Assembly (NCBI GenBank): GCA_011033025.1
Contig: WFMF01000199.1
Span: 243,932 to 307,931, forward strand
Reading direction: 5' to 3'
DNA from: Beroe forskalii
Taxonomy: Eukaryota > Ctenophora > Nuda > Beroida > Beroidae
DNA: 64,000 bases
The stretch's first letter is position 1; each line of letters starts with the position of its first letter. Below the pieces are notes generated by a model. It ran no database searches. It saw nothing but the letters and a program-made list of their open reading frames with translations, and was not told the origin of the DNA. This document shows positions 1-64,000 of this stretch, piece after piece. The position numbers were made by a program, and so were the translations under genes.

Positions 1-110
1 TTTTTATATAGTGGGCGCTGGCAAACTCATTTCTCAAAACATGAGAATTGGTTCCACTACGACTTTCAGCACTTCGTGCTGGTACTGCTGGCTCTTTTAC
101 TGTGTCTGGC

Positions 111-197
111 CAGCAGTCCCGGCCCTTCGGGCCGGGACTGCTGCCATCGGCCCTTCGGGCCGATGGCAGCATCCCCGCCCTTTGGGCGGGGTTGCTG
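111..197. repeat. Three consecutive GC-rich hairpins
   Basis: Three near-perfect inverted repeats sit back to back at about 111-143, 143-167 and 167-197. Each has a stem of about 11-15 bp closed by a short TTCG or TTTG-like loop in a GGCCCTTCGGGCC-type core. A smaller stem (CAGCACTTCGTGCTG) lies at about 67-81. Apparent reading frames across this stretch only reflect the palindromes. The core resembles the palindrome that joins the repeat units at 24.6-28.9 kb, so it may be a related repeat tip; that link is inference. Confidence 0.75.
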
Positions 198-396
198 ATC
201 GTTCGGAGATGCCCTCGTCCAGAGACCCCATAACGTGGCCGCGAGCGCTTGCCAGCGCCCTGATATATGTATATATATGGTCGTATATCTCGGGAACCAT
301 AAAAGATACAGAGCTCATCGACCCAGCGTTGGAAAGTAGAAAGATAGAACTTGCAGTTAGTGACCTTAAAAACTATTCTACGTCATGATAATGACG

Positions 397-854
397 TCAT
401 AATGGGGTCACAAAACTATGAATTTCAAATGTCGATTTTCCCAAAAATAGACGTTTTTTAACGCAATTTTTCGGTATGAAGCTTTCGTGATAGGAAAAAA
501 TGCTCCTCCTAGCGTAGAAAGGAAATTTAATGTACTTTTCAAAAATGTGGTCGAAAAGTTCTGGGCTCCCCGGCATCATTGAGATATATGCAATTGTTTG
601 AAACACTTTGACACGAAAAAAATACCAAAAAATTGCAAAACTTGTGAAACTAGTGGAGAGAGAACGGGACCACCCCAGAACTTCATCTTTGGATATGTTG
701 TCGGTCATAGTCCCAATTGTGTTAATGAATGGGTCTCAGATAGTTCATCTAATTTTATGACGTAATTGTGACGTCATCAGTAATGCTAGGTAACGCGAAT
801 TTTACGCGCGATTTGACGCCAAATTTCAATATCTCGGCACAGAAAAGGGTGATA
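397..854. other. Non-coding stretch, no gene seen
   Basis: I see no exon with splice signals or recognisable protein here. Several TGACGTCA-like palindromic motifs (near 386-398 and 755-778) are present, which is common in AT-rich animal DNA and not evidence of a regulatory site on its own. Confidence 0.5.
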
Positions 855-1136
855 TTTTTCCCAAAACCAAAAAAGGATTTGGTTGTGATGGTCCGCGGCG
901 GTTTTAAGGCGTTCTTTACTGTAAACCCATGATATGAGAAAAGAACGCGACGGTTAAAACTGCCGCAACGACACTTTTTTGATGCATTTAAGTTACGTGA
1001 ATGCTGTATATTTTATAAGTGACGTTGCAGCAGTTTTAACCGTCGCGTTCTTCTCATATCATGGGTTTTACAGTAAAGAACGCCTTAAAACCGCCGCGGA
1101 CCATCACAACCAAATCCTTTTTGGTTTTGGGAAAAA
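855..1136. mobile_element. Long palindromic foldback element (MITE-like)
   Basis: Two arms of about 115-120 bp (855-975 and 1018-1136) are near-perfect reverse complements around a loop of about 40 bp. The outer ends read ATTTTTCCCAAAACC and its complement. There is no coding capacity. No convincing target-site duplication was found at the ends, so superfamily is open; a foldback-type non-autonomous DNA element is the likeliest reading. Confidence 0.75.
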
Positions 1137-1239
1137 TTGAATTATACGTATTTTTAAAAAGTTCGGGGGAGAATACGGTACGTATTTTTTCTGAAATCTT
1201 AAAATTGCTGTATTCTCTGGGATTGCAATAGCTAGGGTA

Positions 1240-1320
1240 GCGCGGGGTAAAATGAGCCGCGGGGGAAATTGAGCCACCGCGGGGTGAAATGAGCCAGCCC
1301 TGGGGTAAAATGAGCCACCC
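1240..1320. repeat. Short tandem repeat, unit about 20 bp
   Basis: Four imperfect copies of a unit containing GGGGTAAAATGAGCC follow each other, with small differences in the G tract. The unit is non-coding. Confidence 0.75.
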
Positions 1321-2222
1321 ATTCTAAACCACTGTTAGTATTATCAAAGGGTCAAACAAAGGCAAGTGAATTCAAAATGAAGTAAAAAATACATGAATCC
1401 TGATTGATTAACTTTTCAAATCTACTTCCTATTTGGAAGATTTGTCACCAAATGAGAGTAAAAAATGTACTGATGTTAATTGATTAAATTGTAGGTAGTA
1501 GATTCACACAACACTGTACTCCCTGGACAAGGAGGACAGGAGGATCCAGATCCTCATCCGGAACTACTCCAGACCTACTGCTGACAGCTTCCTGACTATG
1601 ACTACATGTCTTATAGATCAAGTGTTGGGGGGTGTAGGTATTGTCGGATGAATTGAATTCCGCACTACAAAAAGGCCTAATCCAATCCTAGGAAGCATTG
1701 CAAACTATAAGGCCTTAGTACTTGGACTGCATAAACTTACAAACTATTTAGGACTGCTAGGCAAGCTGGCAATGGCTCGAGAATGTCATCTCTAGGTCAT
1801 ATACATGCATGGAGACAGACAGTCAATAGAATCATATTGTGTTTCATACATGAACAGGAAATAGTTCCAGGCGTGGCAGGGAATCAGGGATAAGACAAAA
1901 TGACTATATTGCAATGGATTTTTAAGGCTATTTAAGCTTATAAGGGAAGAACCTTACAGGTGGGATGGTCTACACCTGAACTTATCAAGGGTTAAAACTA
2001 CATACCCTAGACCATTAACAACTTTCAAAAGTTGATTTCGGCAACATAAAACAACATTATATAAACATATGGAGCTTGGGCCTTCTTCAAGCACAGTGGC
2101 TAATTTCGACGGTTTCAACGACCTTGATTAACACATTTGACACCCCCCTACCAATCAAATTAGCAGGAAAATGCCAGTTATAGAAATTGTAACAACTTTT
2201 TCTCTCACAACTTTCAACTATA
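1321..2222. other. Non-coding stretch, no gene seen
   Basis: No exon or RNA gene could be supported. The sequence is moderately AT-rich, without tandem repeats longer than a few units. Confidence 0.5.
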
Positions 2223-2252
2223 ATGCTTCTGGACGAAACCAGGGATGAAAAA

Positions 2253-2325
2253 GGAAAAAAACGGCCAACCGGCCAACGGCCAATTGGCCGAAACACCAAA
2301 TTTTTAAGACGGTTGGCCGTTGGCC
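2253..2325. repeat. GGCCAAC palindromic cluster at the edge of the satellite
   Basis: Repeats of GGCCAAC and GGCCAAT at about 2262-2290 are answered by TTGGCCGTTGGCC at about 2304-2322, giving an inverted repeat. A run of nine or so C residues follows and marks the junction with the 517-bp satellite. Confidence 0.65.
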
Positions 2326-2340
2326 GGTGGACCCCCCCCC

Positions 2341-5217
2341 AATTTTGGCCGACTAAAACGATAACTTTGAATCAGAATGATGTTTTAGTGCCTTACTTTG
2401 ACTATCTGAACGGTTTACATGCGATTCCGAACAAATTTGGAGCATTTTTGAAATTGGTGTCACGGTGTCATTTTGGTGTCACCGTGTCACCATTACTTGA
2501 AAATTGACCGCGAAATAATTCAAACAATGTCTATTGACCTTGTACTATCCTATCTGATCATTTAGAACCATCAGAACAAGTTGAGAAACCCGAAAATTTG
2601 ATTTCTAATTCTGGCACATGTTGGCACATGTGCCAGTAATTTGGGGGATACTCTGAGGTCATGAAAATGGTGGCAAGAGCCATATCTCGACATCTGGACT
2701 AGATAGACGCACCAAATTTTGCAGGCATCTCAGTTGGGTCATAACTAGAAGATATCAATCACCATTCAGGCCAAACTCAAGGGTTTTTGGTCGGTTTTGA
2801 CACATTTTTTGCCATTGAGGCCATGTAACACTGTATTTTCAAGCTATGTCAGGATTGAAATTTTGGCCGACTAAAACGATAACTTTGAATCAGAATGATG
2901 TTTTAGTGACTTACTTTGACTATCTGAACGGTTTACATGCGATTCCGAACAAATTTGACGCATTTTTGAAATTGGTGTCACGGTGTCATTTTGGTGTCAC
3001 CGTGTCACCATTACTTGAAAATTGACCGCGAAATGATTCAAACAATGTCTATTGACCTTGTACTATCCTATCTGACCATTTAGAACCATCAGAACAAGTT
3101 GAGAAACCCGAAAATTTGATTTCTAATTCTGGCACATTTTGGCACATGTGCCAGTAATTTGGGGGATACTCTGAGGTCATGAAAATGGTGGCAAGAGCCA
3201 TATCTCGACTTCTGGACTAGATAGACGCACCAAATTTTGCAGGCATCTCAGTTGGGTCATAACTAGAAGATATCAATCACCATTCAGGCCAAACTCAGGG
3301 TTTTTGGTCGGTTTTGACACATTTTTTGCCATTGAGGCCATATGACACTGTATTTTCAAGCTATGTCAGGATCGAAATTTTGGCCGACTAAAACGATAAC
3401 TTTGAATCAGAATGATGTTTTAGTGCCTTACTTTGACTATCTGAACGGTTTACATGCGATTCCGAACAAATTTAGAGCATTTTTGAAATTGGTGTCACGG
3501 TGTCATTTTGGTGTCACCGTGTCACCAATACTTGAAAATTGACCGCGAAATGATTCAAACAATGTCTATTGACCTTGTACTATCCTATCTGACCATTTAG
3601 AACAATCAGAACAAGTTGAGAAACCCGAAAATTTGATTTCTAATTCTGGCACATTTTGGCACATGTGCCAGTAATTTGGGGGATACTCTGAGGTCATGAA
3701 AATGGTGGCAAGAGCCATATCTCGTCTTCTGGACTAGATAGACGCACCAAAATTTTCAGGCATCTCAGTTGGGTCATAACTAGAAGATATCAATCACCAT
3801 TCAGGCCAAACTCAGGGTTTTTGGTCGGTTTTGACACATTTTTGCCATTGAGGCCATGTGACACTGTATTTTCAAGCTATGTCAGGATCGAAATTTTGGT
3901 CGACTAAAACGATAACTTTGAATCAGAATGATGTTTTAGTGACTTACTTTGACTATCTGAACGGTTTACATGCGATTCCGAACAAATTTGGAGCATTTTT
4001 GAAATTGGTGTCACGGTGTCATTTTGGTGTCACCGTGTCACCATTACTTGAAAAATTGACCATGAAATGATTCAAACAATGTCTATTGACCTTGTACTAT
4101 CCTATCTGACCATTTAGAACCATCAGAACAAGTTGAGAAACCCGAAAATTTGATTTCTAATTCTGGCACATTTTGGCACATGTGCCAGTAATTTGGGGGA
4201 TACTCTGAGGTCATGAAAATGGTGGCAAGAGCCATATCTCGACTTCTGGACTAGATAGACGCACCAAAATTTGCAGGCATCTCAGTTGGGTCATAACTAG
4301 AAGATATCAATCACCATTCAGGCCAAACTCAGGGTTTTTGGTCGGTTTTGACACATTTTTTGCCATTGAGGCCATGTAACACTGTATTTTCAAGCTATGT
4401 CAGGATCGAAATTTTGGCCGACTAAAACGATAACTTTGAATCAGAATGATGTTTTAGTGCCTTACTTTGACTATCTGAACGGTTTACATGCGATTCCGAA
4501 CAAATTTGGAGCATTTTTGAAATTGGTGTCACGGTGTCATTTTGGTGTCACCGTGTCACCATTACTTGAAAATTGACCGCGAAATGATTCAAACAATGTC
4601 TATTGACCTTGTACTATCCTATCTGACCATTTAGAACCATCAGAACAAGTTGAGAAACCCGAAAATTTGATTTCTAATTCTGGCACATTTTGGCACATGT
4701 GCCAGTAATTTGGGGGATACTCTGAGGTCATGAAAATGGTGGCAAGAGCCATATCTCGACTTCTGGACAAGATAGACGCACCAAATTTTGCAGGCATCTC
4801 AGTTGGATCATAACTAGAAGATATCAATCACCATTCAGGCCAAACTCAGGGTTTTTGGTCGGTTTTGACACATTTTTTGCCATTGAGGCCATGTGACACT
4901 GTATTTTCAAGCTATGTCAGGATCGAAATTTTGGTCGACTAAAACGATAACTTTGAATCAGAATGATGTTTTAGTGACTTACTTTGACTATCTGAACGGT
5001 TTACATGCGATTCCGAACAAAATTGGAGCATTTTTGAAATTGGTGTCACGGTGTCATTTTGGTGTCACCGTGTCACCATTACTTGAAAATTGACCGCGAA
5101 ATGATTCAAACAATGTCTATTGACATTGTTTCATGATATCTGAACATCTAAAACTATCCTATTGACCCTTAAACGCACGATCCTATTTTGGCACATGTGC
5201 CAGTAATTTGGGGGATT
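2341..5217 (+). repeat. 517-bp satellite array, about 5.5 copies
   Basis: The landmark AATTTTGGCCGACTAAAACG, or its GTCGAC variant, recurs at 2341, 2859, 3376, 3892, 4410 and 4927, so the monomer is 516-518 bp. Copies are nearly identical except for scattered substitutions. The last copy diverges after about 5125 and resumes briefly at about 5191-5217. Each monomer holds two internal inverted motifs, GGTGTCAC/GTGTCACC and TGGCACATGTGCCA. The 66-70 aa frames in each copy are repeat shadows and not genes, because the monomer length is not a multiple of three and there is no conserved start context. Confidence 0.95.
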
Positions 5218-5780
5218 CATCTACTGCGCGCGGAAGACGTACGCATTTCTGATAATAAAAGTTTGGCATCGTCTCGATATCGAATACCAATTTTCTAACA
5301 ACGCGTGCCGCGCATGAAAAGGCGGCAATTGAGGGGCTGAAAATTACAAAAAAAAAAACATCTTTTGCATCGATGGACAATATTTTCAATGACTGATGAC
5401 GAATGGTAGGTCAACTATGAAGGCGAGATAGGTATATTGAGATAAGGAAGATATTTGAGATTAGGAAAAATTTTAAGTACACAGAAGCTTACTTTTGAAA
5501 TCATCAAGAGTAGGATTAACACTTAAACAGTAGTATATTGTAACTTTAATACAGTTAGATATTGACAGTCCGCCTAACTTTGTATTAAAGTATTAAATAT
5601 GAATAGAGCTATAGAAATATATTCAAAAGTAATAATAAAATTTCAAATTACCTCTGGACATAAGCCTAATACTTTCTTACTTAGATACCACCTGTATCCG
5701 ATTCATTTTCGCTCCAGCGACTCAGTCCATTCATCATTATCTGTACCAACTTCTCTTAGCTTATCCATTGTCACCTGCTT
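5218..5780. other. Non-coding stretch between satellite and LINE
   Basis: No gene is visible. The right part is AT-rich and could be unalignable LINE 5' remnant or host DNA. Confidence 0.45.
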
Positions 5781-5784
5781 AGAT

Positions 5785-7049
5785 GGATAGAGGAATTCCT
5801 CACCAACAGACGTCAGGCCGTGGTTGTCGATGGCAAAAGTCTGAATTCGCAAATGTCGATAGTGGTGTTCCCCAGGAACTGTTCTGGGTCCCATATTCTT
5901 CATTCTCTACGTGATAGACATGATCATCAAAATTGCCTCGTCAAAATCACTGGCATTTGCAGATGACACTAAGCTCATGCGTCAGATCATCACCATGTTA
6001 TGCAAGGCCCTGTTACAGACAGACCTCGATCAAGTTGTCAGTTGGTCGTTGAACAACAACATGGTGCTCCACCAGGATAAATTCGAGGTAATGAACTTCT
6101 GTCTCAACAACTCGTACCTCCTAAGAAACCTCCCTTTCACTGCGGAGCTGAGGCAGTACACAACACCCGATGGAAATATTCTTCAGCCAACCTCATCCGT
6201 CAGAGACCTTGGTGTTTACATTACCGACGACTGTAGCTGGACCCTACAAGTAAATAATGTTGTAAGAGACTCACGCAAGATCGCCTCATGGGTCCTTGGG
6301 ACTTTCCGGGACAGGTCTGAGCTTACAATGCTGACCCTCTTCAAGTCCTTGCTACGGAGCAGACTGGAATACTGTTGCCCAGTGTGGGATCCCCACTTTA
6401 TCAAGGATATCCAGGCAGTGGAGTCTATCCAGCGTTACTTCACTAAGCGAATAATTGGCACCAAAGATATGGACTATTGGGATCGGCTTAAGAAGCTGCG
6501 ATTGATGTCTCTCCAGCGTAGACGTGAACGATACACGATGATCCATACTTGGAAGATCCTGCAGAACAAGGCCCCAAATAGCACTGGTTTAGAGTTCTAC
6601 AGTAATGAACGTCTTGGAATACGGGCTAAGATCCTGCCATTCAACTACAAGGCACAACGTTCAGTCTCAACAGCCTACGACAACTCATTCGGGGTAAAGT
6701 CAGCTCGTCTCTGGAACTTACTCCCTAAATCAGTCAACTCCGCAACAGCCTTAGAGGCATTCAAAGTAGCCCTTGGAGACTTCCTCGCACAATACCCGGA
6801 TAAGCTACCGGTTCCGGGTTACACACTCTCTAACAGCAACTCCTTACTCGACTGGAGCTGTGAACGAGGAGATGGAGTACGTGGACATCACTGATCCCAG
6901 CTGCGATCCCTGCTAAACCCTTCAAAATGTATCAAAATGTATCCATTGTCACATAGTAAAATTTCCATTATCCATGTCAGATAGTCAAATTTCCATAATT
7001 ATCGGAGAATCCATCTCACATCTAGTCAAATGTCCATTACCCATGCTCG
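5785..7049 (+). pseudogene. 5'-truncated non-LTR retrotransposon (CR1/Jockey-like reverse transcriptase C-terminus)
   Basis: The main frame, 5911-6894, encodes the end of a reverse transcriptase. It has the palm motif FADD at residues 16-19, then a block with DLGVYITDDCSW, the LEYCCPVWDP motif and the YWDRLKKLRLMSLQRRR motif that are typical of the region after the catalytic palm in CR1, Jockey and L2-like LINEs. Upstream the frame breaks: residues like WIEEFLTNRRQAVVVDG (5785-5835) and SGVPQ (5861-5875) lie in other frames, and a one-base loss at about 5876 separates GVPQ from GTVLGPIFFILYV. No endonuclease domain remains. About 150 bp of short direct repeats after the stop (6920-7049, TCAAATTTCCAT-like) look like its 3' tail. 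This is a dead copy. Confidence 0.88.
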
Positions 7050-7052
7050 TTA

Positions 7053-8147
7053 TTAGGGTGTGGTGCAGGTAGCGTTGCCAGCACTGGAAAACCGTCGTCT
7101 CGTGTAGGGCAGCCAGTCTTCCAGCAAATCTAAGATATGATCCCTGACCTTACTCAGTCTGACGACTATGATGAGCGGGTTGATGGCAGCATTAACAAAG
7201 AAAGGAAGGTACCCAGTAACGTATAGCTTCACGCTACTCCTGCTAGTGGGGTCAGTACACACCTCGTGGGGACCGTACAGGGTGACCCCGGCACACAGGA
7301 TGAAGACTACGGTTATCATGATAATGGTGACAGTAGCTGTCTTCCTCTCGTTAATGTACTCCTGGCCAGCAGACGGCGAGGTCTTGGAGGGTCGCCAGAG
7401 GTACGCCAGCTGGATTCCTGTCACGATGAACGCTATCAGAGCACAGAGGAAGACAGGGGCTATGGTGTAGAGAGAATCTCCCACGCAGTCCAAACCAATG
7501 TGTGGCACTCGGTATTTCTTGATGAGGAACTCTACCAGGTAGGACTTGCTGGGCTCGTAGAACCTAGAGAGAAGCCTTTCCACCACGCCGCCATACTGCC
7601 ACAGATAGATGAACAAAGCCACATCCACAACGTAGATAGACAGCCACATAGCCACGTACACGCCTGTGACTATCACCACAGCTCGCAGGTTCACTATGTA
7701 AAAGGGTTGCAGGATGTTTATCGTGCGTATAAAAGCGAAAGTAACGCTGACGAAGGCTGATGTTTTGAAGGCCACTGCAGTCAGCAAGTTAGCCGGTTCT
7801 ATAAGCCACGTGACGTGTTCTGTCATGCTCATACCCTCGTGGATAATGACAGCGAATGTGAGGGTGTGGAGCAAGGCACAGATCCCGGTACACATGTCAC
7901 TGACACTCAACATGAAGTAGATGAAGGCGGTTATCTTGGTTCTTGCGTCCTTCTTATGAAAGGTAGTCAGGAAGAAGTTGAGTGTTATAGCCACTAGCGA
8001 CAGGAGAAGAGTTACTATCAACATGGCGATGTTGAAGGTAGCATCAGTCAGGAAACTCACTGAGTGACCATCACCACCAGAGTCAATGAACCATCCGGTA
8101 GAAGTGGATGTTGTTAATAATGCGGCTGTAGTAGCAGAATCATTCAT
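7053..8147 (-). CDS. Intronless seven-helix receptor (GPCR, rhodopsin-like but divergent)
   Basis: A single frame of 364 aa predicts a plasma-membrane receptor. Hydrophobic segments fall at about residues 38-62, 73-101, 112-140, 156-183, 223-251, 271-292 and 308-330. Helix 1 has an Asn (N57) and helix 2 an Asp (D84) near the usual class A positions. Helix 3 ends in FIRT where DRY is expected, and helix 7 has NPLII (323-327) in place of NPxxY. The extracellular N-terminus is short (about 37 residues, Ser/Thr-rich). The ligand is unknown. The coding region has clear G+C preference at third positions compared with its flanks. It starts about 3 bp from the LINE 3' tail. The family call is firm; a subfamily cannot be given. 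Confidence 0.88.
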   Translation of the reverse strand: MNDSATTAALLTTSTSTGWFIDSGGDGHSVSFLTDATFNIAMLIVTLLLSLVAITLNFFLTTFHKKDARTKITAFIYFMLSVSDMCTGICALLHTLTFAVIIHEGMSMTEHVTWLIEPANLLTAVAFKTSAFVSVTFAFIRTINILQPFYIVNLRAVVIVTGVYVAMWLSIYVVDVALFIYLWQYGGVVERLLSRFYEPSKSYLVEFLIKKYRVPHIGLDCVGDSLYTIAPVFLCALIAFIVTGIQLAYLWRPSKTSPSAGQEYINERKTATVTIIMITVVFILCAGVTLYGPHEVCTDPTSRSSVKLYVTGYLPFFVNAAINPLIIVVRLSKVRDHILDLLEDWLPYTRRRFSSAGNATCTTP

Positions 8148-10692
8148 GGTTTGTACGGTATCTGAGGGTGGTAGGGTTATTTAATGCTGAATACTCATTT
8201 CTAGAGTTTAATTGGTAGAAAACAAGAAACGGGAACTAAATGCGAAGTACTGACCAATATAGCGTAATATTGAAAACGTTTAATGGTATCGGGTGGTATT
8301 GGTAAAAGAAGGAGCTTGTCTATGATAGAGAGAAAAAGATACCATTGGACTGGAAGGAAAAAAACAATTGAACAAGGCCATCGTATAACTTCCTATTGAG
8401 AACTCGACTAATCAAATCACTCAAATGAAAGTAAATCAAATCCAACTTAGGGATAACAAATTCAACAATGGGATACAAATATGTTCGACGTATTATGTTT
8501 TCAGTTTCTGTTTAGAAGGACCGTGGTTAGATCATGGACAGACATCTGGCACAGAACGACATACCTTGATCCGCAAAAATATAATTAAGATGTGTGCGGA
8601 GCCTATTCAAGTATACCGTCTAACCCAAGATAATATAAAATACATAGGCACGCGCCTAACGGTTCCATTTTGGGATACTGCCCGAGGGATGTATCCGGTT
8701 TTGGCCCGAGCCCGTAGGGCGAGGGTATACACCAATATGGACCCGATCAGGCAAGTGTCTATAAATGATAGACCCGCATGAAAACGTCAGAGGGTTCTAC
8801 AATTGTATTATAATACGTCTCATACTGCTGGGATATATTTTCTCGCAAAAATGTGACAGAAAACTGTCAATATTCAACGATGCCTATTTCTCTAATCAGG
8901 GACGTGTTTCGAAGAACATATTATTGTAAAAAGAGCATATGCGCAGCTAGAGGTGAATATAAAGGAGACACTGCAGTGTTACTCACCACCATGATAATAT
9001 GAATAGCTTGAGAATATAATCATTGTAAACTGATCAAAAAGTAAAAAAAATATACGGTCAGGTACAACCAACACTTTAACACCATTTTTGTAATGACACT
9101 CCAGATTAAGTCTTAACAAGTCAAAATTGTCAACAGAGACTGAGTGCGCAACGGCAATGTACACAATTCACATCATGGCACATGGTAACTAGTGTCAAAA
9201 CGGAAAAAAAGTTTTTTAAGCCAATCCTATCTGATAACCACGTCGGAAAAAGGAAACTTTGTAGGCCATTTTAATCACCTTGCTGTCTACCTGTTACTGT
9301 ATTCTACATCTTCATACAAGAATTCAAACTGCGCTTAACAACCGTTAAAGCAAAAGTAGCGCACGATGTATTACAACTATTTGAAGCAGCTTAAGTCACC
9401 TATTTAATTTTATGTATTTGAGAAACCTCTTGTGTTCCAATAACTCGAGAATAGTGCGAATAATTCAGCCCTTTCCCGCTATAATTCAACCAATAGCAAC
9501 TATAATTCAACACATAATAATCAACGTTATAATAGTCACCTAACTCAATATTTTGAGGTTTATCAGGGGTTTCTGCAGTGCCCTCTATCCATGTACCAGT
9601 CGTAAAGCCTTCGGTTCAGGGTAAAATCACAAAACTTCGGGAGAACTTTAGCTAAGAAGGCGGCGACTACTACTGTTTATTGATTCTCCTTGAGAACTTT
9701 AGAGATGTATCATGTCTCAGTATGGGTGAAAACACATCAAGTTAATGTGTCCTCGATCGAATAACTGATACTGATTTCTAGATAGGAAAAGAGTGATGGT
9801 GATTTCAGGCGTGAGTACAACGGCTTGGACATGAATAACTGAATAAGAAACGTGGCACCTGGGGCTTTGTCAATCCCAGTGGGAAAGACTCCTAGCAGTG
9901 GAAAGCAAAACTCGTCAGAAATCATGAAAGTGTTCGGTTGTTATTATTAAGAATCATCGGAGCCGTGCACTACCCGTGGCGCCTGGCGGATATGATGGTA
10001 TCATCAATGTTATTGTTAAAACTAAAAGGCTTTGTATGTTCTAATTGGGAAGCCTTTGAGTTGCACGTGTCATTGTAATACAATGAATAACTGCACGTGC
10101 AACTGAAACTGTAATATCGCAGTTCTCGCGCTTAGTAACAAGAAAAGACAAGACTGAGCTGATACCGATCCAACCTTTAAACCTACATCAAGGACGTACA
10201 GTAGCAATAAGCAAGCAAAAGAATGTACACGGCCAATCACTCAGCATGGGAAGTTGATTTAACGTGAGCCCTTAACGTCAGAAGGTCGTTGGTAATCTTC
10301 TGTTGCAGTCAAGTTTATAGCAACTTTTTCTAACGGAGAAAGGGAATACTGTTGGTTGGGTTGTTAAAAGTTAAAAATATAATTAGAAATTACAAATAAT
10401 TGACATGATAATGGACACAAGTTTGGTTGTCTGGTACATGATGTGTGGTGGTAGTGTCCGATGAAAGAATAGTGTAAGTGACTGGATGAAAGGATCATGA
10501 GAGGGTGCAATTTGATGGAGGGTGACTATAAGATAGGGTATATCATGATAAGTGCAAGTGTGATTGAAGCAAGTGTGATCTAACACTGCAAACAAGGACC
10601 GACGTGTCATCATTTAACCTAAACCTACAAAACTTCCAGTGTCCTGTCACATTCAAGATAAGTGTCTCCGGAAATGACATCTTCACAAGTAA
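8148..10692. other. Non-coding stretch upstream of the GPCR, no gene seen
   Basis: This should contain the promoter and any 5' untranslated exon of the minus-strand receptor, but no element could be placed. A frame of 118 codons at 8425-8781 (+) has no recognisable domain and ordinary AT-rich composition. A GC-rich palindromic bit (CCGAGCCCGTAGGGCGAG) lies near 8706-8724. Confidence 0.45.
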
Positions 10693-10700
10693 TTGGGTGC
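10693..10700. repeat. 8-bp target-site duplication of outer element, left copy
   Basis: TTGGGTGC here is repeated exactly at 15162-15169, on the two sides of the compound transposon. Confidence 0.85.
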
Positions 10701-10905
10701 CATACCTCGAAAAAATATTTTTTTGCATGTATCCTGAGTTTGAAATCACAAAACTGCATATTTTTTTGCGCAGGCAAATTCTGATTTCATATACAACAAA
10801 AATTATTCACAGGTGCTCGAATTCAATTTCAAAATTCCGTCTCAGCAGCATCCCAAAAGCTCCCTGCACGTTCAGTTGATTTCCTGATTTCTAATAAGTG
10901 GAGCA

Positions 10906-11363
10906 GGGGTCTGGGGGCGGCAGCCCCCAGAAGCCAGACGTTTTCTATAAATAAATTTGCCGCCTCAATAGGATTTTAACTCTTAATTCTGTCCTGTAAG
11001 TTGAGTCGATTGATAACATGTGATGTAGGGGTCTGGGGGGCGGCAGCCCCCAGAAGCCAGACGTTTTCTATAAATAAATTTGCCGCCTCAATAGAATTTT
11101 AACTCTTAATTCTGTCCTGTAAGTTGAGTCGATTGATAACATGAAGCAGGGTCTGGGGGCGGCAGCTCCCAGAAGCCAGACGTTTTCTATAAATAAATTT
11201 GCCGCCTCAATAGGATTTTAACTCTTAATTCCTGTCCTGTAAGTTGAGTCGATTGATAACATGTGATGCAGGGGTCTGGGGGCGGCAGCCCCCAGAAGCC
11301 AGACGATTTCTATAAATAAATTTGCCGCCTCAATAGGATTTTAACTCTTAATTCTGTCCTGTA
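10906..11363. repeat. Four 120-123 bp subrepeats inside the outer transposon
   Basis: Copies begin at 10909, 11031, 11151 and 11274. Each contains the hairpin GGGGGCGGCAGCCCCC, the block CCAGACGTTTTCTATAAATA and the block TAAGTTGAGTCGATTGATAA (absent from the last). Subterminal repeats of this kind often serve as transposase-binding sites; that role is inference. Confidence 0.9.
11356..11363. repeat. 8-bp target-site duplication of inner element, left copy
   Basis: GTCCTGTA lies directly before the inner element end and is repeated exactly at 13592-13599. It is part of the outer element's own subrepeat sequence. Confidence 0.87.
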
Positions 11364-13591
11364 CATGCCACGAAAAAACTTAATCCTGGCCATCCTAGAT
11401 ACATGCAAAATCCTTTTCAAAATATGCAGTTTTGAGATATTTCCAACTCCCAAGACAAAAATGCATAGAATTACTTGAGCTCTATCTTTATTTTAGAAAC
11501 GAATGTGCATTTTTTAAAATAAAATTTGCGCTTTTTTTGTATCTATCGACTTTCCATATCAAGGGATTCTTGTCAATAGCTGTGAAAATGAAACTGCATG
11601 TTTTAAGCACTGGAATGAAAATTATGCATGTTTCAATTATGCATGTTTCAAATCTCATTTGTATTAAAAAATAGTAATTGTATTCATAAAAATTGTACGT
11701 TGAATAAAATTATGATTTTATATAGAACTAGAAAAGCCCGTTGGGCCTGCTAGATAATACAGGACCAAATAATAAGCTCTCAAAAAGTTTATAAAGGAGC
11801 AAATTTGCCATTATTCTTTGGTTACTTTTAGTAATGCTGGACCGGGCAAGTTTTGATTATTATAACTTGCTATTGTATGAATGTATGATCTTAAAATTAA
11901 AACCGAGTATCGTATTCAAACTGACCGTTGAATTAAAGCATTGATTTACGCCAAGAGCTGTCTTCCAAAATCGCAATGTGCTATGCCCAAATTAGATTCA
12001 ATTTGATTTTGCTTCTGTTCAATCTTAAATTGCTCTAAATTCATTTTTCCGTTACCATCAACTCAGCATTAATTTAAATCGACCGACGTCTGCCAAAGAT
12101 TTATGAAGAAATGCTATCGGAAATAGTCTCCACGATGCCAGTCATACCCGTCCTCTATCTTCGGATCTTGAATTTGAAATTAAAAACAGCAAACAGGCCG
12201 TTCTTTCAAACGCTACAATGCAGCAGTCAACAACGTATCAGAAAGCACTCGCAAAGAAATGATCATAATCTGCACGCAGAATATCTGTATCCATAGCAAC
12301 GGCGCGACTTAGCCCAGCTTAGCCTTCGTTTCTCTTGATATTTACTTGGCAAGCTCAAATTTAAAATGTGCGCCCGCACATACATAATTCACGTGCTCTT
12401 ACGAAATTATATAAGACTAGCAGGCCCGTTGGGCCAGCTAATACACAGCTCACTCAGAGCTCGCAAATTTCAACCAATGCAATTCAAATTCAATTAAAAC
12501 TCCGATCCGTTCAAAAGTTATATTAGAGATCGCGCAACGTAATCAAAACACCATTAACAGAAATGAGCGCGCGCGCAATTCTCCGTGCACGTGTCACCAT
12601 GGTTACCCGCACAAATCGTAATGCGCGCGCGTTCCGAAGATGTTTCTGCCGTTACGTACAAACAGAAAAACAGAGGTTGCGAAATTATATTAGAGATATT
12701 AAATTGCCCCAGATCCCAATCTACTGGATTTAATCTTCATCTCTGTAGAAATTGTACCTACATAAACATTACATTTGCTAAGGTTCCTTGATCTTAAATT
12801 ACGTTGAAATAAAGAAATAAGAGTTATATAATCCTATTGAGGCGACAATTTTATTCATAGAAAACGTCTGGCTTTTGAGGGCTGCCGCCCCAGACTCCTG
12901 CTTCACATGTTGTCAATCGAATCAACTTACAGGACAGAATTAAGAGTTAAAATCCTATTGAGGCGGCCAATTCATTTATAGAAAACGTCTGGCTTCTGGG
13001 GGCTGCCGCCCCCAGACCCCTGCTTCACATGTTATCAATCGACTCAACTTACAGGACAGAATTAAGAGTTAAAATCCTATTGAGGCGGCAAATTTATTTA
13101 TAGAAAACGTCTGGCTTCTGGGGGCTGCCGCCCCCAGACCCCTGCTTCACATGTTATCAATCGACTCAACTTACAGGACAGAATTAAGAGTTAAAATTCT
13201 ATTGAGGCGGCAAATTTATTTATAGAAAACGTCTGGCTTCTGGGGGCTGCCGCCCCCAGACCCCTGCATCACATGTTATCAATCGACTCAACTTACAGGA
13301 CAGAATTAAGAGTTAAAATCCTATTTAGGCGGCAAATTTATTTATAGAAAACGTCTGGCTTCTGGGGGCTGCCGCCCCCAGACCCCTGCTCCACTTATTA
13401 GAAATCAGGAAATCAACTGAACGTGCAGGGAGCTTTTGGGATGCTGCTGAGACGGAATTTTGAAATTGAATTCGAGCACCTGTGAATAATTTTTGTTGTA
13501 TATGAAATCAGAATTTGCCTGCGCAAAAAAATATGCAGTTTTGTGATTTCAAACTCAGGATACATGCAAAAAAATATTTTTTCGAGGTATG
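11364..13591. mobile_element. Inner transposon: inverted copy of the outer one
   Basis: This 2,228-bp copy begins CATGCCACGAAAAAA and ends with the complement of CATACCTCGAAAAAA. Its first 1.57 kb (11364-12933) is the reverse complement of 13592-15161, and its last 0.66 kb (12934-13591) is the reverse complement of 10701-11363. The subrepeats run in opposite orientation at about 12835-13395. Small differences from the outer copy (for example TATTTAGGCGG for TATTGAGGCGG) show that it is a separate insertion of a close relative. No transposase frame is present. Confidence 0.88.
11741..12440. repeat. Palindrome-linked repeat unit inside the inner transposon
   Basis: A degraded palindrome (CCCGTTGGGCCTGCTAG) at about 11751 and another (CTAGCAGGCCCGTTGGGCC) at about 12418 bound about 675 bp. 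That stretch shares the CTGCACG and TCTCTTGATATTTAC blocks and the GCGCCCGCACA block with the tandem units at 27.3-28.9 kb. The mirror copy lies at about 14090-14790. Confidence 0.75.
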
Positions 13592-13599
13592 GTCCTGTA
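13592..13599. repeat. 8-bp target-site duplication of inner element, right copy
   Basis: GTCCTGTA repeats the sequence at 11356-11363, after which the outer element resumes with AGTTGAGTCGATTGATAA. Confidence 0.87.
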
Positions 13600-15161
13600 A
13601 GTTGAGTCGATTGATAACATGTGAAGCAGGGGTCTGAGGGCGGCAGCCCCCAGAAGCCAGACGTTTTCTATGAATAAAATTGTCGCCTCAATAGGATTAT
13701 ATAACTCTTATTTCTTTATTTCAACGTAATTTAAGATCAAGGAACCTTAGCAAATGTAATGTTTATGTAGGTAATTTCTACAGAGATGAAGATTAAATCC
13801 AGTAGATTGGGATCTGGGGCAATTTAATATCTCTAATATAATTTCGCAACCTCTGTTTTTCTGTTTGTACGTAACGGCAGAAACATCTTCGGAACGCGCG
13901 CGCATTACGATTTGTGCGGGTAACCATGGTGACACGTGCACGGGAGAATTGCGCGCGCTCATTTCTGTTAATGGTGTTTTGATTACGTTGCGCGATCTCT
14001 AATATAACTTTTGAACGGATCGGAGTTTTAATTGAATTTGAATTGCATTGGTTGAAATTTGCGAGCTCTGAGTGAGCTGTGTATTAGCTGGCCCAACGGG
14101 CCTGCTAGTCTTATATATAATTTCGTAAGAGCACGTGAATTATGTATGTGCGGGCGCACATTTTAAATTTGAGCTTGCCAAGTAAATATCAAGAGAAACG
14201 AAGGCTAAGCTGGGCTAAGTCGCGCCGTTGCTATGGATACAGATATTCTGCACGTGCAGATTATGATCATTTCTTTGCAAGTGCTTTCTGATACGTTGTT
14301 GACTGCTGCATTGTAACGTTTGAAAGAACGGCCTGTTTGCTGTTTTTAATTTCAAATTCAAGATCCGAAGATAGAGGACGGGTATGACTGGCATCGTGGA
14401 GACTATTTCCGATAGCATTTCTTCATAAATCTTTGGCAGACGTCGGTCGATTTAAATTAATGCTGAGTTGATGGTAACGGAAAATGTGAATTTAGAGCAA
14501 TTTAAGATTGAACAGAAGCAAAATCAAATTGAATCTAATTTGGGCATAGCACATTGCGATTTTGGAAGACAGCTCTTGGCGTAAATCAATGCTTTAATTC
14601 AACGGTCAGTTTGAATACGATACTCGGTTTTAATTTTAAGATCATACATTCATACAATAGCAAGTTATAATAATCAAAACTTGCCCGGTCCAGCATTACT
14701 AAAAGTAACCAAAGAATAATGGCAAATTTGCTCCTTTATAAACTTTTGAGAGCTTATTATTTGGTCCTGTATCTAGCAGGCCCAACGGGCTTTTCTAGTT
14801 ATGCATAAAATCGTAATTTTATTCAACGTACAATTTTTATGAATACAATTACTATTTTTTAATACAAATGAGATTTGAAACATGCATAATTGAAACATGC
14901 ATAATTTTCATTCCAGTGCTTAAAACATGCAGTTTCATTTTCACAGCTATTGACAAGAATCCCTTGATATGGAAAGTCGATAGATACAAAAAAGCGCAAA
15001 TTTTATTTTAAAAAATGCACATTCGTTTCTAAAATAAAGATAGAGCTCAAGTAATTCTATGCATTTTTGTCTTGGGAGTTGGAAATATCTCAAAACTGCA
15101 TATTTTGAAAAGGATTTTGCATGTATCTAGGATGGCCAGGATTAAGTTTTTTCGTGGCATG

Positions 15162-15169
15162 TTGGGTGC
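15162..15169. repeat. 8-bp target-site duplication of outer element, right copy
   Basis: TTGGGTGC repeats 10693-10700 and closes the compound element. Confidence 0.85.
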
Positions 15170-15889
15170 TTTCAAGTTCTTGAAGTAACTATGATATTAA
15201 CATAACAGTAATCTGGCATCGAAATTACGATGTCAGTTCTTGTGACTTGTTCGGCGTTCGTCTATGATGATTAAATCTGTTATCACAAAAGCATCATATG
15301 ATGTTCATATATGGAGCTTACCATATAAATACAATATCATCGATGAGATCTTGAGACATGATTTTAAGTAAAAGAAATCTCTCAGAGATTGTCTGTGGCG
15401 GGGGTAATCAACGATCAAATGAAAGTTACTGGAATACGTAAAATCTGGGCTCACACAAAAACAAAGTTAAAGATGCCGTGTAAAATCCCCATAGAGATAG
15501 ACTATAGAGCTGAATAATCCTACAACAATCTGCTTAATGATATTGATAATAACACAAACTTATAAATACTAAGAGCAAAGGTTTCTCCACACATAGCTAT
15601 CTGCATCTGCATGGCATATCTCAGTTTAACATCTGGTAGTGTACTAACGTAATAAGACACTTTAAATGGCTTTATGGGATCATTTGGGGCTTCTTTACAG
15701 TTTATTTTTACAAATGCTCCTTTTTCCGAGTAAGGTGTAGTCTTCGTGTAAAACATAGTTTTAACAGGAAAGTGTTTAACAGGAAGGTAGTAATTCCTTA
15801 TCCCTTTACTGTATGTATTGAACTGTCCTGATTTGAAGTTGAACACTATGGCTTTGAAAATTCCACAGCAAAGTGTAAATAGGGGGGGA
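15170..15889. other. Unassigned stretch; one unrecognised minus-strand frame
   Basis: A frame of 181 codons covers 15520-16065 (-). Its first third is only the A/T-CC simple repeat read as Lys/Pro/Phe. The remainder (15520-15890) has no family I recognise and no neighbouring splice context. It is probably a repeat-derived frame, though the last 110 codons look more protein-like than random sequence. Confidence 0.35.
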
Positions 15890-15894
15890 TGAAG

Positions 15895-16034
15895 CCCAAA
15901 AAAAACCAAAAAAAACCAAAAAAAACCTAGCCCAAGAATCGGAAAAGTAGGGTGGGCCTTGGTTTTTTTTGGTTTTTTTTGGTATTTTTTGGTATTTTTT
16001 GGTTTTTTTTGGTATTTTTTGGTTTTTTTTGGGT
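15895..16034. repeat. GGTTTTTTTT simple repeat with inverted arms
   Basis: Units of CCAAAAAAAA (15895-15928) are followed, after about 30 bp, by GGTTTTTTTT and GGTATTTTTT units (15958-16033), so the block can fold on itself. A related AAAAAACC tract occurs at 17700-17742. Confidence 0.85.
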
Positions 16035-17699
16035 TAGGTTTTTTCAAAAATTTTGACTTTTTCATGCCAATATGGATTGTTGATGCTATTAATGTGTTGT
16101 TATTGATATTACTATAGTTTCAAACAATATTCGTTAGTTTTATCGATGTTTTGGGTGATTTGTGGTGTTTTATATGACATAATCAGTACATTAAGGCATT
16201 GTTTTGGTGAACTATCAGCAAAGCACTGCTCAAGAGTTGCCGAGGTCAGCCAGCATGATCAGCAGGGGTTAATAGTGGTCAGACTTGAATCACCAGGCCA
16301 GGGGGCCACTCAGTGCTGAAATAAGGACATAGGGCCCTGCAAACTGCCAAGTGCTAGTGAACCAGGGGGTTTCTTAGGGCTCACTGGTTTGCTCATGGCT
16401 GATAAAGTTCAGACTAGTGTCATCCGAGATCAACAAGGTGTTTTTGCACTGGAAAAGTCACCATTTCAAAGGATAGCCAAGGGTCGCCAGGAGACAGTCA
16501 CTTATGATTGTCCAATATCAAGGTAATGGTCAGAAGGAGCCAGGAGTTAGACAAGGTTAAGCAACGGGTCACCATGCTACTATGGGATCAAAAGGCTTTT
16601 GAGGGAAGCAGTTGAGTGAGGACAATCAAGACATCAGATAATAACTCATTCAGTTGTTATTAAGGGACAGCCAAGGTTCAGCATGAAGTCAGCCAATGGT
16701 CATGAAGGGACCACTATTGCAGTCAGAAGAGGCAAGAAGGTCACTCAGGTTTTAACTTCTTGCTAGGGGTAAGTGAAACGTCAAAATAGGTATCAGGAAA
16801 AGGCCAGTCAAATTTTCTCTGGGGTTGGTAAGGGTTTGCCAAGTGCAGTTTCGCCCTTCATTCACCTACCTCCAAAGCAAAAAGAAATATTTCCTGTGCT
16901 GGCGGTATATAATATGCAACTTATGTCCATGCTGGAGTGGAAGAACCTACATGTCTTTAATAAGCCATGCAGCTAGGACATCACCACATTCAGCCAGGCA
17001 AGACTCTTGCCTGGCTGAATCAGTGGTGGATGTCCTAGCTGCATGGCTCATTAAACAAGGAACTGAAAACCGTAGGGCTCCATACAGGGCTAGCGCTGCA
17101 CCTTCTGGTAATAATGTTGCGATGTATATGCCTTAAGTTATAATATGCTCAAAATTAGGGGCCAGAAAAGGTTCTGTAAAAGTGTAAAGTATCCCCAGGG
17201 GTAAGGGTCACTCAGTCAGGTAGTGTTAGGATATGATTGTCTTGGTTCAGCAGGGAGGAATGTTAGGCCCAAAAAAGGTCTTCCAGGACTCAATAAAGCA
17301 GGAGCAATAAAGCTGAGGATCAGCCTAAGTATGTACGTAAAATACAATTGACAAGAAGCTCAGATAAGCTCATAACTCTATAATAAGGACCATGTTCAAA
17401 CAGCTTTTGATAAACATTTAGATCCTAGAACAGTAATATGACCCCGTAGGCTAAGCTCGATTGGACCTGACCTGGAAAAAAAGTACCCACCAGACTCCAG
17501 TGTAAGGAGTTAAGGACCAATTTCAGAACGATTAGATGAGTGAAAATATTCAATTATATTCAGTAACTTACAATTATAGGTCGTTTTAGGCTACATACCA
17601 AGCTCCTGTGGATCTACAGTCATATGGTAGACATCATAAAACAATCTAATTTTAACCTAAAAATCGTTTGGAAAGGTGCTAGAAATTAATAAAATGTAA
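16035..17699. other. Non-coding stretch, likely repeat-derived
   Basis: The stretch has many GGTCA/CCAAGG-like short words and no exon that I can support. It lies between two AAAAAACC tracts, which may be the two edges of one inserted element. It contains the strong hairpin listed separately. Confidence 0.45.
16957..17053. repeat. Long hairpin with about 45-bp arms
   Basis: The left arm (TTAATAAGCCATGCAGCTAG and following, to AGCCAGGCAAGA) is matched by the right arm in reverse complement, ending at CATGGCTCATTA, with only a few mismatches and almost no loop. It may be a very short foldback element or a structured RNA if transcribed. Confidence 0.8.
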
Positions 17700-17742
17700 C
17701 CCAAAAAAAACCTAAAAAAACCTAAAAAAACCAAAAAAACCA
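17700..17742. repeat. AAAAAACC simple repeat
   Basis: Four or five units of CCTAAAAAAA or CCAAAAAAA lie just before the first laminin exon seen here. Confidence 0.8.
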
Positions 17743-17783
17743 TAACTATCAATGTTTATTCCCTCACGTATCCGCTTTTTCAG

Positions 17784-18076
17784 CGTGTGACTGCAACGTG
17801 TTCGGCTCTAAGTCGATGGAATGCGACAAGGACACGGGACAGTGTGACTGTAAGACGGGAAACTCGGGGAAGCAATGCGACATCTGTGACGACTGGGCCA
17901 TCATAACCAACGTCGGGTGTCAGACCTGCAGTGGGTGCAGCCGGATTCTCAAGGACTACATGGACGAGTTGGCTGAGGAGATCGGTGCAACCATCCAGCT
18001 CAAAGAGTCTGGAGGAAGGGTCACTGAGGACATTGATCAACTCATTCACCTCAAGAACAGAGCTATTTTACTTAAG
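17784..18076 (+). CDS. Laminin alpha-like exon 1 of those seen: EGF-like module and start of coiled coil
   Basis: Acceptor TTTTTCAG at 17783 and donor AAG|GTTGGG at 18076/18077. It encodes CDCNVFGSKS and onward with the eight cysteines of a laminin EGF module, then the helix start. It enters with two bases of a split codon, so an upstream exon must exist. Confidence 0.85.
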
Positions 18077-21000
18077 GTTGGGCCTCAGCCAACTTATACA
18101 GTCCAAGAACAGTGATAATTTAGTTTTACCTGTTAGGTCAGACACTACCAATTTAAAGACCGGGAAGGACTGGCGAATGAAGAGGCATTTTAATGAACCT
18201 ACTTTGAAAGGTGTTGATAAAAAATATAGACGTTCAGTGAACGTCCATATTTTTTATCAACACCTTTCAAAGTTCACAGTTTCACTTAACTAGGTCGCCG
18301 CCCATACCTTTTACCAAACCTTCAACCAGGCTGACGTGTTGTCGAATGCAGCAGACATTGAGCAACAGGAAGGAAAATGGGGAATGAAACAAGTAACCAG
18401 CGGGTCTATCAAGTATAAATACAACAAGTTGAATGATTTCCATGAGAAAACCATAGAAGTGAAGGTAAGTTATGACTTCTGAACAAGAACTGCCCATTAA
18501 AATTTCCGAATTTCGAAATTGAGAGCCGAATCAGTAAGAAGGACTATCTATTTTGCCCTCTTTCATTCAATCATTCATTTTGGTAAGTAAATCTATTTTG
18601 AAATAAATCCATATTCTTTAATCCATATGTTCAAAGTATCAAACGAAAAAAAAATCCCTCACACGAGGGCACTATGATCAAAACGTTACAAATCACGTTT
18701 CTGCTTTTCACTGTTCCGTTGTGTATGTTATGTCTCTTGTCAGTTCATAATTTCACTCCGTCCTATTCACATTCCACGCATAGGTGTCACCACATATTCT
18801 AAGAATGCAACTTCTTTATCATTATCGTAAATTGTCAAACCCCTCTGGTGGTAATTTTCGATAGCCCACCCCCCATTCGTTAGTTAGTGTGCACATGCTT
18901 CGATCGATGAGGGAATTGATAAAGACGCGCAAATTTACTTATCATAGAAGCATAGAATATCTGTCGGAAATACAGTATTTTTAATACTTTTCGTGAATTG
19001 ATGCATGTGCGCACATATATACGGATTATAATGGCTACTTTCACCCCGTACCAGGTTGGAAGAAGTGGAGGACTCTCTGAGGTCTAAAACAGATGGTATT
19101 GACGGCATGGTGTCCCTTAGCCAGCAACACAATGCCACTTATCACGCGATCCACGACCTCCTCCAATCCTCCATGGACCTCGTGTCTAACATCAAGATAA
19201 CAGCTGCTGAACCTGACGTTATTGAAGCTGCCATCAAGAAGAGCCGCTCTAAGATAGGTCGAATGAGGACCAGGAAGATATACTCTCCTGATGTCTCGGA
19301 AATTGAGGAGTTGAGAGAACTGAATGCTTCTGTCACTGAAGACTGTGAGTTTTAATCGAGATGGAAAATACTCTTAGTAGGAATAGACACTAATATTAAA
19401 TTCGAAAATGAAGTGTGATAGAATCGAGTGGAGGTAATGCCAGGCATGGGGAACATTTACAGATATGCTACAGCATTTACACCTGACCCTATTATTTCAG
19501 ACGGGTCCTGGTTGGTCTGAACTTGACAGAGTTGAGTGGAACAATAGACTCTCTGTCTACGGGCATGAAAGCGGTCCTGTCTAACTCTGTGGACAGCATT
19601 GCTGCCCCATTGGGGGAGTTTAAGAGCACCAGTGAGGGTATCACAGGAGATCTCAGTAACACTCTACAGACATTCGCAACAAGGTAGGGAACACGGTTTA
19701 TTCTACTCGTAAGGGGCAGGTTAGAAATTATGCACACGAAATTCGCATCTATACTGATTGCCTCTCCAACATGGAATTGAATTTTGAAGCCCTAACATTA
19801 ACTAACTAAGATATCTGTCGCTCACTGTGAATTCACTTATTCAGGGAACAAGCCCACAAGACTAAGGTATCGGAGACGTTCTCTATTTTGGATGAAATTG
19901 AAGCAATGGATGTGCCCAGAGCTGCCTCTGACCTGGAAAGGCTACTGTCCGATGACTTCGACATGAAGTATCGTAATCAGCTCAGCAGACTGGAAGATGA
20001 CGTCAGGGAAAAAGAGGACATGTTGGAAAGTAGTGAGCTCTTGGATTTACCTGCAAAAGAAATACAGATCGAGAGACACTGCCAGCCTTTGAAACAGTTC
20101 ATGGATGACAAACGAAACAGCCCTGTATTGGTAAGTTAAACTTTATGTAACACGTTAGCATACGAAATAAATTGGCATCTCTTCACGTGGTGATTTAATA
20201 TAATTACTAGTAGGTATGTTCCTGGCCCGATAACTTTTACAAAAGTGTGTCAACTGTCACGTTATCTGTGAAACATTTACAGGATTCTTTTTCAATTTTA
20301 TGGAAAAATGAAAGATAAAATTGAAAATGTAAACTGCTGCCTAAAACTAAAAGAAGTTCATCGCTTGACCTCAAAAGTAACTATCACAACCTATCATATG
20401 ACAAAAGCATTTTTCAGGTGGTTGAAGAACTGAACTCATTCATCAACAAGACCAACGTACTCTCAGCCACAGTTTCACAGCTACAAACCGATGCTGATGA
20501 AGTGACCAGGCAGCTATCCCACTGGGTGAACAGTAAGGTGGGAGCAAAGACTGGCGAGCTGGAGATGGCCAAGACAATGCACGTTAACCTGGTGTCTCAG
20601 ATGAGTAATCTGGAGGGGAAGCTGGCAACCGATGCTGTCTCGGAGGAGTTACTGGCGAGTGAGGCAGAGAACGAGCAGTTGAGGGAACGGCTGAGGGAGG
20701 TGGAGAGAACGAGCAGGCACGAGGGAGCCAGAGCTAAGAGATACATCTCAGATCTGCCGGTCGAGGAGTTCTCTTCCACGTCAAAGGAACTGGAGCGAGG
20801 TCTGAGGAGGCTGGATGTGAGCAACAAACGTCACGAGAGAGTCGGTGATGTCATAGCGGCAAGTCAGAGGAAGACCGATGAATTGATGGAGCTTTCTGAC
20901 GAAAATGAAGAGAATATTGAGAGGATCTCATCCGTTGTGGGCAGGGGCAAGAAGTCTGTCAATTCGAAGATCGAGGATCTCAAATCACTGCCATCTTTAA

Positions 21001-23637
21001 GCTTGGAGGAAAAAATGAAGGAATTGGAATCAAAGATGCAACTGATCAGGGAGAAGATGAAGCAAGTACGAGAGGAGGCGTCCAACGTTCCAGTGGGAGT
21101 GAAGATGGTGAAGAGATCGTATCTGAAGGGTCCGATGCCAGTGGTTGCGGAGCAGAGTTCCCGATACACCGGAGTTTCCTTCCTCATGAAGACAGCCTCC
21201 GAGTCAGGGACCCTGCTCTACATGGGCAGTAGGAGCTCCACCGACATGTTCCATGTCCGGCTGGTAAGGGGAAGGCTCCAACTCCTATTCGATATCGGAG
21301 AGGGCAGCACTGCTGTGGACACTGATGTGAGGGTGAACGATGACCAGTGGCACTCAGTCAGGGTATCCAGGAACGGGAAGCTGGGTTACATCTACGTGGA
21401 CAGCAGTGAGGACGGGGAGACTCATTCCTTTTCAGGAGCTAACGGTGGAATGTCTGATCTCCAGCTTCTCGAGCTGGACTCCTCAGGGTTCTTCTTTGTA
21501 GGATGCTCCAGAGAAACAGCAAATGATACCAACCCATCAGACATGTACAAGGGCTCCATCACTAGACTACAGATCAGTAATCAGCGGGTGGGGCTCTGGG
21601 GTTACACTGAGAGTGGAGGTAACTTGGCTCCCACGCAGGCACTGATTAAACTCTCAGAGTTCAGGCCAGCCCCCAGAGATGGGCTCTGCATGAAGGGATG
21701 GGGGCACGCTTCCTACCCTTGTAGTGGGATATCAATGAAGCCAGACAAACCAACCACCATCGACATCAAGCTTCAGACCTACGACAGAGATGGCCCTCTC
21801 TTCAGTTTGTACAATCTCAACACAAGCGAATCCCTCGATCTCTTCCTTGTGAATGGGTTGCCCAGACTCTTGGGTCCCTTGGCTAAATACTCGCCCGTTG
21901 CACTTACTGAAGAAGTGATCTCCAACTACCGACTGACAACTGTCTCCATCAGAGTATCAGGAAGAGAAGCTATTGTCAGTGTTAACGGGGTGGATCAGAC
22001 AGAGTACACCCTAGCAAGCCCCTTGGACTGGGATGACTTGGCCTGCAAGGAAGTGTACATAGGAGGCAACAACCAGACCTCAGTGAGTGGTGTCGTGAAG
22101 AGTGTGGCTGTGAATGGCATCAAGCTCAGTCTCAACCAGCAAGATGCCATGTTTTACAAGGGCATGGCTGGATCGTGTCTCACTTCCAAGGCTATGGATG
22201 GTCTGACGACCTTTGGCTACGGTTACGCGAGGTACGAAGGTGTCAGATTCTCGGAGAACTTCAAGGTTGACATACTGATCAGGACCAAGCAGCCGTATGG
22301 AGTGGTGTTCTTCGCAAGTGATGGATTAGGTGAGCCGTGAGTTGAAATGATATGGCCCTCTACTGTTTTTGAAAGCCTTCATTCTGTAAAAGTGCACTTC
22401 TAGTTCTATACAACATCAATTCTAGTTCTATACAACCATCAAAATTGATATGAAAGAAATTAGTTTGCAAACAGCTTAGGGCTCGATCAAATGTTACGCA
22501 GTCAATTTTCAACATTTTTGCCCCTCCCACTTCAATGCATTTTTGTTCTCAGGTTTCCAGACCATCTCGCTGTCTGTTGACAACGGACAGGTGGAGTTCG
22601 TGGCAATGAGGAATTATGCGAAGACAGCCGTCAGGATGGGCCAGGACGTCAATGACGGCAACTGGCACAAAGTGTCAATTGTCAGAGAAGGGAAGAAAAT
22701 AACTCTCAATATGGACGGGTCAGTACTACTACTGAAATCAGGAAATTTCTTGAGTTGGATACTTATATGCCCGCATATTTAATGAGACATTTAATATGCG
22801 CGCATTGGGAATAAACAACAAGTTAACCAGGAAACCTCACAAAATCGCTGTGAAGTTTTGAAATCCGTTCTTTGACTTCGAAGAACAAAAAGGTTTTCCT
22901 GTTTCATGAATTTCCGGTGTCATATCGAGTTATCCCTCAGGTTCAACTCGACGACTTGGCTCCGAGAGAACGTGGACTACCTGACTGATCACGGGTTCTG
23001 GGTGGGGGGTGTGCCCTCCGACATGCCTCTACTCCTGGACGTGGTGCCCCAACTCCTGCCTTTCGAGGGGGCCGTCAGATCACTCGCCATCAACTACAGG
23101 TGCGAAACAATATCTTATATACCAGTACCACAATTTGTTATTAGCTTAATATTAATTCACTAATATAAGTAGATATTAATTTATCATCCAAGCCAACAGT
23201 GGAGTACAATACTATTACTATACCATGTCTCTGAATCTGATAAAAGCTGAACTTTGAAAAATGTCATGAACCTGAACCAGATCTGCATGACATTTTGATA
23301 TGTCACGATAATATTATAGTAACTGCCTGATATAATTTGTTAGCTTCATGTTGCTAAATTAAGAATTTAAGGGTTGATATAAGTGCGTTAACTTTTTGCG
23401 TCATATGTCTAAGATTTTGTTGAATTAATGGAACCTTTCGTGAAATTAAAATTAAATTGGCTGCGTTATTAATGTGAGCAGTTTTATTTTTAGCAAGGCA
23501 AGATGACTGATGACTTGTTGACCATAACTTGTTTTTGCAGGTCGATTGATTTGAACGACTTCGTGGAGGCGGAGGAAGTGTCGTTGGCTGGTACCTCAAT
23601 GCGTCAGTCAACGAAAACCTACGAGACTATCGAGTAG
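17784..23637 (+). CDS. Laminin alpha-like chain, C-terminal half (nine exons seen, 5' end not found)
   Basis: The joined exons (17784-18076, 18294-18464, 19055-19348, 19501-19683, 19845-20130, 20418-22329, 22553-22718, 22941-23099, 23541-23637) encode about 1,190 residues of a secreted basement-membrane chain. In order they give one complete eight-cysteine laminin EGF-like module, a heptad-rich coiled coil (laminin domain II/I), then three laminin G domains and a stop. LG1 starts near SSRYTGVSFLMKT, LG2 near KPTTIDIKLQTYD and LG3 near FGYGYARYEGVRF. G domains after a coiled coil define the alpha chain. Bilaterian alpha chains usually end with five LG domains; this one stops after three. Phases agree from exon 4 to the stop. 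The exon 2/exon 3 junction does not agree in phase, and the exon 3 donor that fits is weak. No short-arm exons are visible upstream in this window. Confidence 0.87.
18201..18273. repeat. Perfect-looking short foldback in the laminin intron
   Basis: ACTTTGAAAGGTGTTGATAA and its reverse complement face each other with about 34-bp arms and almost no loop, between the first two laminin exons seen. It is likely a miniature foldback element. Confidence 0.8.
18294..18464 (+). CDS. Laminin alpha-like exon 2 of those seen: coiled coil
   Basis: Acceptor ACTAG at 18293, donor AAG|GTAAGT. Only one of three frames is open through its 57 codons (starts VAAHTFYQTF, ends EKTIEVK). It joins exon 1 in phase 0. 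Confidence 0.8.
19055..19348 (+). CDS. Laminin alpha-like exon 3 of those seen: coiled coil
   Basis: Acceptor TACCAG at 19054. Two donors are possible: T|GTGAGT after 19344 is strong but out of phase with exon 4, while GA|GTTTTA after 19348 is weak but in phase. The entry phase does not match exon 2, so either a small exon is missing between 18465 and 19054, the true acceptor is at 19070/19071, or there is a frameshift. Confidence 0.7.
19501..19683 (+). CDS. Laminin alpha-like exon 4 of those seen: coiled coil
   Basis: Acceptor TATTTCAG at 19500, donor AAG|GTAGGG. Encodes RVLVGLNLTELSGTIDSLS and onward in the open frame; leaves in phase 2, which fits exon 5. Confidence 0.82.
19845..20130 (+). 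CDS. Laminin alpha-like exon 5 of those seen: coiled coil
   Basis: Acceptor TTATTCAG at 19844, donor TTG|GTAAGT. Encodes EQAHKTKVSETFSILDEIE and onward, charged and helical; leaves in phase 0. Confidence 0.85.
20418..22329 (+). CDS. Laminin alpha-like exon 6 of those seen: end of coiled coil, LG1, LG2, start of LG3
   Basis: This 1.9-kb exon carries about 220 residues of coiled coil, a KRSYLKG linker, LG1 (with the WHSVRVSRNG and FFVGC motifs), LG2 (with the YIGGNN motif and the cysteine at GSCLTS) and the first strands of LG3. Acceptor TTTTCAG at 20417 and donor TTAG|GTGAGC. Confidence 0.92.
22553..22718 (+). CDS. Laminin alpha-like exon 7 of those seen: LG3 core
   Basis: Acceptor TTCTCAG at 22552, donor GG|GTCAGT. 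Encodes FQTISLSVDNGQVEF to the NWHKVSIVREG strand that is diagnostic of LG folds. Phases fit both neighbours. Confidence 0.9.
22941..23099 (+). CDS. Laminin alpha-like exon 8 of those seen: LG3 end
   Basis: Acceptor CCCTCAG at 22940, donor AG|GTGCGA. Encodes FNSTTWLRENVDY to the GFWVGGVP and PFEGAVRSLAIN strands that close an LG domain. Confidence 0.9.
23541..23637 (+). CDS. Laminin alpha-like last exon
   Basis: Acceptor TTTTGCAG at 23540. Encodes 31 residues starting SIDLNDFVEAEE, then TAG. No linker to further LG domains follows, so the chain ends after LG3. Confidence 0.87.
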
Positions 23638-23904
23638 TCGTGCGACACATCATGTTATGTGGAACAGACAATATCATATTATTGCTAGGACAGTTGTTAG
23701 AAGATTTAACATATCACCAAGAATTAGTCAGAATTGATGACAAAAAGCATGCACCACAGAAGATATCAATCTGCAAGCCAACTCCATAATCATCTCATCA
23801 ATCCTTACGGATACAAAGAGTTAGGATTGTTTTATAATTGCCCCCATTCTAGGTCTAGATAGGAAAATTTAAAAACTTTTATTCTACACAGATTTATACA
23901 ACAT

Positions 23905-24070
23905 TTATTATTACACAACCAAAACCGTTGAGCGGTTGGTCTAGTAACCTCCCGCAGGGTTGGATGCGACAAAGGAACTTGAAAGGAGACATAATGGACT
24001 GACCACATCAAAACCTGCGGGGGATTACTTAAAGACCAGCCATCCAACGGTTTTAGTGGTGTTATTATTT
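23905..24070. mobile_element. Short inverted-repeat element (MITE-like), about 165 bp
   Basis: Imperfect terminal inverted repeats of about 45 bp contain AAAACCGTTG at both ends and CCCGCAGG towards the middle. It lies about 270 bp after the laminin stop codon and has no coding capacity. Confidence 0.65.
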
Positions 24071-24591
24071 AAAATTTTCATTAATGACAAAAAATGCTGA
24101 CGTAATATATGACGGCTCCATAAGTATACTCTCATGCCCCTTTTCCCATAAATTTAAAAAAACACCGCATCATTCAGACCTATTCGCACATGGGCAGAGT
24201 TGCATTATTTCCTCTTAATATTTACTCGACATTCGCGTGCTTTTGCATTATCAAGGTAAGGCGGTTAAATTTCAGCTGTATTTTACGTGTAATACTGCAA
24301 CTGCTGACACCATGACAGGGACGTACACGATTGGATAAGTTTTGTTACTTAACTGCTAAAAAGGAAGGGGCTTTCGAAACAAATATTATAAAATATGTTC
24401 GTCACCTAATACTGATTGCACGTACGTGGCACGGTTCGAATAATGGGTCACCCCTTCGGGGCTCGACATTATTACTCGCCGTATTTCTACACTCATCATT
24501 CATCAAAGCATCAAGACTCGAGTTAAGTGCAAAAACATACATTATCTCCATATGGCACATTTTTTCCTTTCGTTGAATGTAATACTTTTAC
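24071..24591. other. Non-coding stretch, no gene seen
   Basis: AT-rich, with one imperfect hairpin around CACCCCTTCGGGGCTCG (about 24449-24466). Nothing else is supported. Confidence 0.45.
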
Positions 24592-25380
24592 TTGCAGGCC
24601 CGTTTGGCCTGCAAATACACAGCTTACTTGGCGCTGCTACGCAGCATCTCGTTCGCAAAATTTAAACACCCATACAATTCAAATGGATTAAATAATTTTT
24701 ACCGCATCATATTAAAAGTTATGATCAACAAAATGAAAATCAAAACAGCAAAACGGAAATTAATCTCCACGTTCACTTTTCCATAACGCGCGCGTTTTCA
24801 GGAGAGTGATAAAATGTTACACAAAGAAATCACAAAATCGATATATGAAACAATTATGAACGCACGCAATTAATCTGCACGTGCATTTTTACCACTGTGC
24901 GCGTTGCTATGGCTCTATGGGGCGTGAAGTACGAAAAAACACGAAATGCGATCCCAATGAAATGTTATAAGTGAGGCTAGCAGGCCCGTTGGGCCTACGC
25001 CCTCGGCCCTACATATACACAACTAACTCGGCGCTTCAAGGCAGCACCTCGTTCGTAAATTTTTTAACACTCCAATTCATATTGATTGATTACTTTTTAC
25101 AACATCAAATGATTACAATAAGATCAACTGTAATGAGGAACGATATCAATTTCAAAACAGCATGAAACAAAAATGAACGCGCGAGCAATTTTCAATCTGC
25201 AAGTACAATTTTCCTTCTGCGCTGCACGCACTTTGCCATGGGGCGTGACGTACAGAGGACCACAATTTGCGATGTTATATAAGAGACTAGCACTAGCAGG
25301 CCCGTTGGGCCTGCTGATACAGTATACACAGCTCACTCGGTGCTGCTACGTAGCTCCTCGTTTGCAAATTCTTGTTTGAC
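24592..25380. repeat. Palindrome-linked tandem repeat cluster A (two units plus a partial)
   Basis: The palindrome GCAGGCCCGTTGGGCCTGC, with variants, occurs at about 24592, 24977 and 25293. Between palindromes the units (about 385 and 316 bp) share, in order, CACAGCTCACTCGGCGCT, a CTCGTTCGCAAATTT block, CGCGCG-rich DNA, CTGCACGTGCA-like words and an ATGTTATA lead-in (ATAAGAGACTAG at the third site). The units run head to tail. No frame is conserved. Confidence 0.82.
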
Positions 25381-25742
25381 GTACAAAAAACAATAGCACA
25401 GAGAATGGGATTTTATACCCTTTATAATCTAGGTAACACACTATTGTAGTGAGGGAGGGGTTTCCGGATTGCGGACGTTTGCGGACAAGGGGGAGGGAGG
25501 GGTCTGAAATGGCCGAAATTTTGCGGGCGTCCCTTATGGATGGCCTCAAACGGGCCGTGAGTTAAATAATATGTTGTTACACCTACTACAAACGTCACAC
25601 TATTGAGGTACATATTTGGAAATATTCCTCGAGGCGTAGCAGTTATGCAATTGTATACAGTTAATATATTGGTAATCGTTGGTATATTAGATGGGATTAT
25701 GCATTTCTCCTCACCCTCTTTCATACAGTTTATCATTTTTCA
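25381..25742. other. Short intergenic stretch upstream of the MARCH-type gene
   Basis: Contains a G-rich patch (about 25450-25505, GGGGGAGGGAGGGG) on the plus strand. It should hold the promoter of the downstream gene, but no TATA box or initiator could be assigned. Confidence 0.4.
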
Positions 25743-26654
25743 ATGGCAGAAAACCGGGTCTCATTGCCAAAGAAGCAAGCTGACACCACTGTTCCCATGA
25801 CAACACTAACAAAGCAGACTGAAGTGTCCTCTAAACCTGTCCTCCACTCACAGTCACAAGGCCGGAGCACCTCTCCCCTCAACTCCCCATTACGCAAAAT
25901 ATCGAGCTCCTCGAGAGAAGTGGCTATCTCTCCAATGCTCCTCTCTCCATCAAACAGAGGCGGCAAACTTCAGCTGAGTGAGGGAGTGCTCTCTGCAAGG
26001 TCTTCATTCGTGAGTACCATCACAGAAGAGAGTGATGGCTTACACCAGGACAGTGACCCCGCGGAGGAGCATGTCAAGAAAGGGCCCCTCACCACGTGTT
26101 GGCTGTGTCACAAAGCAGGCAGGGAGCCCCTCATGGTGGCTTGCGAGTGCAGCCAAATGACGGGTTCAGTGCACCGGGGCTGTCTGGTGAAGTGGATGAA
26201 CACTTTCTACAAGGGGCGATGCCCCCATTGCTTCTACAGCTACAGGGTGGTCACTGATAAGATTAGCTGGAGGCACTGGCAGGTGGATCCCCTGATCAGG
26301 CAGCACCGCACTAAGCACCTCCTGATAGGAGCCCTGAACACCCTGATAGTGGTGGTGTGTGTGGTGGCGATCACTAACCTCCTCCTCAACAGGAAACACA
26401 AGCTCTGGAAGGAGCGGATCATCATAGCCGCAGCCATCAGCATCGGTTTCATCGTCTACGCCTTCTTCCAGACGAAGATGTACATCCGGATGTACGAGCG
26501 ACTGAAGATATACAACAACCGGATCTGGGATGTGTACGACATCACAGACAACCCTGGCAACGCCAGCTACGTGAAGCGACTCAACCTCTCCAGCCTCATC
26601 AACTTCTCAGAGCTCATCGGCATTGAAAGTGTTAACAATAACATGACGGCATGA
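25743..26654 (+). CDS. MARCH-type membrane E3 ubiquitin ligase (RING-CH plus two transmembrane helices)
   Basis: A single-exon frame of 303 aa. After a Ser/Thr-rich disordered N-terminus it has a RING-CH (C4HC3) finger: C119, C122, C134, C136, H144, C147, C160, C163, with the spacing CxC-x7-HxxC that separates RING-CH from ordinary RING. Two hydrophobic segments follow at about 193-215 and 225-247, then a short cytosolic tail. Family members of this shape sit in endosomal or plasma membranes and ubiquitinate other membrane proteins to send them to lysosomes. The layout fits the MARCH1/8 or MARCH4/9/11 branches; I cannot choose between them. The first in-frame ATG at 25743 is used. Confidence 0.92.
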   Translation: MAENRVSLPKKQADTTVPMTTLTKQTEVSSKPVLHSQSQGRSTSPLNSPLRKISSSSREVAISPMLLSPSNRGGKLQLSEGVLSARSSFVSTITEESDGLHQDSDPAEEHVKKGPLTTCWLCHKAGREPLMVACECSQMTGSVHRGCLVKWMNTFYKGRCPHCFYSYRVVTDKISWRHWQVDPLIRQHRTKHLLIGALNTLIVVVCVVAITNLLLNRKHKLWKERIIIAAAISIGFIVYAFFQTKMYIRMYERLKIYNNRIWDVYDITDNPGNASYVKRLNLSSLINFSELIGIESVNNNMTA

Positions 26655-27292
26655 AAACACCATGGTATTGACAGTGTTACCATGACGGCGTAAAAACATC
26701 ATGGTATAGGTACCTGGTACCTGGTACTTAGTTTTACTGTGACAGAATGACAGCACCATATTGACAACATGTATCAATAACGAGACAGTATTGCGACACA
26801 AAATATTAAAATTCAGTTTGTTTTAACTACGTGGTCCAACCTTTTATGGATTTAGGCTATTAAAACATGAAATTCTTTCTTTCTACAGCACAACCCGGCT
26901 GACTGTGTATTTTACTTTACATGACCAGGGACTTCAGAGTTCTCATCAGAGGCTTTCCGTATTTTATCTCAGTTTTTCATTTGAGTATGATTATGATCAT
27001 GAATCACGACATATGCTAATTGCAAATTATTGGTGTCTATTATTGCGTTGTGTATGTTTTACAAAATAACCGTGAAACCCAAAGATATTAGTCAAATTCT
27101 CTATTGATTTTCCCGTAAAACTCCTTTAAAATCGCCGTGATATTCTCCAGAATATCTCCCTTTGAAAGGTCCTTGGGCCTTCTGCTATTCTCGGTGTGAT
27201 TTCTGTTGATGTTTGTCTAAAGATGTGCAATCCGGGCTAAAGGGAGGTCTAGATACCGGTACACTTCCATCTGATGTTATTACTAGCAGGCC
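26655..27292. other. 3' flank of the MARCH-type gene, non-coding
   Basis: The first 70 bp contain a degenerate duplicate of the gene's own last codons and 3' flank (ACCATGACGGCGTAAAAACA repeats the stop region). No other feature seen apart from AT-rich DNA with possible polyadenylation signals. Confidence 0.45.
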
Positions 27293-28897
27293 CGTTGGGC
27301 CTGCTAGAGAAATATGTAAATGATGGAGCTGCTAGAATGATATATAAATGGATACATAGCTCACTCGGCGGCGCTTCGCGCCACCTCGTTCGCAAATTTT
27401 GAAAAAAAAAACGGAATATTAAACCTTATGTAGCAGTCCAATTATTAACTTAAACGAAATAATGAATTTTATGAAGGAGCAGAGTGCAAAGTAGTTCGGT
27501 CAATCTTAGTCGTGCTAAACCATGTGCATTTTGTTCCGTGTTGATTGCAAGATGATGTTGATTCTGATAACTGATAGTGATTCTCATACTGACTTACTGT
27601 CATTGGACAACTTTGTTTTGATCACATTGATCCAGGCCAGGAATGGTCTTTGTAATCTGCTAATTTATCCGACTCTGTTAAATAGAACTTTTGTAAACCT
27701 TAAATTGATCTTTACGGCTAATTTAAAAATTACATTTATGCCGACCGTGCATTGATTATCGGCCGACCTCTACCGCAGTTCTTTTTGAAAACCATCTATC
27801 TAGATTATCCTCCTTTATTCGAGTTATGTCCATCTTGAGATCTTGAATTTGAAGTAAAAAGAATGTCAAATGTTCAAAAACTGCAGCACAACATTTAACA
27901 GTAGTAGCATAATAGAAAGCACTCTCAAAAAACTGATTATCATCTGCACGTGCGAAAATTGGTTTCCATAGCAACGGCGCCTCATTTCTCCCTTTTGCCT
28001 TTGTTTCTCTTGATATTTACAATGACAAACATTATTTAATGGTGTGCGCCCGCACAGACAAACATTATTCACGTGTGAATTTACTTTATATATAAGATTA
28101 GCAGGCCCGTTGGGCCTTCATATTCACAGATCACACAGCTACGTAGCACCTCGTTCGCAAATTTTAAAAACTACCATTCAAATTCATTGGATACTTCTTA
28201 CCGCATCAAAAATTCCAATAAGATTAAAAGTTATTCGTAACGAAATCAATTAAATCATCATTAAATTTTATGAAGGAGCCGAGTGGAAAAGAGAATGGCG
28301 TCGGTTAGTGTTAGTTATGGTAAACCATGTGAGTTTTGTTCCAGCGTTCCGTTTTGATTGCAAGAAGTCTACGTTAATTCTCATACTGATACTGACATTG
28401 GACCATTTTGTTTTGTTTACATTAGTCCAGTCCAGGAACTGTCTTCGTAATCTGCTACACCTATATTCGACTCGATTGAATTGTACATTTTTGTAAACTA
28501 AACGGCTAATTTCGAAACTATAGTTACTATTGTTATCACCGACTCAGCATTGATTATCTGCCAATATCTGAAATTATCTGAAATATCCTCCGTTATTCAA
28601 GTTAAGTCCATTTTCCATCTTGAGATCTTGACTTCGAAGTTTAAAGGAAAACGTCAAATGTTCAAAAACTACAGCACAACATTTAACAGTAGTAGCGACA
28701 GTAGCGAAATAGAAAGCACTCGCATAGAACTGATCATAATCTGCACGTGCGCAAAAATTGGTTTCCATAGCAACGGCACCCCATTTCTCCCTTTTGCATT
28801 CGTTTCTCTTGATATTTTCTTGGCAAGCTCAAATTTAATTGTGGACGGCGGCACATACAAACATTATTCACGTGTGAATTTACTTTATATATAAGAT
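27293..28897. repeat. Palindrome-linked tandem repeat cluster B (two units of about 800 bp)
   Basis: Palindromes at about 27293 (CTAGCAGGCCCGTTGGGCC) and 28099 (GCAGGCCCGTTGGGCC) start two head-to-tail units of about 806 and 800 bp. Both contain CACCTCGTTCGCAAATTTT, a GAAGGAGC block, ATTCTCATACTGA, the CTGCACGTGCGAAAA or CGCAAAAATTGG block, TTTCCATAGCAACGGC and end in TTTACTTTATATATAAGATT. Cluster A units are internally deleted relatives. Confidence 0.87.
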
Positions 28898-29601
28898 TAT
28901 TTATATCACCCTGTGACACTTTGTTCCCTCATATATTTACCCTGGCATCTTTCTATTTCTTTTTGCAGGGGGTTACCGCCCTGGCCAGGGCGGGAATTGA
29001 CATTCTTATTGTTTTTATTCCTGTTTTGGATATTTTATATCTCTGTTGTAGTTTTAAATTTACGTAGATTTTCATACAGTTGATATCTATTTCAGCTCAG
29101 TTTAATACCATAGTATACTGGCGAATATTTTCTGAAGTTATTTGATTTATTAATGAGGCCTTTTACAATCTCTAAAAGTAAAAGATTTATTTAAGTTCAA
29201 TGTGCAGTCCTGAACTTGGAAACTTGGATAGTTCAAGTTGGAATGTATTTGTAAGTGAGAAAATACATTTAACTTTCGATGTTATTATAATTAATCGCCA
29301 TCGTATTTATATTTGTAACTGTAGGCTAAATCCCAATATTAATATTATTTGATTCTGAAATCTGATGCTAGACTCAAAATTCGCTGTCAGGTTTGAGTGG
29401 ACCTAAATTAAGATATGAACTAAATGATCATGGACTCCCGCTCAAATTTGTGGTTTATAAATGATTGCTGGCTGAATTATCACGAAATATTATAATCTTC
29501 GTAGTTGCAATGCTGAATTGTTATTATTCCCTCATATTTACGGATTATCATTCCCTCAGAAAAGTGTTTTAATGTCTACGGATCAGGATATCGGAATTTT
29601 A
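28898..29601. other. Non-coding stretch, no gene seen
   Basis: AT-rich with a small GCCCTGGCCAGGGCGGG palindrome at about 28979-28995. Nothing else is supported. Confidence 0.45.
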
Positions 29602-29673
29602 CGGTCCTATGGTGAGTGGTATCGATTTGGTCACAGGATCGAAAGATCTTGAGTTCGAATCCCGCAGCGCCAC
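29602..29673 (+). repeat. tRNA-like sequence, probable head of a tRNA-derived SINE
   Basis: GGTCCTATGGTGAGTGGTAT matches a type 2 promoter A box region, and GAGTTCGAATCC at about 29650-29661 matches a B box and T loop. Spacing is right for a tRNA (72 nt). The two ends do not pair as an acceptor stem, so it is not a functional tRNA gene. The 200-300 bp that follow, with repeated AAATATTAGGGGT at 29883-29940, may be the SINE body. Confidence 0.65.
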
Positions 29674-29882
29674 TGAGCTAAGGGCGAGAGATTTAATTCC
29701 GCTGAAATTCCGCTGAAACTAATAGAGCCGGTTTTTTGATTTAGGCCTTAAAAATTTTTGAGCCCATTTGGGACAAAAATTTGCGCCAAATGGGCTCAAG
29801 AATTTCAATTTGCGAAGAATACTAATACTATAAGTGGCCAAAATGTTGGTACATGTCCAGGCCATCCTGGCCAACTTCTACC

Positions 29883-29942
29883 CAAAATATTAGGGGTGTT
29901 TTCCAAAATATTAGGGGTTTCCAAAATATTAGGGGTAACCCT
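29883..29942. repeat. AAATATTAGGGG short tandem repeat
   Basis: Three imperfect copies of CCAAAATATTAGGGGT follow each other. Confidence 0.75.
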
Positions 29943-30103
29943 CCCCCCAATTTGAAGAACTGTTAATCCTTACCCTGACGATGACGCCATGATGACACCC
30001 TACGACATATGCATTATGCATTGCTCCCCCTATGGTTTTGGTATGTGTCCCATATAACTCTGGCTGAGTGACGTCACAGACCTAAAGGTCAATTTTTCTG
30101 TAT

Positions 30104-30200
30104 CCTAAACCTAACCATGACCCTAACCAAAACCCTAACCTTAATCCTAACCCTTGCCCTAACAAATCCTGACCCTAATCGTGACCCTAACCCTAGTCCT
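30104..30200. repeat. Degenerate interstitial telomere-like repeats (CCCTAA-type)
   Basis: About a dozen CCCTAACC, CCTAACC and CCCTAATC words occur within 97 bp with interruptions. They match the C-rich strand of the animal TTAGGG telomere. A weaker patch lies at 63539-63580. Confidence 0.75.
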
Positions 30201-30800
30201 TAAAGCGCTAGGTGCGCTTAACTATATTTTCTGACTGACGTCATTATCATAGATAATGAAGAGCCAGGAGTTATATGGGACACTAGCCATGGTTTTTATG
30301 AAATCTTTATTCGCTTTGAATGTAAGATGAGCATGCAATCAACATATCATTGTGGATAATGATAATTACGTCACTTGAATCACATGTATCATAACATTGT
30401 ACAATATAGCAGCTCCTTCATTATCCTCATTAACTGGTACATGCACATAATGGAATACGTCACACAAGCAGCCGATTCCCGGTACCTTAAACCATTGTCT
30501 ACCGTTTTATGATGGCGTAATCCATTTTACTTTTACTTTCCTCTGCTTATTTTTGAGTGGTTATGTACAGTGTTTTACTATCTTTTCATTAGTTTCTTTT
30601 CAACTTCAAAGCAATTACTTTTCTTGGGCTTTTCATTTACCGTTTATCAACCATATAGATGCATTTATTGCAAAAACATCGGACATCGGTAACAATGTCA
30701 TTCATCGGAATTTGCATTTAGCATCCTGATGCCTGATCCATGTTATGAAATTTTTACTTGACAAATGTCAATTGGAACCAATAACCACTGTGTCCAGTTT
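30201..30800. other. Non-coding stretch, no gene seen
   Basis: No exon or RNA gene could be supported between the telomere-like patch and the minisatellite. Confidence 0.45.
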
Positions 30801-30811
30801 GGTATCGACCA

Positions 30812-33267
30812 CTGTGCAGTGGTTGTGTGACAGACTACAGTGCAGTGGTTGTGTGACAGACTACAGTGCAGTGGTTGTGTGACTACAGTGCAGTGGTTGT
30901 GTGACAGACTACAGTGCAGTGGTTGTGTGACAGACTACAGTGCAGTGGTTGTGTGACAGACTACAGTGCAGTGGTTGTGTGACAGACTACAGTGCAGTGG
31001 TTGTGTGACAGACTACAGTGCAGTGGTTGTGTGACAGACTACAGTGCAGTGGTTGTGTGACAGACTACAGTGCAGTGGTTGTGTGACAGACTACAGTGCA
31101 GTGGTTGTGTGACAGACTACAGTGCAGTGGTTGTGTGACAGACTACAGTGCAGTGGTTGTGTGACAGACTACAGTGCAGTGGTTGTGTGACAGACTACAG
31201 TGCAGTGGTTGTGTGACAGACTACAGTGCAGTGGTTGTGTGACAGACTACAGTGCAGTGGTTGTGTGACAGACTACAGTGCAGTGGTTGTGTGACAGACT
31301 ACAGTGCAGTGGTTGTGTGACAGACTACAGTGCAGTGGTTGACTGTTGAGTGACAGACTACAGTGCAGTGGTTGTGTGACAGACTACAGTGCAGTGGTTG
31401 TGTGACAGACTACAGTGCAGTGGTTGTGTGACAGACTACAGTGCAGTGACAGACTACAGTGCAGTGGTTGTGTGACAGACTACAGTGCAGTGGTTGTGTG
31501 ACAGACTACAGTGCAGTGGTTGTGTGACAGACTACAGTGCAGTGGTTGTGTGACAGACTACAGTGCAGTGGTTGTGTGACAGACTACAGTGCAGTGGTTG
31601 TGTGACAGACTACAGTGCAGTGGTTGTGTGACAGACTACAGTGCAGTGGTTGTGTGACCGACTACTGTGCAGTGGTTGTGTGACAGACTACAGTGCAGTG
31701 GTTGTGTGACAGACTACAGTGCAGTGGTTGTGTGACAGACTACAGTGCAGTGGTTGTGTGACAGACTACAGTGCAGTGGTTGTGTGACAGACTACAGTGC
31801 AGTGGTTTGTGTGAGTGCAGACTGACAGTACAGTGCAGTGGTTGTGACAGACTACAGTGCAGTGGTTGTGTGACAGACTACAGTGCAGTGGTTGTGTGAC
31901 AGACTACAGTGCAGTGGTTGTGTGACAGACTACAGTGCAGTGGTTGTGTGACAGACTACAGTGCAGTGTTTGACAGACTACAGTGCAGTGGTTGTGTGAC
32001 AGACTACAGTGCAGTGGTTGTGTGACAGACTACAGTGCAGTGGTTGTGTGACAGACTACAGTGCAGTGGTTGTGTGACAGACTACAGTGCAGTGACTACA
32101 GTGCAGTGGTTGTGTGACAGACTACACAGTGCAGTGGTGCAGTGGTTGTGACAGACTACAGTGCAGACTACAGTGCAGTGGTTGTGTGACAGACTACAGT
32201 GCAGTGGTTGTGTGACAGACTACAGTGCAGTGGTTGTGTGACAGACTACAGTGCAGTGGTTGTGTGACAGACTACAGTGCAGTGGTTGTGTGACAGACTA
32301 CAGTGCAGTGGTTGTGTGACAGACTACAGTGCAGTGGTTGTGTGACAGACTACAGTGCAGTGGTTGTGTGACAGACTACAGTGCAGTGGTTGTGTGACAG
32401 ACTACAGTGCAGTGGTTGTGTGACAGACTACAGTGCAGTGGTTGTGTGACAGACTGCAGTGCAGTGGTTGTGTGACAGACTACAGTGCAGTGGTTGTGTG
32501 ACACTGTGACAGACTACAGTGCAGTGGTTGTGTGACAGACTACAGTGCAGTGGTTGTGTGACAGACTACAGTGCAGTGGTTGTGTGACAGACTGACAGAC
32601 TACAGTGCAGTGGTTGTGTGACAGACTACAGTGCAGTGGTTGTGTGACAGACTACAGTGCAGTGGTTGTGTGACAGACTACAGTGCAGTGGTTGTGTGAC
32701 AGACTACAGTGCAGTGGTTGTGTGACAGACTACAGTGCAGTGGTTGTGTGACAGACTACAGTGCAGTGGTTGTGTGACAGACTACAGTGCAGTGGTTGTG
32801 TGACAGACTACAGTGCAGTGGTTGTGTGACAGACTACAGTGCAGTGGTTGTGTGACAGACTACAGTGCAGTGGTTGTGTGACAGACTACAGTGCAGTGGT
32901 TGTGTGACAGACTACAGTGCAGTGGTTGTGTGACAGACTACAGTGCAGTGGTTGTGTGACAGACTACAGTGCAGTGGTTGTGTGACAGACTACAGTGCAG
33001 TGGTTGTGTGACAGACTACAGTGCAGTGTTTGACAGACTACAGTGCAGTGGTTGTGTGACAGACTACAGTGCAGTGGTTTGGTGATAGACTACAGTGCAG
33101 TGGTTGTGTGACAGAATACAGTGCAGTGGTTGTGTGACAGACTACAGTGCAGTGGTTGTGTGACAGACTACAGTGCAGTGGTTGTGTGACAGACTGACAG
33201 ACTACAGTGCAGTGGTTGTGTGACAGACTACAGTGCAGTGGTTGTGTGACAGACTACAGTGCAGTGG
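30812..33267 (+). repeat. 26-bp minisatellite, about 94 copies
   Basis: The unit ACAGACTACAGTGCAGTGG followed by TTGTGTG repeats almost perfectly for 2.45 kb. About 15 copies carry small deletions or duplications (for example near 30885, 31345, 31440, 31810, 32090-32170, 32505, 32590, 33030, 33195). The unit is not a multiple of three and contains TGA on one strand and TAG on the other, so it cannot be coding. One point-mutated copy (ACCGACTACTG) is at about 31657. Confidence 0.97.
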
Positions 33268-36081
33268 CGATATTACGCTGACATCTCACCATTCTAAATC
33301 ATAGTGATCGGACACTCACTCCCAAACTCAGCCGCTAAAAGTAAGGTCTGTGGTGTGGTAATGCTATGTAAATACGATACAGGATTCCACGCTCTCCAGA
33401 ACAATATCATCATGTCTTCTCTTCTGGGACCGCTTCCAAGTAAAGGCATCAGAGCATTTAAATTTTAAACGTCACGCATCCGTTGGCGCTCCTCAGAGAG
33501 ACTTACTGTTGTTACAACACAGGTAATCCAACACATGTCGCGTACGTTATAATTTAAAAGGAAAATCTCTGTTCCTGATTCTGCGATCTGACACGTATTT
33601 CATACTCATATAATATTATGCGCCATTTCAGTTTATTATAATATTTTGCTTTGAGTTGGTTAGTTGGTTGTACCTCTGATAGCATTACCGCTTATATTTG
33701 TGAATTCATAGAAACTTTGTTCAGTAGTATGACACCACAGAAATTAGCAAATGTCCTTTGCCGAAATTGCCGACTGTGTTCAAATTGCGATGAAGTAATT
33801 AACTAATTAAGGTAATTGGTGCTCAAGATCATTGGTCGACTTATGACTTCATTCATCAATCATCATGTGATATACCGATTAGAGCCTTCAGAGCTATCAC
33901 TTATACTAATAAAAAACACTACGACAGGTAAGCAATCCTGAAAGTGTCATGGCAGTTCTTGAACTGTTTGAGAGTTTGATCTGCTTCTGGACTCTACGGT
34001 GCTATGTCACAATTTCGCTACAATTTAGATACTAGTTACACTAGCAGCTCCAAAGCCATTGGAAATGGAATGAACTTTGTTCATGTCACCAATCAAAACA
34101 AGATTCTCTAACTTTGCTGGGAATATATGCCCTTTGAAAGGGCTGGGAACTAACTAGCTACAGCACAGTCCTAAATACTTGGCATCAATCCAATTTCTTT
34201 GGCAACGGGTAGGGGTGAATGGTAAATATCATGCGCTCTGAATAATATGATACGATGTCCAGTCTCCGACTGTCAAATGGCCCATGATTAAGAGGTAGAA
34301 TACAGTGTAGATAGCGAGGAATAATTACAGGTATATCAGAGTGGTATAATATCAGTGGCCAGAGGCAAGGTTTTACTCTTATACTACTGTAATTGGCCTT
34401 AACCACTATTCTCCACCTCACATTACAACACGCTAGCCATTCATGTCCAGAGTCCTGAATATAATCATATCACCATTCACTTGTTACCCGGGCTCTCGAT
34501 TGTTCTACCGCTCACAGCCTTACAAATCAAACGCTCAGTAATTTATATGGACAGCTCAGGCTCAGATGTCTTGGACCCTCAAATTTTAAGCAATAAGTTC
34601 TGGGCCCTCAATGTCAAGGAAGGGCTCGGTTTTAACTCAGGGCTTAAAATTTCAGATTTTTTAATTCCACTGCTTCAATTTGAACAAAAACTTTAATTAT
34701 TAATCAATTTTAAGTATTAAAATAATCAGTGACCTGGTCATATCTAAGTGCTTTGATTTTTTTATTCTTTGATTAATGATTGGTACCTCAAAAGGATTTA
34801 TGAATTCCAATCAAATCTTAAATTAGAGATAAATTCAAGCGCGAATTCCTAGAACTTTGCACCCACGGTAAGGCTCACATCACGAATAGCTGGTGGAGTG
34901 CTGCTCCGATGTAATTTGTTGATGAGATCCTCGCCCATACACGTGGTCCCATAAGAATTCACCGCCTACTAATTCATTGCATTATTTCCGTCAATTTCAA
35001 GGGATGCCGAGTCAGCCCTAGTGCAGTGACTTGTGAAAAATTTGTAGCGAAAAAAGGCTTCTCAATAGTGTCTATCGTGTAGCGTCGTTAATATTTTAAG
35101 ATAAGAAATTTTATTATTGACAAAGTAAAAGTAATGTTTCTCGCACATACAGTTCAATTACGAGCTGTTTTGAAATGGGGTACACGTCAACCAAAGCATA
35201 AATGGATTGAAGATGAGTGTCTATAATAGTATTTTTACAGTGTGCTTATCATGAACCTCTGCTTATGCCTTTTAGAGTTTGCGACTATTAACATTGCACT
35301 AGGTGGTGTGTTGTTTATTATTGGGGTCAGAGCGAGTCTCACTTTTATTTGTTTTATTTGTCTCATTGGTAACTTTACACTGAGCAGTATCACGTACGCA
35401 CAAATGGTGGTCGTGTGGAAATTTCAGGAGGCGTTCTCAGAACGTGCAACATCTTCGTAATCAATAAATATTACTTTCATTAAACTGCTAAGATGAAGCA
35501 GAATGAAGTGTCATTTCCAGCTGATGCTAAATTCCTGGGCCCTTCTACGGCCTCCCATTAATGTCTGATAAAGTTTGTTGATATCATGTGCACAAGAGCC
35601 AGCTCGGACATCAGCTGTTCTCACCTCCGGTTAAAAGCAGCTCAGTACTTCACACAATCAGATCAGGCATATACCACTGTGGTCTGTCCTGTGTTCTCCG
35701 CAGGGAGGCGGATGGGAGCCCGAGCTCTTGTTTGCTTCGTTACAGCTGTACAATGTTCAGATACCTAGTGACGTCACCATCATGTCTTATAGTTATATTG
35801 GGGAGTTGATGACGCTACACCGCCTAGATGGTGGGACATTCAAAGGGCCGTTGCTCGCTTCATGGCTACTAGTAATACCCCGCATATGTAACTAATTACA
35901 CACACTCTCCATCCGTAGTGTCGCAGTTGTTAAATCCATGGCTGATGGCTCTCTGTCACTTGTAGAGCATCTGCCACTCCTGCAATGTTTTCTGTCAGTC
36001 TGTCAGTGCAGAACTAGCAGATTGACACTGCAGGGGATTGGATGCAGAGGCTAGGGATATCGACTCGAGGCTTTCCCACAG
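33268..36081. other. Non-coding stretch, no gene seen
   Basis: No multi-exon signal or recognisable domain. Short frames at 35242 and 35586 have no family. It includes one member of a dispersed repeat pair (35383-35452). Confidence 0.45.
35383..35452 (+). repeat. Dispersed repeat C, copy 1
   Basis: About 70 bp around ATGGTGGTCGTGTGGAAATT match 47952-48023, in the same orientation, with about 80% visible identity. Confidence 0.75.
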
Positions 36082-36195
36082 GTCCAGTTGACAATGACCA
36101 ATCAGCAGGCGAGTTGGTCTGTGAACTTGTAAACCGAAGCGCTGATAGGTGGATTTTATGACGATTTGAGGATCCTGCGGGTAAAAACGCCGCCG
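36082..36195 (+). repeat. Dispersed repeat D, copy 1
   Basis: GGTCCAGTTGACAATGACCA and the GGATCCTGCGGGTAA region match 47083-47206. Both copies hold the inverted words GACCAATCA and TGATTGGTC or relics of them. Likely an old MITE-type element. Confidence 0.7.
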
Positions 36196-36221
36196 AGATT
36201 ACCGTTCCTAGGAGTGTGACT

Positions 36222-36460
36222 GAGAGGCCGCTGTTACATTTTAACATAGTTCCTATAACAGTAGTGTTTCTGCAATTAGTGTCAATATATAGGACGAAAT
36301 CCTGGCGTCGAAACGTCACTAACTACCCATTTCAACCCCTGATAGTGACGTCATTTTGTACTGCCGTCAACCTGTTCCTAACAATAGTGTTTCTGTAAAT
36401 GTCAGTAGAGCGGCTCTCTATTTTAACATCGAGTTCCTGTTATAGTAAAGGGGAGGTAAA
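36222..36460. repeat. Short imperfect direct repeats
   Basis: Blocks with ATTTTAACAT, a GTTCCTATAACAG/GTTCCTGTTATAG word and AGTGTTTCTG recur two to three times. Non-coding. Confidence 0.5.
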
Positions 36461-37700
36461 TTCCTTCTGCAGTATATGTTGCCAACAATACGATTAATTA
36501 ATTGCCAACAGTTCTTTGTGTTGCCAAACAACAAGCTGAAGTGGAACATGCATATTTTCTTTGTTGGATTTTGGAACCCTAAGCTCCTAAGAATGAATTA
36601 CCTTTCTACGAACGCTACCTTTGCGATAGTGATATTTACCTCAAAAAACAGATTATTTTGATGTATTAATGTTGATATTTAACCACCTCCTCAGCCTCAT
36701 TTAATTTAAGTAAGATATACCTGTAAGCATGAACTTATGATATTAAATGTAGCCATTTAAATCAATTAAACGGAGGATATCATCGCCATACGAGATAAGC
36801 TTCGCGTTATAAGTACTAGCATGCAGCACAACCCAACGCGTAGCAGTACCCTGACTCCAACACAAGGTTTAAAGGTTTTGAGGTTCCCGTCCCAATTTAC
36901 TGCTCCATGCTCTCAATGCTACATTCTGTGTTGTTGGCATTGCGAGTCGAGTGTTCAATATCATCCCCTTGGAGCATCAGAAATAGTTAGCTCTACAGTA
37001 ACGATCTGTTTGTAATGATGAGGCGTTGGTGCCCTCCCCAATTTGTCATAATCCTAGCTTGATCATCCACTCTGATTAATACCCCACGCAGTTCACTGTC
37101 ACTTGTGACTTGAGCCAGAAAATCTGACATTTCGACAGACTCTGAACTTCCAGTTATAATCGCGAGCTGTCATACACAACGCGATGTTGTGGGAGAGATG
37201 CAGGGTCGTACTAGATAAGTTCTCTGATCATAGTTATAAATGCCATGGTCGTGTGTGTAACGCATGCTGGTTTCAGTTGTCACAAATAGCCGTGTTGTCT
37301 TGCTATCATAGTTGCAGAAGTAGAGCGATATAACATGAACTGTTTAAGTTTTATTGGATTTGTTGCTGTGTCCACACCACTCGAAAATCAAGATATAGCT
37401 TATAACGAAATATAACTCTATAAAAGAGTTAAATTTCGCTCCTCGTTTCCTCGGAAACTTGTCGAGCACTGTCGCGCAATTAGTTCCCGAACTCATTAGA
37501 GTTATAGAAGACAGTTTTTTTGATAGAAAGCTGCCACGCCTACGCGTCGGTCTCAGAACAAAAAGTAGAATCGCTCTTTTTACTACCATTTCTACTGCTA
37601 CCCTTTTGACGAGTTGCTCTTGACCTGCCATCTGTAGATGAGCTCACACAAATTAATTTCATTGATCAGTGAAATTATTTCATATCAATTCAATAAATAC
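36461..37700. other. Non-coding stretch upstream of the second GPCR
   Basis: No supported gene. A 95-codon minus-strand frame at 37344-37631 has no recognisable domain. Confidence 0.45.
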
Positions 37701-37708
37701 GTATTTTT

Positions 37709-37810
37709 CAAAAATACGGCGATAAATTTTTGCCGTATTTTTGAAAATGAAATACGGCAAATAGTAATACCATACGCATTTTTTGGAAGAAACTGCCGTA
37801 TTTTTCGTCT
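37709..37810. repeat. TTTGCCGTATTTTTGAAAAT inverted and direct repeats
   Basis: TTGCCGTATTTTTGAAAAT and its complements (CAAAAATACGGC, ATACGGCAAAT, CTGCCGTATTTTTCG) occur four times within 100 bp, just upstream of the GPCR start. This makes the longer open frame from 37638 an unlikely protein start. Confidence 0.75.
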
Positions 37811-37871
37811 TTATGTAATACAAATTTGTGACTTTATGCAAGTATCTCACCCCTTCTACTCAATCAGGGCA

Positions 37872-38957
37872 ATGTTTGAAGTGAACGCCTCCAGTATCCT
37901 GGCTGCCTCAGTCTACATCAACCTCACAGAAGCAGGTATCTCAGACCGAGGGCTCCCCTTCCTCCGCTGCTACAACATCTTCGTTATACTAGTGGGTCTC
38001 CTTGGCAACGCCCTCGTCCTGTCCGGCCTCCTCAACCACAAGGTCATGAAGATAGACGCCATCTCACGACTCCTGCTCCAGAACCTGGCAGCAGCTGACA
38101 TCCTCTACACCCTCTTCCAGTTCCTGCCCTCCCTCACCACCCTCTTCACTCGGCGCTGGGTGTACGGGGTCAACATGTGTCAGGTGCAGCAGATTGCTGC
38201 CACTGTATTCGCTGTCAACGAGATCCGGGTTGTCATGTTGTTGTCATGTTACCGGCTCTGGTTCGTACACCAGTCCACGGGGTTGCTAGGTAACGGGGTT
38301 ACCAAGGTCATGGTAGTCAAGTGGGTGGTAGCCGGGTTGTTTTGTCACGATGTGGTGGTACACATAGCATACCACATGACAGAGGACACGATCACTGTCT
38401 ACGACTACCAGACGCTGTCCTGCAACGCCCGGACCTCCAACTACCTCCTCAAAACAGCACTGTCTCTCTACTTCATTGTGGTTCCCATCCTCCTCACCCT
38501 GGTTGCTAACAGTGTCACTATCTTCACCATCCTCAGGTTCTGTACTCAGAAGAAGAACGCCAACAGACCGTACAGAAAGGCTACCCTCACCATCCTCACC
38601 ATCTCCATAGCTTTCCTCATCTCCTACACACCCTTCCTCATCCAGATGTTCATACCTGGCAAGCTGCCAACTTGGTACAGACTCACTTCCATGTACTCAC
38701 TGACTGTTAACATTGTGTGTAACCCCTTCATATACGCCATATTCGACAGTGGTTTCATAGTTTACATCAAGGACTTGTGTATCTCAGCTATCTACCATCT
38801 TCTGGTTTGCTACGATTGGACAATAAACAAGTGCACTGGGACTATGACGTATGGTGATGAGAATACCACTTTCTACAGCCTTGAAATGATGAACTTCAGT
38901 GAAATGAGAGCCCTAAATGAGGCCAGACAAGTGCAGAATATGACCGGTCTTGTTTAG
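37872..38957 (+). CDS. Intronless rhodopsin-class GPCR
   Basis: From ATG 37872 the frame gives 361 aa; the frame stays open back to 37638, but that part is repeat DNA. Class A hallmarks are all placed: GN in helix 1 (N46), LAAAD in helix 2 (D76), C103 at helix 3 paired with C184 in the second extracellular loop, CYR (126-128) for DRY, SYTP in helix 6 (251-254) for the CWxP region, and NPFIY (284-288) for NPxxY. Two N-glycosylation sites (N5, N17) lie in the short outside N-terminus. The cytosolic tail is about 60 residues. The ligand is unknown; helix 3 and loop features do not pin it to opsin, amine or peptide groups. Confidence 0.92.
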   Translation: MFEVNASSILAASVYINLTEAGISDRGLPFLRCYNIFVILVGLLGNALVLSGLLNHKVMKIDAISRLLLQNLAAADILYTLFQFLPSLTTLFTRRWVYGVNMCQVQQIAATVFAVNEIRVVMLLSCYRLWFVHQSTGLLGNGVTKVMVVKWVVAGLFCHDVVVHIAYHMTEDTITVYDYQTLSCNARTSNYLLKTALSLYFIVVPILLTLVANSVTIFTILRFCTQKKNANRPYRKATLTILTISIAFLISYTPFLIQMFIPGKLPTWYRLTSMYSLTVNIVCNPFIYAIFDSGFIVYIKDLCISAIYHLLVCYDWTINKCTGTMTYGDENTTFYSLEMMNFSEMRALNEARQVQNMTGLV

Positions 38958-40087
38958 CTCTATTACTGAAATTTCAGAACCATTCTCAGAAGTGGCGACA
39001 CCACTGTATATTTGTGCAGAGTACTGAGGGTCAGCATCGCGGCAATGTTATGGAAGCAGAAACTACGGAGATTGTGGACTTTCATACAATTACTATACAC
39101 ACTGTATACACACTATATACACTGTATTTTGCAAGTGGTTGCAATGTGACTCTTATACTAGTTTTGGTTTTGGCTGGAGGTTGATTGGTTGGAAGCTTTC
39201 GAATACATAATCTTCTTCAGTAGAGAGAGCAATGATGGGGGAGGTTACAGTTTAGTGTTACCGACTGATAACTATGCAGCCAGGTGGTAATGTGCGGTAT
39301 TTTGAGTAAATTATGCGAGATTTCTAATGAAATAGTACTTAACTAGTCTAAGCCATGACCAGACTGTTACGAATGATGCATAATTGGACCCCAGCAATGC
39401 TCATTAACCTGCAAGGATCTAAATTTCATGGAGAGATTTACTTTTAGCTAATAATATGGGAGCCTTGATTATCTGCTGTAAATTACACTGTGTAAAGAGG
39501 ATTCGAGTGTTGATGCCCATTATAAAGGGGGTACCTATCACTGTCTTGACCGGGACTCTAAAAACACTCTGAAAAGTATAAAAACAGACACTGACCTTCC
39601 CTTCACCAAATTTAAATGCTGCTGTTGTTGGAGTTAAATTGTAAAATAAACTCACTTGTTTACACCCAAATTACGCGTCTTGTTATTTTTACTGATTACA
39701 GTAAACTGATTACCCAAACCAAAAACTATAGTGACCTCATTACTTAAAGATAAGGAGCTCCAAAAACACTCGATAACCTTTTGAATTCCATCAAAGAACA
39801 TTGATTAAAATTTTTGTATTCGTACGATTAATTTTTAGGATACCTTCAAAAACCCAACTGTTGATACCAGTCAACAACTATTTTCCATCATCAACCCAGG
39901 CCTTGAAGGCAAAATAAAAGAGGACGTATATCGGGTTTTGAATTAAATAGCAATACAAAATGTTACAGTAGTTATCATCAGATAGAATAATATTATTAAT
40001 GGCTTAGATATATCTCGGTTGGTTTTAAATATTCAAAATACGGAACCAGATTATTAATTAAGATTAACTTACAGTAGATATACTAGA
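38958..40087. other. 3' flank of the GPCR, non-coding
   Basis: A small TATACACACTGTATACAC repeat is at about 39091-39127. Nothing else is supported. Confidence 0.45.
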
Positions 40088-43000
40088 GTAGCCCAGCCAA
40101 AGTCAGTATGCAACATTCGAGTGGACAAAGTTGCTCAACGGTTTTTAGTAGTTCCAACTATGCTCAATCAAAAAAAGTTGCTGCCCTTCGATGAATCGAC
40201 GTCATGGGGGGTGCTAGGGCCACGCCATTTTTCCTGGGGCCGCACCCATAACTTTGCTTCTGAAGGTCGTAGAGACTTTGTTTTGGGCTCAAACGAAACG
40301 CAATTGCCATGTTTATATACAATTGTCCAACAAAAACAAGGCCTTAGATGCTTAAAATCCAGTAATGGGCGAAAAACTGATTTTTGGGCATACGCGGGCC
40401 AAAGCGAGGCAATTTTCCATAACTCAGTCCAGGAAGGTCTCAGCGAGTTCGTTCATAGCTCAAAAGAAGCGCAATGATCATGTTTATATACAACTTGTGA
40501 ACAAACATATGCTCTAAAATGCTCACAAAACGAGTTATGTGCGAAAAACTGATTTTTAACCTTCTTCGCTTGCTTATACTTGGTCAAAGATGCATCTGTC
40601 ATTCAAATTTCCTTGTTGAATTTGATGCCAATCATTGTTAGGGACCTAACAGTAACATATCTTGGCCAAAGATGCATCTGCATCAGATTTTGACCTTGAA
40701 ATAATGAAATATGTGCCAATCAGCACTGATCAGCACTATTCAGCAGCGATTTAATGCCGATAGGCATTAGGCATAATGGACTGATCAGCACTGATCAGGC
40801 CGATTGCAAGGCCAACATCTACCCATCTGTCATTCAAATTTCCTTGTTAAATCTGAGGCCAATCATCGTGAGCCCGACCTACCAGCAACACATTTGTGTT
40901 TGCTAGGATTAGGAGCATCTCTCAATCTGGTAAAATATGTCCATTTTAGTCATACCCCTTTCTGGTTGGGGCATGTAACATGAACAATAGCCATAGATAT
41001 CAGCATCTATTTGAGATTCAGTGTACCCTTAATGACTTGTTTATGTCTATGAAGTTCAGATATAATCCAAAATGTACAAAAGTAGGAATATTTTTGACTG
41101 TCCAGTGTCCTTGCATATTTGCATTTTATAATTGCATCAAATCCGAATAAGATTCAGTATGACGTGTAAATTTCAAACTATTATTAAGGTATTCAGATGA
41201 ATTTAAGCCTCTTTCTATCTGGAAGAAGAAGAGTTAGTCTTGATTGTTTGAGAATGAAGCTAGTTATAGTTTACTCTTCCTATTGGACAGCTTCGGTCAG
41301 ACCACCAATGCTCGGTGAATTCACCAAGCCTCTGTACTAGTGAAATGTAGTTATCAAGGCTGTTGAGACACTGGCAGTATACAATCTTTTCATGAGCTTA
41401 TGTACTCAGTGCTTTGTCTGTCCAGTGCCCAAGATCCAGAACTTGTCCTCAACCTATCCAGCCAGAAGCATTATAAGCAGGCAAAAGCCCACCCAAAACT
41501 GAGGAGGTAAGTGTTCTACTGTTTTCAGGATACCTGATGCGGACATTGCTTCGGGCTTCCATCAATGGCATATCATTATCACAATATGCCGAAATGAGCA
41601 GTTGACATCCTTGCTGCGTGTATCAGCCAGAGAGTAGTACCTAATTCAGTGCAGGGGTTGGTGAAATCACTGTGCAATGGAAGCTAGTGATATGATTGTC
41701 TGGCGAGATTAATGAGTAATGATCTTTGATGGAACAGCCTAATGAAGTGCTGAGAGGGTCAACTGGCTTCATTGTGAAGCTCTTATGGCCTATTATAAAA
41801 GGGTTGATTTAATCATCTACTTGTAATATAGGGGCCTGCGATTCATCTTTTAAATTTTAATATTTTAATGTTTGTTCTGAATCTCATTTAATGCACTGGC
41901 AGCCAAAAAGATGAGGTATATTTGGGATTATGTTAAAATTAGGTTGAGAAAGAAGATAAGTAGGTACTGTATAAACTCAACCTATACTGGGCCATCAGTT
42001 GTACCATCAATTGTGCTTTAAGCATTAATAAGAGTCCATCATATAAATATGTCAATTAGGGACATTATAAAATGTCCGAGTGTAGACATGTAATATCCAT
42101 CATCATGTATTCAGCACTGTCGTTGTAACCTTCTAAGTGGACATTGTTTTACTACTCACCATGTTAGCTTCCTGGGTTGCAAGATGTCCCTACTCCCTGC
42201 AATGCTAGGTGAAGTCGCTGATCAATGGTGACCTGTTTGATATTAGGCTAGTACCTGATTTTGATAATGACTAAAGCTGTGCAATGGCAGGTGTAAACTA
42301 TCCTCATTCTCAAGCAGTAAAGGGTAGAATTACTCATTTTCTACCTTGAATCTTTTTTTGGAGTTGATGTATGGGCATCGAGTACTGGGCAGTCAAAACG
42401 TTCCTTCATTTGGAATTGTATCAGAACTAGGTTGAGAAATTTGAGAAAGATCTTTTAAACTGTACCCTGCTCTTCATAGCATTAACCAGTCCGCGATCAT
42501 TAAGTGTGAATCTCGAATATCTGTGCTGATATCTATGGCTACTGTTCATGTTACGTGCCTCAACCAGAAGGGGGATATGGCTAAAATGGACATATTTTGC
42601 CAGATTGAGGGATGCTCCTAGCAAACAGAACACTTCTTGCAACACAAATGTGTTGCTAGTAGGTCGGGCTCACAATGATTGGCCTCAGATTAAACAAGGA
42701 AATTTGAATGACAGATGGGCATATGTTGGCCTTGCAATCGGCCTGATCAGTGCTGATCAGTCCATTATGCCTAATGCCTATCGGCATTAAATCGCTGCTG
42801 AATAGTGCTGATCAGTGCTGATTGGCACATATTTCATTATTTCAAGGTCAAAATCTGATGCAGATGCATCTTTGGCCAAGATATGTTACTGTTAGGTCCC
42901 TAACAATGATTGGCATCAAATTCAACATGGAAATTTGAATGACGGATGCATCTTTGACCAAGTATAAGCAAGCGAAGAAGGTTAAAAATCAGTTTTTCGC

Positions 43001-43467
43001 ACATAACTCGTTTTGTGAGCATTTTAGAGCATATGTTTGTTCACAAGTTGTATATAAACATGATCATTGCGCTTCTTTTGAGCTATGAACGAACTCGCTG
43101 AGACCTTCCTGGACTGAGTTATGGAAAATTGCCTCGGCTTTGGCCCGCGTATGCCCAAAAATCAGTTTTTCGCCCATCACTCGGATTTTAAGCATCTAAG
43201 GCCTTGTTTTTGTTGACAATTGTATATAAACATGGCAATTGCGTTTCGTTTGAGCCCAAAACAAAGTCTCTACGACCTTCAGAAGCAAAGTTATGGGTGC
43301 GGGCCCTTATGCGCTTGGGTGGAAAAATGGGCGTGGCCCTAGCACCCCCCATGACGTCGATTCATCGAAGGGCAGCAACTTTTTTTGATTGAGCATAGTT
43401 GGAACTACTAAAAACCGTTGAGCAACTTTGTCCACTCGAATGTTGCATACTGACTTTGGCTGGGCTA
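40088..43467. mobile_element. 3.4-kb non-autonomous DNA element with about 1-kb terminal inverted repeats
   Basis: The left arm (40088 to about 41040) and right arm (about 42490-43467) are reverse complements with scattered mismatches; the ends read AGTAGCCCAGCCAAAGTCAG and its complement. The middle 1.4 kb has no significant frame. Arms contain diverged direct subrepeats: two of about 160 bp ending in GCGAAAAACTGATTTTT and two of about 70 bp around CATCTGTCATTCAAATTTCC. No clear target-site duplication was found. A 118-codon frame in the left arm is not kept in the right arm. Confidence 0.88.
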
Positions 43468-44746
43468 CTGGAGTAATATGGAATGTTAACTTTAAATATT
43501 ATGGAAATATTTCAAATTTCATTCCTTCTAATTTTAAATATGGAAATATTTCATACTTCATATCTTCTAAAGTTTTAAACTAAACGTTCAAATTTTACTC
43601 AGGTGAGGTGCTTGTGTCACCCTTCCTCACAATAATAAACTTATCAAATATCTAAATATTTATCATCGGTCACACATAATCAATAAAATTAGACATTAAT
43701 TAAAAATCTAATAGTCCGTAATTACTTATAAGATGACCGTCAAAAGGAAGTTATTATCATGATCATGAAATAACATGTTCATGAAATAACATGTTAATCA
43801 ACATAATACTTGGTTTTAAGTAGTACTAAATAGGTGTTCATGAGCATGACTTAATATTCAGGAACTGGCTCATAGTTTTATCACCCATGTTTTAAACTTC
43901 AAAACTTTACCCAAGATGCGTTAAATAGGGATGTTAAATATGATGACTTCAAAATCAAACTTTTAATCAAGCTTTTCATGTAAATAGTTGTTTTTATGAA
44001 TATCACCAAAGTTAAATATCCAGACGTTTGATTTAAATATCTGGCGTCTTTATAACATAAAATTCATGATTGATCCACAAGCGCAATACGAGATAAATTT
44101 CAGTGCTTCATTATTCGTGTCATTCAAGTCAAAGTCCCATTGCGTTCGTCAAAAATACATAATGGGGCAAGAGAAATATTAAAAACAAATCATATAAATG
44201 GGTCATTATTCGCCAAAATGAAGGCAGCTCCATGATGTGAAAGTGCTAACTTATTGGCGTCTGTGAACTGCTCATAAAGAGAGAAGAGTGGAGAGCATTT
44301 TGATATGCGATACAAGACCATAACGCTGGAATTAAAGCACTGCCAGAAAGTCTTTAAATGAAAATAACCTATTTAGCACTACGTTTCGACGTGAAAATGA
44401 CGTAAAAACTGATACCAAATTAACTTATCGGCAATCATAAAAACGTACTTTATTGAAACTGTAATAATTATAATAAAAATCAAAAAGTGATACAAGTCCC
44501 ATGATTATAAATTTAGAAATTGCCTTAACAAACTGTCGCTTATGTACTTTAGGTGACCCGAAGTCCGAAAGCCTCAAATTTTAGCTAAGTCTACTCAAAT
44601 ACCTACCTCTACCAAATATTCACTTCAACCAAATATTAACTACAACCAAATATTCATCAAGTATTTACCGCCATACAACGGAAAATGTCCGATTATTAAT
44701 TCATCAATTTAACCTAGCTATTCTCTGGATCTACTCACAGCATCCA
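43468..44746. other. Intergenic stretch downstream of CDC6 (minus-strand gene)
   Basis: AT-rich. Short direct repeats occur at 43494-43580 (ATATGGAAATATTTCA) and 44600-44655 (CAACCAAATATT). The CDC6 3' untranslated region should lie at its right end. Confidence 0.5.
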
Positions 44747-44867
44747 TCAGGAGAACTTGGCAGCATTGTCCATGATGCTGGAGAGGAGGGTTTTATCCTC
44801 CAAAACTTGCTCCAATTCCTTGGGCTGGATTCTCAGAGATACTTTCTGCTGTCTCTTGTCTTTATTA
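44747..44867 (-). CDS. CDC6: CDC6 exon 12 (winged-helix end and stop)
   Basis: Acceptor TATCTTCAG. Encodes NKDKRQQKVSLRIQPKELE and onward to a TGA at 44747-44749, matching the family's closing strand and helix. Confidence 0.92.
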
Positions 44868-47800
44868 CTGAAGATAGGAACACTTTTTTCAAATGACAGG
44901 TAATCTACCACCTAGGACACCTATTCAGTATTCAAGAAAGGGAATCATAAACTTCAGATTAGCCATTTCAGTGCTCACTGGTCACAATAAATTAAATTCC
45001 ATGTTTTTATTTCCCCGCATACTTTCGACATTATTTCCTTATTATGAAATGTTTCCTAAGAAGTGAACTGTACCGAGTAGTATCCCAGGCTTATTAAAGA
45101 TGTACAGCGTTATGCCTGGTGCCAGCCATCCTATGACTCCCAAACAGCACGGTTTTATTATGAAACAAAGTGAAAGCTATCATTTAAAACTGGTACATGT
45201 TTCCAATTTCTTAGGTCATTAGCATAGACGTTTACTTTTAAGTAAAACTATCTGAGTGAATAGCGTTGTATTGCAAGGAACGTGAAGCCATGAGAATGTG
45301 CTGATCTGATTCCAAAACCTCTCAGCATTCTAACACAATATCAAAGTTTGCAACAGAACTCATTGCTTCACAGGCAGCCAAGAATAGCAACAAAACATGA
45401 AACATGTGAAACAATGCCCACAACATTAGGACAATGAACAGCGGTTCAAATAAGCACACTATTTCTCGAAATGAATCTACAAGAAAAGCACCAGAGAGTT
45501 TAAACACTGATGATGACTGTCTACTATCTACTATTGTGCTATCCCTGTTTTGAACACCAACACTCACCTTTTGATAGTGACAAGTCCCCTGCTCTCCAGC
45601 AAACTGACCATGTCAACAAACTCCGAGAAGTCCGGGCACTGGAGCGTCCTGTCTGTGCACACCTGGGGGGGTTAAGGAGTAAGAGGAGGGGTAAAAGGGA
45701 AAGAGTTGGGGGAGGACGGGTAAAGAGGTAAGAGGTGGGGGAGGGGCATTAGAGAGGGGTTAGGGATCAGGGAAGGGGTAAAGAGGTAAGAGGTGGGGAA
45801 GAAGGAGGAAGGGGCATGAGAGAGGGGTAAGGAAATAGGAATCAGGGATTGAAGAAGTCAGGGCACTGCAGCATGATGTCAGTGCACACCTGGGGAGGGG
45901 TAACAGGCAGGAAGGGTGGGAGAGTGGAGGACTGAAAGGGGAGTCGGCTTGAGAGGGGTCATTAGTTCTAGAGACTCATTATTTATAAGTTGATATGCAA
46001 TATGCATCACATAACCAGTTTGTGAATCGTGGAGCATATTGTTGTGGTTGTGGCAGCATGACCTTCCCTAATATATTAAATACAGTTAATTGCTAAAATT
46101 CTAGTTGCACCAAAACAAGAAGCAGCTATAATCTTGAATGACAGTTACTTAAAACCATTAAACCATTAAACATGCTCGAGGAGGAAGTCAAATCTAAGTT
46201 TGCGAAAAGGGGGCACTACAAGTTAGTTGGACACAAATAGCTACGTTGTGCCAGCATTAAAACGAATACTTTGATTGATCAAGCTATGATTCAAATAACG
46301 ACCAACCACATCGTATTAACTCTCAATCAAGCACATCCCAGGGCCATCAATTCTAGGATCCGTCAACGTACTATTTCTGAGGGCAGTTAAAGTCCATATG
46401 CTGGAAGTTTGTGCAGAGCTCAGCAGCTCACAAGATTCCACAAGAATCACTTGTAACATGGCCATCTTTTATTGAGTTGAGCCAGTGTAAGGATTACACC
46501 GAGGAAGTTATAGTTACAGATTTTAACAATTTGCTGCTTTGTATGTTAGAGAACCTGGTCTTCCTGACTGAGACCTGAGTTATTTAATAAGCGGTTACAT
46601 GTCGAAGTGGTGACCGTATACCGCAACTTACATGGTCGAGGCGACAGCCGAGACTGTGTAAGTTGGATAATGGACGAGGCGTGCCGAGTTCATTATAATT
46701 TTACCCGACCGGAAACTATTTTCTGACCAAGCAACAGTATTTCGACCCTCGTAAGTAGATTTTGAGTGCTCCTTTTAAATCAAATTTCATTTTAAGCTTT
46801 TTACACTGTAATTGTGGTGGGAATAAAATCCACACAAACATTTGTTGCCCTTGATAATTTAATTAACAAAATATACTCCTTTGAGGCAAGATATTCATTG
46901 ATTAATGAATCAAATACCCAAATAGATTTCTGAACATTTGGTTGATTAAAAGCATGAAATATAGATTGTTGTTCGTGCTTTGACTGCATTACTACGCAAG
47001 ATACTCCATTATCAATCATAATGCACTGAGGAATAGGTGGTCACTATAATAGGGAATATCGGAGCGACGGCGTATAACCTTACCACAGGTCCATTTGACA
47101 TTCGAATTGACCAATCACCGCACGAGTTAACCGTCAACTCACACACTGATTGGTCAATGAGGTTACGATTTCGGGATCCTAGTTCGGGTAAGCTAGAATG
47201 CCGCGGATGCTTTATTGCTTTTTGGCTGGAATTTCGTTCAAGAAGGTTTGTGAATGAGAAAGAAATCAGAAAATGAGGATCATCAGCTTATTGCTGTTAG
47301 CAAATCACAACATAGGGCAGACTAAAAATAAATCGAATATTGTTACAGTCAAAGTGATATGCTGCAGTTGCTATATCTATTATTTGTCTTACCTTCGTGA
47401 GGGTCGAATGGAGTTTTCCGAAGGCGACGGTTTCTGATCTAGCCTTCTTGTTGGTTGCTATAGCAACGGAGCAGAGTAGCAACTGTTGCTGCAGCGGTAG
47501 AGTAGATTCTGTCGAGCTCCCAGATAACTGGTTCTGGAGCTGAACGGAATTGGGAGTGTCAGCTGTGATTATACAGCTATTCAGTTACGTGCATCTTGAG
47601 CAGAATAACCAAGATTTACATTTCTATACTAGACAAAATATTCAATAGTAATTTATGGATGGGAATTATTATTTAGGACTAAGCCATTATGCACATATCC
47701 ATCCATGACAATCACTAACAATGAATAGATATTCTTATCCTTGACTAACCTGTCCACCGTAGACTTCTTGTATGACCTTGCTGATGAAGGGGATCGTTAC

Positions 47801-50800
47801 CTTCTGTCCCTCCTGACCCTTCATCTCCACATTCTCTATTGCTCTCCTGGTAGGAAATAGGAATTTAACTCAGGTATCGTTTGTTCGACAAACATGAGAA
47901 TCATTTCGAGTTTTCGAGTCGCACGGTGCAATAATATGTTCGTTTCTGGTTATACTCTGTATCACGTACGAACGAATGGTGGTCGTGTGGAAATTTTAGA
48001 AGGCATTGTCAGAACTCGCTACATAGTGATACCTATCACAGGGTATGTCACACGATTTATCATAGGAGGCAAGGGAAATAGGAGTTCCGAAACGTCATGT
48101 AATTCTAAAACCTTATCCGAAATCAACATTGCAAAGCAAATTTTCCTCGAGTTATTTGGGCTTTTAGGGAATAAATAGACCAGGGGGAGCGGTTTATGGG
48201 GTCTCTAGTATGTGACTTTGAGTACTTGATACGAAGCCTAAGGCAACACGACTTACCGGCAGATATCGAGAGCTTTCCGGATATCTCCCGTGATGACGGA
48301 TATCTTCCTGGCACAGAACTGGATAGCTCCCGGGTCCATGACATTCTCGACATCCGGCACCTGAGATGGGTTGGTAGTGATCAGGCGAGTGCTCGAAACA
48401 GAATATTCGACAATGCTGCAGTCAAGCTGCTGCAATAAGTATAAAACTTTTCTTCTTATCCTGATTTTGAATTACTCAGTATTTGCCTTCATAATACCTT
48501 ATCGGCAATTTTCCGTTGTTCAACGCTAACACAGGGTTCATATTGTTGGTTCAGAAAATAGGATGTATCAAATACCACAATAGATTTTGGAGCGATAAGA
48601 GAGTCTTAAGAAGACTGTAACCACTGTTATAGACCGTACTATGATCAATGTTAGAAATATTTCAGGAGATTTCGGGAACATTTCAAGGGATATTCTTTGC
48701 ATATCGAAGAATTTATTCCTCATATTAGATTAAATGCAAATAGGTCCGGGATAAACGGACATTTAGGCAATATCCTTGTCTACGGTGCACACTAAATATC
48801 TCACCAAGACAGTTTTTCACGATATGTGAAAATAATTGTTATCGCTTTCGTTGCTCGTCTTATCAGCTCTTGAAATCCTACAAGGCTTGTATTGCAACGT
48901 GCATTGTGTGATATTTATACATTGTACTATACATTGTACAGTGTTAAATGTCGCTCCCATTTGAAGATACCAGTCCCTATCTGAGGGAGATTGGCATTGA
49001 CAGACCTTCTGGCATGGAATTCCGACCGGCTGATGTTCCGGCAGTACGAAGAGCTATGCGACTGATCCGCGGAGACATAGGGGCAGTGTTGAAGTACAAC
49101 CCTGACTGTGCCCGGGATATTCCGCATGAGACTTTCATGAAGGTGAGGAAGGAAAAGCTGTGCGAGTGGCTGGAGAATGTACTTTGCATCACGGATCACT
49201 ACATGGACCCTATCATGAGGGCTGCTTGCGGAGTAGCGGAATCTGTTGGGGAACTCATGGCTGCGAGGGTTGCCGATCAGAAGACCATCATACAACTGCA
49301 GGAGCAGGCCATCGCAGATAAGGACAGACAGCTCTGGAAAGGTACAGGAGACAGTGAAGACTGGGCTGAAGACCTACGCCAGTACTGTGGAACAGAAGTG
49401 CTCGGAAACTGTAAAAAGTGAGATGAAGTCCTACGCTAGTATTGTTGAGAGCAAGTGCGCTGAAGTGCTGTCTGAGAAGAAGATCACCGCTGCAGTGAAG
49501 AGTGCCGTCCAGGCGGAGGATAGATCACGCAACATGATCATCTTCGGGTGTGAAGAGGAAAGCGACGAGATTGTTGAGGAGAAGGTGAGTGAAATCTTCA
49601 CACACCTGGGAGAGAAGCCGCCTGTCGTGCTGTGCTCAAGAATGGGAGCTGTGGCTAGGGCCGGACATCGTCGTCCAATCAAGGTAGTGCTACGGGGCTC
49701 GGACCAGGTAAAGCAAGTTTTGCAGAAGGCAAAGAACCTGAAGGACATTGCTTCTTGTAAAAGAGTGTTTGTCTGCCCCGACAGATCAGTGGAAGAACGC
49801 CAGGAGATCAAGAAGAGGGTGGAAGAACGCAAGCGTCAACGAACTGAAACTGCTCGCGAGATAACATGAGTTGTTATTACGAGTAACGAGAGAGACTGGT
49901 TATCTTGAACGTTGGAGTAATATATCATAACTTCATGTTCAATCTCAAATCCAATGTGCATTATGAATATTTTATAAGATATTTATTGATTGTTTTTGCC
50001 AAGGGGCCAGTGTCATTATGTCCTGAGGATGTGTTCTGGGCCCTTAATTGATATTCGATATTTTGTGAGTTATGTTGAAGTTTTATATTGAGAAACGTGC
50101 TATTGTTATCGGTATCAATTTAAACTTTTGAAATAAAAAAAATGAAGAATATTTAGTACCAGGGGATTTTATAGGGAGCATAATATAACAAACATTCCGA
50201 AATTTGTTTTGGATGATTCTTATGCTCGAAATATCATAAGAAACGCTCCATATCGTTTAGACAGGCATTTTAATACCCGCATACGAGATGACATCCAGCC
50301 GAACCAAGATCAGAGTCAAGAACCAACTTCATGTTTGCTTTCATGTCATATTTCATAAAATAATATTGACTTTTTGAGATTATTGAGATCATGAACGGTT
50401 ACTGAAATCTTCCTCCTGAGAGGATTATTTCGGAAACCTTTAAGGGATATTCTTTGCATATCAAGGAATTCCCCATAAGGTTAAATGCTAATAGGTTCGG
50501 GGTAAGTGGTAACCGGACATTGAGGCTACGGCACAAACTAAATATCACGCCAAGACAGTTTTTCACGATATGTCGATGTACGGGATATTTCGTACCAGGG
50601 GATTTTATAGGAAACACAATATAACAAACATTCCGGAATTTGTTTGGATGCTTTTGATGCTCGAAATTCTAAGAAATTCTGCATTTGACGGGCATTTAAA
50701 TACCCGCATTAGAGATGTCATCTAGGCGCACGCAGATCAGATTCAAGAACCAACTTCATGTTTGTTTCGATGATATATATTTATTAAATAACATTGAATG

Positions 50801-53800
50801 TTTGAGATCATGTACGGTTACTGAAATCAACCTCCTGAAAGGAAGTTTTGCATACCATGTAACATATCCAAAATAAGATTTACCCCTTGAATACGCAATT
50901 AAATATGCGATTTGCAGCGAATTTTTGTATCTCTCGAAAAAAGGGCTAAAGTCACCGTTAAGGCAACTCTGAGATATAGGGACATGGCTGAGGTTAGGGT
51001 CTTTTCTCCTTGTTCCACGCCGATTCAGTTTCATGCAAGTTGACTCAAAGATGAAACTTTGCGTAACAAGCCTAAACAAAGCAAAAGAAGCGAAACAAGC
51101 CCGAAACTGCTAATTAATGCCTTATAGTCGTGCATAGTTACAGCGAAATGGCCAATGACAACGATAATGTATCTGTTGTGTAGACAAAGATAATCAAATA
51201 TCATTTCTATAAAGCATTTCTATTTTCTACGCTCACTAAGATGTTTCCAAATCCCTCAAATGAGGGTTGCCCACCTGTTTTAGGCGGTGTTGGATAATCT
51301 TCACGATCTGGTCCCTGTTGTACGGGGCAAAGTGCAGTAGCCGAGGTTGATACGACACTTTGGCTTTCAGTCGAGGCAGCTGTCGGTCAGTGAGGTCCAA
51401 TGCGTTCGCGATTCCTGAAGAAAATTGTGATAGATGTATCACACGCTAAACCTTCGCACACTTCAGGACCCCGTATTTAAGAAGAAAACACAACACTTTA
51501 TATATTTCGTCGAAGTTCTATGTGAAAAACCCGAAAAAATAAATGTGACCCCTATTGACCCCCTTATATCGTTTCTAGAGGGAAGAAAATTTGACTCGGG
51601 ACTCTTACATGATTTTTTGAGGGAATATTTCTTTATTGTTACTTGAAACCTCAAAAATCGTAACCCTCCGGAATCACGGTTCTTGCGAAATTATCCGACA
51701 AAATAAAACCTGAACCCTTATAACTTAATGAACCTTATTGAAGGTCGAAGGACCACTTATCGTCTTATCATATGTTTTATTCTAGGGGATGGTTAAGTGA
51801 TAATTTACACGAATCTTGAGTTTCAATATCTATACGCAGACCAATCGAAAGCAGCTTTGTGTTTCACCCGGCTTGTCATTAACCAATCACAAGTTAGAAG
51901 ATAATGAGTACACTAACCAATGAGAACGAGTCTTGAGTCGGGGAGGGCAGGCCACTCGAACAACGTGTATAGGATGGAGTTGTCTGACGTCTCAAGTTGG
52001 TCCACTTCATCCAACACCATGACACTGGAGAAAGTGTGAAATGTCAGATAGCATATCTATACGAGTATAGATTGTACACTGAACAGCTGCATCCGCTTTA
52101 AATACAATGAGACCTAAAATAGGTAAAAACAGCGCTGTACAATGCACTTTACATGGCAATTATGGTCAATGGAGCACCAGGAACTCACATCATTTTCTTC
52201 TTGTTTTTAGCAGTGATGAAGGACTGACATGCATTCTTCGTCAGTTTGACGCACTTGAGTTGGGCTGCAATGTCAGAGTAAAGTGCCCTGTTCGAGTTGT
52301 GCGACATGCAGTTGATTTCCACCAAAGTGAAACTCAGCTCTACCTGAAATAAGCGTGCTAAGAAACAGGCGAATATTTTGGATATTTGTATTCAACGCAT
52401 TTTGCAACACCGATGCTATACCTGAGAAGCATTGCATGTTGCAGCTTCATTTGGCCATATTTGGTAACAGAAATGAAGCGAGAAAAACCCTCAAAAGATT
52501 CTAAGTTGATGAAAGCTATTATGCTCATGGCCCAAGCTAATACTGCTATTATACTTTTAAAATGCTATTTTTAGAGACCGAGGCCAGGTCCAACTGTGCA
52601 GAGCGCAAACGTACGTACGAGCGACTGCATGGCTTGCAAGGCCTAGCTGTCATTATGCACTGGCCGGCAAAATTTTCGCGCGCTTTTGGCGCAAAGTTCA
52701 GAAGGAAAATCAGGAAAATGTTACCGCGCGCTACTGCATGTTGAAATCTGATTTCTAGTAGTTGTGACACATTGTGACACAAATGACAAAACCTTTTCAT
52801 TTATATTGGAAGTGTAGAGCAAGAGTTGGTTATCCTGTCAATAAACTCAATATAGGGATTCGTTACAATACAAGGGTACATTGCTGCAGGAAAGTATAGA
52901 GCGAAACTTATTCAGATGAAAGTATGTAGGAACATTATGTTTTTATCAAGTTTTTCATTGTTTCAATGAAGTTTCTCTTTGTTTCATGAAAGTTGAAATA
53001 TTGCAACAAAGAACGAAACGTGTGTGTGCGAAGTGAAAACAATACAATACACACAAAACTACACATCACATTAGACATCAAAAAACACAACGCAATGGAG
53101 TAAGGAAGTGGGTGGTCAGTGGATGCTGTACCGGTGAACCATACATTTCTTTCCTATAATACCTACAATACGATATACAACGCAAAAACGTTTGAACAAT
53201 TATAGCAAATATAGGAAATATGATAGTTAGGCCCGTAAACTTGTTTAAATCCCCAAAACACAATCTCTAGTTTGTCAACCTCGATCGATAGCTATCAGCC
53301 TTTTACTTGATTATGAACCTAACCTTGTGAATTTAGTGAATGTCCTTGTTGAACGGCATGTTTAACAAGAAACTGAAGCTAATACTTAGGTTCCGTACTG
53401 ACAGAACTATTGGTCTATGCAAATTGTACTATTTCTCCACACATCCCCAGATTACCTTGAGTTTTGAGATGATGTGAGTCAGGGAAGCACTCTTCCCAGT
53501 TCCAGGGGCTCCACTGATGTACATGGCTGCAGGTGTGTTGTCAGCTACATTGCTCTGTATGAAGGTGTGTAACTCTTCTACCTCTGCTTCACGACCTACT
53601 AATCTGTAAACATCATGGGGTCAGTGTGAAGTGGTGTGGTAACACGACCTACTAATCTGTAAACAACATGGGGTCAGTGTGAAGTGGTGTGGTAACACGA
53701 CCTACTAATCTGTAAACATCATGGGGTCAGTGTGAAGTGGTGTGGTAACACGACCTACTAATCTGTAAACATCATGGGGTCAGTGTTAAATGGTGTGGTA

Positions 53801-56800
53801 ACACGACCTACTAATCTGTAACATGGGGTCAGTGTGAAGTGGTGTGGTAACACGACCTACTAATCTGTAACATGGGGTCAGTGTGAAGTGGTGTGGTAAC
53901 ACGACCTACTAATCTGTAACATGGGGTCAGTGTGAAGTGGTGTGGTAACACGACCTACTAATCTGTAACATGGGGCCAGTGTGAATTGGTGTGCTAACAC
54001 GACCTACTAACCTGTAACATGGGGTCAGTGTGAAGTGGTGTGTTAACACGACCTACTAATCTGTAAACATCATGGGGTCAGTGTGAAGTGGTGTGGAGGA
54101 GTTCAGTGATGAAAACTATAAACGGGACTTCTATTCCTGTTGATCACCATTCATCCAAGTTAGAGTTGGAAGGAGAACAAAAAGTGACAAGATGCACAGA
54201 AAAGGGAGTGTCAGGCTCATGAAGTAAACGGTCTTTAAACAGTGAGTAGTAAACATTAAACACGCTATTTGAGCGTGGCATGATGTTATAAATGCTTTGT
54301 TGTTGTACCTATAATGAATTCATTAAGAACATAATTTCATAATATTCCGCATATTTTGCCAAATTTACCACTTGGTATTATTGTGTCTTAATCACAGTAA
54401 ATTAGCTCCCTTAAATAACTATGTTACACGCCGACACGCGCAATATTTCCTTATTACTTGCTAAAATTATTCGGGATAATTTCTCAAATTCTTGATTATG
54501 TTCATTGTCAGATTGTTGATCTAAATTCAATGCAGAATGTGATACTGAATAAAGATTTACAATTGGACCGTAATGATGAAACTGTGTATTCCGCTCTCAA
54601 TTCCTTAACAAATAATAATTCCTTAACAAATAATAATGAACAAGAATTAACGAGCCAGAGTGCACTAACCTCAGTTTAGCACTGAAGGTGATTGATAACA
54701 ATTGGTGGTTGAAATGACGTGGTTGATATGACTAAGTGGTATAATGATGACGTCATTATCATTAATCAAAGCTGAACATTGATGACGTGTTACCTCTCTG
54801 GCGTGTTGCAGGACTGGAGGTGTTTCTTGGCTGTTTTCTGGGCGGGAGAAGACGCCACCCCTGCACCCCGGCCTGCTGCTAACTTCTGCTGGAGGAGCTT
54901 CTTACGGCACACCGGCTGACTACCTGGAAATATTTCCTTGTGTTTCGATTGCAGACTAGCGAGTGACAAGCAATCAGACTGCTGTGACTGCTGTTGGGCA
55001 ATGATCAAGAAGAACATAATATCATTGGGTTCGGTATTCAAGGTCTGCATATTGTATATCAACATGTTTATAAGTCATTGATATCACGTGAGTGTTTTCC
55101 TATTGTAATTCACCTCACGACTCAGAACAAGTCATTGTGTATACGCGCAATGTCTTAAGTGTACACAGAGTACACTATTGTAGGGTGGCTGGTGCTTTAC
55201 TACAGGGTATAATGCTGCAGCATATATATTGTGTATAACTTGAACATCACTAACTCTACTAAGCAGTAAGCTAGGCTCCGTCCAGCTCTAAAGTAAAACT
55301 ACAGTTGGCAAAACTACCTAATGTAAATAATATATCTATTGGGTGTATATTCTTCCATATTCAGTGATATCCCGCTAACGTTTACCCAAATATGGAGAAT
55401 TAGTGACGTCACTATTCACGCACGGAACTGTAATTAACGGGACTATTCACAGTGGTAGTATGGTCAAATTAATGCGTGTTTGTGTGAAGACCGCAGTATT
55501 TCAATGGGATTGCTGTACACACAATATCCTAATATCTCCGTACAATGAACTGTAATCTCATCAAACGGTGCACTATGGTCTATAGCTCTATAGGTGGTCA
55601 GTGGGTGAAATAACCGGTTGAGAGTGACGTCATTATCAGCGTTTAACATGGGGGGTTGATGACTTAGAGTCGCCTATTTTCGTGCGAGGGTATGTACATT
55701 TAAATGAGTCACTGCATTAAATGGCTTTTGCATTTATATTTTACTGCGGATACATTGTACTACTTTCTGAAAGTGAGAACTCAGTTATCATGCCTTATAG
55801 ATGCAAAGCCTCTCCCTCTAACTCTATATTGAGAAATGATAATTATACCTGGATGAAAGAAATTACGAAATATTAAAAATAAAATGAAATTCTTAGATAA
55901 TAAACCACGTCACCAACATTCGCCTACGCCCTATATTATGCATCAAGTCCGGTAAAAGCTTAGTCCAAGGTAAGTCGATTGAGGGTTTTCAACTTCCAAC
56001 AATCTACGTAGTAGTTACGTAGTATTTTTATCTAAAAGCCACAGCACAGAAGTGCTGCATTCTGATCAATCACCATACATTTCTAGTCATACTATTCCGT
56101 AGAAGGCTTTACAGTGTGTGCTAATTTTTCAGTCACATACTGAAACTGATCCTAATTACCGGTTGCCCATTCCGTCTTATTCGTTCTAATGGTAATTCGG
56201 CGGAACGCCATTACATGGCATCAAATTGAGATAAGAGAAGACCAAGTTTTGATAATTATCAGGGTCATTCCATCAGCTTTAGTTTCATGGACTCACTGGA
56301 ATTTGGCATGGAGTAGAAAACATATAACCGATGTCTGATAGCGGAGTAACATTATACAATATACAATATACTAAATCAGAGATAATTATCACTGAAAATT
56401 CAAGTCACATTATCTGGTATAACTTCAAGAAATTATTGGAGATTTTGCCAGCAATTAGCTTAATTCAATAAGCGGATATAATTATAGCCATCTTAATATA
56501 ACATTCGAAAATGATCTAGAAAACTTGGCATACCGATTAAACTGTAAACCTACCGAGTTCAAGTTTAGAAACCAATCCAGGGTTGGGAAGGACTTTGGGT
56601 TGCTTGTACGGACTCTTGAAGGGACTCTTGGCGGTGCTCTTGATGATCTTCACCGGACTCTTTATGGGTGATTTGAATGTGTTGTGTGAGGATGATGTGT
56701 TTTCTGAAACGTGGTGTGATGAGTGTTTCGGACTTTTAGTTGGTGAGAACAGTGCGACCTTGCCGCCATGCTGCACGGATTTAACGGGTGAAAACAACAC

Positions 56801-58451
56801 CTTTTTAGGGGTCTGTTTAGCGGGTGAAAAGAGAGCCTTGCGGGGTGATTCGTATTTGAGTTGTGAGAACTTGTTGGGTGTTTTGGTGGGTGTTTTAGTG
56901 GGTGTAATGCAGGAGAGCGGTACACGTGTCTTACAGGGGGAGAACACCTCAAGACACGTCCTCTTGGGGGGACTCAGGGACCTGGGAGATGCTGAAATGA
57001 TGTGCTTTAGTTAGTTACACAAGGAGATGCTGGAGATGTTATCAATAAGTTTGAAGAAATTGTAATGGGGTTTTCGGACAAATGTCCGTGTCGGACAAAT
57101 GTCCGCAAAATTTCGTACTGGGTTTCGGACAACTGTCCGTGTCGGACAAATGTCCGTGTCGGACAAATGTCCGACTACCGGAGATGCTGAAATGATGTGG
57201 TTTAGTTAGTTTAAAGGTATGCTTAAGGAGATGCTGAGATAATGTGCTTTAGTTAGCTTTAGTAACACAAGGAGATGCTGAAACGATGTGCTTTAGTTAG
57301 TTTTAGTTACACATTACGCAGGGAGAAGTTAAAATGAAGTGCATTTGTTAGTCCTAGTAACTTCATTAACAAGGACTATAAATCGGAACTATGATTTGTT
57401 GAGGGTTGGGGAACATTAGGGGGGGGCATAAAATACCCTTTCTACGACACCACAGAGTAACAGTATATGTGTTTATTAGAGACACGTATAATGTTGATGA
57501 ATATAAAATTTGTAATTAAAAGCATATTACTAGACGCTCATAATAGACTTGGTACATGGTACCTACTCCCATGAAATAGCACTACCCACATTATTATCGG
57601 CTCACATTTGAATTAAACTTTAAGAAGCTACTGAAACCATCACGTTTTAGAAGCCCTTACTTCAGAGCTAGTACACACTTTGCCTCCCTACATAATATTA
57701 CTCACACCACTAGCAAACACACTAGTAACTGAGAAGTAGCTCACTTTACGTTCACAGTACACACTGAGAATGAGTTGAGAGAGAGGGGGACCACGCCCTC
57801 TTCTACCGGCTCGCATTTAACAGCTTAATATGCCAGGTGTTACACCGTCTTGTAGAGCATGGAGATGCGAGTTTTTAGTTCACACATTCACAGGAGAGGG
57901 AATTATTGTAACATGAATCCGGATTATTAGATAGTTGATGATTTGTAACATGCCCACATACAATATACATACACATTTTAAATGAAGATCTTCTGCACAA
58001 ATGCATACGCTGCATTAAAAAAGTAAATATTATATTTTTGAATAATATTCAGAAAGTTAGTTAATAATAGTAGAACCCCACCTGGTGGTTCGAGGCAGGC
58101 TCTTTTTCCGGGACTTATCTCTTCAATGATGTACGCATTCTCCTTGACAACAAGGTTATTCTCCTTGACAACAAGGTTACTCTCCTTGGCAACGTTACTG
58201 TCCTTGACAACAAGATTATTTTCCTTAATAACACGATTATTTTCCTTGACAACAAGATTACTACTTTTCACAACTGATTCGCTTTCTTGCAGTACAGGAT
58301 TGTCACTGGTTAATGGTACGGCTGAGAATGAAACACTCGGGACTGCATTCCTGTTTCTTTTGGGGTAGTTTCGCACTAAGTTATCTTTGGATTCTTTGCT
58401 TGGTTGAGGTCTGTTCTTCTTAACTTTGTACGATAGAGTAGCTTGAGACAT
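44747..58451 (-). CDS. CDC6: CDC6, DNA replication licensing ATPase, complete 12-exon gene
   Basis: Joining 58451-58082, 56991-56554, 54923-54794, 53603-53456, 52343-52189, 52024-51918, 51414-51275, 48360-48257, 47846-47750, 47539-47393, 45662-45568 and 44867-44747 gives 2,052 nt, 683 aa, with every splice phase matching. In the nucleus CDC6 binds the origin recognition complex and helps load the MCM helicase. The AAA+ core has Walker A GAPGTGKS (344-351), Walker B VLDEVDQ (417-423), sensor 1 at GIAN (N453) and sensor 2 at GDIRKALDICR (R524). A winged-helix domain follows (about 545-683). The N-terminus (1-312) is long for the family (human about 560 aa in all), very Lys-rich, with many SPxK/TP sites typical of CDK control. 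TALDLTDR-type and QFCARK motifs separate it from ORC1, whose BAH domain is absent. Confidence 0.95.
45568..45662 (-). CDS. CDC6: CDC6 exon 11 (winged-helix)
   Basis: Acceptor CCCCCCAG and donor AAAG|GTGAGT. Encodes VCTDRTLQCPDFSEFVDMVS and the helix SLLESRGLVTIK. Its 5' part is duplicated upstream at 45855-45889. Confidence 0.93.
45664..45950 (-). repeat. CDC6: Polypurine/polypyrimidine minisatellite before exon 11
   Basis: On the plus strand it is almost all G and A, with units like GGGGTAAAGAGGTAAGAGG of about 60-65 bp. On the transcribed (minus) sense it is a very long C/T tract running up to the exon 11 acceptor. Confidence 0.85.
45855..45889 (-). pseudogene. Duplicated fragment of CDC6 exon 11 with its acceptor
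   Basis: The minus strand reads CCCCAG|GTGTGCACTGAC then VCTDIMLQCPDFFNP and a stop. This matches the first 12 or so codons of exon 11, including the splice acceptor. Use of this site would end translation early. Confidence 0.82.
45951..47392 (-). other. CDC6 intron 10, distal part
   Basis: Non-coding. Holds a palindromic patch with CAACTTACA and TGTAAGTTG around CGAGGCGACAGCCGAG (46624-46664) and dispersed repeat D (47083-47206). Confidence 0.6.
47083..47206 (+). repeat. Dispersed repeat D, copy 2
   Basis: Better-preserved copy of the 36082-36195 repeat. ATTGACCAATCA and TGATTGGTCAAT form an inverted repeat within it. Confidence 0.7.
47393..47539 (-). CDS. CDC6: CDC6 exon 10 (winged-helix start)
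   Basis: Acceptor TTCAG, donor AAG|GTAAGA. Encodes LPLQQQLLLCSVAIATNKKA then VAFGKLHSTLTK, matching the LQQK-LVCS and LGKLYEAY helices of CDC6. Confidence 0.93.
47750..47846 (-). CDS. CDC6: CDC6 exon 9
   Basis: Acceptor TACCAG, donor CAG|GTTAGT. Encodes RAIENVEMKGQEGQKVTIPF and the helix ISKVIQEVYGGQ that links ATPase lid and winged helix. Confidence 0.92.
47952..48023 (+). repeat. Dispersed repeat C, copy 2
   Basis: Matches 35383-35452; here it lies in CDC6 intron 8. Confidence 0.72.
48257..48360 (-). CDS. CDC6: CDC6 exon 8 (sensor 2)
   Basis: Acceptor CATCTCAG, donor CG|GTAAGT. Encodes QFCARKISVITGDIRKALD, the sensor 2 helix. Confidence 0.95.
48660..48828. repeat. Tandem duplication in CDC6 intron 7: block X1
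   Basis: GGGATATTCTTTGCATATC to CAGTTTTTCACGATATGT matches block X2 at 50420-50572. The partner block Y1 follows only after the retroposon insertion. Confidence 0.8.
48829..50153 (+). mobile_element. Retroposon-like insertion carrying a LINE ORF1-like gene
   Basis: About 1.32 kb interrupts a tandem repeat between CACGATATGT (48828) and TAGTACCAGGGG (50154); the intact copy at 50563-50600 lacks it. It contains the ORF1-like frames 48948-49869 and ends with AAATAAAAAAAATG, a polyadenylation signal with a short A-rich tail. No reverse transcriptase is present, so it was probably moved in trans. Confidence 0.72.
48948..49869 (+). pseudogene. LINE ORF1-like (RNA-binding, coiled-coil) protein, one frameshift
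   Basis: Two overlapping frames, 48948-49421 and 49246-49869, join into about 307 residues if one base shift near 49335-49345 is allowed. The first part is helical and charged. The second has two copies of a KTYAS/KSYAS coiled-coil motif, then RSRNMIIFGCEEESDEIVEE, the block RRPIKVVLRGSDQV and KRVFVCPDRSVEERQEIKKR, the pattern of the RRM-like domain in many animal LINE ORF1 proteins. It lies opposite in strand to CDC6, inside intron 7. Either a dead copy or, less likely, a gene using frameshifting. Confidence 0.75.
50157..50840. repeat. Tandem duplication in CDC6 intron 7: blocks Y1, X2, Y2
   Basis: Y1 (50157-50422) and Y2 (50597-50840) share GGGGATTTTATAGG, AACAAACATTCC and AAGAACCAACTTCATGTTTG. 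X2 (50420-50590) matches 48660-48828. The period is about 440 bp. No protein is conserved between copies. Confidence 0.82.
51275..51414 (-). CDS. CDC6: CDC6 exon 7 (sensor 1)
   Basis: Acceptor TTCTTCAG, donor ACAG|GTGGGC. Encodes GIANALDLTDRQLPRLKAKV and FAPYNRDQIVKIIQHRLKQ, the most CDC6-specific part of the protein. Confidence 0.96.
51918..52024 (-). CDS. CDC6: CDC6 exon 6 (Walker B)
   Basis: Acceptor TCTCCAG, donor ATTG|GTTAGT. Encodes VMVLDEVDQLETSDN and ILYTLFEWPALPDSRLVLI. Confidence 0.95.
52189..52343 (-). CDS. CDC6: CDC6 exon 5
   Basis: Acceptor TATTTCAG, donor GAT|GTGAGT. Encodes VEINCMSHNSNRALYSDIAA, matching the NCMS strand and helix after Walker A. Confidence 0.92.
52344..53455 (-). 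other. CDC6 intron 4
   Basis: Non-coding. A G+C-richer patch with CGCGCG words at about 52560-52745 stands out and may be an old repeat. Confidence 0.55.
53456..53603 (-). CDS. CDC6: CDC6 exon 4 (Walker A)
   Basis: Acceptor GTTTACAG, donor AAG|GTAATC. Encodes LVGREAEVEELHTFIQSN and YISGAPGTGKSASLTHIIS. Confidence 0.96.
53591..54100 (-). repeat. Ten-copy array of the exon 4 splice acceptor
   Basis: Units start at 53591, 53644, 53697, 53750, 53803, 53852, 53901, 53950, 53999 and 54048 (53 bp, then 49 bp). Each contains, on the minus strand, TTTACAG or GTTACAG followed by ATTAGTAGGTCGT, which is the real exon 4 acceptor and its first 13 bases. Only the 53591 unit continues into the exon. Confidence 0.95.
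54794..54923 (-). CDS. CDC6: CDC6 exon 3
   Basis: Acceptor TTTCCAG, donor AGAG|GTAACA. Encodes GSQPVCRKKLLQQKLAAGRG and a basic stretch with ASSPAQK, ending NTPER just before the ATPase domain. Confidence 0.88.
54924..56553 (-). other. CDC6 intron 2
   Basis: Non-coding, AT-rich, with no repeat family recognised. Confidence 0.6.
56554..56991 (-). CDS. CDC6: CDC6 exon 2 (CDK-site-rich N-terminal region)
   Basis: Acceptor ATTTCAG, donor CTCG|GTAGGT. Encodes SPRSLSPPKRTCLEVFSPCK then many SPxK/TPTK motifs (SPRK, SPAK, TPKK, SPVK, SPTK). Phase with exon 1 fits. Confidence 0.88.
56981..57320 (-). repeat. Duplicated exon 2 acceptor region plus TCGGACAAATGTCCG array
   Basis: GGAGATGCTGAAATGATGTG (acceptor and first exon bases on the minus strand) recurs in variants at about 57181, 57228 and 57272 beyond the real one at 56986. 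Between them, 57073-57176 holds five palindromic TCGGACAAATGTCCG words. Confidence 0.85.
57321..58081 (-). other. CDC6 intron 1, proximal part
   Basis: No other gene seen. A G-run (GGGGGGG) lies near 57420. Confidence 0.55.
58082..58451 (-). CDS. CDC6: CDC6 exon 1 (start codon, Lys/Asn repeat)
   Basis: ATG at 58451-58449; donor CCAG|GTGGGG. Encodes MSQATLSYKVKKNRPQPS and then five to six copies of a NLVVKEN-like seven-residue repeat at about residues 62-108. Linked to exon 2 by matching phase. Confidence 0.85.
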
Positions 58452-61400
58452 GTAACTGCGAAGGAAGATGAGTAATTACTGTACAGACCTACACAATGCT
58501 ATCTGAAGTTATGAAATAATTATAGTGTCTAGTGTTCGTTTACACATTTAAAGAATGTGTTTGTGTATTGTGTATTACAAACTTCAACAGTCAACGGAAA
58601 GCACACTTTTTATCCAAGAATTCTTTGAAGACGCTGCAGAAGTCGTATAAAAATGAGTATACCGTATATGGCATATTAGCATAGCGTGCAGTTCGCAATA
58701 ATTTCTCACATATTTTATCTCAGATTTTTGGGGCAGAGGTTCATTCAGAAATATGAGAATTTTCAATTTAATCGCAGTGAAACACAATTATTTAAACGAT
58801 ACTAACCTGTAGTGTCAAAGAATTACATTCAATTATCAAAGGTCCCGCATAAATAATACTGGCGGTTTGGAAAGTAGGAATGGTTTACTGGTTGATGCTT
58901 CAGATTCGTAGATTGATTAATTGTCACAACCCGAATAGCCAATTATTTATGCGTGTTACAAATAGAATGCACGTATATCATCTCCAAATTGAACTGCAAA
59001 ACATCAGCTCGAGAAAAAGCTAACAATTTACGATAATAAACAAGCAAGGGGTACAAGAAATCGTTTCTGTACACATTTGCTCCTCGTGCGGACTCTTGTC
59101 ATTCGTTGCTATTAAAATTCTAATAAAAAGAATACCGAACATAACTGACACTGATAGATCATGTAACTTGATAATAGCAACATCACTTCGGTAAAACTCT
59201 GCCCTGACTTAGAACAGGGACAAAACATTTAACCGTGTTAAAAATAAAGGTTTTTAGCCACAGTCCACACGCCCAGGGTGCACGACTGTACAGAGTACTT
59301 TTTGGATATATCTAATTTCCCAAATTACATATTAAAGTATCATGTATTGAATATCTGATAGAACAAAAAGCAAAACCAAACGACCCAAAAAAACATTATC
59401 TCAATCTTTTAATCATTTCTGTCCATAAAATAGATAAATCTCAAATCAACGTGTTGCTTCACTTCTGATTGACGATACGAATTAACGGTTAATTCAATTA
59501 ATTAATGAAAATAACATCAGCTGTCATCTAAACTTGATAATATATAACACAGCAATATACAAATTAAAGTTCTAAATGTTTTAATACTTCTTGCGCAGGG
59601 AATAGAATATCACAATTCATGAAAGGTCTTTATGTCTTTATGTCTTTGAGTCATCTAAACAATTATTTTCGATAAAAGATTAATGATTCTACATCCTGAA
59701 CAGTTACACAAGTTCTTCACAATGCTAAAGTTTTTCCCTCACTGTGATTTAAACTTGAAAAGGGTGTCCGGATGAATGTTATGTTAATTTATTTAAACCT
59801 ATCGTTGTTATCTATTGCCTGAATTTTTCAGACGTGATTTTGCAAAAATGACGTTTGCTATAGGTTTGTTGTATTTCACCAGTATCTTCACCATTATATC
59901 TGGTTCTACAGGTCTTAAAAGGAATAGGTACGACTGTAATTCACACAAAACATAATTAAATTTTCATTCCGTCCAAATAATGTTAGAATAAATTGAAGTT
60001 CTGTTGAATTGGAATGTAGACTGTTCAGAGATAAACGACTGGGAAAAAGCAGTTCAAAATTCTAGAATTCTATGAAGGATGAAATTTCATATTCTATAAT
60101 TATTTCCTATTCTAATCAGAATAGGTTTAAGTTATCAAATACATTTTATACATTAGATCATGTAAGATAAGGTTCAGCAGCGAGGAAATATCTGTGTTTC
60201 GTAATTTCAAAACATCACGAAACGTGTTCATAAATTGATGAAAATCGTGAAATGGCCTGATTTTAGAATCAAATAAGGTAATGTTCTCTGATTCTGAGTT
60301 TGTCGGTGCTTCCGTAAATACAGATTAGGGGCAATTTAAATTAGAATTAAGATAACAGTGGAATTCAATAATACAAAATAAAAAGTATGTATGTGTGTTT
60401 TAATTTACCTTAATTATTTACTTCGATTATTGAGGGTCACAAATAAAATAACGTATTTTACATCCGATGTAATAAACGTGATTTTATGTGTGACCCTCAA
60501 TATTGCCATGCCCTACTGAGTTGGTTCATACGATTCATGTACGTTACATTTTCAAAAACCGACAATGGGACAATGCAAATAGAAAATGGATGTTATAGGA
60601 CTTAACGAAACACAGAAAAGAAGGTGAAATTAGGTGGGTCACACATGGGCTCCAACAAATTGGAAAGGTTCAATGGATTACGATCAGGTTGTAAATGGGT
60701 CAAAGGCTGAAACAAGACATGGCTGTTAGCAGATAACTACTTATCAACTCGGGAGAATTGAGGCAGTAAGAATATGTGTTGATGCTTTAAAAGTTTAAAG
60801 CGTCATCACTTCATAATCCTGCTTCCTCAATTGTTCACCTCAACTATTGAATGCACATGAAAAACCTAATAATTACCCTCATTGAAGATCCCAACTTGAA
60901 AACTCGACTACAAACTAATTATTAGACAGGAAAACAGAACACAGGCCACTATAATGAGTTCAATTAGGATGCTGTTATCATGTAGGACAGATGAGGCATG
61001 GCACACCCAACTTATTAACTTAATGACCTGATGTGGTTGAGGAAGTTAGTACTAATTAGTTGAAATAAATCCACACTTACACATAGTGAAACAGAGACAA
61101 TTATCCAATTAAAACGAATGTATCATATAATCACTGATTGAAGCAGTAAATAATCAGACATACAAAGAGACCTGACACCCCCTTATTGAAGAACCATGAA
61201 ACACATACAAACTCTGCAAATTATTTGTACACATTACACATCCATAAGGTCAGGTGATCACTTTGGTGCCCTGAAGGGGCCTCAAATGGGGGACAAGGGA
61301 GTCAGGACCATTGTCACTTACAAGGTGAATAAACATCAATTATAAGTAACATGATGTAATAAAGAACATTGAATGGACCTAATTGTTTTGACAAATATTT

Positions 61401-62520
61401 TATTTTATCAAATATATTATATTATATGGTCATGAATTTTTTCAGAATTTTATTGATCACATGCACATTCCAAGGGTTTAGGTAGGTAGGTAGGCATATT
61501 ATATGTATTTTTATGTATTTACTATTTATCTACATGTCTAGTCCCTGTATTGTCAAAGTAAATAACATTTAAAATATACATAGAATTTCATACAATTTAA
61601 ACAATAAAAACATTGATTGAAGAAGCAAAAATCAACTTTTTAGTATTAGAAGCTGATCTTGATATTCCCACTATTCCATAACTTGAGCAATCATAATTCT
61701 TTCCATTATAAAACATATCAATAACTATCATTAACAACAACTAACTTAAATACAGTTTATAAGTTAAGAATATATTCCAATTTGATTTTATCAACCTAAA
61801 ACCTTCCTTCTTCTATACATTCTCTTTAGTGCCAAATATAAGCAGAAGGCAATAATAGTAGGACTCTCCCTGTGCAGTGTGCAAGTTTTTTAAATGTTGT
61901 AAAAGGGGAGGGGACAAAATTGGAAGGGTTGGGTATATAAGTAAAATGGTTACATAAATTTTTCTTGTTTCAGTTTAATTCAATGGTGTGAAAACTTGAT
62001 AAACAGTTTAGCACAAGAAAAGCAAATTTACAGGTAGGTGTATCAACATAATCTGGATAAACTATGTTTGAATCTCAGTTAGTGGAAAAGTGGTAAATCA
62101 TACCTGCAATAAACATGTTGTTTCATTTTCAAAATTTGGTTGTAGGGGGTAAACAGGGGGTCATTTGTATACTTTCATACAACCCAAAGAGTTGATAGTT
62201 TTATAGGAAGGGTGCCAAATAACTGTCCCTCACTGTGGTAACAATCTAAACAAATGCAACTGTCCCAACCACACCTATTTGGCAGGGAAGAGTAGGCTTC
62301 ATCAATATCATCTTGAATGCCATATAAAGATATCACAATATGTCCCTTTCACTGAGTTAATGAAGAACTCAATTCTAACATCTAGATAGTCTGAAAACCA
62401 ACCAGGTCACCTAAATAATATGGAAATGTAATTGCTTTATCTCATTCAAAATTCTCATTATAGGCCATGTACAGTAGTAGCAGTATTAGGTGTCAATTTA
62501 TTTGTTATGCTTATGTAACT
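58452..62520. other. AT-rich intergenic stretch between CDC6 and the Rab gene
   Basis: No exon or RNA gene could be supported apart from the small mariner-like element listed. CDC6 promoter elements should lie near 58455-58800; no clear E2F-type site was seen. Short GGTAGGTAGGTAGGCAT microsatellite at about 61480. Confidence 0.5.
60431..60500. mobile_element. Tiny mariner-like foldback (70 bp) with TA duplication
   Basis: Ends TTGAGGGTCACA and its reverse complement TGTGACCCTCAA are each bordered by TA, the target site of Tc1/mariner elements. The arms are about 33 bp and face each other with almost no loop. Confidence 0.72.
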
Positions 62521-63174
62521 TCAGCAAGAACAACTAGAGCTTTTAGCTTGACTACCAGACTGAACTATTTGCTCAGGGGCTATAGTCAGATAGCCTGAGT
62601 CCTTGTCACTAACTCCATTATTTTCTATTACATGTTCAAGTACTAGTTGTAAAAGTGCTCCAACTGCTTCATTGACATTAACATTTTCCATTGCACTTGT
62701 TTCAATGTATGTATACCCCAAATCTTCTGCCACACGATTAGCAGAATCAGTGTCAATTACTCTTGGTTGATCAATCTTATTTCCAATGATCACCACAGGA
62801 GGGTGATCATGATAACAATGTGTATGAAGCTGAACTAGCCAGTCATTGATATGATGAAAGCTATTCTCATTTGTTATATCATACACAAGAAGGAATCCCA
62901 TGGCATCTCTGAAAAAGCTGCTAGTCAAGCTCCTGAACCTTTCTTGGCCTGCAGTATCCCATAACTGTAATTGAACATTATACATGGTTCCTTTGTATTC
63001 ATATTTTACTTTCTTTTGGCAGAAATCAACACCTACAGTAGTGGCAAAAGCAGAGCTGAATCTGTCCTCAACATAACGAGTAAGAATACTTGTTTTACCA
63101 ACGCCAGTATCTCCCAAGACAAGAAATTTTAAGATGTAATCACAGGTATCATCATTTTCTGTAGTGGAGTCCAT
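62521..63174 (-). CDS. RAB27: Rab27-like small GTPase
   Basis: A single-exon frame of 217 aa for a membrane-traffic GTPase; Rab27 proteins drive docking and exocytosis of secretory and lysosome-related vesicles. It has the P-loop GDTGVGKT (21-28), T46 in switch I with VGVDF, WDTAGQE (72-78), NKID (132-135), ETSAM (158-162) and a C-terminal CSC for double geranylgeranylation. The stretch LWDTAGQERFRSLTSSFFRD followed by AMGFLL is the Rab27 signature. It lacks the extra loop that vertebrate Rab27 has before switch II, so it is closer to invertebrate or ancestral forms. Codons are A/T-rich compared with CDC6 or laminin. Lack of introns could mean a retrocopy, but the frame is intact. Confidence 0.92.
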   Translation of the reverse strand: MDSTTENDDTCDYILKFLVLGDTGVGKTSILTRYVEDRFSSAFATTVGVDFCQKKVKYEYKGTMYNVQLQLWDTAGQERFRSLTSSFFRDAMGFLLVYDITNENSFHHINDWLVQLHTHCYHDHPPVVIIGNKIDQPRVIDTDSANRVAEDLGYTYIETSAMENVNVNEAVGALLQLVLEHVIENNGVSDKDSGYLTIAPEQIVQSGSQAKSSSCSC

Positions 63175-64000
63175 GATACCAACCTAACTAGGAAAGAAAT
63201 TGTTAACAGCTGAAATGAAATGTAAATAATTTTTCTTCTTTGTAGAGCAAATACAGTAATCTTTGTAGTCAATAATTTTCACAGCACAATTACAGTACCT
63301 ATATATATTTTCTGCAGTCATATAAAGAAGCATGAATAAATGTAAGGAAATGTACACAAATCACATTCCTTTTAATTGAGTATTCTAATCATAATTCTAG
63401 CATAATTCATCATGATCATGATCAAGTATCAACCATGCCATAAGATGAAAGGGGAAAACAGCAATAATACAAATGAAAACAATTAAGGAAACCCTTAATC
63501 CAATCAAAATCCTGATTGTAATACACAGTATAACTCTATCCCTACCCTACCTTTAACCCTGGCTCTAACCCTTACTCTTACCTGACCATAAGCTCCATGA
63601 GTTCATCCCATGCCCAACCACCTAAAATTTCATTGCCACCTCCCAAGTCAGTTTCATTCATTTATCCCCCCTCCTGGCGAAAATCTTGCTCCCACGAATG
63701 ATGAATTTTAGAATCTCCAACCCCCATTTGCCAAATCAACCCATAAATAAAATCTAACCACAGTTTGAAATGTACCTTATTTTGAGCCCAATGAGTTATA
63801 TTTGAAGAAATGGTTCAATAACCCTTTTTCTATGCTGTAACACACAATGCTACAGTTGACATAAAACTAAACGAAGATTAAGTAATCTTTAAATAGTATA
63901 CTTAAATGATATGCCACAAACAAAATGAAACGAATATATTTGGGGTTCCTAGTCTAAGATCAATGAAATATAAAATGAAATATAAAATTTTCTGCATAAA
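63175..64000. other. Upstream flank of the Rab gene, non-coding
   Basis: AT-rich. A degenerate CCCTAACC-like patch lies at 63539-63580. No further gene supported to the window end. Confidence 0.5.

Follow-up and report, generated by a model that had tools for sequence, protein, structure and literature searches.

Double elements of maize break chromosomes, and double Ds is the element of McClintock; double Ds-like elements were reportedly dealt with by English et al. in 1995. According to excerpts of Du et al. 2011 (PMC3260210), the chromosome-breaking Ds elements all have multiple ends, nested Ds are rarer, the probable reason being selection against the chromosome-breaking properties that nesting brings, and a search of B73 revealed no double Ds of the chromosome-breaking kind. 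The term "self-insertion" is used for Helitrons in PMC5148889, the excerpt of PMC3903597 holds nothing on self-insertion, and among titles and abstract openings none described a hAT element inserted into itself in any species but maize, which is not proof that such a report is absent from print. The block described here is a clean further example of such a structure, for which the maize double Ds is the precedent already known.

The window, meaning the whole 64-kb stretch of DNA that was analysed, lies on contig C246, and the assembly searched comprises 216 Mb in 1134 contigs. A Pfam scan of eight open reading frames of the window matched laminin G, laminin-EGF, Ras-family and RING-variant domains, gave a weak match to a reverse transcriptase and left three of the frames without a match. 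The laminin domains indicate an animal source.

An inverted and nearly identical copy was confirmed to sit within a short DNA transposon with both target-site duplications intact, and the order X, Y, X-inverse, Y-inverse, which an earlier sequence-only reading had given for 10693–15169, held exactly on re-check. The features of the block are as follows.

10693–10700, plus strand: left copy of the outer target-site duplication, TTGGGTGC
10701–11363, plus strand: left part of the host (X), comprising the L end CATACCTCGAAAAAA and the greater part of the subrepeat array
10886–11363 (limits approximate), plus strand: subrepeat array of the host, units of ~122 bp with a GC-rich palindrome, continuing at 13592–13701
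11356–11363, plus strand: left copy of the inner target-site duplication, GTCCTGTA, which also lies within a subrepeat unit
11364–13591, minus strand: the guest, complete and inverted, 2228 bp, with its R end at 11364 and its L end at 13591
11728–12696, minus strand: Helitron-type insertion B in the guest, units 11728–12416 and 12417–12696, with the CTAG end at 11728 and the TC end at 12696
12830–13406 (limits approximate), minus strand: subrepeat array of the guest
13592–13599, plus strand: right copy of the inner target-site duplication, GTCCTGTA
13600–15161, plus strand: right part of the host (Y-inverse), terminating in the R end CATGCCACGAAAAAA (inverted)
13830–14108, plus strand: insertion B of the host, Helitron-type unit 1, TCTCTAATATAATTTCG ... 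GGCCCAACGGGCCTGCTAG
14109–14798, plus strand: insertion B of the host, Helitron-type unit 2, abutting unit 1, TCTTATATATAATTTCG ... GGCCCAACGGGCTTTTCTAG
15162–15169, plus strand: right copy of the outer target-site duplication, TTGGGTGC

The outer element, or host, measures 2,225 bp (10701–11363 plus 13600–15161), and the inner element, or guest, lies inverted within it and measures 2,228 bp (11364–13591). The split outer copy matches the reverse complement of the inner copy from end to end, and when the guest and one copy of the inner duplication are taken out of the host, 2189 of the 2217 bases aligned with the reverse-complemented guest are identical (98.7%). All four transposon ends are intact, and the end sequence that they had been said to share proved exact, the L ends reading CATACCTCGAAAAAA inward from 10701 and 13591 and the R ends reading CATGCCACGAAAAAA inward from 11364 and 15161. 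The length of 2.2 kb that had been reported for the element was reproduced, but not as that of a single element, as it is made up of an element of ~1.26 kb and a 969-bp Helitron-type insertion. Both 8-bp duplications are likewise exact, the outer TTGGGTGC at 10693 and 15162 and the inner GTCCTGTA at 11356 and 13592. Within the 64-kb window the outer 8-mer occurs at its two sites only, whereas the inner one occurs 11 times over both strands and is part of the subrepeat unit, so that on its own it is weaker evidence than TTGGGTGC. The alignment is gap-free over the joint, and the host thus holds exactly one GTCCTGTA more than the uninterrupted guest; chance is no serious explanation for the duplications, because 33 other copies in the assembly also have exact 8-bp duplications.

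The solo copies with the same ends and 8-bp duplications that the sequence-only reading had led us to seek are present elsewhere in the assembly. The end pattern CATRCCWCGAAAAAA has 84 exact matches against 2 for a reversed-pattern control, and 194 against 75 when one mismatch is allowed, a relaxation that brought no gain. Among 90 ends examined, 74 form 37 pairs that share an exact 8-bp duplication, with 35 pairs on the same contig (33 elsewhere and two in the nested block) and 2 split between contigs. The 16 ends without an exact partner include C437, with a one-base difference between the two sides of the duplication; C936, C460 and C208:184459, with dissimilar flanks; C266, with a damaged left end; and otherwise single ends, among them C469:772129, which matches the pattern poorly and is perhaps there by chance. 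An exact 15-base end at C249:5802 was set aside as a chance match, the surrounding stretch having no similarity to the family. The 31 solo copies that were measured fall into 25 of 834–1572 bp and six of 1.8–2.4 kb, the latter with interiors unlike the Helitron insertion of the nested block, and four more family copies are 2.4–3.3 kb long. The nested order L, R, L-inverse, R-inverse is seen for this block alone in the list of exact ends.

The family also bears on the question of whether the block is an assembly artefact, that is, a chimeric or palindromic join. The region is repeated and inverted and known from a single assembly, and two other family elements, one split between C183 and C157 and the other between C35 and C869, have the left end on one contig and the right end on another, each with the same 8-bp duplication at both ends, which makes misjoins at the repeat possible. 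A foldback, however, would give a single palindrome with identical arms, whereas the block consists of two interleaved inverted repeats with a 1.3% difference dispersed over the element, and host and guest each have an exact target duplication of their own where it would be expected, so that an artefact appears very improbable.

Both host and guest carry the 969-bp insertion B at the same base, where TCTCTAATATAATTTCG ... GGCCCAACGGGCTTTTCTAG lies between A and T. Helitrons insert between A and T without duplication, start with TC and end with a hairpin followed by CTAG. Insertion B consists of two abutting units, each with Helitron ends, and displays the A^T insertion without duplication, the TC...CTAG ends and the 3' hairpin. 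The A|TC...CTAG|T boundaries were seen in the host copy and in both of the other loci that were read (L006 and L007), one of them with several units and the other with unit 2 alone. In 8 of the 10 solo copies compared, the site is unbroken and reads ...ATA|TTATGCATAAAATCG or nearly so, and the two copies on C231 diverge from this sequence after TTATGCA. The Helitron Rep domain has 20 matches in the assembly. Insertion B is like the non-autonomous Helitrons in its A/T insertion, TC start, hairpin-CTAG end and tandem units, with no notable difference.

The Helitron insertion marks host and guest as twins. When the 216-Mb assembly was searched for the TC-side junction between element and Helitron (31-mer, at most 3 mismatches), it gave two matches, each of them in this block, and 0 for the control. 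The core, which leaves out the subrepeats and the Helitron, has 652 sites, and the multiple alignment shows 6 differences between host and guest over these and the pairwise alignment 4, while the closest of the 31 solo copies differs by 4.2% of the core. Sixteen substitution columns are common to host and guest and occur in none of the 31 solo copies, and 9 gap columns also separate the two from the solo copies. In a maximum-likelihood tree of 33 sequences (host, guest and 31 solo copies), host and guest are sisters with an ultrafast bootstrap of 100, a stem of 0.028 and tips of 0.0030 (host) and 0.0066 (guest). Four of the six core differences lie within 13 bp beside the Helitron end, and there the host has the commonest base of the family and the guest differs; the remaining two are next to a gap and could reflect noise in the alignment, and of these the guest has the family base at one site and the base most frequent in the family at the second. 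The four clustered guest substitutions next to the Helitron are left unaccounted for by the explanation preferred below and count against it. Since the Helitron junction and the 16 substitutions are private, the guest most likely derives from a twin of the host itself, on the sister chromatid or as an allele, and an ordinary member of the family is the less likely source. That a seemingly non-autonomous element inserted into itself, as first proposed, is supported more strongly than the sequence-only reading could show, by the private Helitron junction, the private substitutions, the sister clade and the solo copies with 8-bp duplications.

The likeness of host and guest could also have arisen later, if a Helitron-bearing member had entered a Helitron-free copy and arm-to-arm gene conversion had then equalised the two, Helitron included. 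Conversion is expected between long inverted arms, and 8 substitutions fall in 112 bp (outer positions 606–717) on either side of the point where the guest inserted, at which both homologies stop and dense differences could mark the edge of a conversion tract. In other close pairs, however, the subrepeat segment outpaces its flanks in divergence as well: among 12 other pairs with a core distance below 1%, 11 differ by 1.6–13.7% in the subrepeat segment and one is identical (0/189), to be set beside 4.8% for host and guest in the same segment, although the 12 pairs are not all independent and the register of units in the arrays is uncertain. As 11 of the 12 close pairs diverge likewise, the cluster at the inner insertion point needs no conversion, and at the other arm boundaries 0 substitutions are seen in the first 265 and the last 348 bases. 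Gene conversion as the main cause of the likeness was demoted to a rival after this comparison and appears unlikely; arm conversion could still be how the Helitron and the private substitutions came to be in both copies, since the close-pair comparison makes it unnecessary without showing that it never took place. It is also possible that a donor copy with the same Helitron was lost or is missing from this single assembly. Intramolecular autointegration of one excised element, for its part, would rearrange a single copy by self-attack, which is inconsistent with two complete copies and with a host that is still flanked by an exact target duplication of its own. Excised Sleeping Beauty and piggyBac transposons are described as undergoing autointegration (excerpt of PMC3952818); for this block it is scarcely credible.

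The family shows local hopping. Among 50 family copies, with distances taken from start to start and each of the two split elements entered as two separate pieces, 6 pairs lie at most 20 kb apart (5 without the nested pair), against 0.23 expected at random. The closest relative is within 50 kb for 6 of the 50 copies, which was matched by 0 of 10,000 permutations of location; with the nested pair removed this applies to 4 of 48 copies and was matched by 21 of 10,000 permutations. Besides the nested pair, nearly identical pairs are found on C736 (0.3%), C231 (0.5%) and C403 (0.8%), and as the exact duplications of their members differ, these represent separate insertions and not segmental duplications. 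The C736 pair lies head to head with 110 bp between its members, whereas on C231 one of the two copies has a nearer relative on a different contig. Of the six pairs within 20 kb, two, both on C208, are not close relatives, and at distances up to 50 kb the members of three pairs on C208 and of the pair on C598 are not each other's closest relatives. The signal outside the nested pair rests on the three close-relative pairs. The local clustering and the private Helitron junction make a twin at this locus a more probable source than a donor far away, and fit sister chromatid and homologue alike, without separating the two.

The assignment to hAT in the sequence-only reading was not sustained, with no transposase linked to the ends and a weak target-site profile; the hAT label is the leading guess, plausible but unproven. 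Target duplications of 8 bp with short ends starting in CA fit hAT and other superfamilies as well, and the 8-bp duplication is seen in the 35 same-contig exact pairs among the 90 ends. The hAT dimerisation domain has 23 matches in the assembly, and for just one of these is there an exact family end on the same contig, 281 kb away, and family ends were absent from the 3' flanks (1.1 kb each) of the three of these 23 loci that were read, where the best match to the end pattern had 12 of 15 bases and no CA start. Inspection by eye of the longest open reading frames of at least 150 amino acids, up to three per stretch, revealed no transposase-like frame in 52 stretches, and searches for KDZ and P-like RNase H domains gave no matches, controls included, and are uninformative. 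The target preference of hAT elements is nTnnnnAn, and the symmetrised second target position here has T 0.32, C 0.31, A 0.28 and G 0.09 (34 of the 35 sites, those with full flanks), so that such a preference is weak at most. As generally known, non-autonomous hAT elements resemble this family in their 8-bp duplications, short CA-starting ends, dozens of copies and the lack of a noticed transposase-like frame, whereas the family here differs in having no linked partner transposase and no clearly visible nTnnnnAn.

The large snap-back structure that had been envisaged for the block holds for either stem but not for both together. X (10701–11363) pairs with 12928–13591 and Y (11364–12927) with 13600–15161, and because these pairings interleave, the block cannot form one full hairpin; a single strand can form the Y stem (~1.56 kb, with a 672-nt loop) or the X stem (~0.66 kb), never both in full. 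One subrepeat unit was folded and gives the expected GC stem, and the whole unit has no extra stability over 200 shuffles (z -0.86, 37 of the 200 equally stable).

We consider it likely that the block arose when one copy transposed into its twin, either after replication or between alleles, which gave a double-Ds-like structure. A cut-and-paste element can enter itself only where two copies coexist, on sister chromatids, on the homologue or elsewhere. A cut-and-paste transposon with an 8-bp target duplication and no visible transposase of its own, most likely of hAT type and mobilised by a transposase from elsewhere, would have occupied the site, and a tandem pair of short Helitron-type elements would have entered it earlier. 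During or after replication, one twin (on the sister chromatid, or the allelic copy of the homologue) would have excised and reinserted, reversed, in the subrepeat array of the other, producing the double element. The source of transposase would then have fallen silent and the four-ended structure survived, as is suggested by the double element having lasted long enough to gain about 1% difference. A further reading takes the block as a natural, probably animal, counterpart of double Ds, formed by transposition between sister copies, and its locally hopping family as one that also broke chromosomes; the two elements split between contigs are what would be expected if a rearrangement had cut an element, and are only suggestive as a sign of chromosome breakage. 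This reading is decidedly doubtful.

With both scars and a private internal marker preserved, the twin origin can be argued from sequence alone, and the block would document sister-copy (or allelic) transposition. The survival of the double element suggests a transposase source silenced after the event, and if a partner transposase is found, the locus may serve for testing effects on breakage and hairpin RNA. In its arrangement as generally described, the maize double Ds, of the hAT superfamily, is like this block in the inverted insertion into an otherwise identical element, the 8-bp duplications, the four ends and the lack of a transposase of its own, and here too a complete inverted copy lies inside a copy, with separate exact duplications for host and guest. 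The nested element differs from the maize double Ds in its probably animal genome, its unrelated ends, its subrepeat array, the Helitron in both copies and the lack of a known transposase; chromosome breakage is on record for the maize element.

The arrays of ~122-bp subrepeats in the family of short, probably non-autonomous transposons occupy three segments of the window:
10886-11363, ~122-bp subrepeat array
12830-13406, ~122-bp subrepeat array
13592-13701, ~122-bp subrepeat array
These arrays differ in length from copy to copy, and their divergence was ~2 to 45 times that of the element's flanks in 11 of the 12 close pairs (copies <1% apart in core distance) other than the outer copy and its inverted guest. 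In the 13 bp adjoining the end of the Helitron-type insertion (14801-14813 in the outer copy vs 11713-11725 in the guest), four substitutions are specific to the guest, the outer copy having the commonest family base at all four sites.

Elsewhere in the assembly, the left and right ends of two family elements fall on separate contigs (C183:161646 with C157:263394; C35:256152 with C869:147747), and each element carries the same 8-bp duplication at both ends, TGCTACCT and TAAATCAT, respectively, where a hand calculation puts the chance expectation for cross-contig duplication matches among unpaired ends at ~0.0015. Both splits represent either rearrangement breakpoints or misjoins within the element. 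Two near-identical sister copies on contig C736, at 125054-127285 (-) and 127396-129516 (+), lie head to head with 110 bp between them, each flanked by a separate exact 8-bp duplication.

Other elements were also observed. The open frame at window 5863-6894 (+) resembles a reverse transcriptase only weakly (PF00078 at 20.8 bits, under the cut-off of 29.6) and is probably a fragment of a non-LTR retrotransposon. Open frames also interrupt the family copy at C209:53957-55520, and by eye these resemble a Penelope-type element that carries a GIY-YIG domain.
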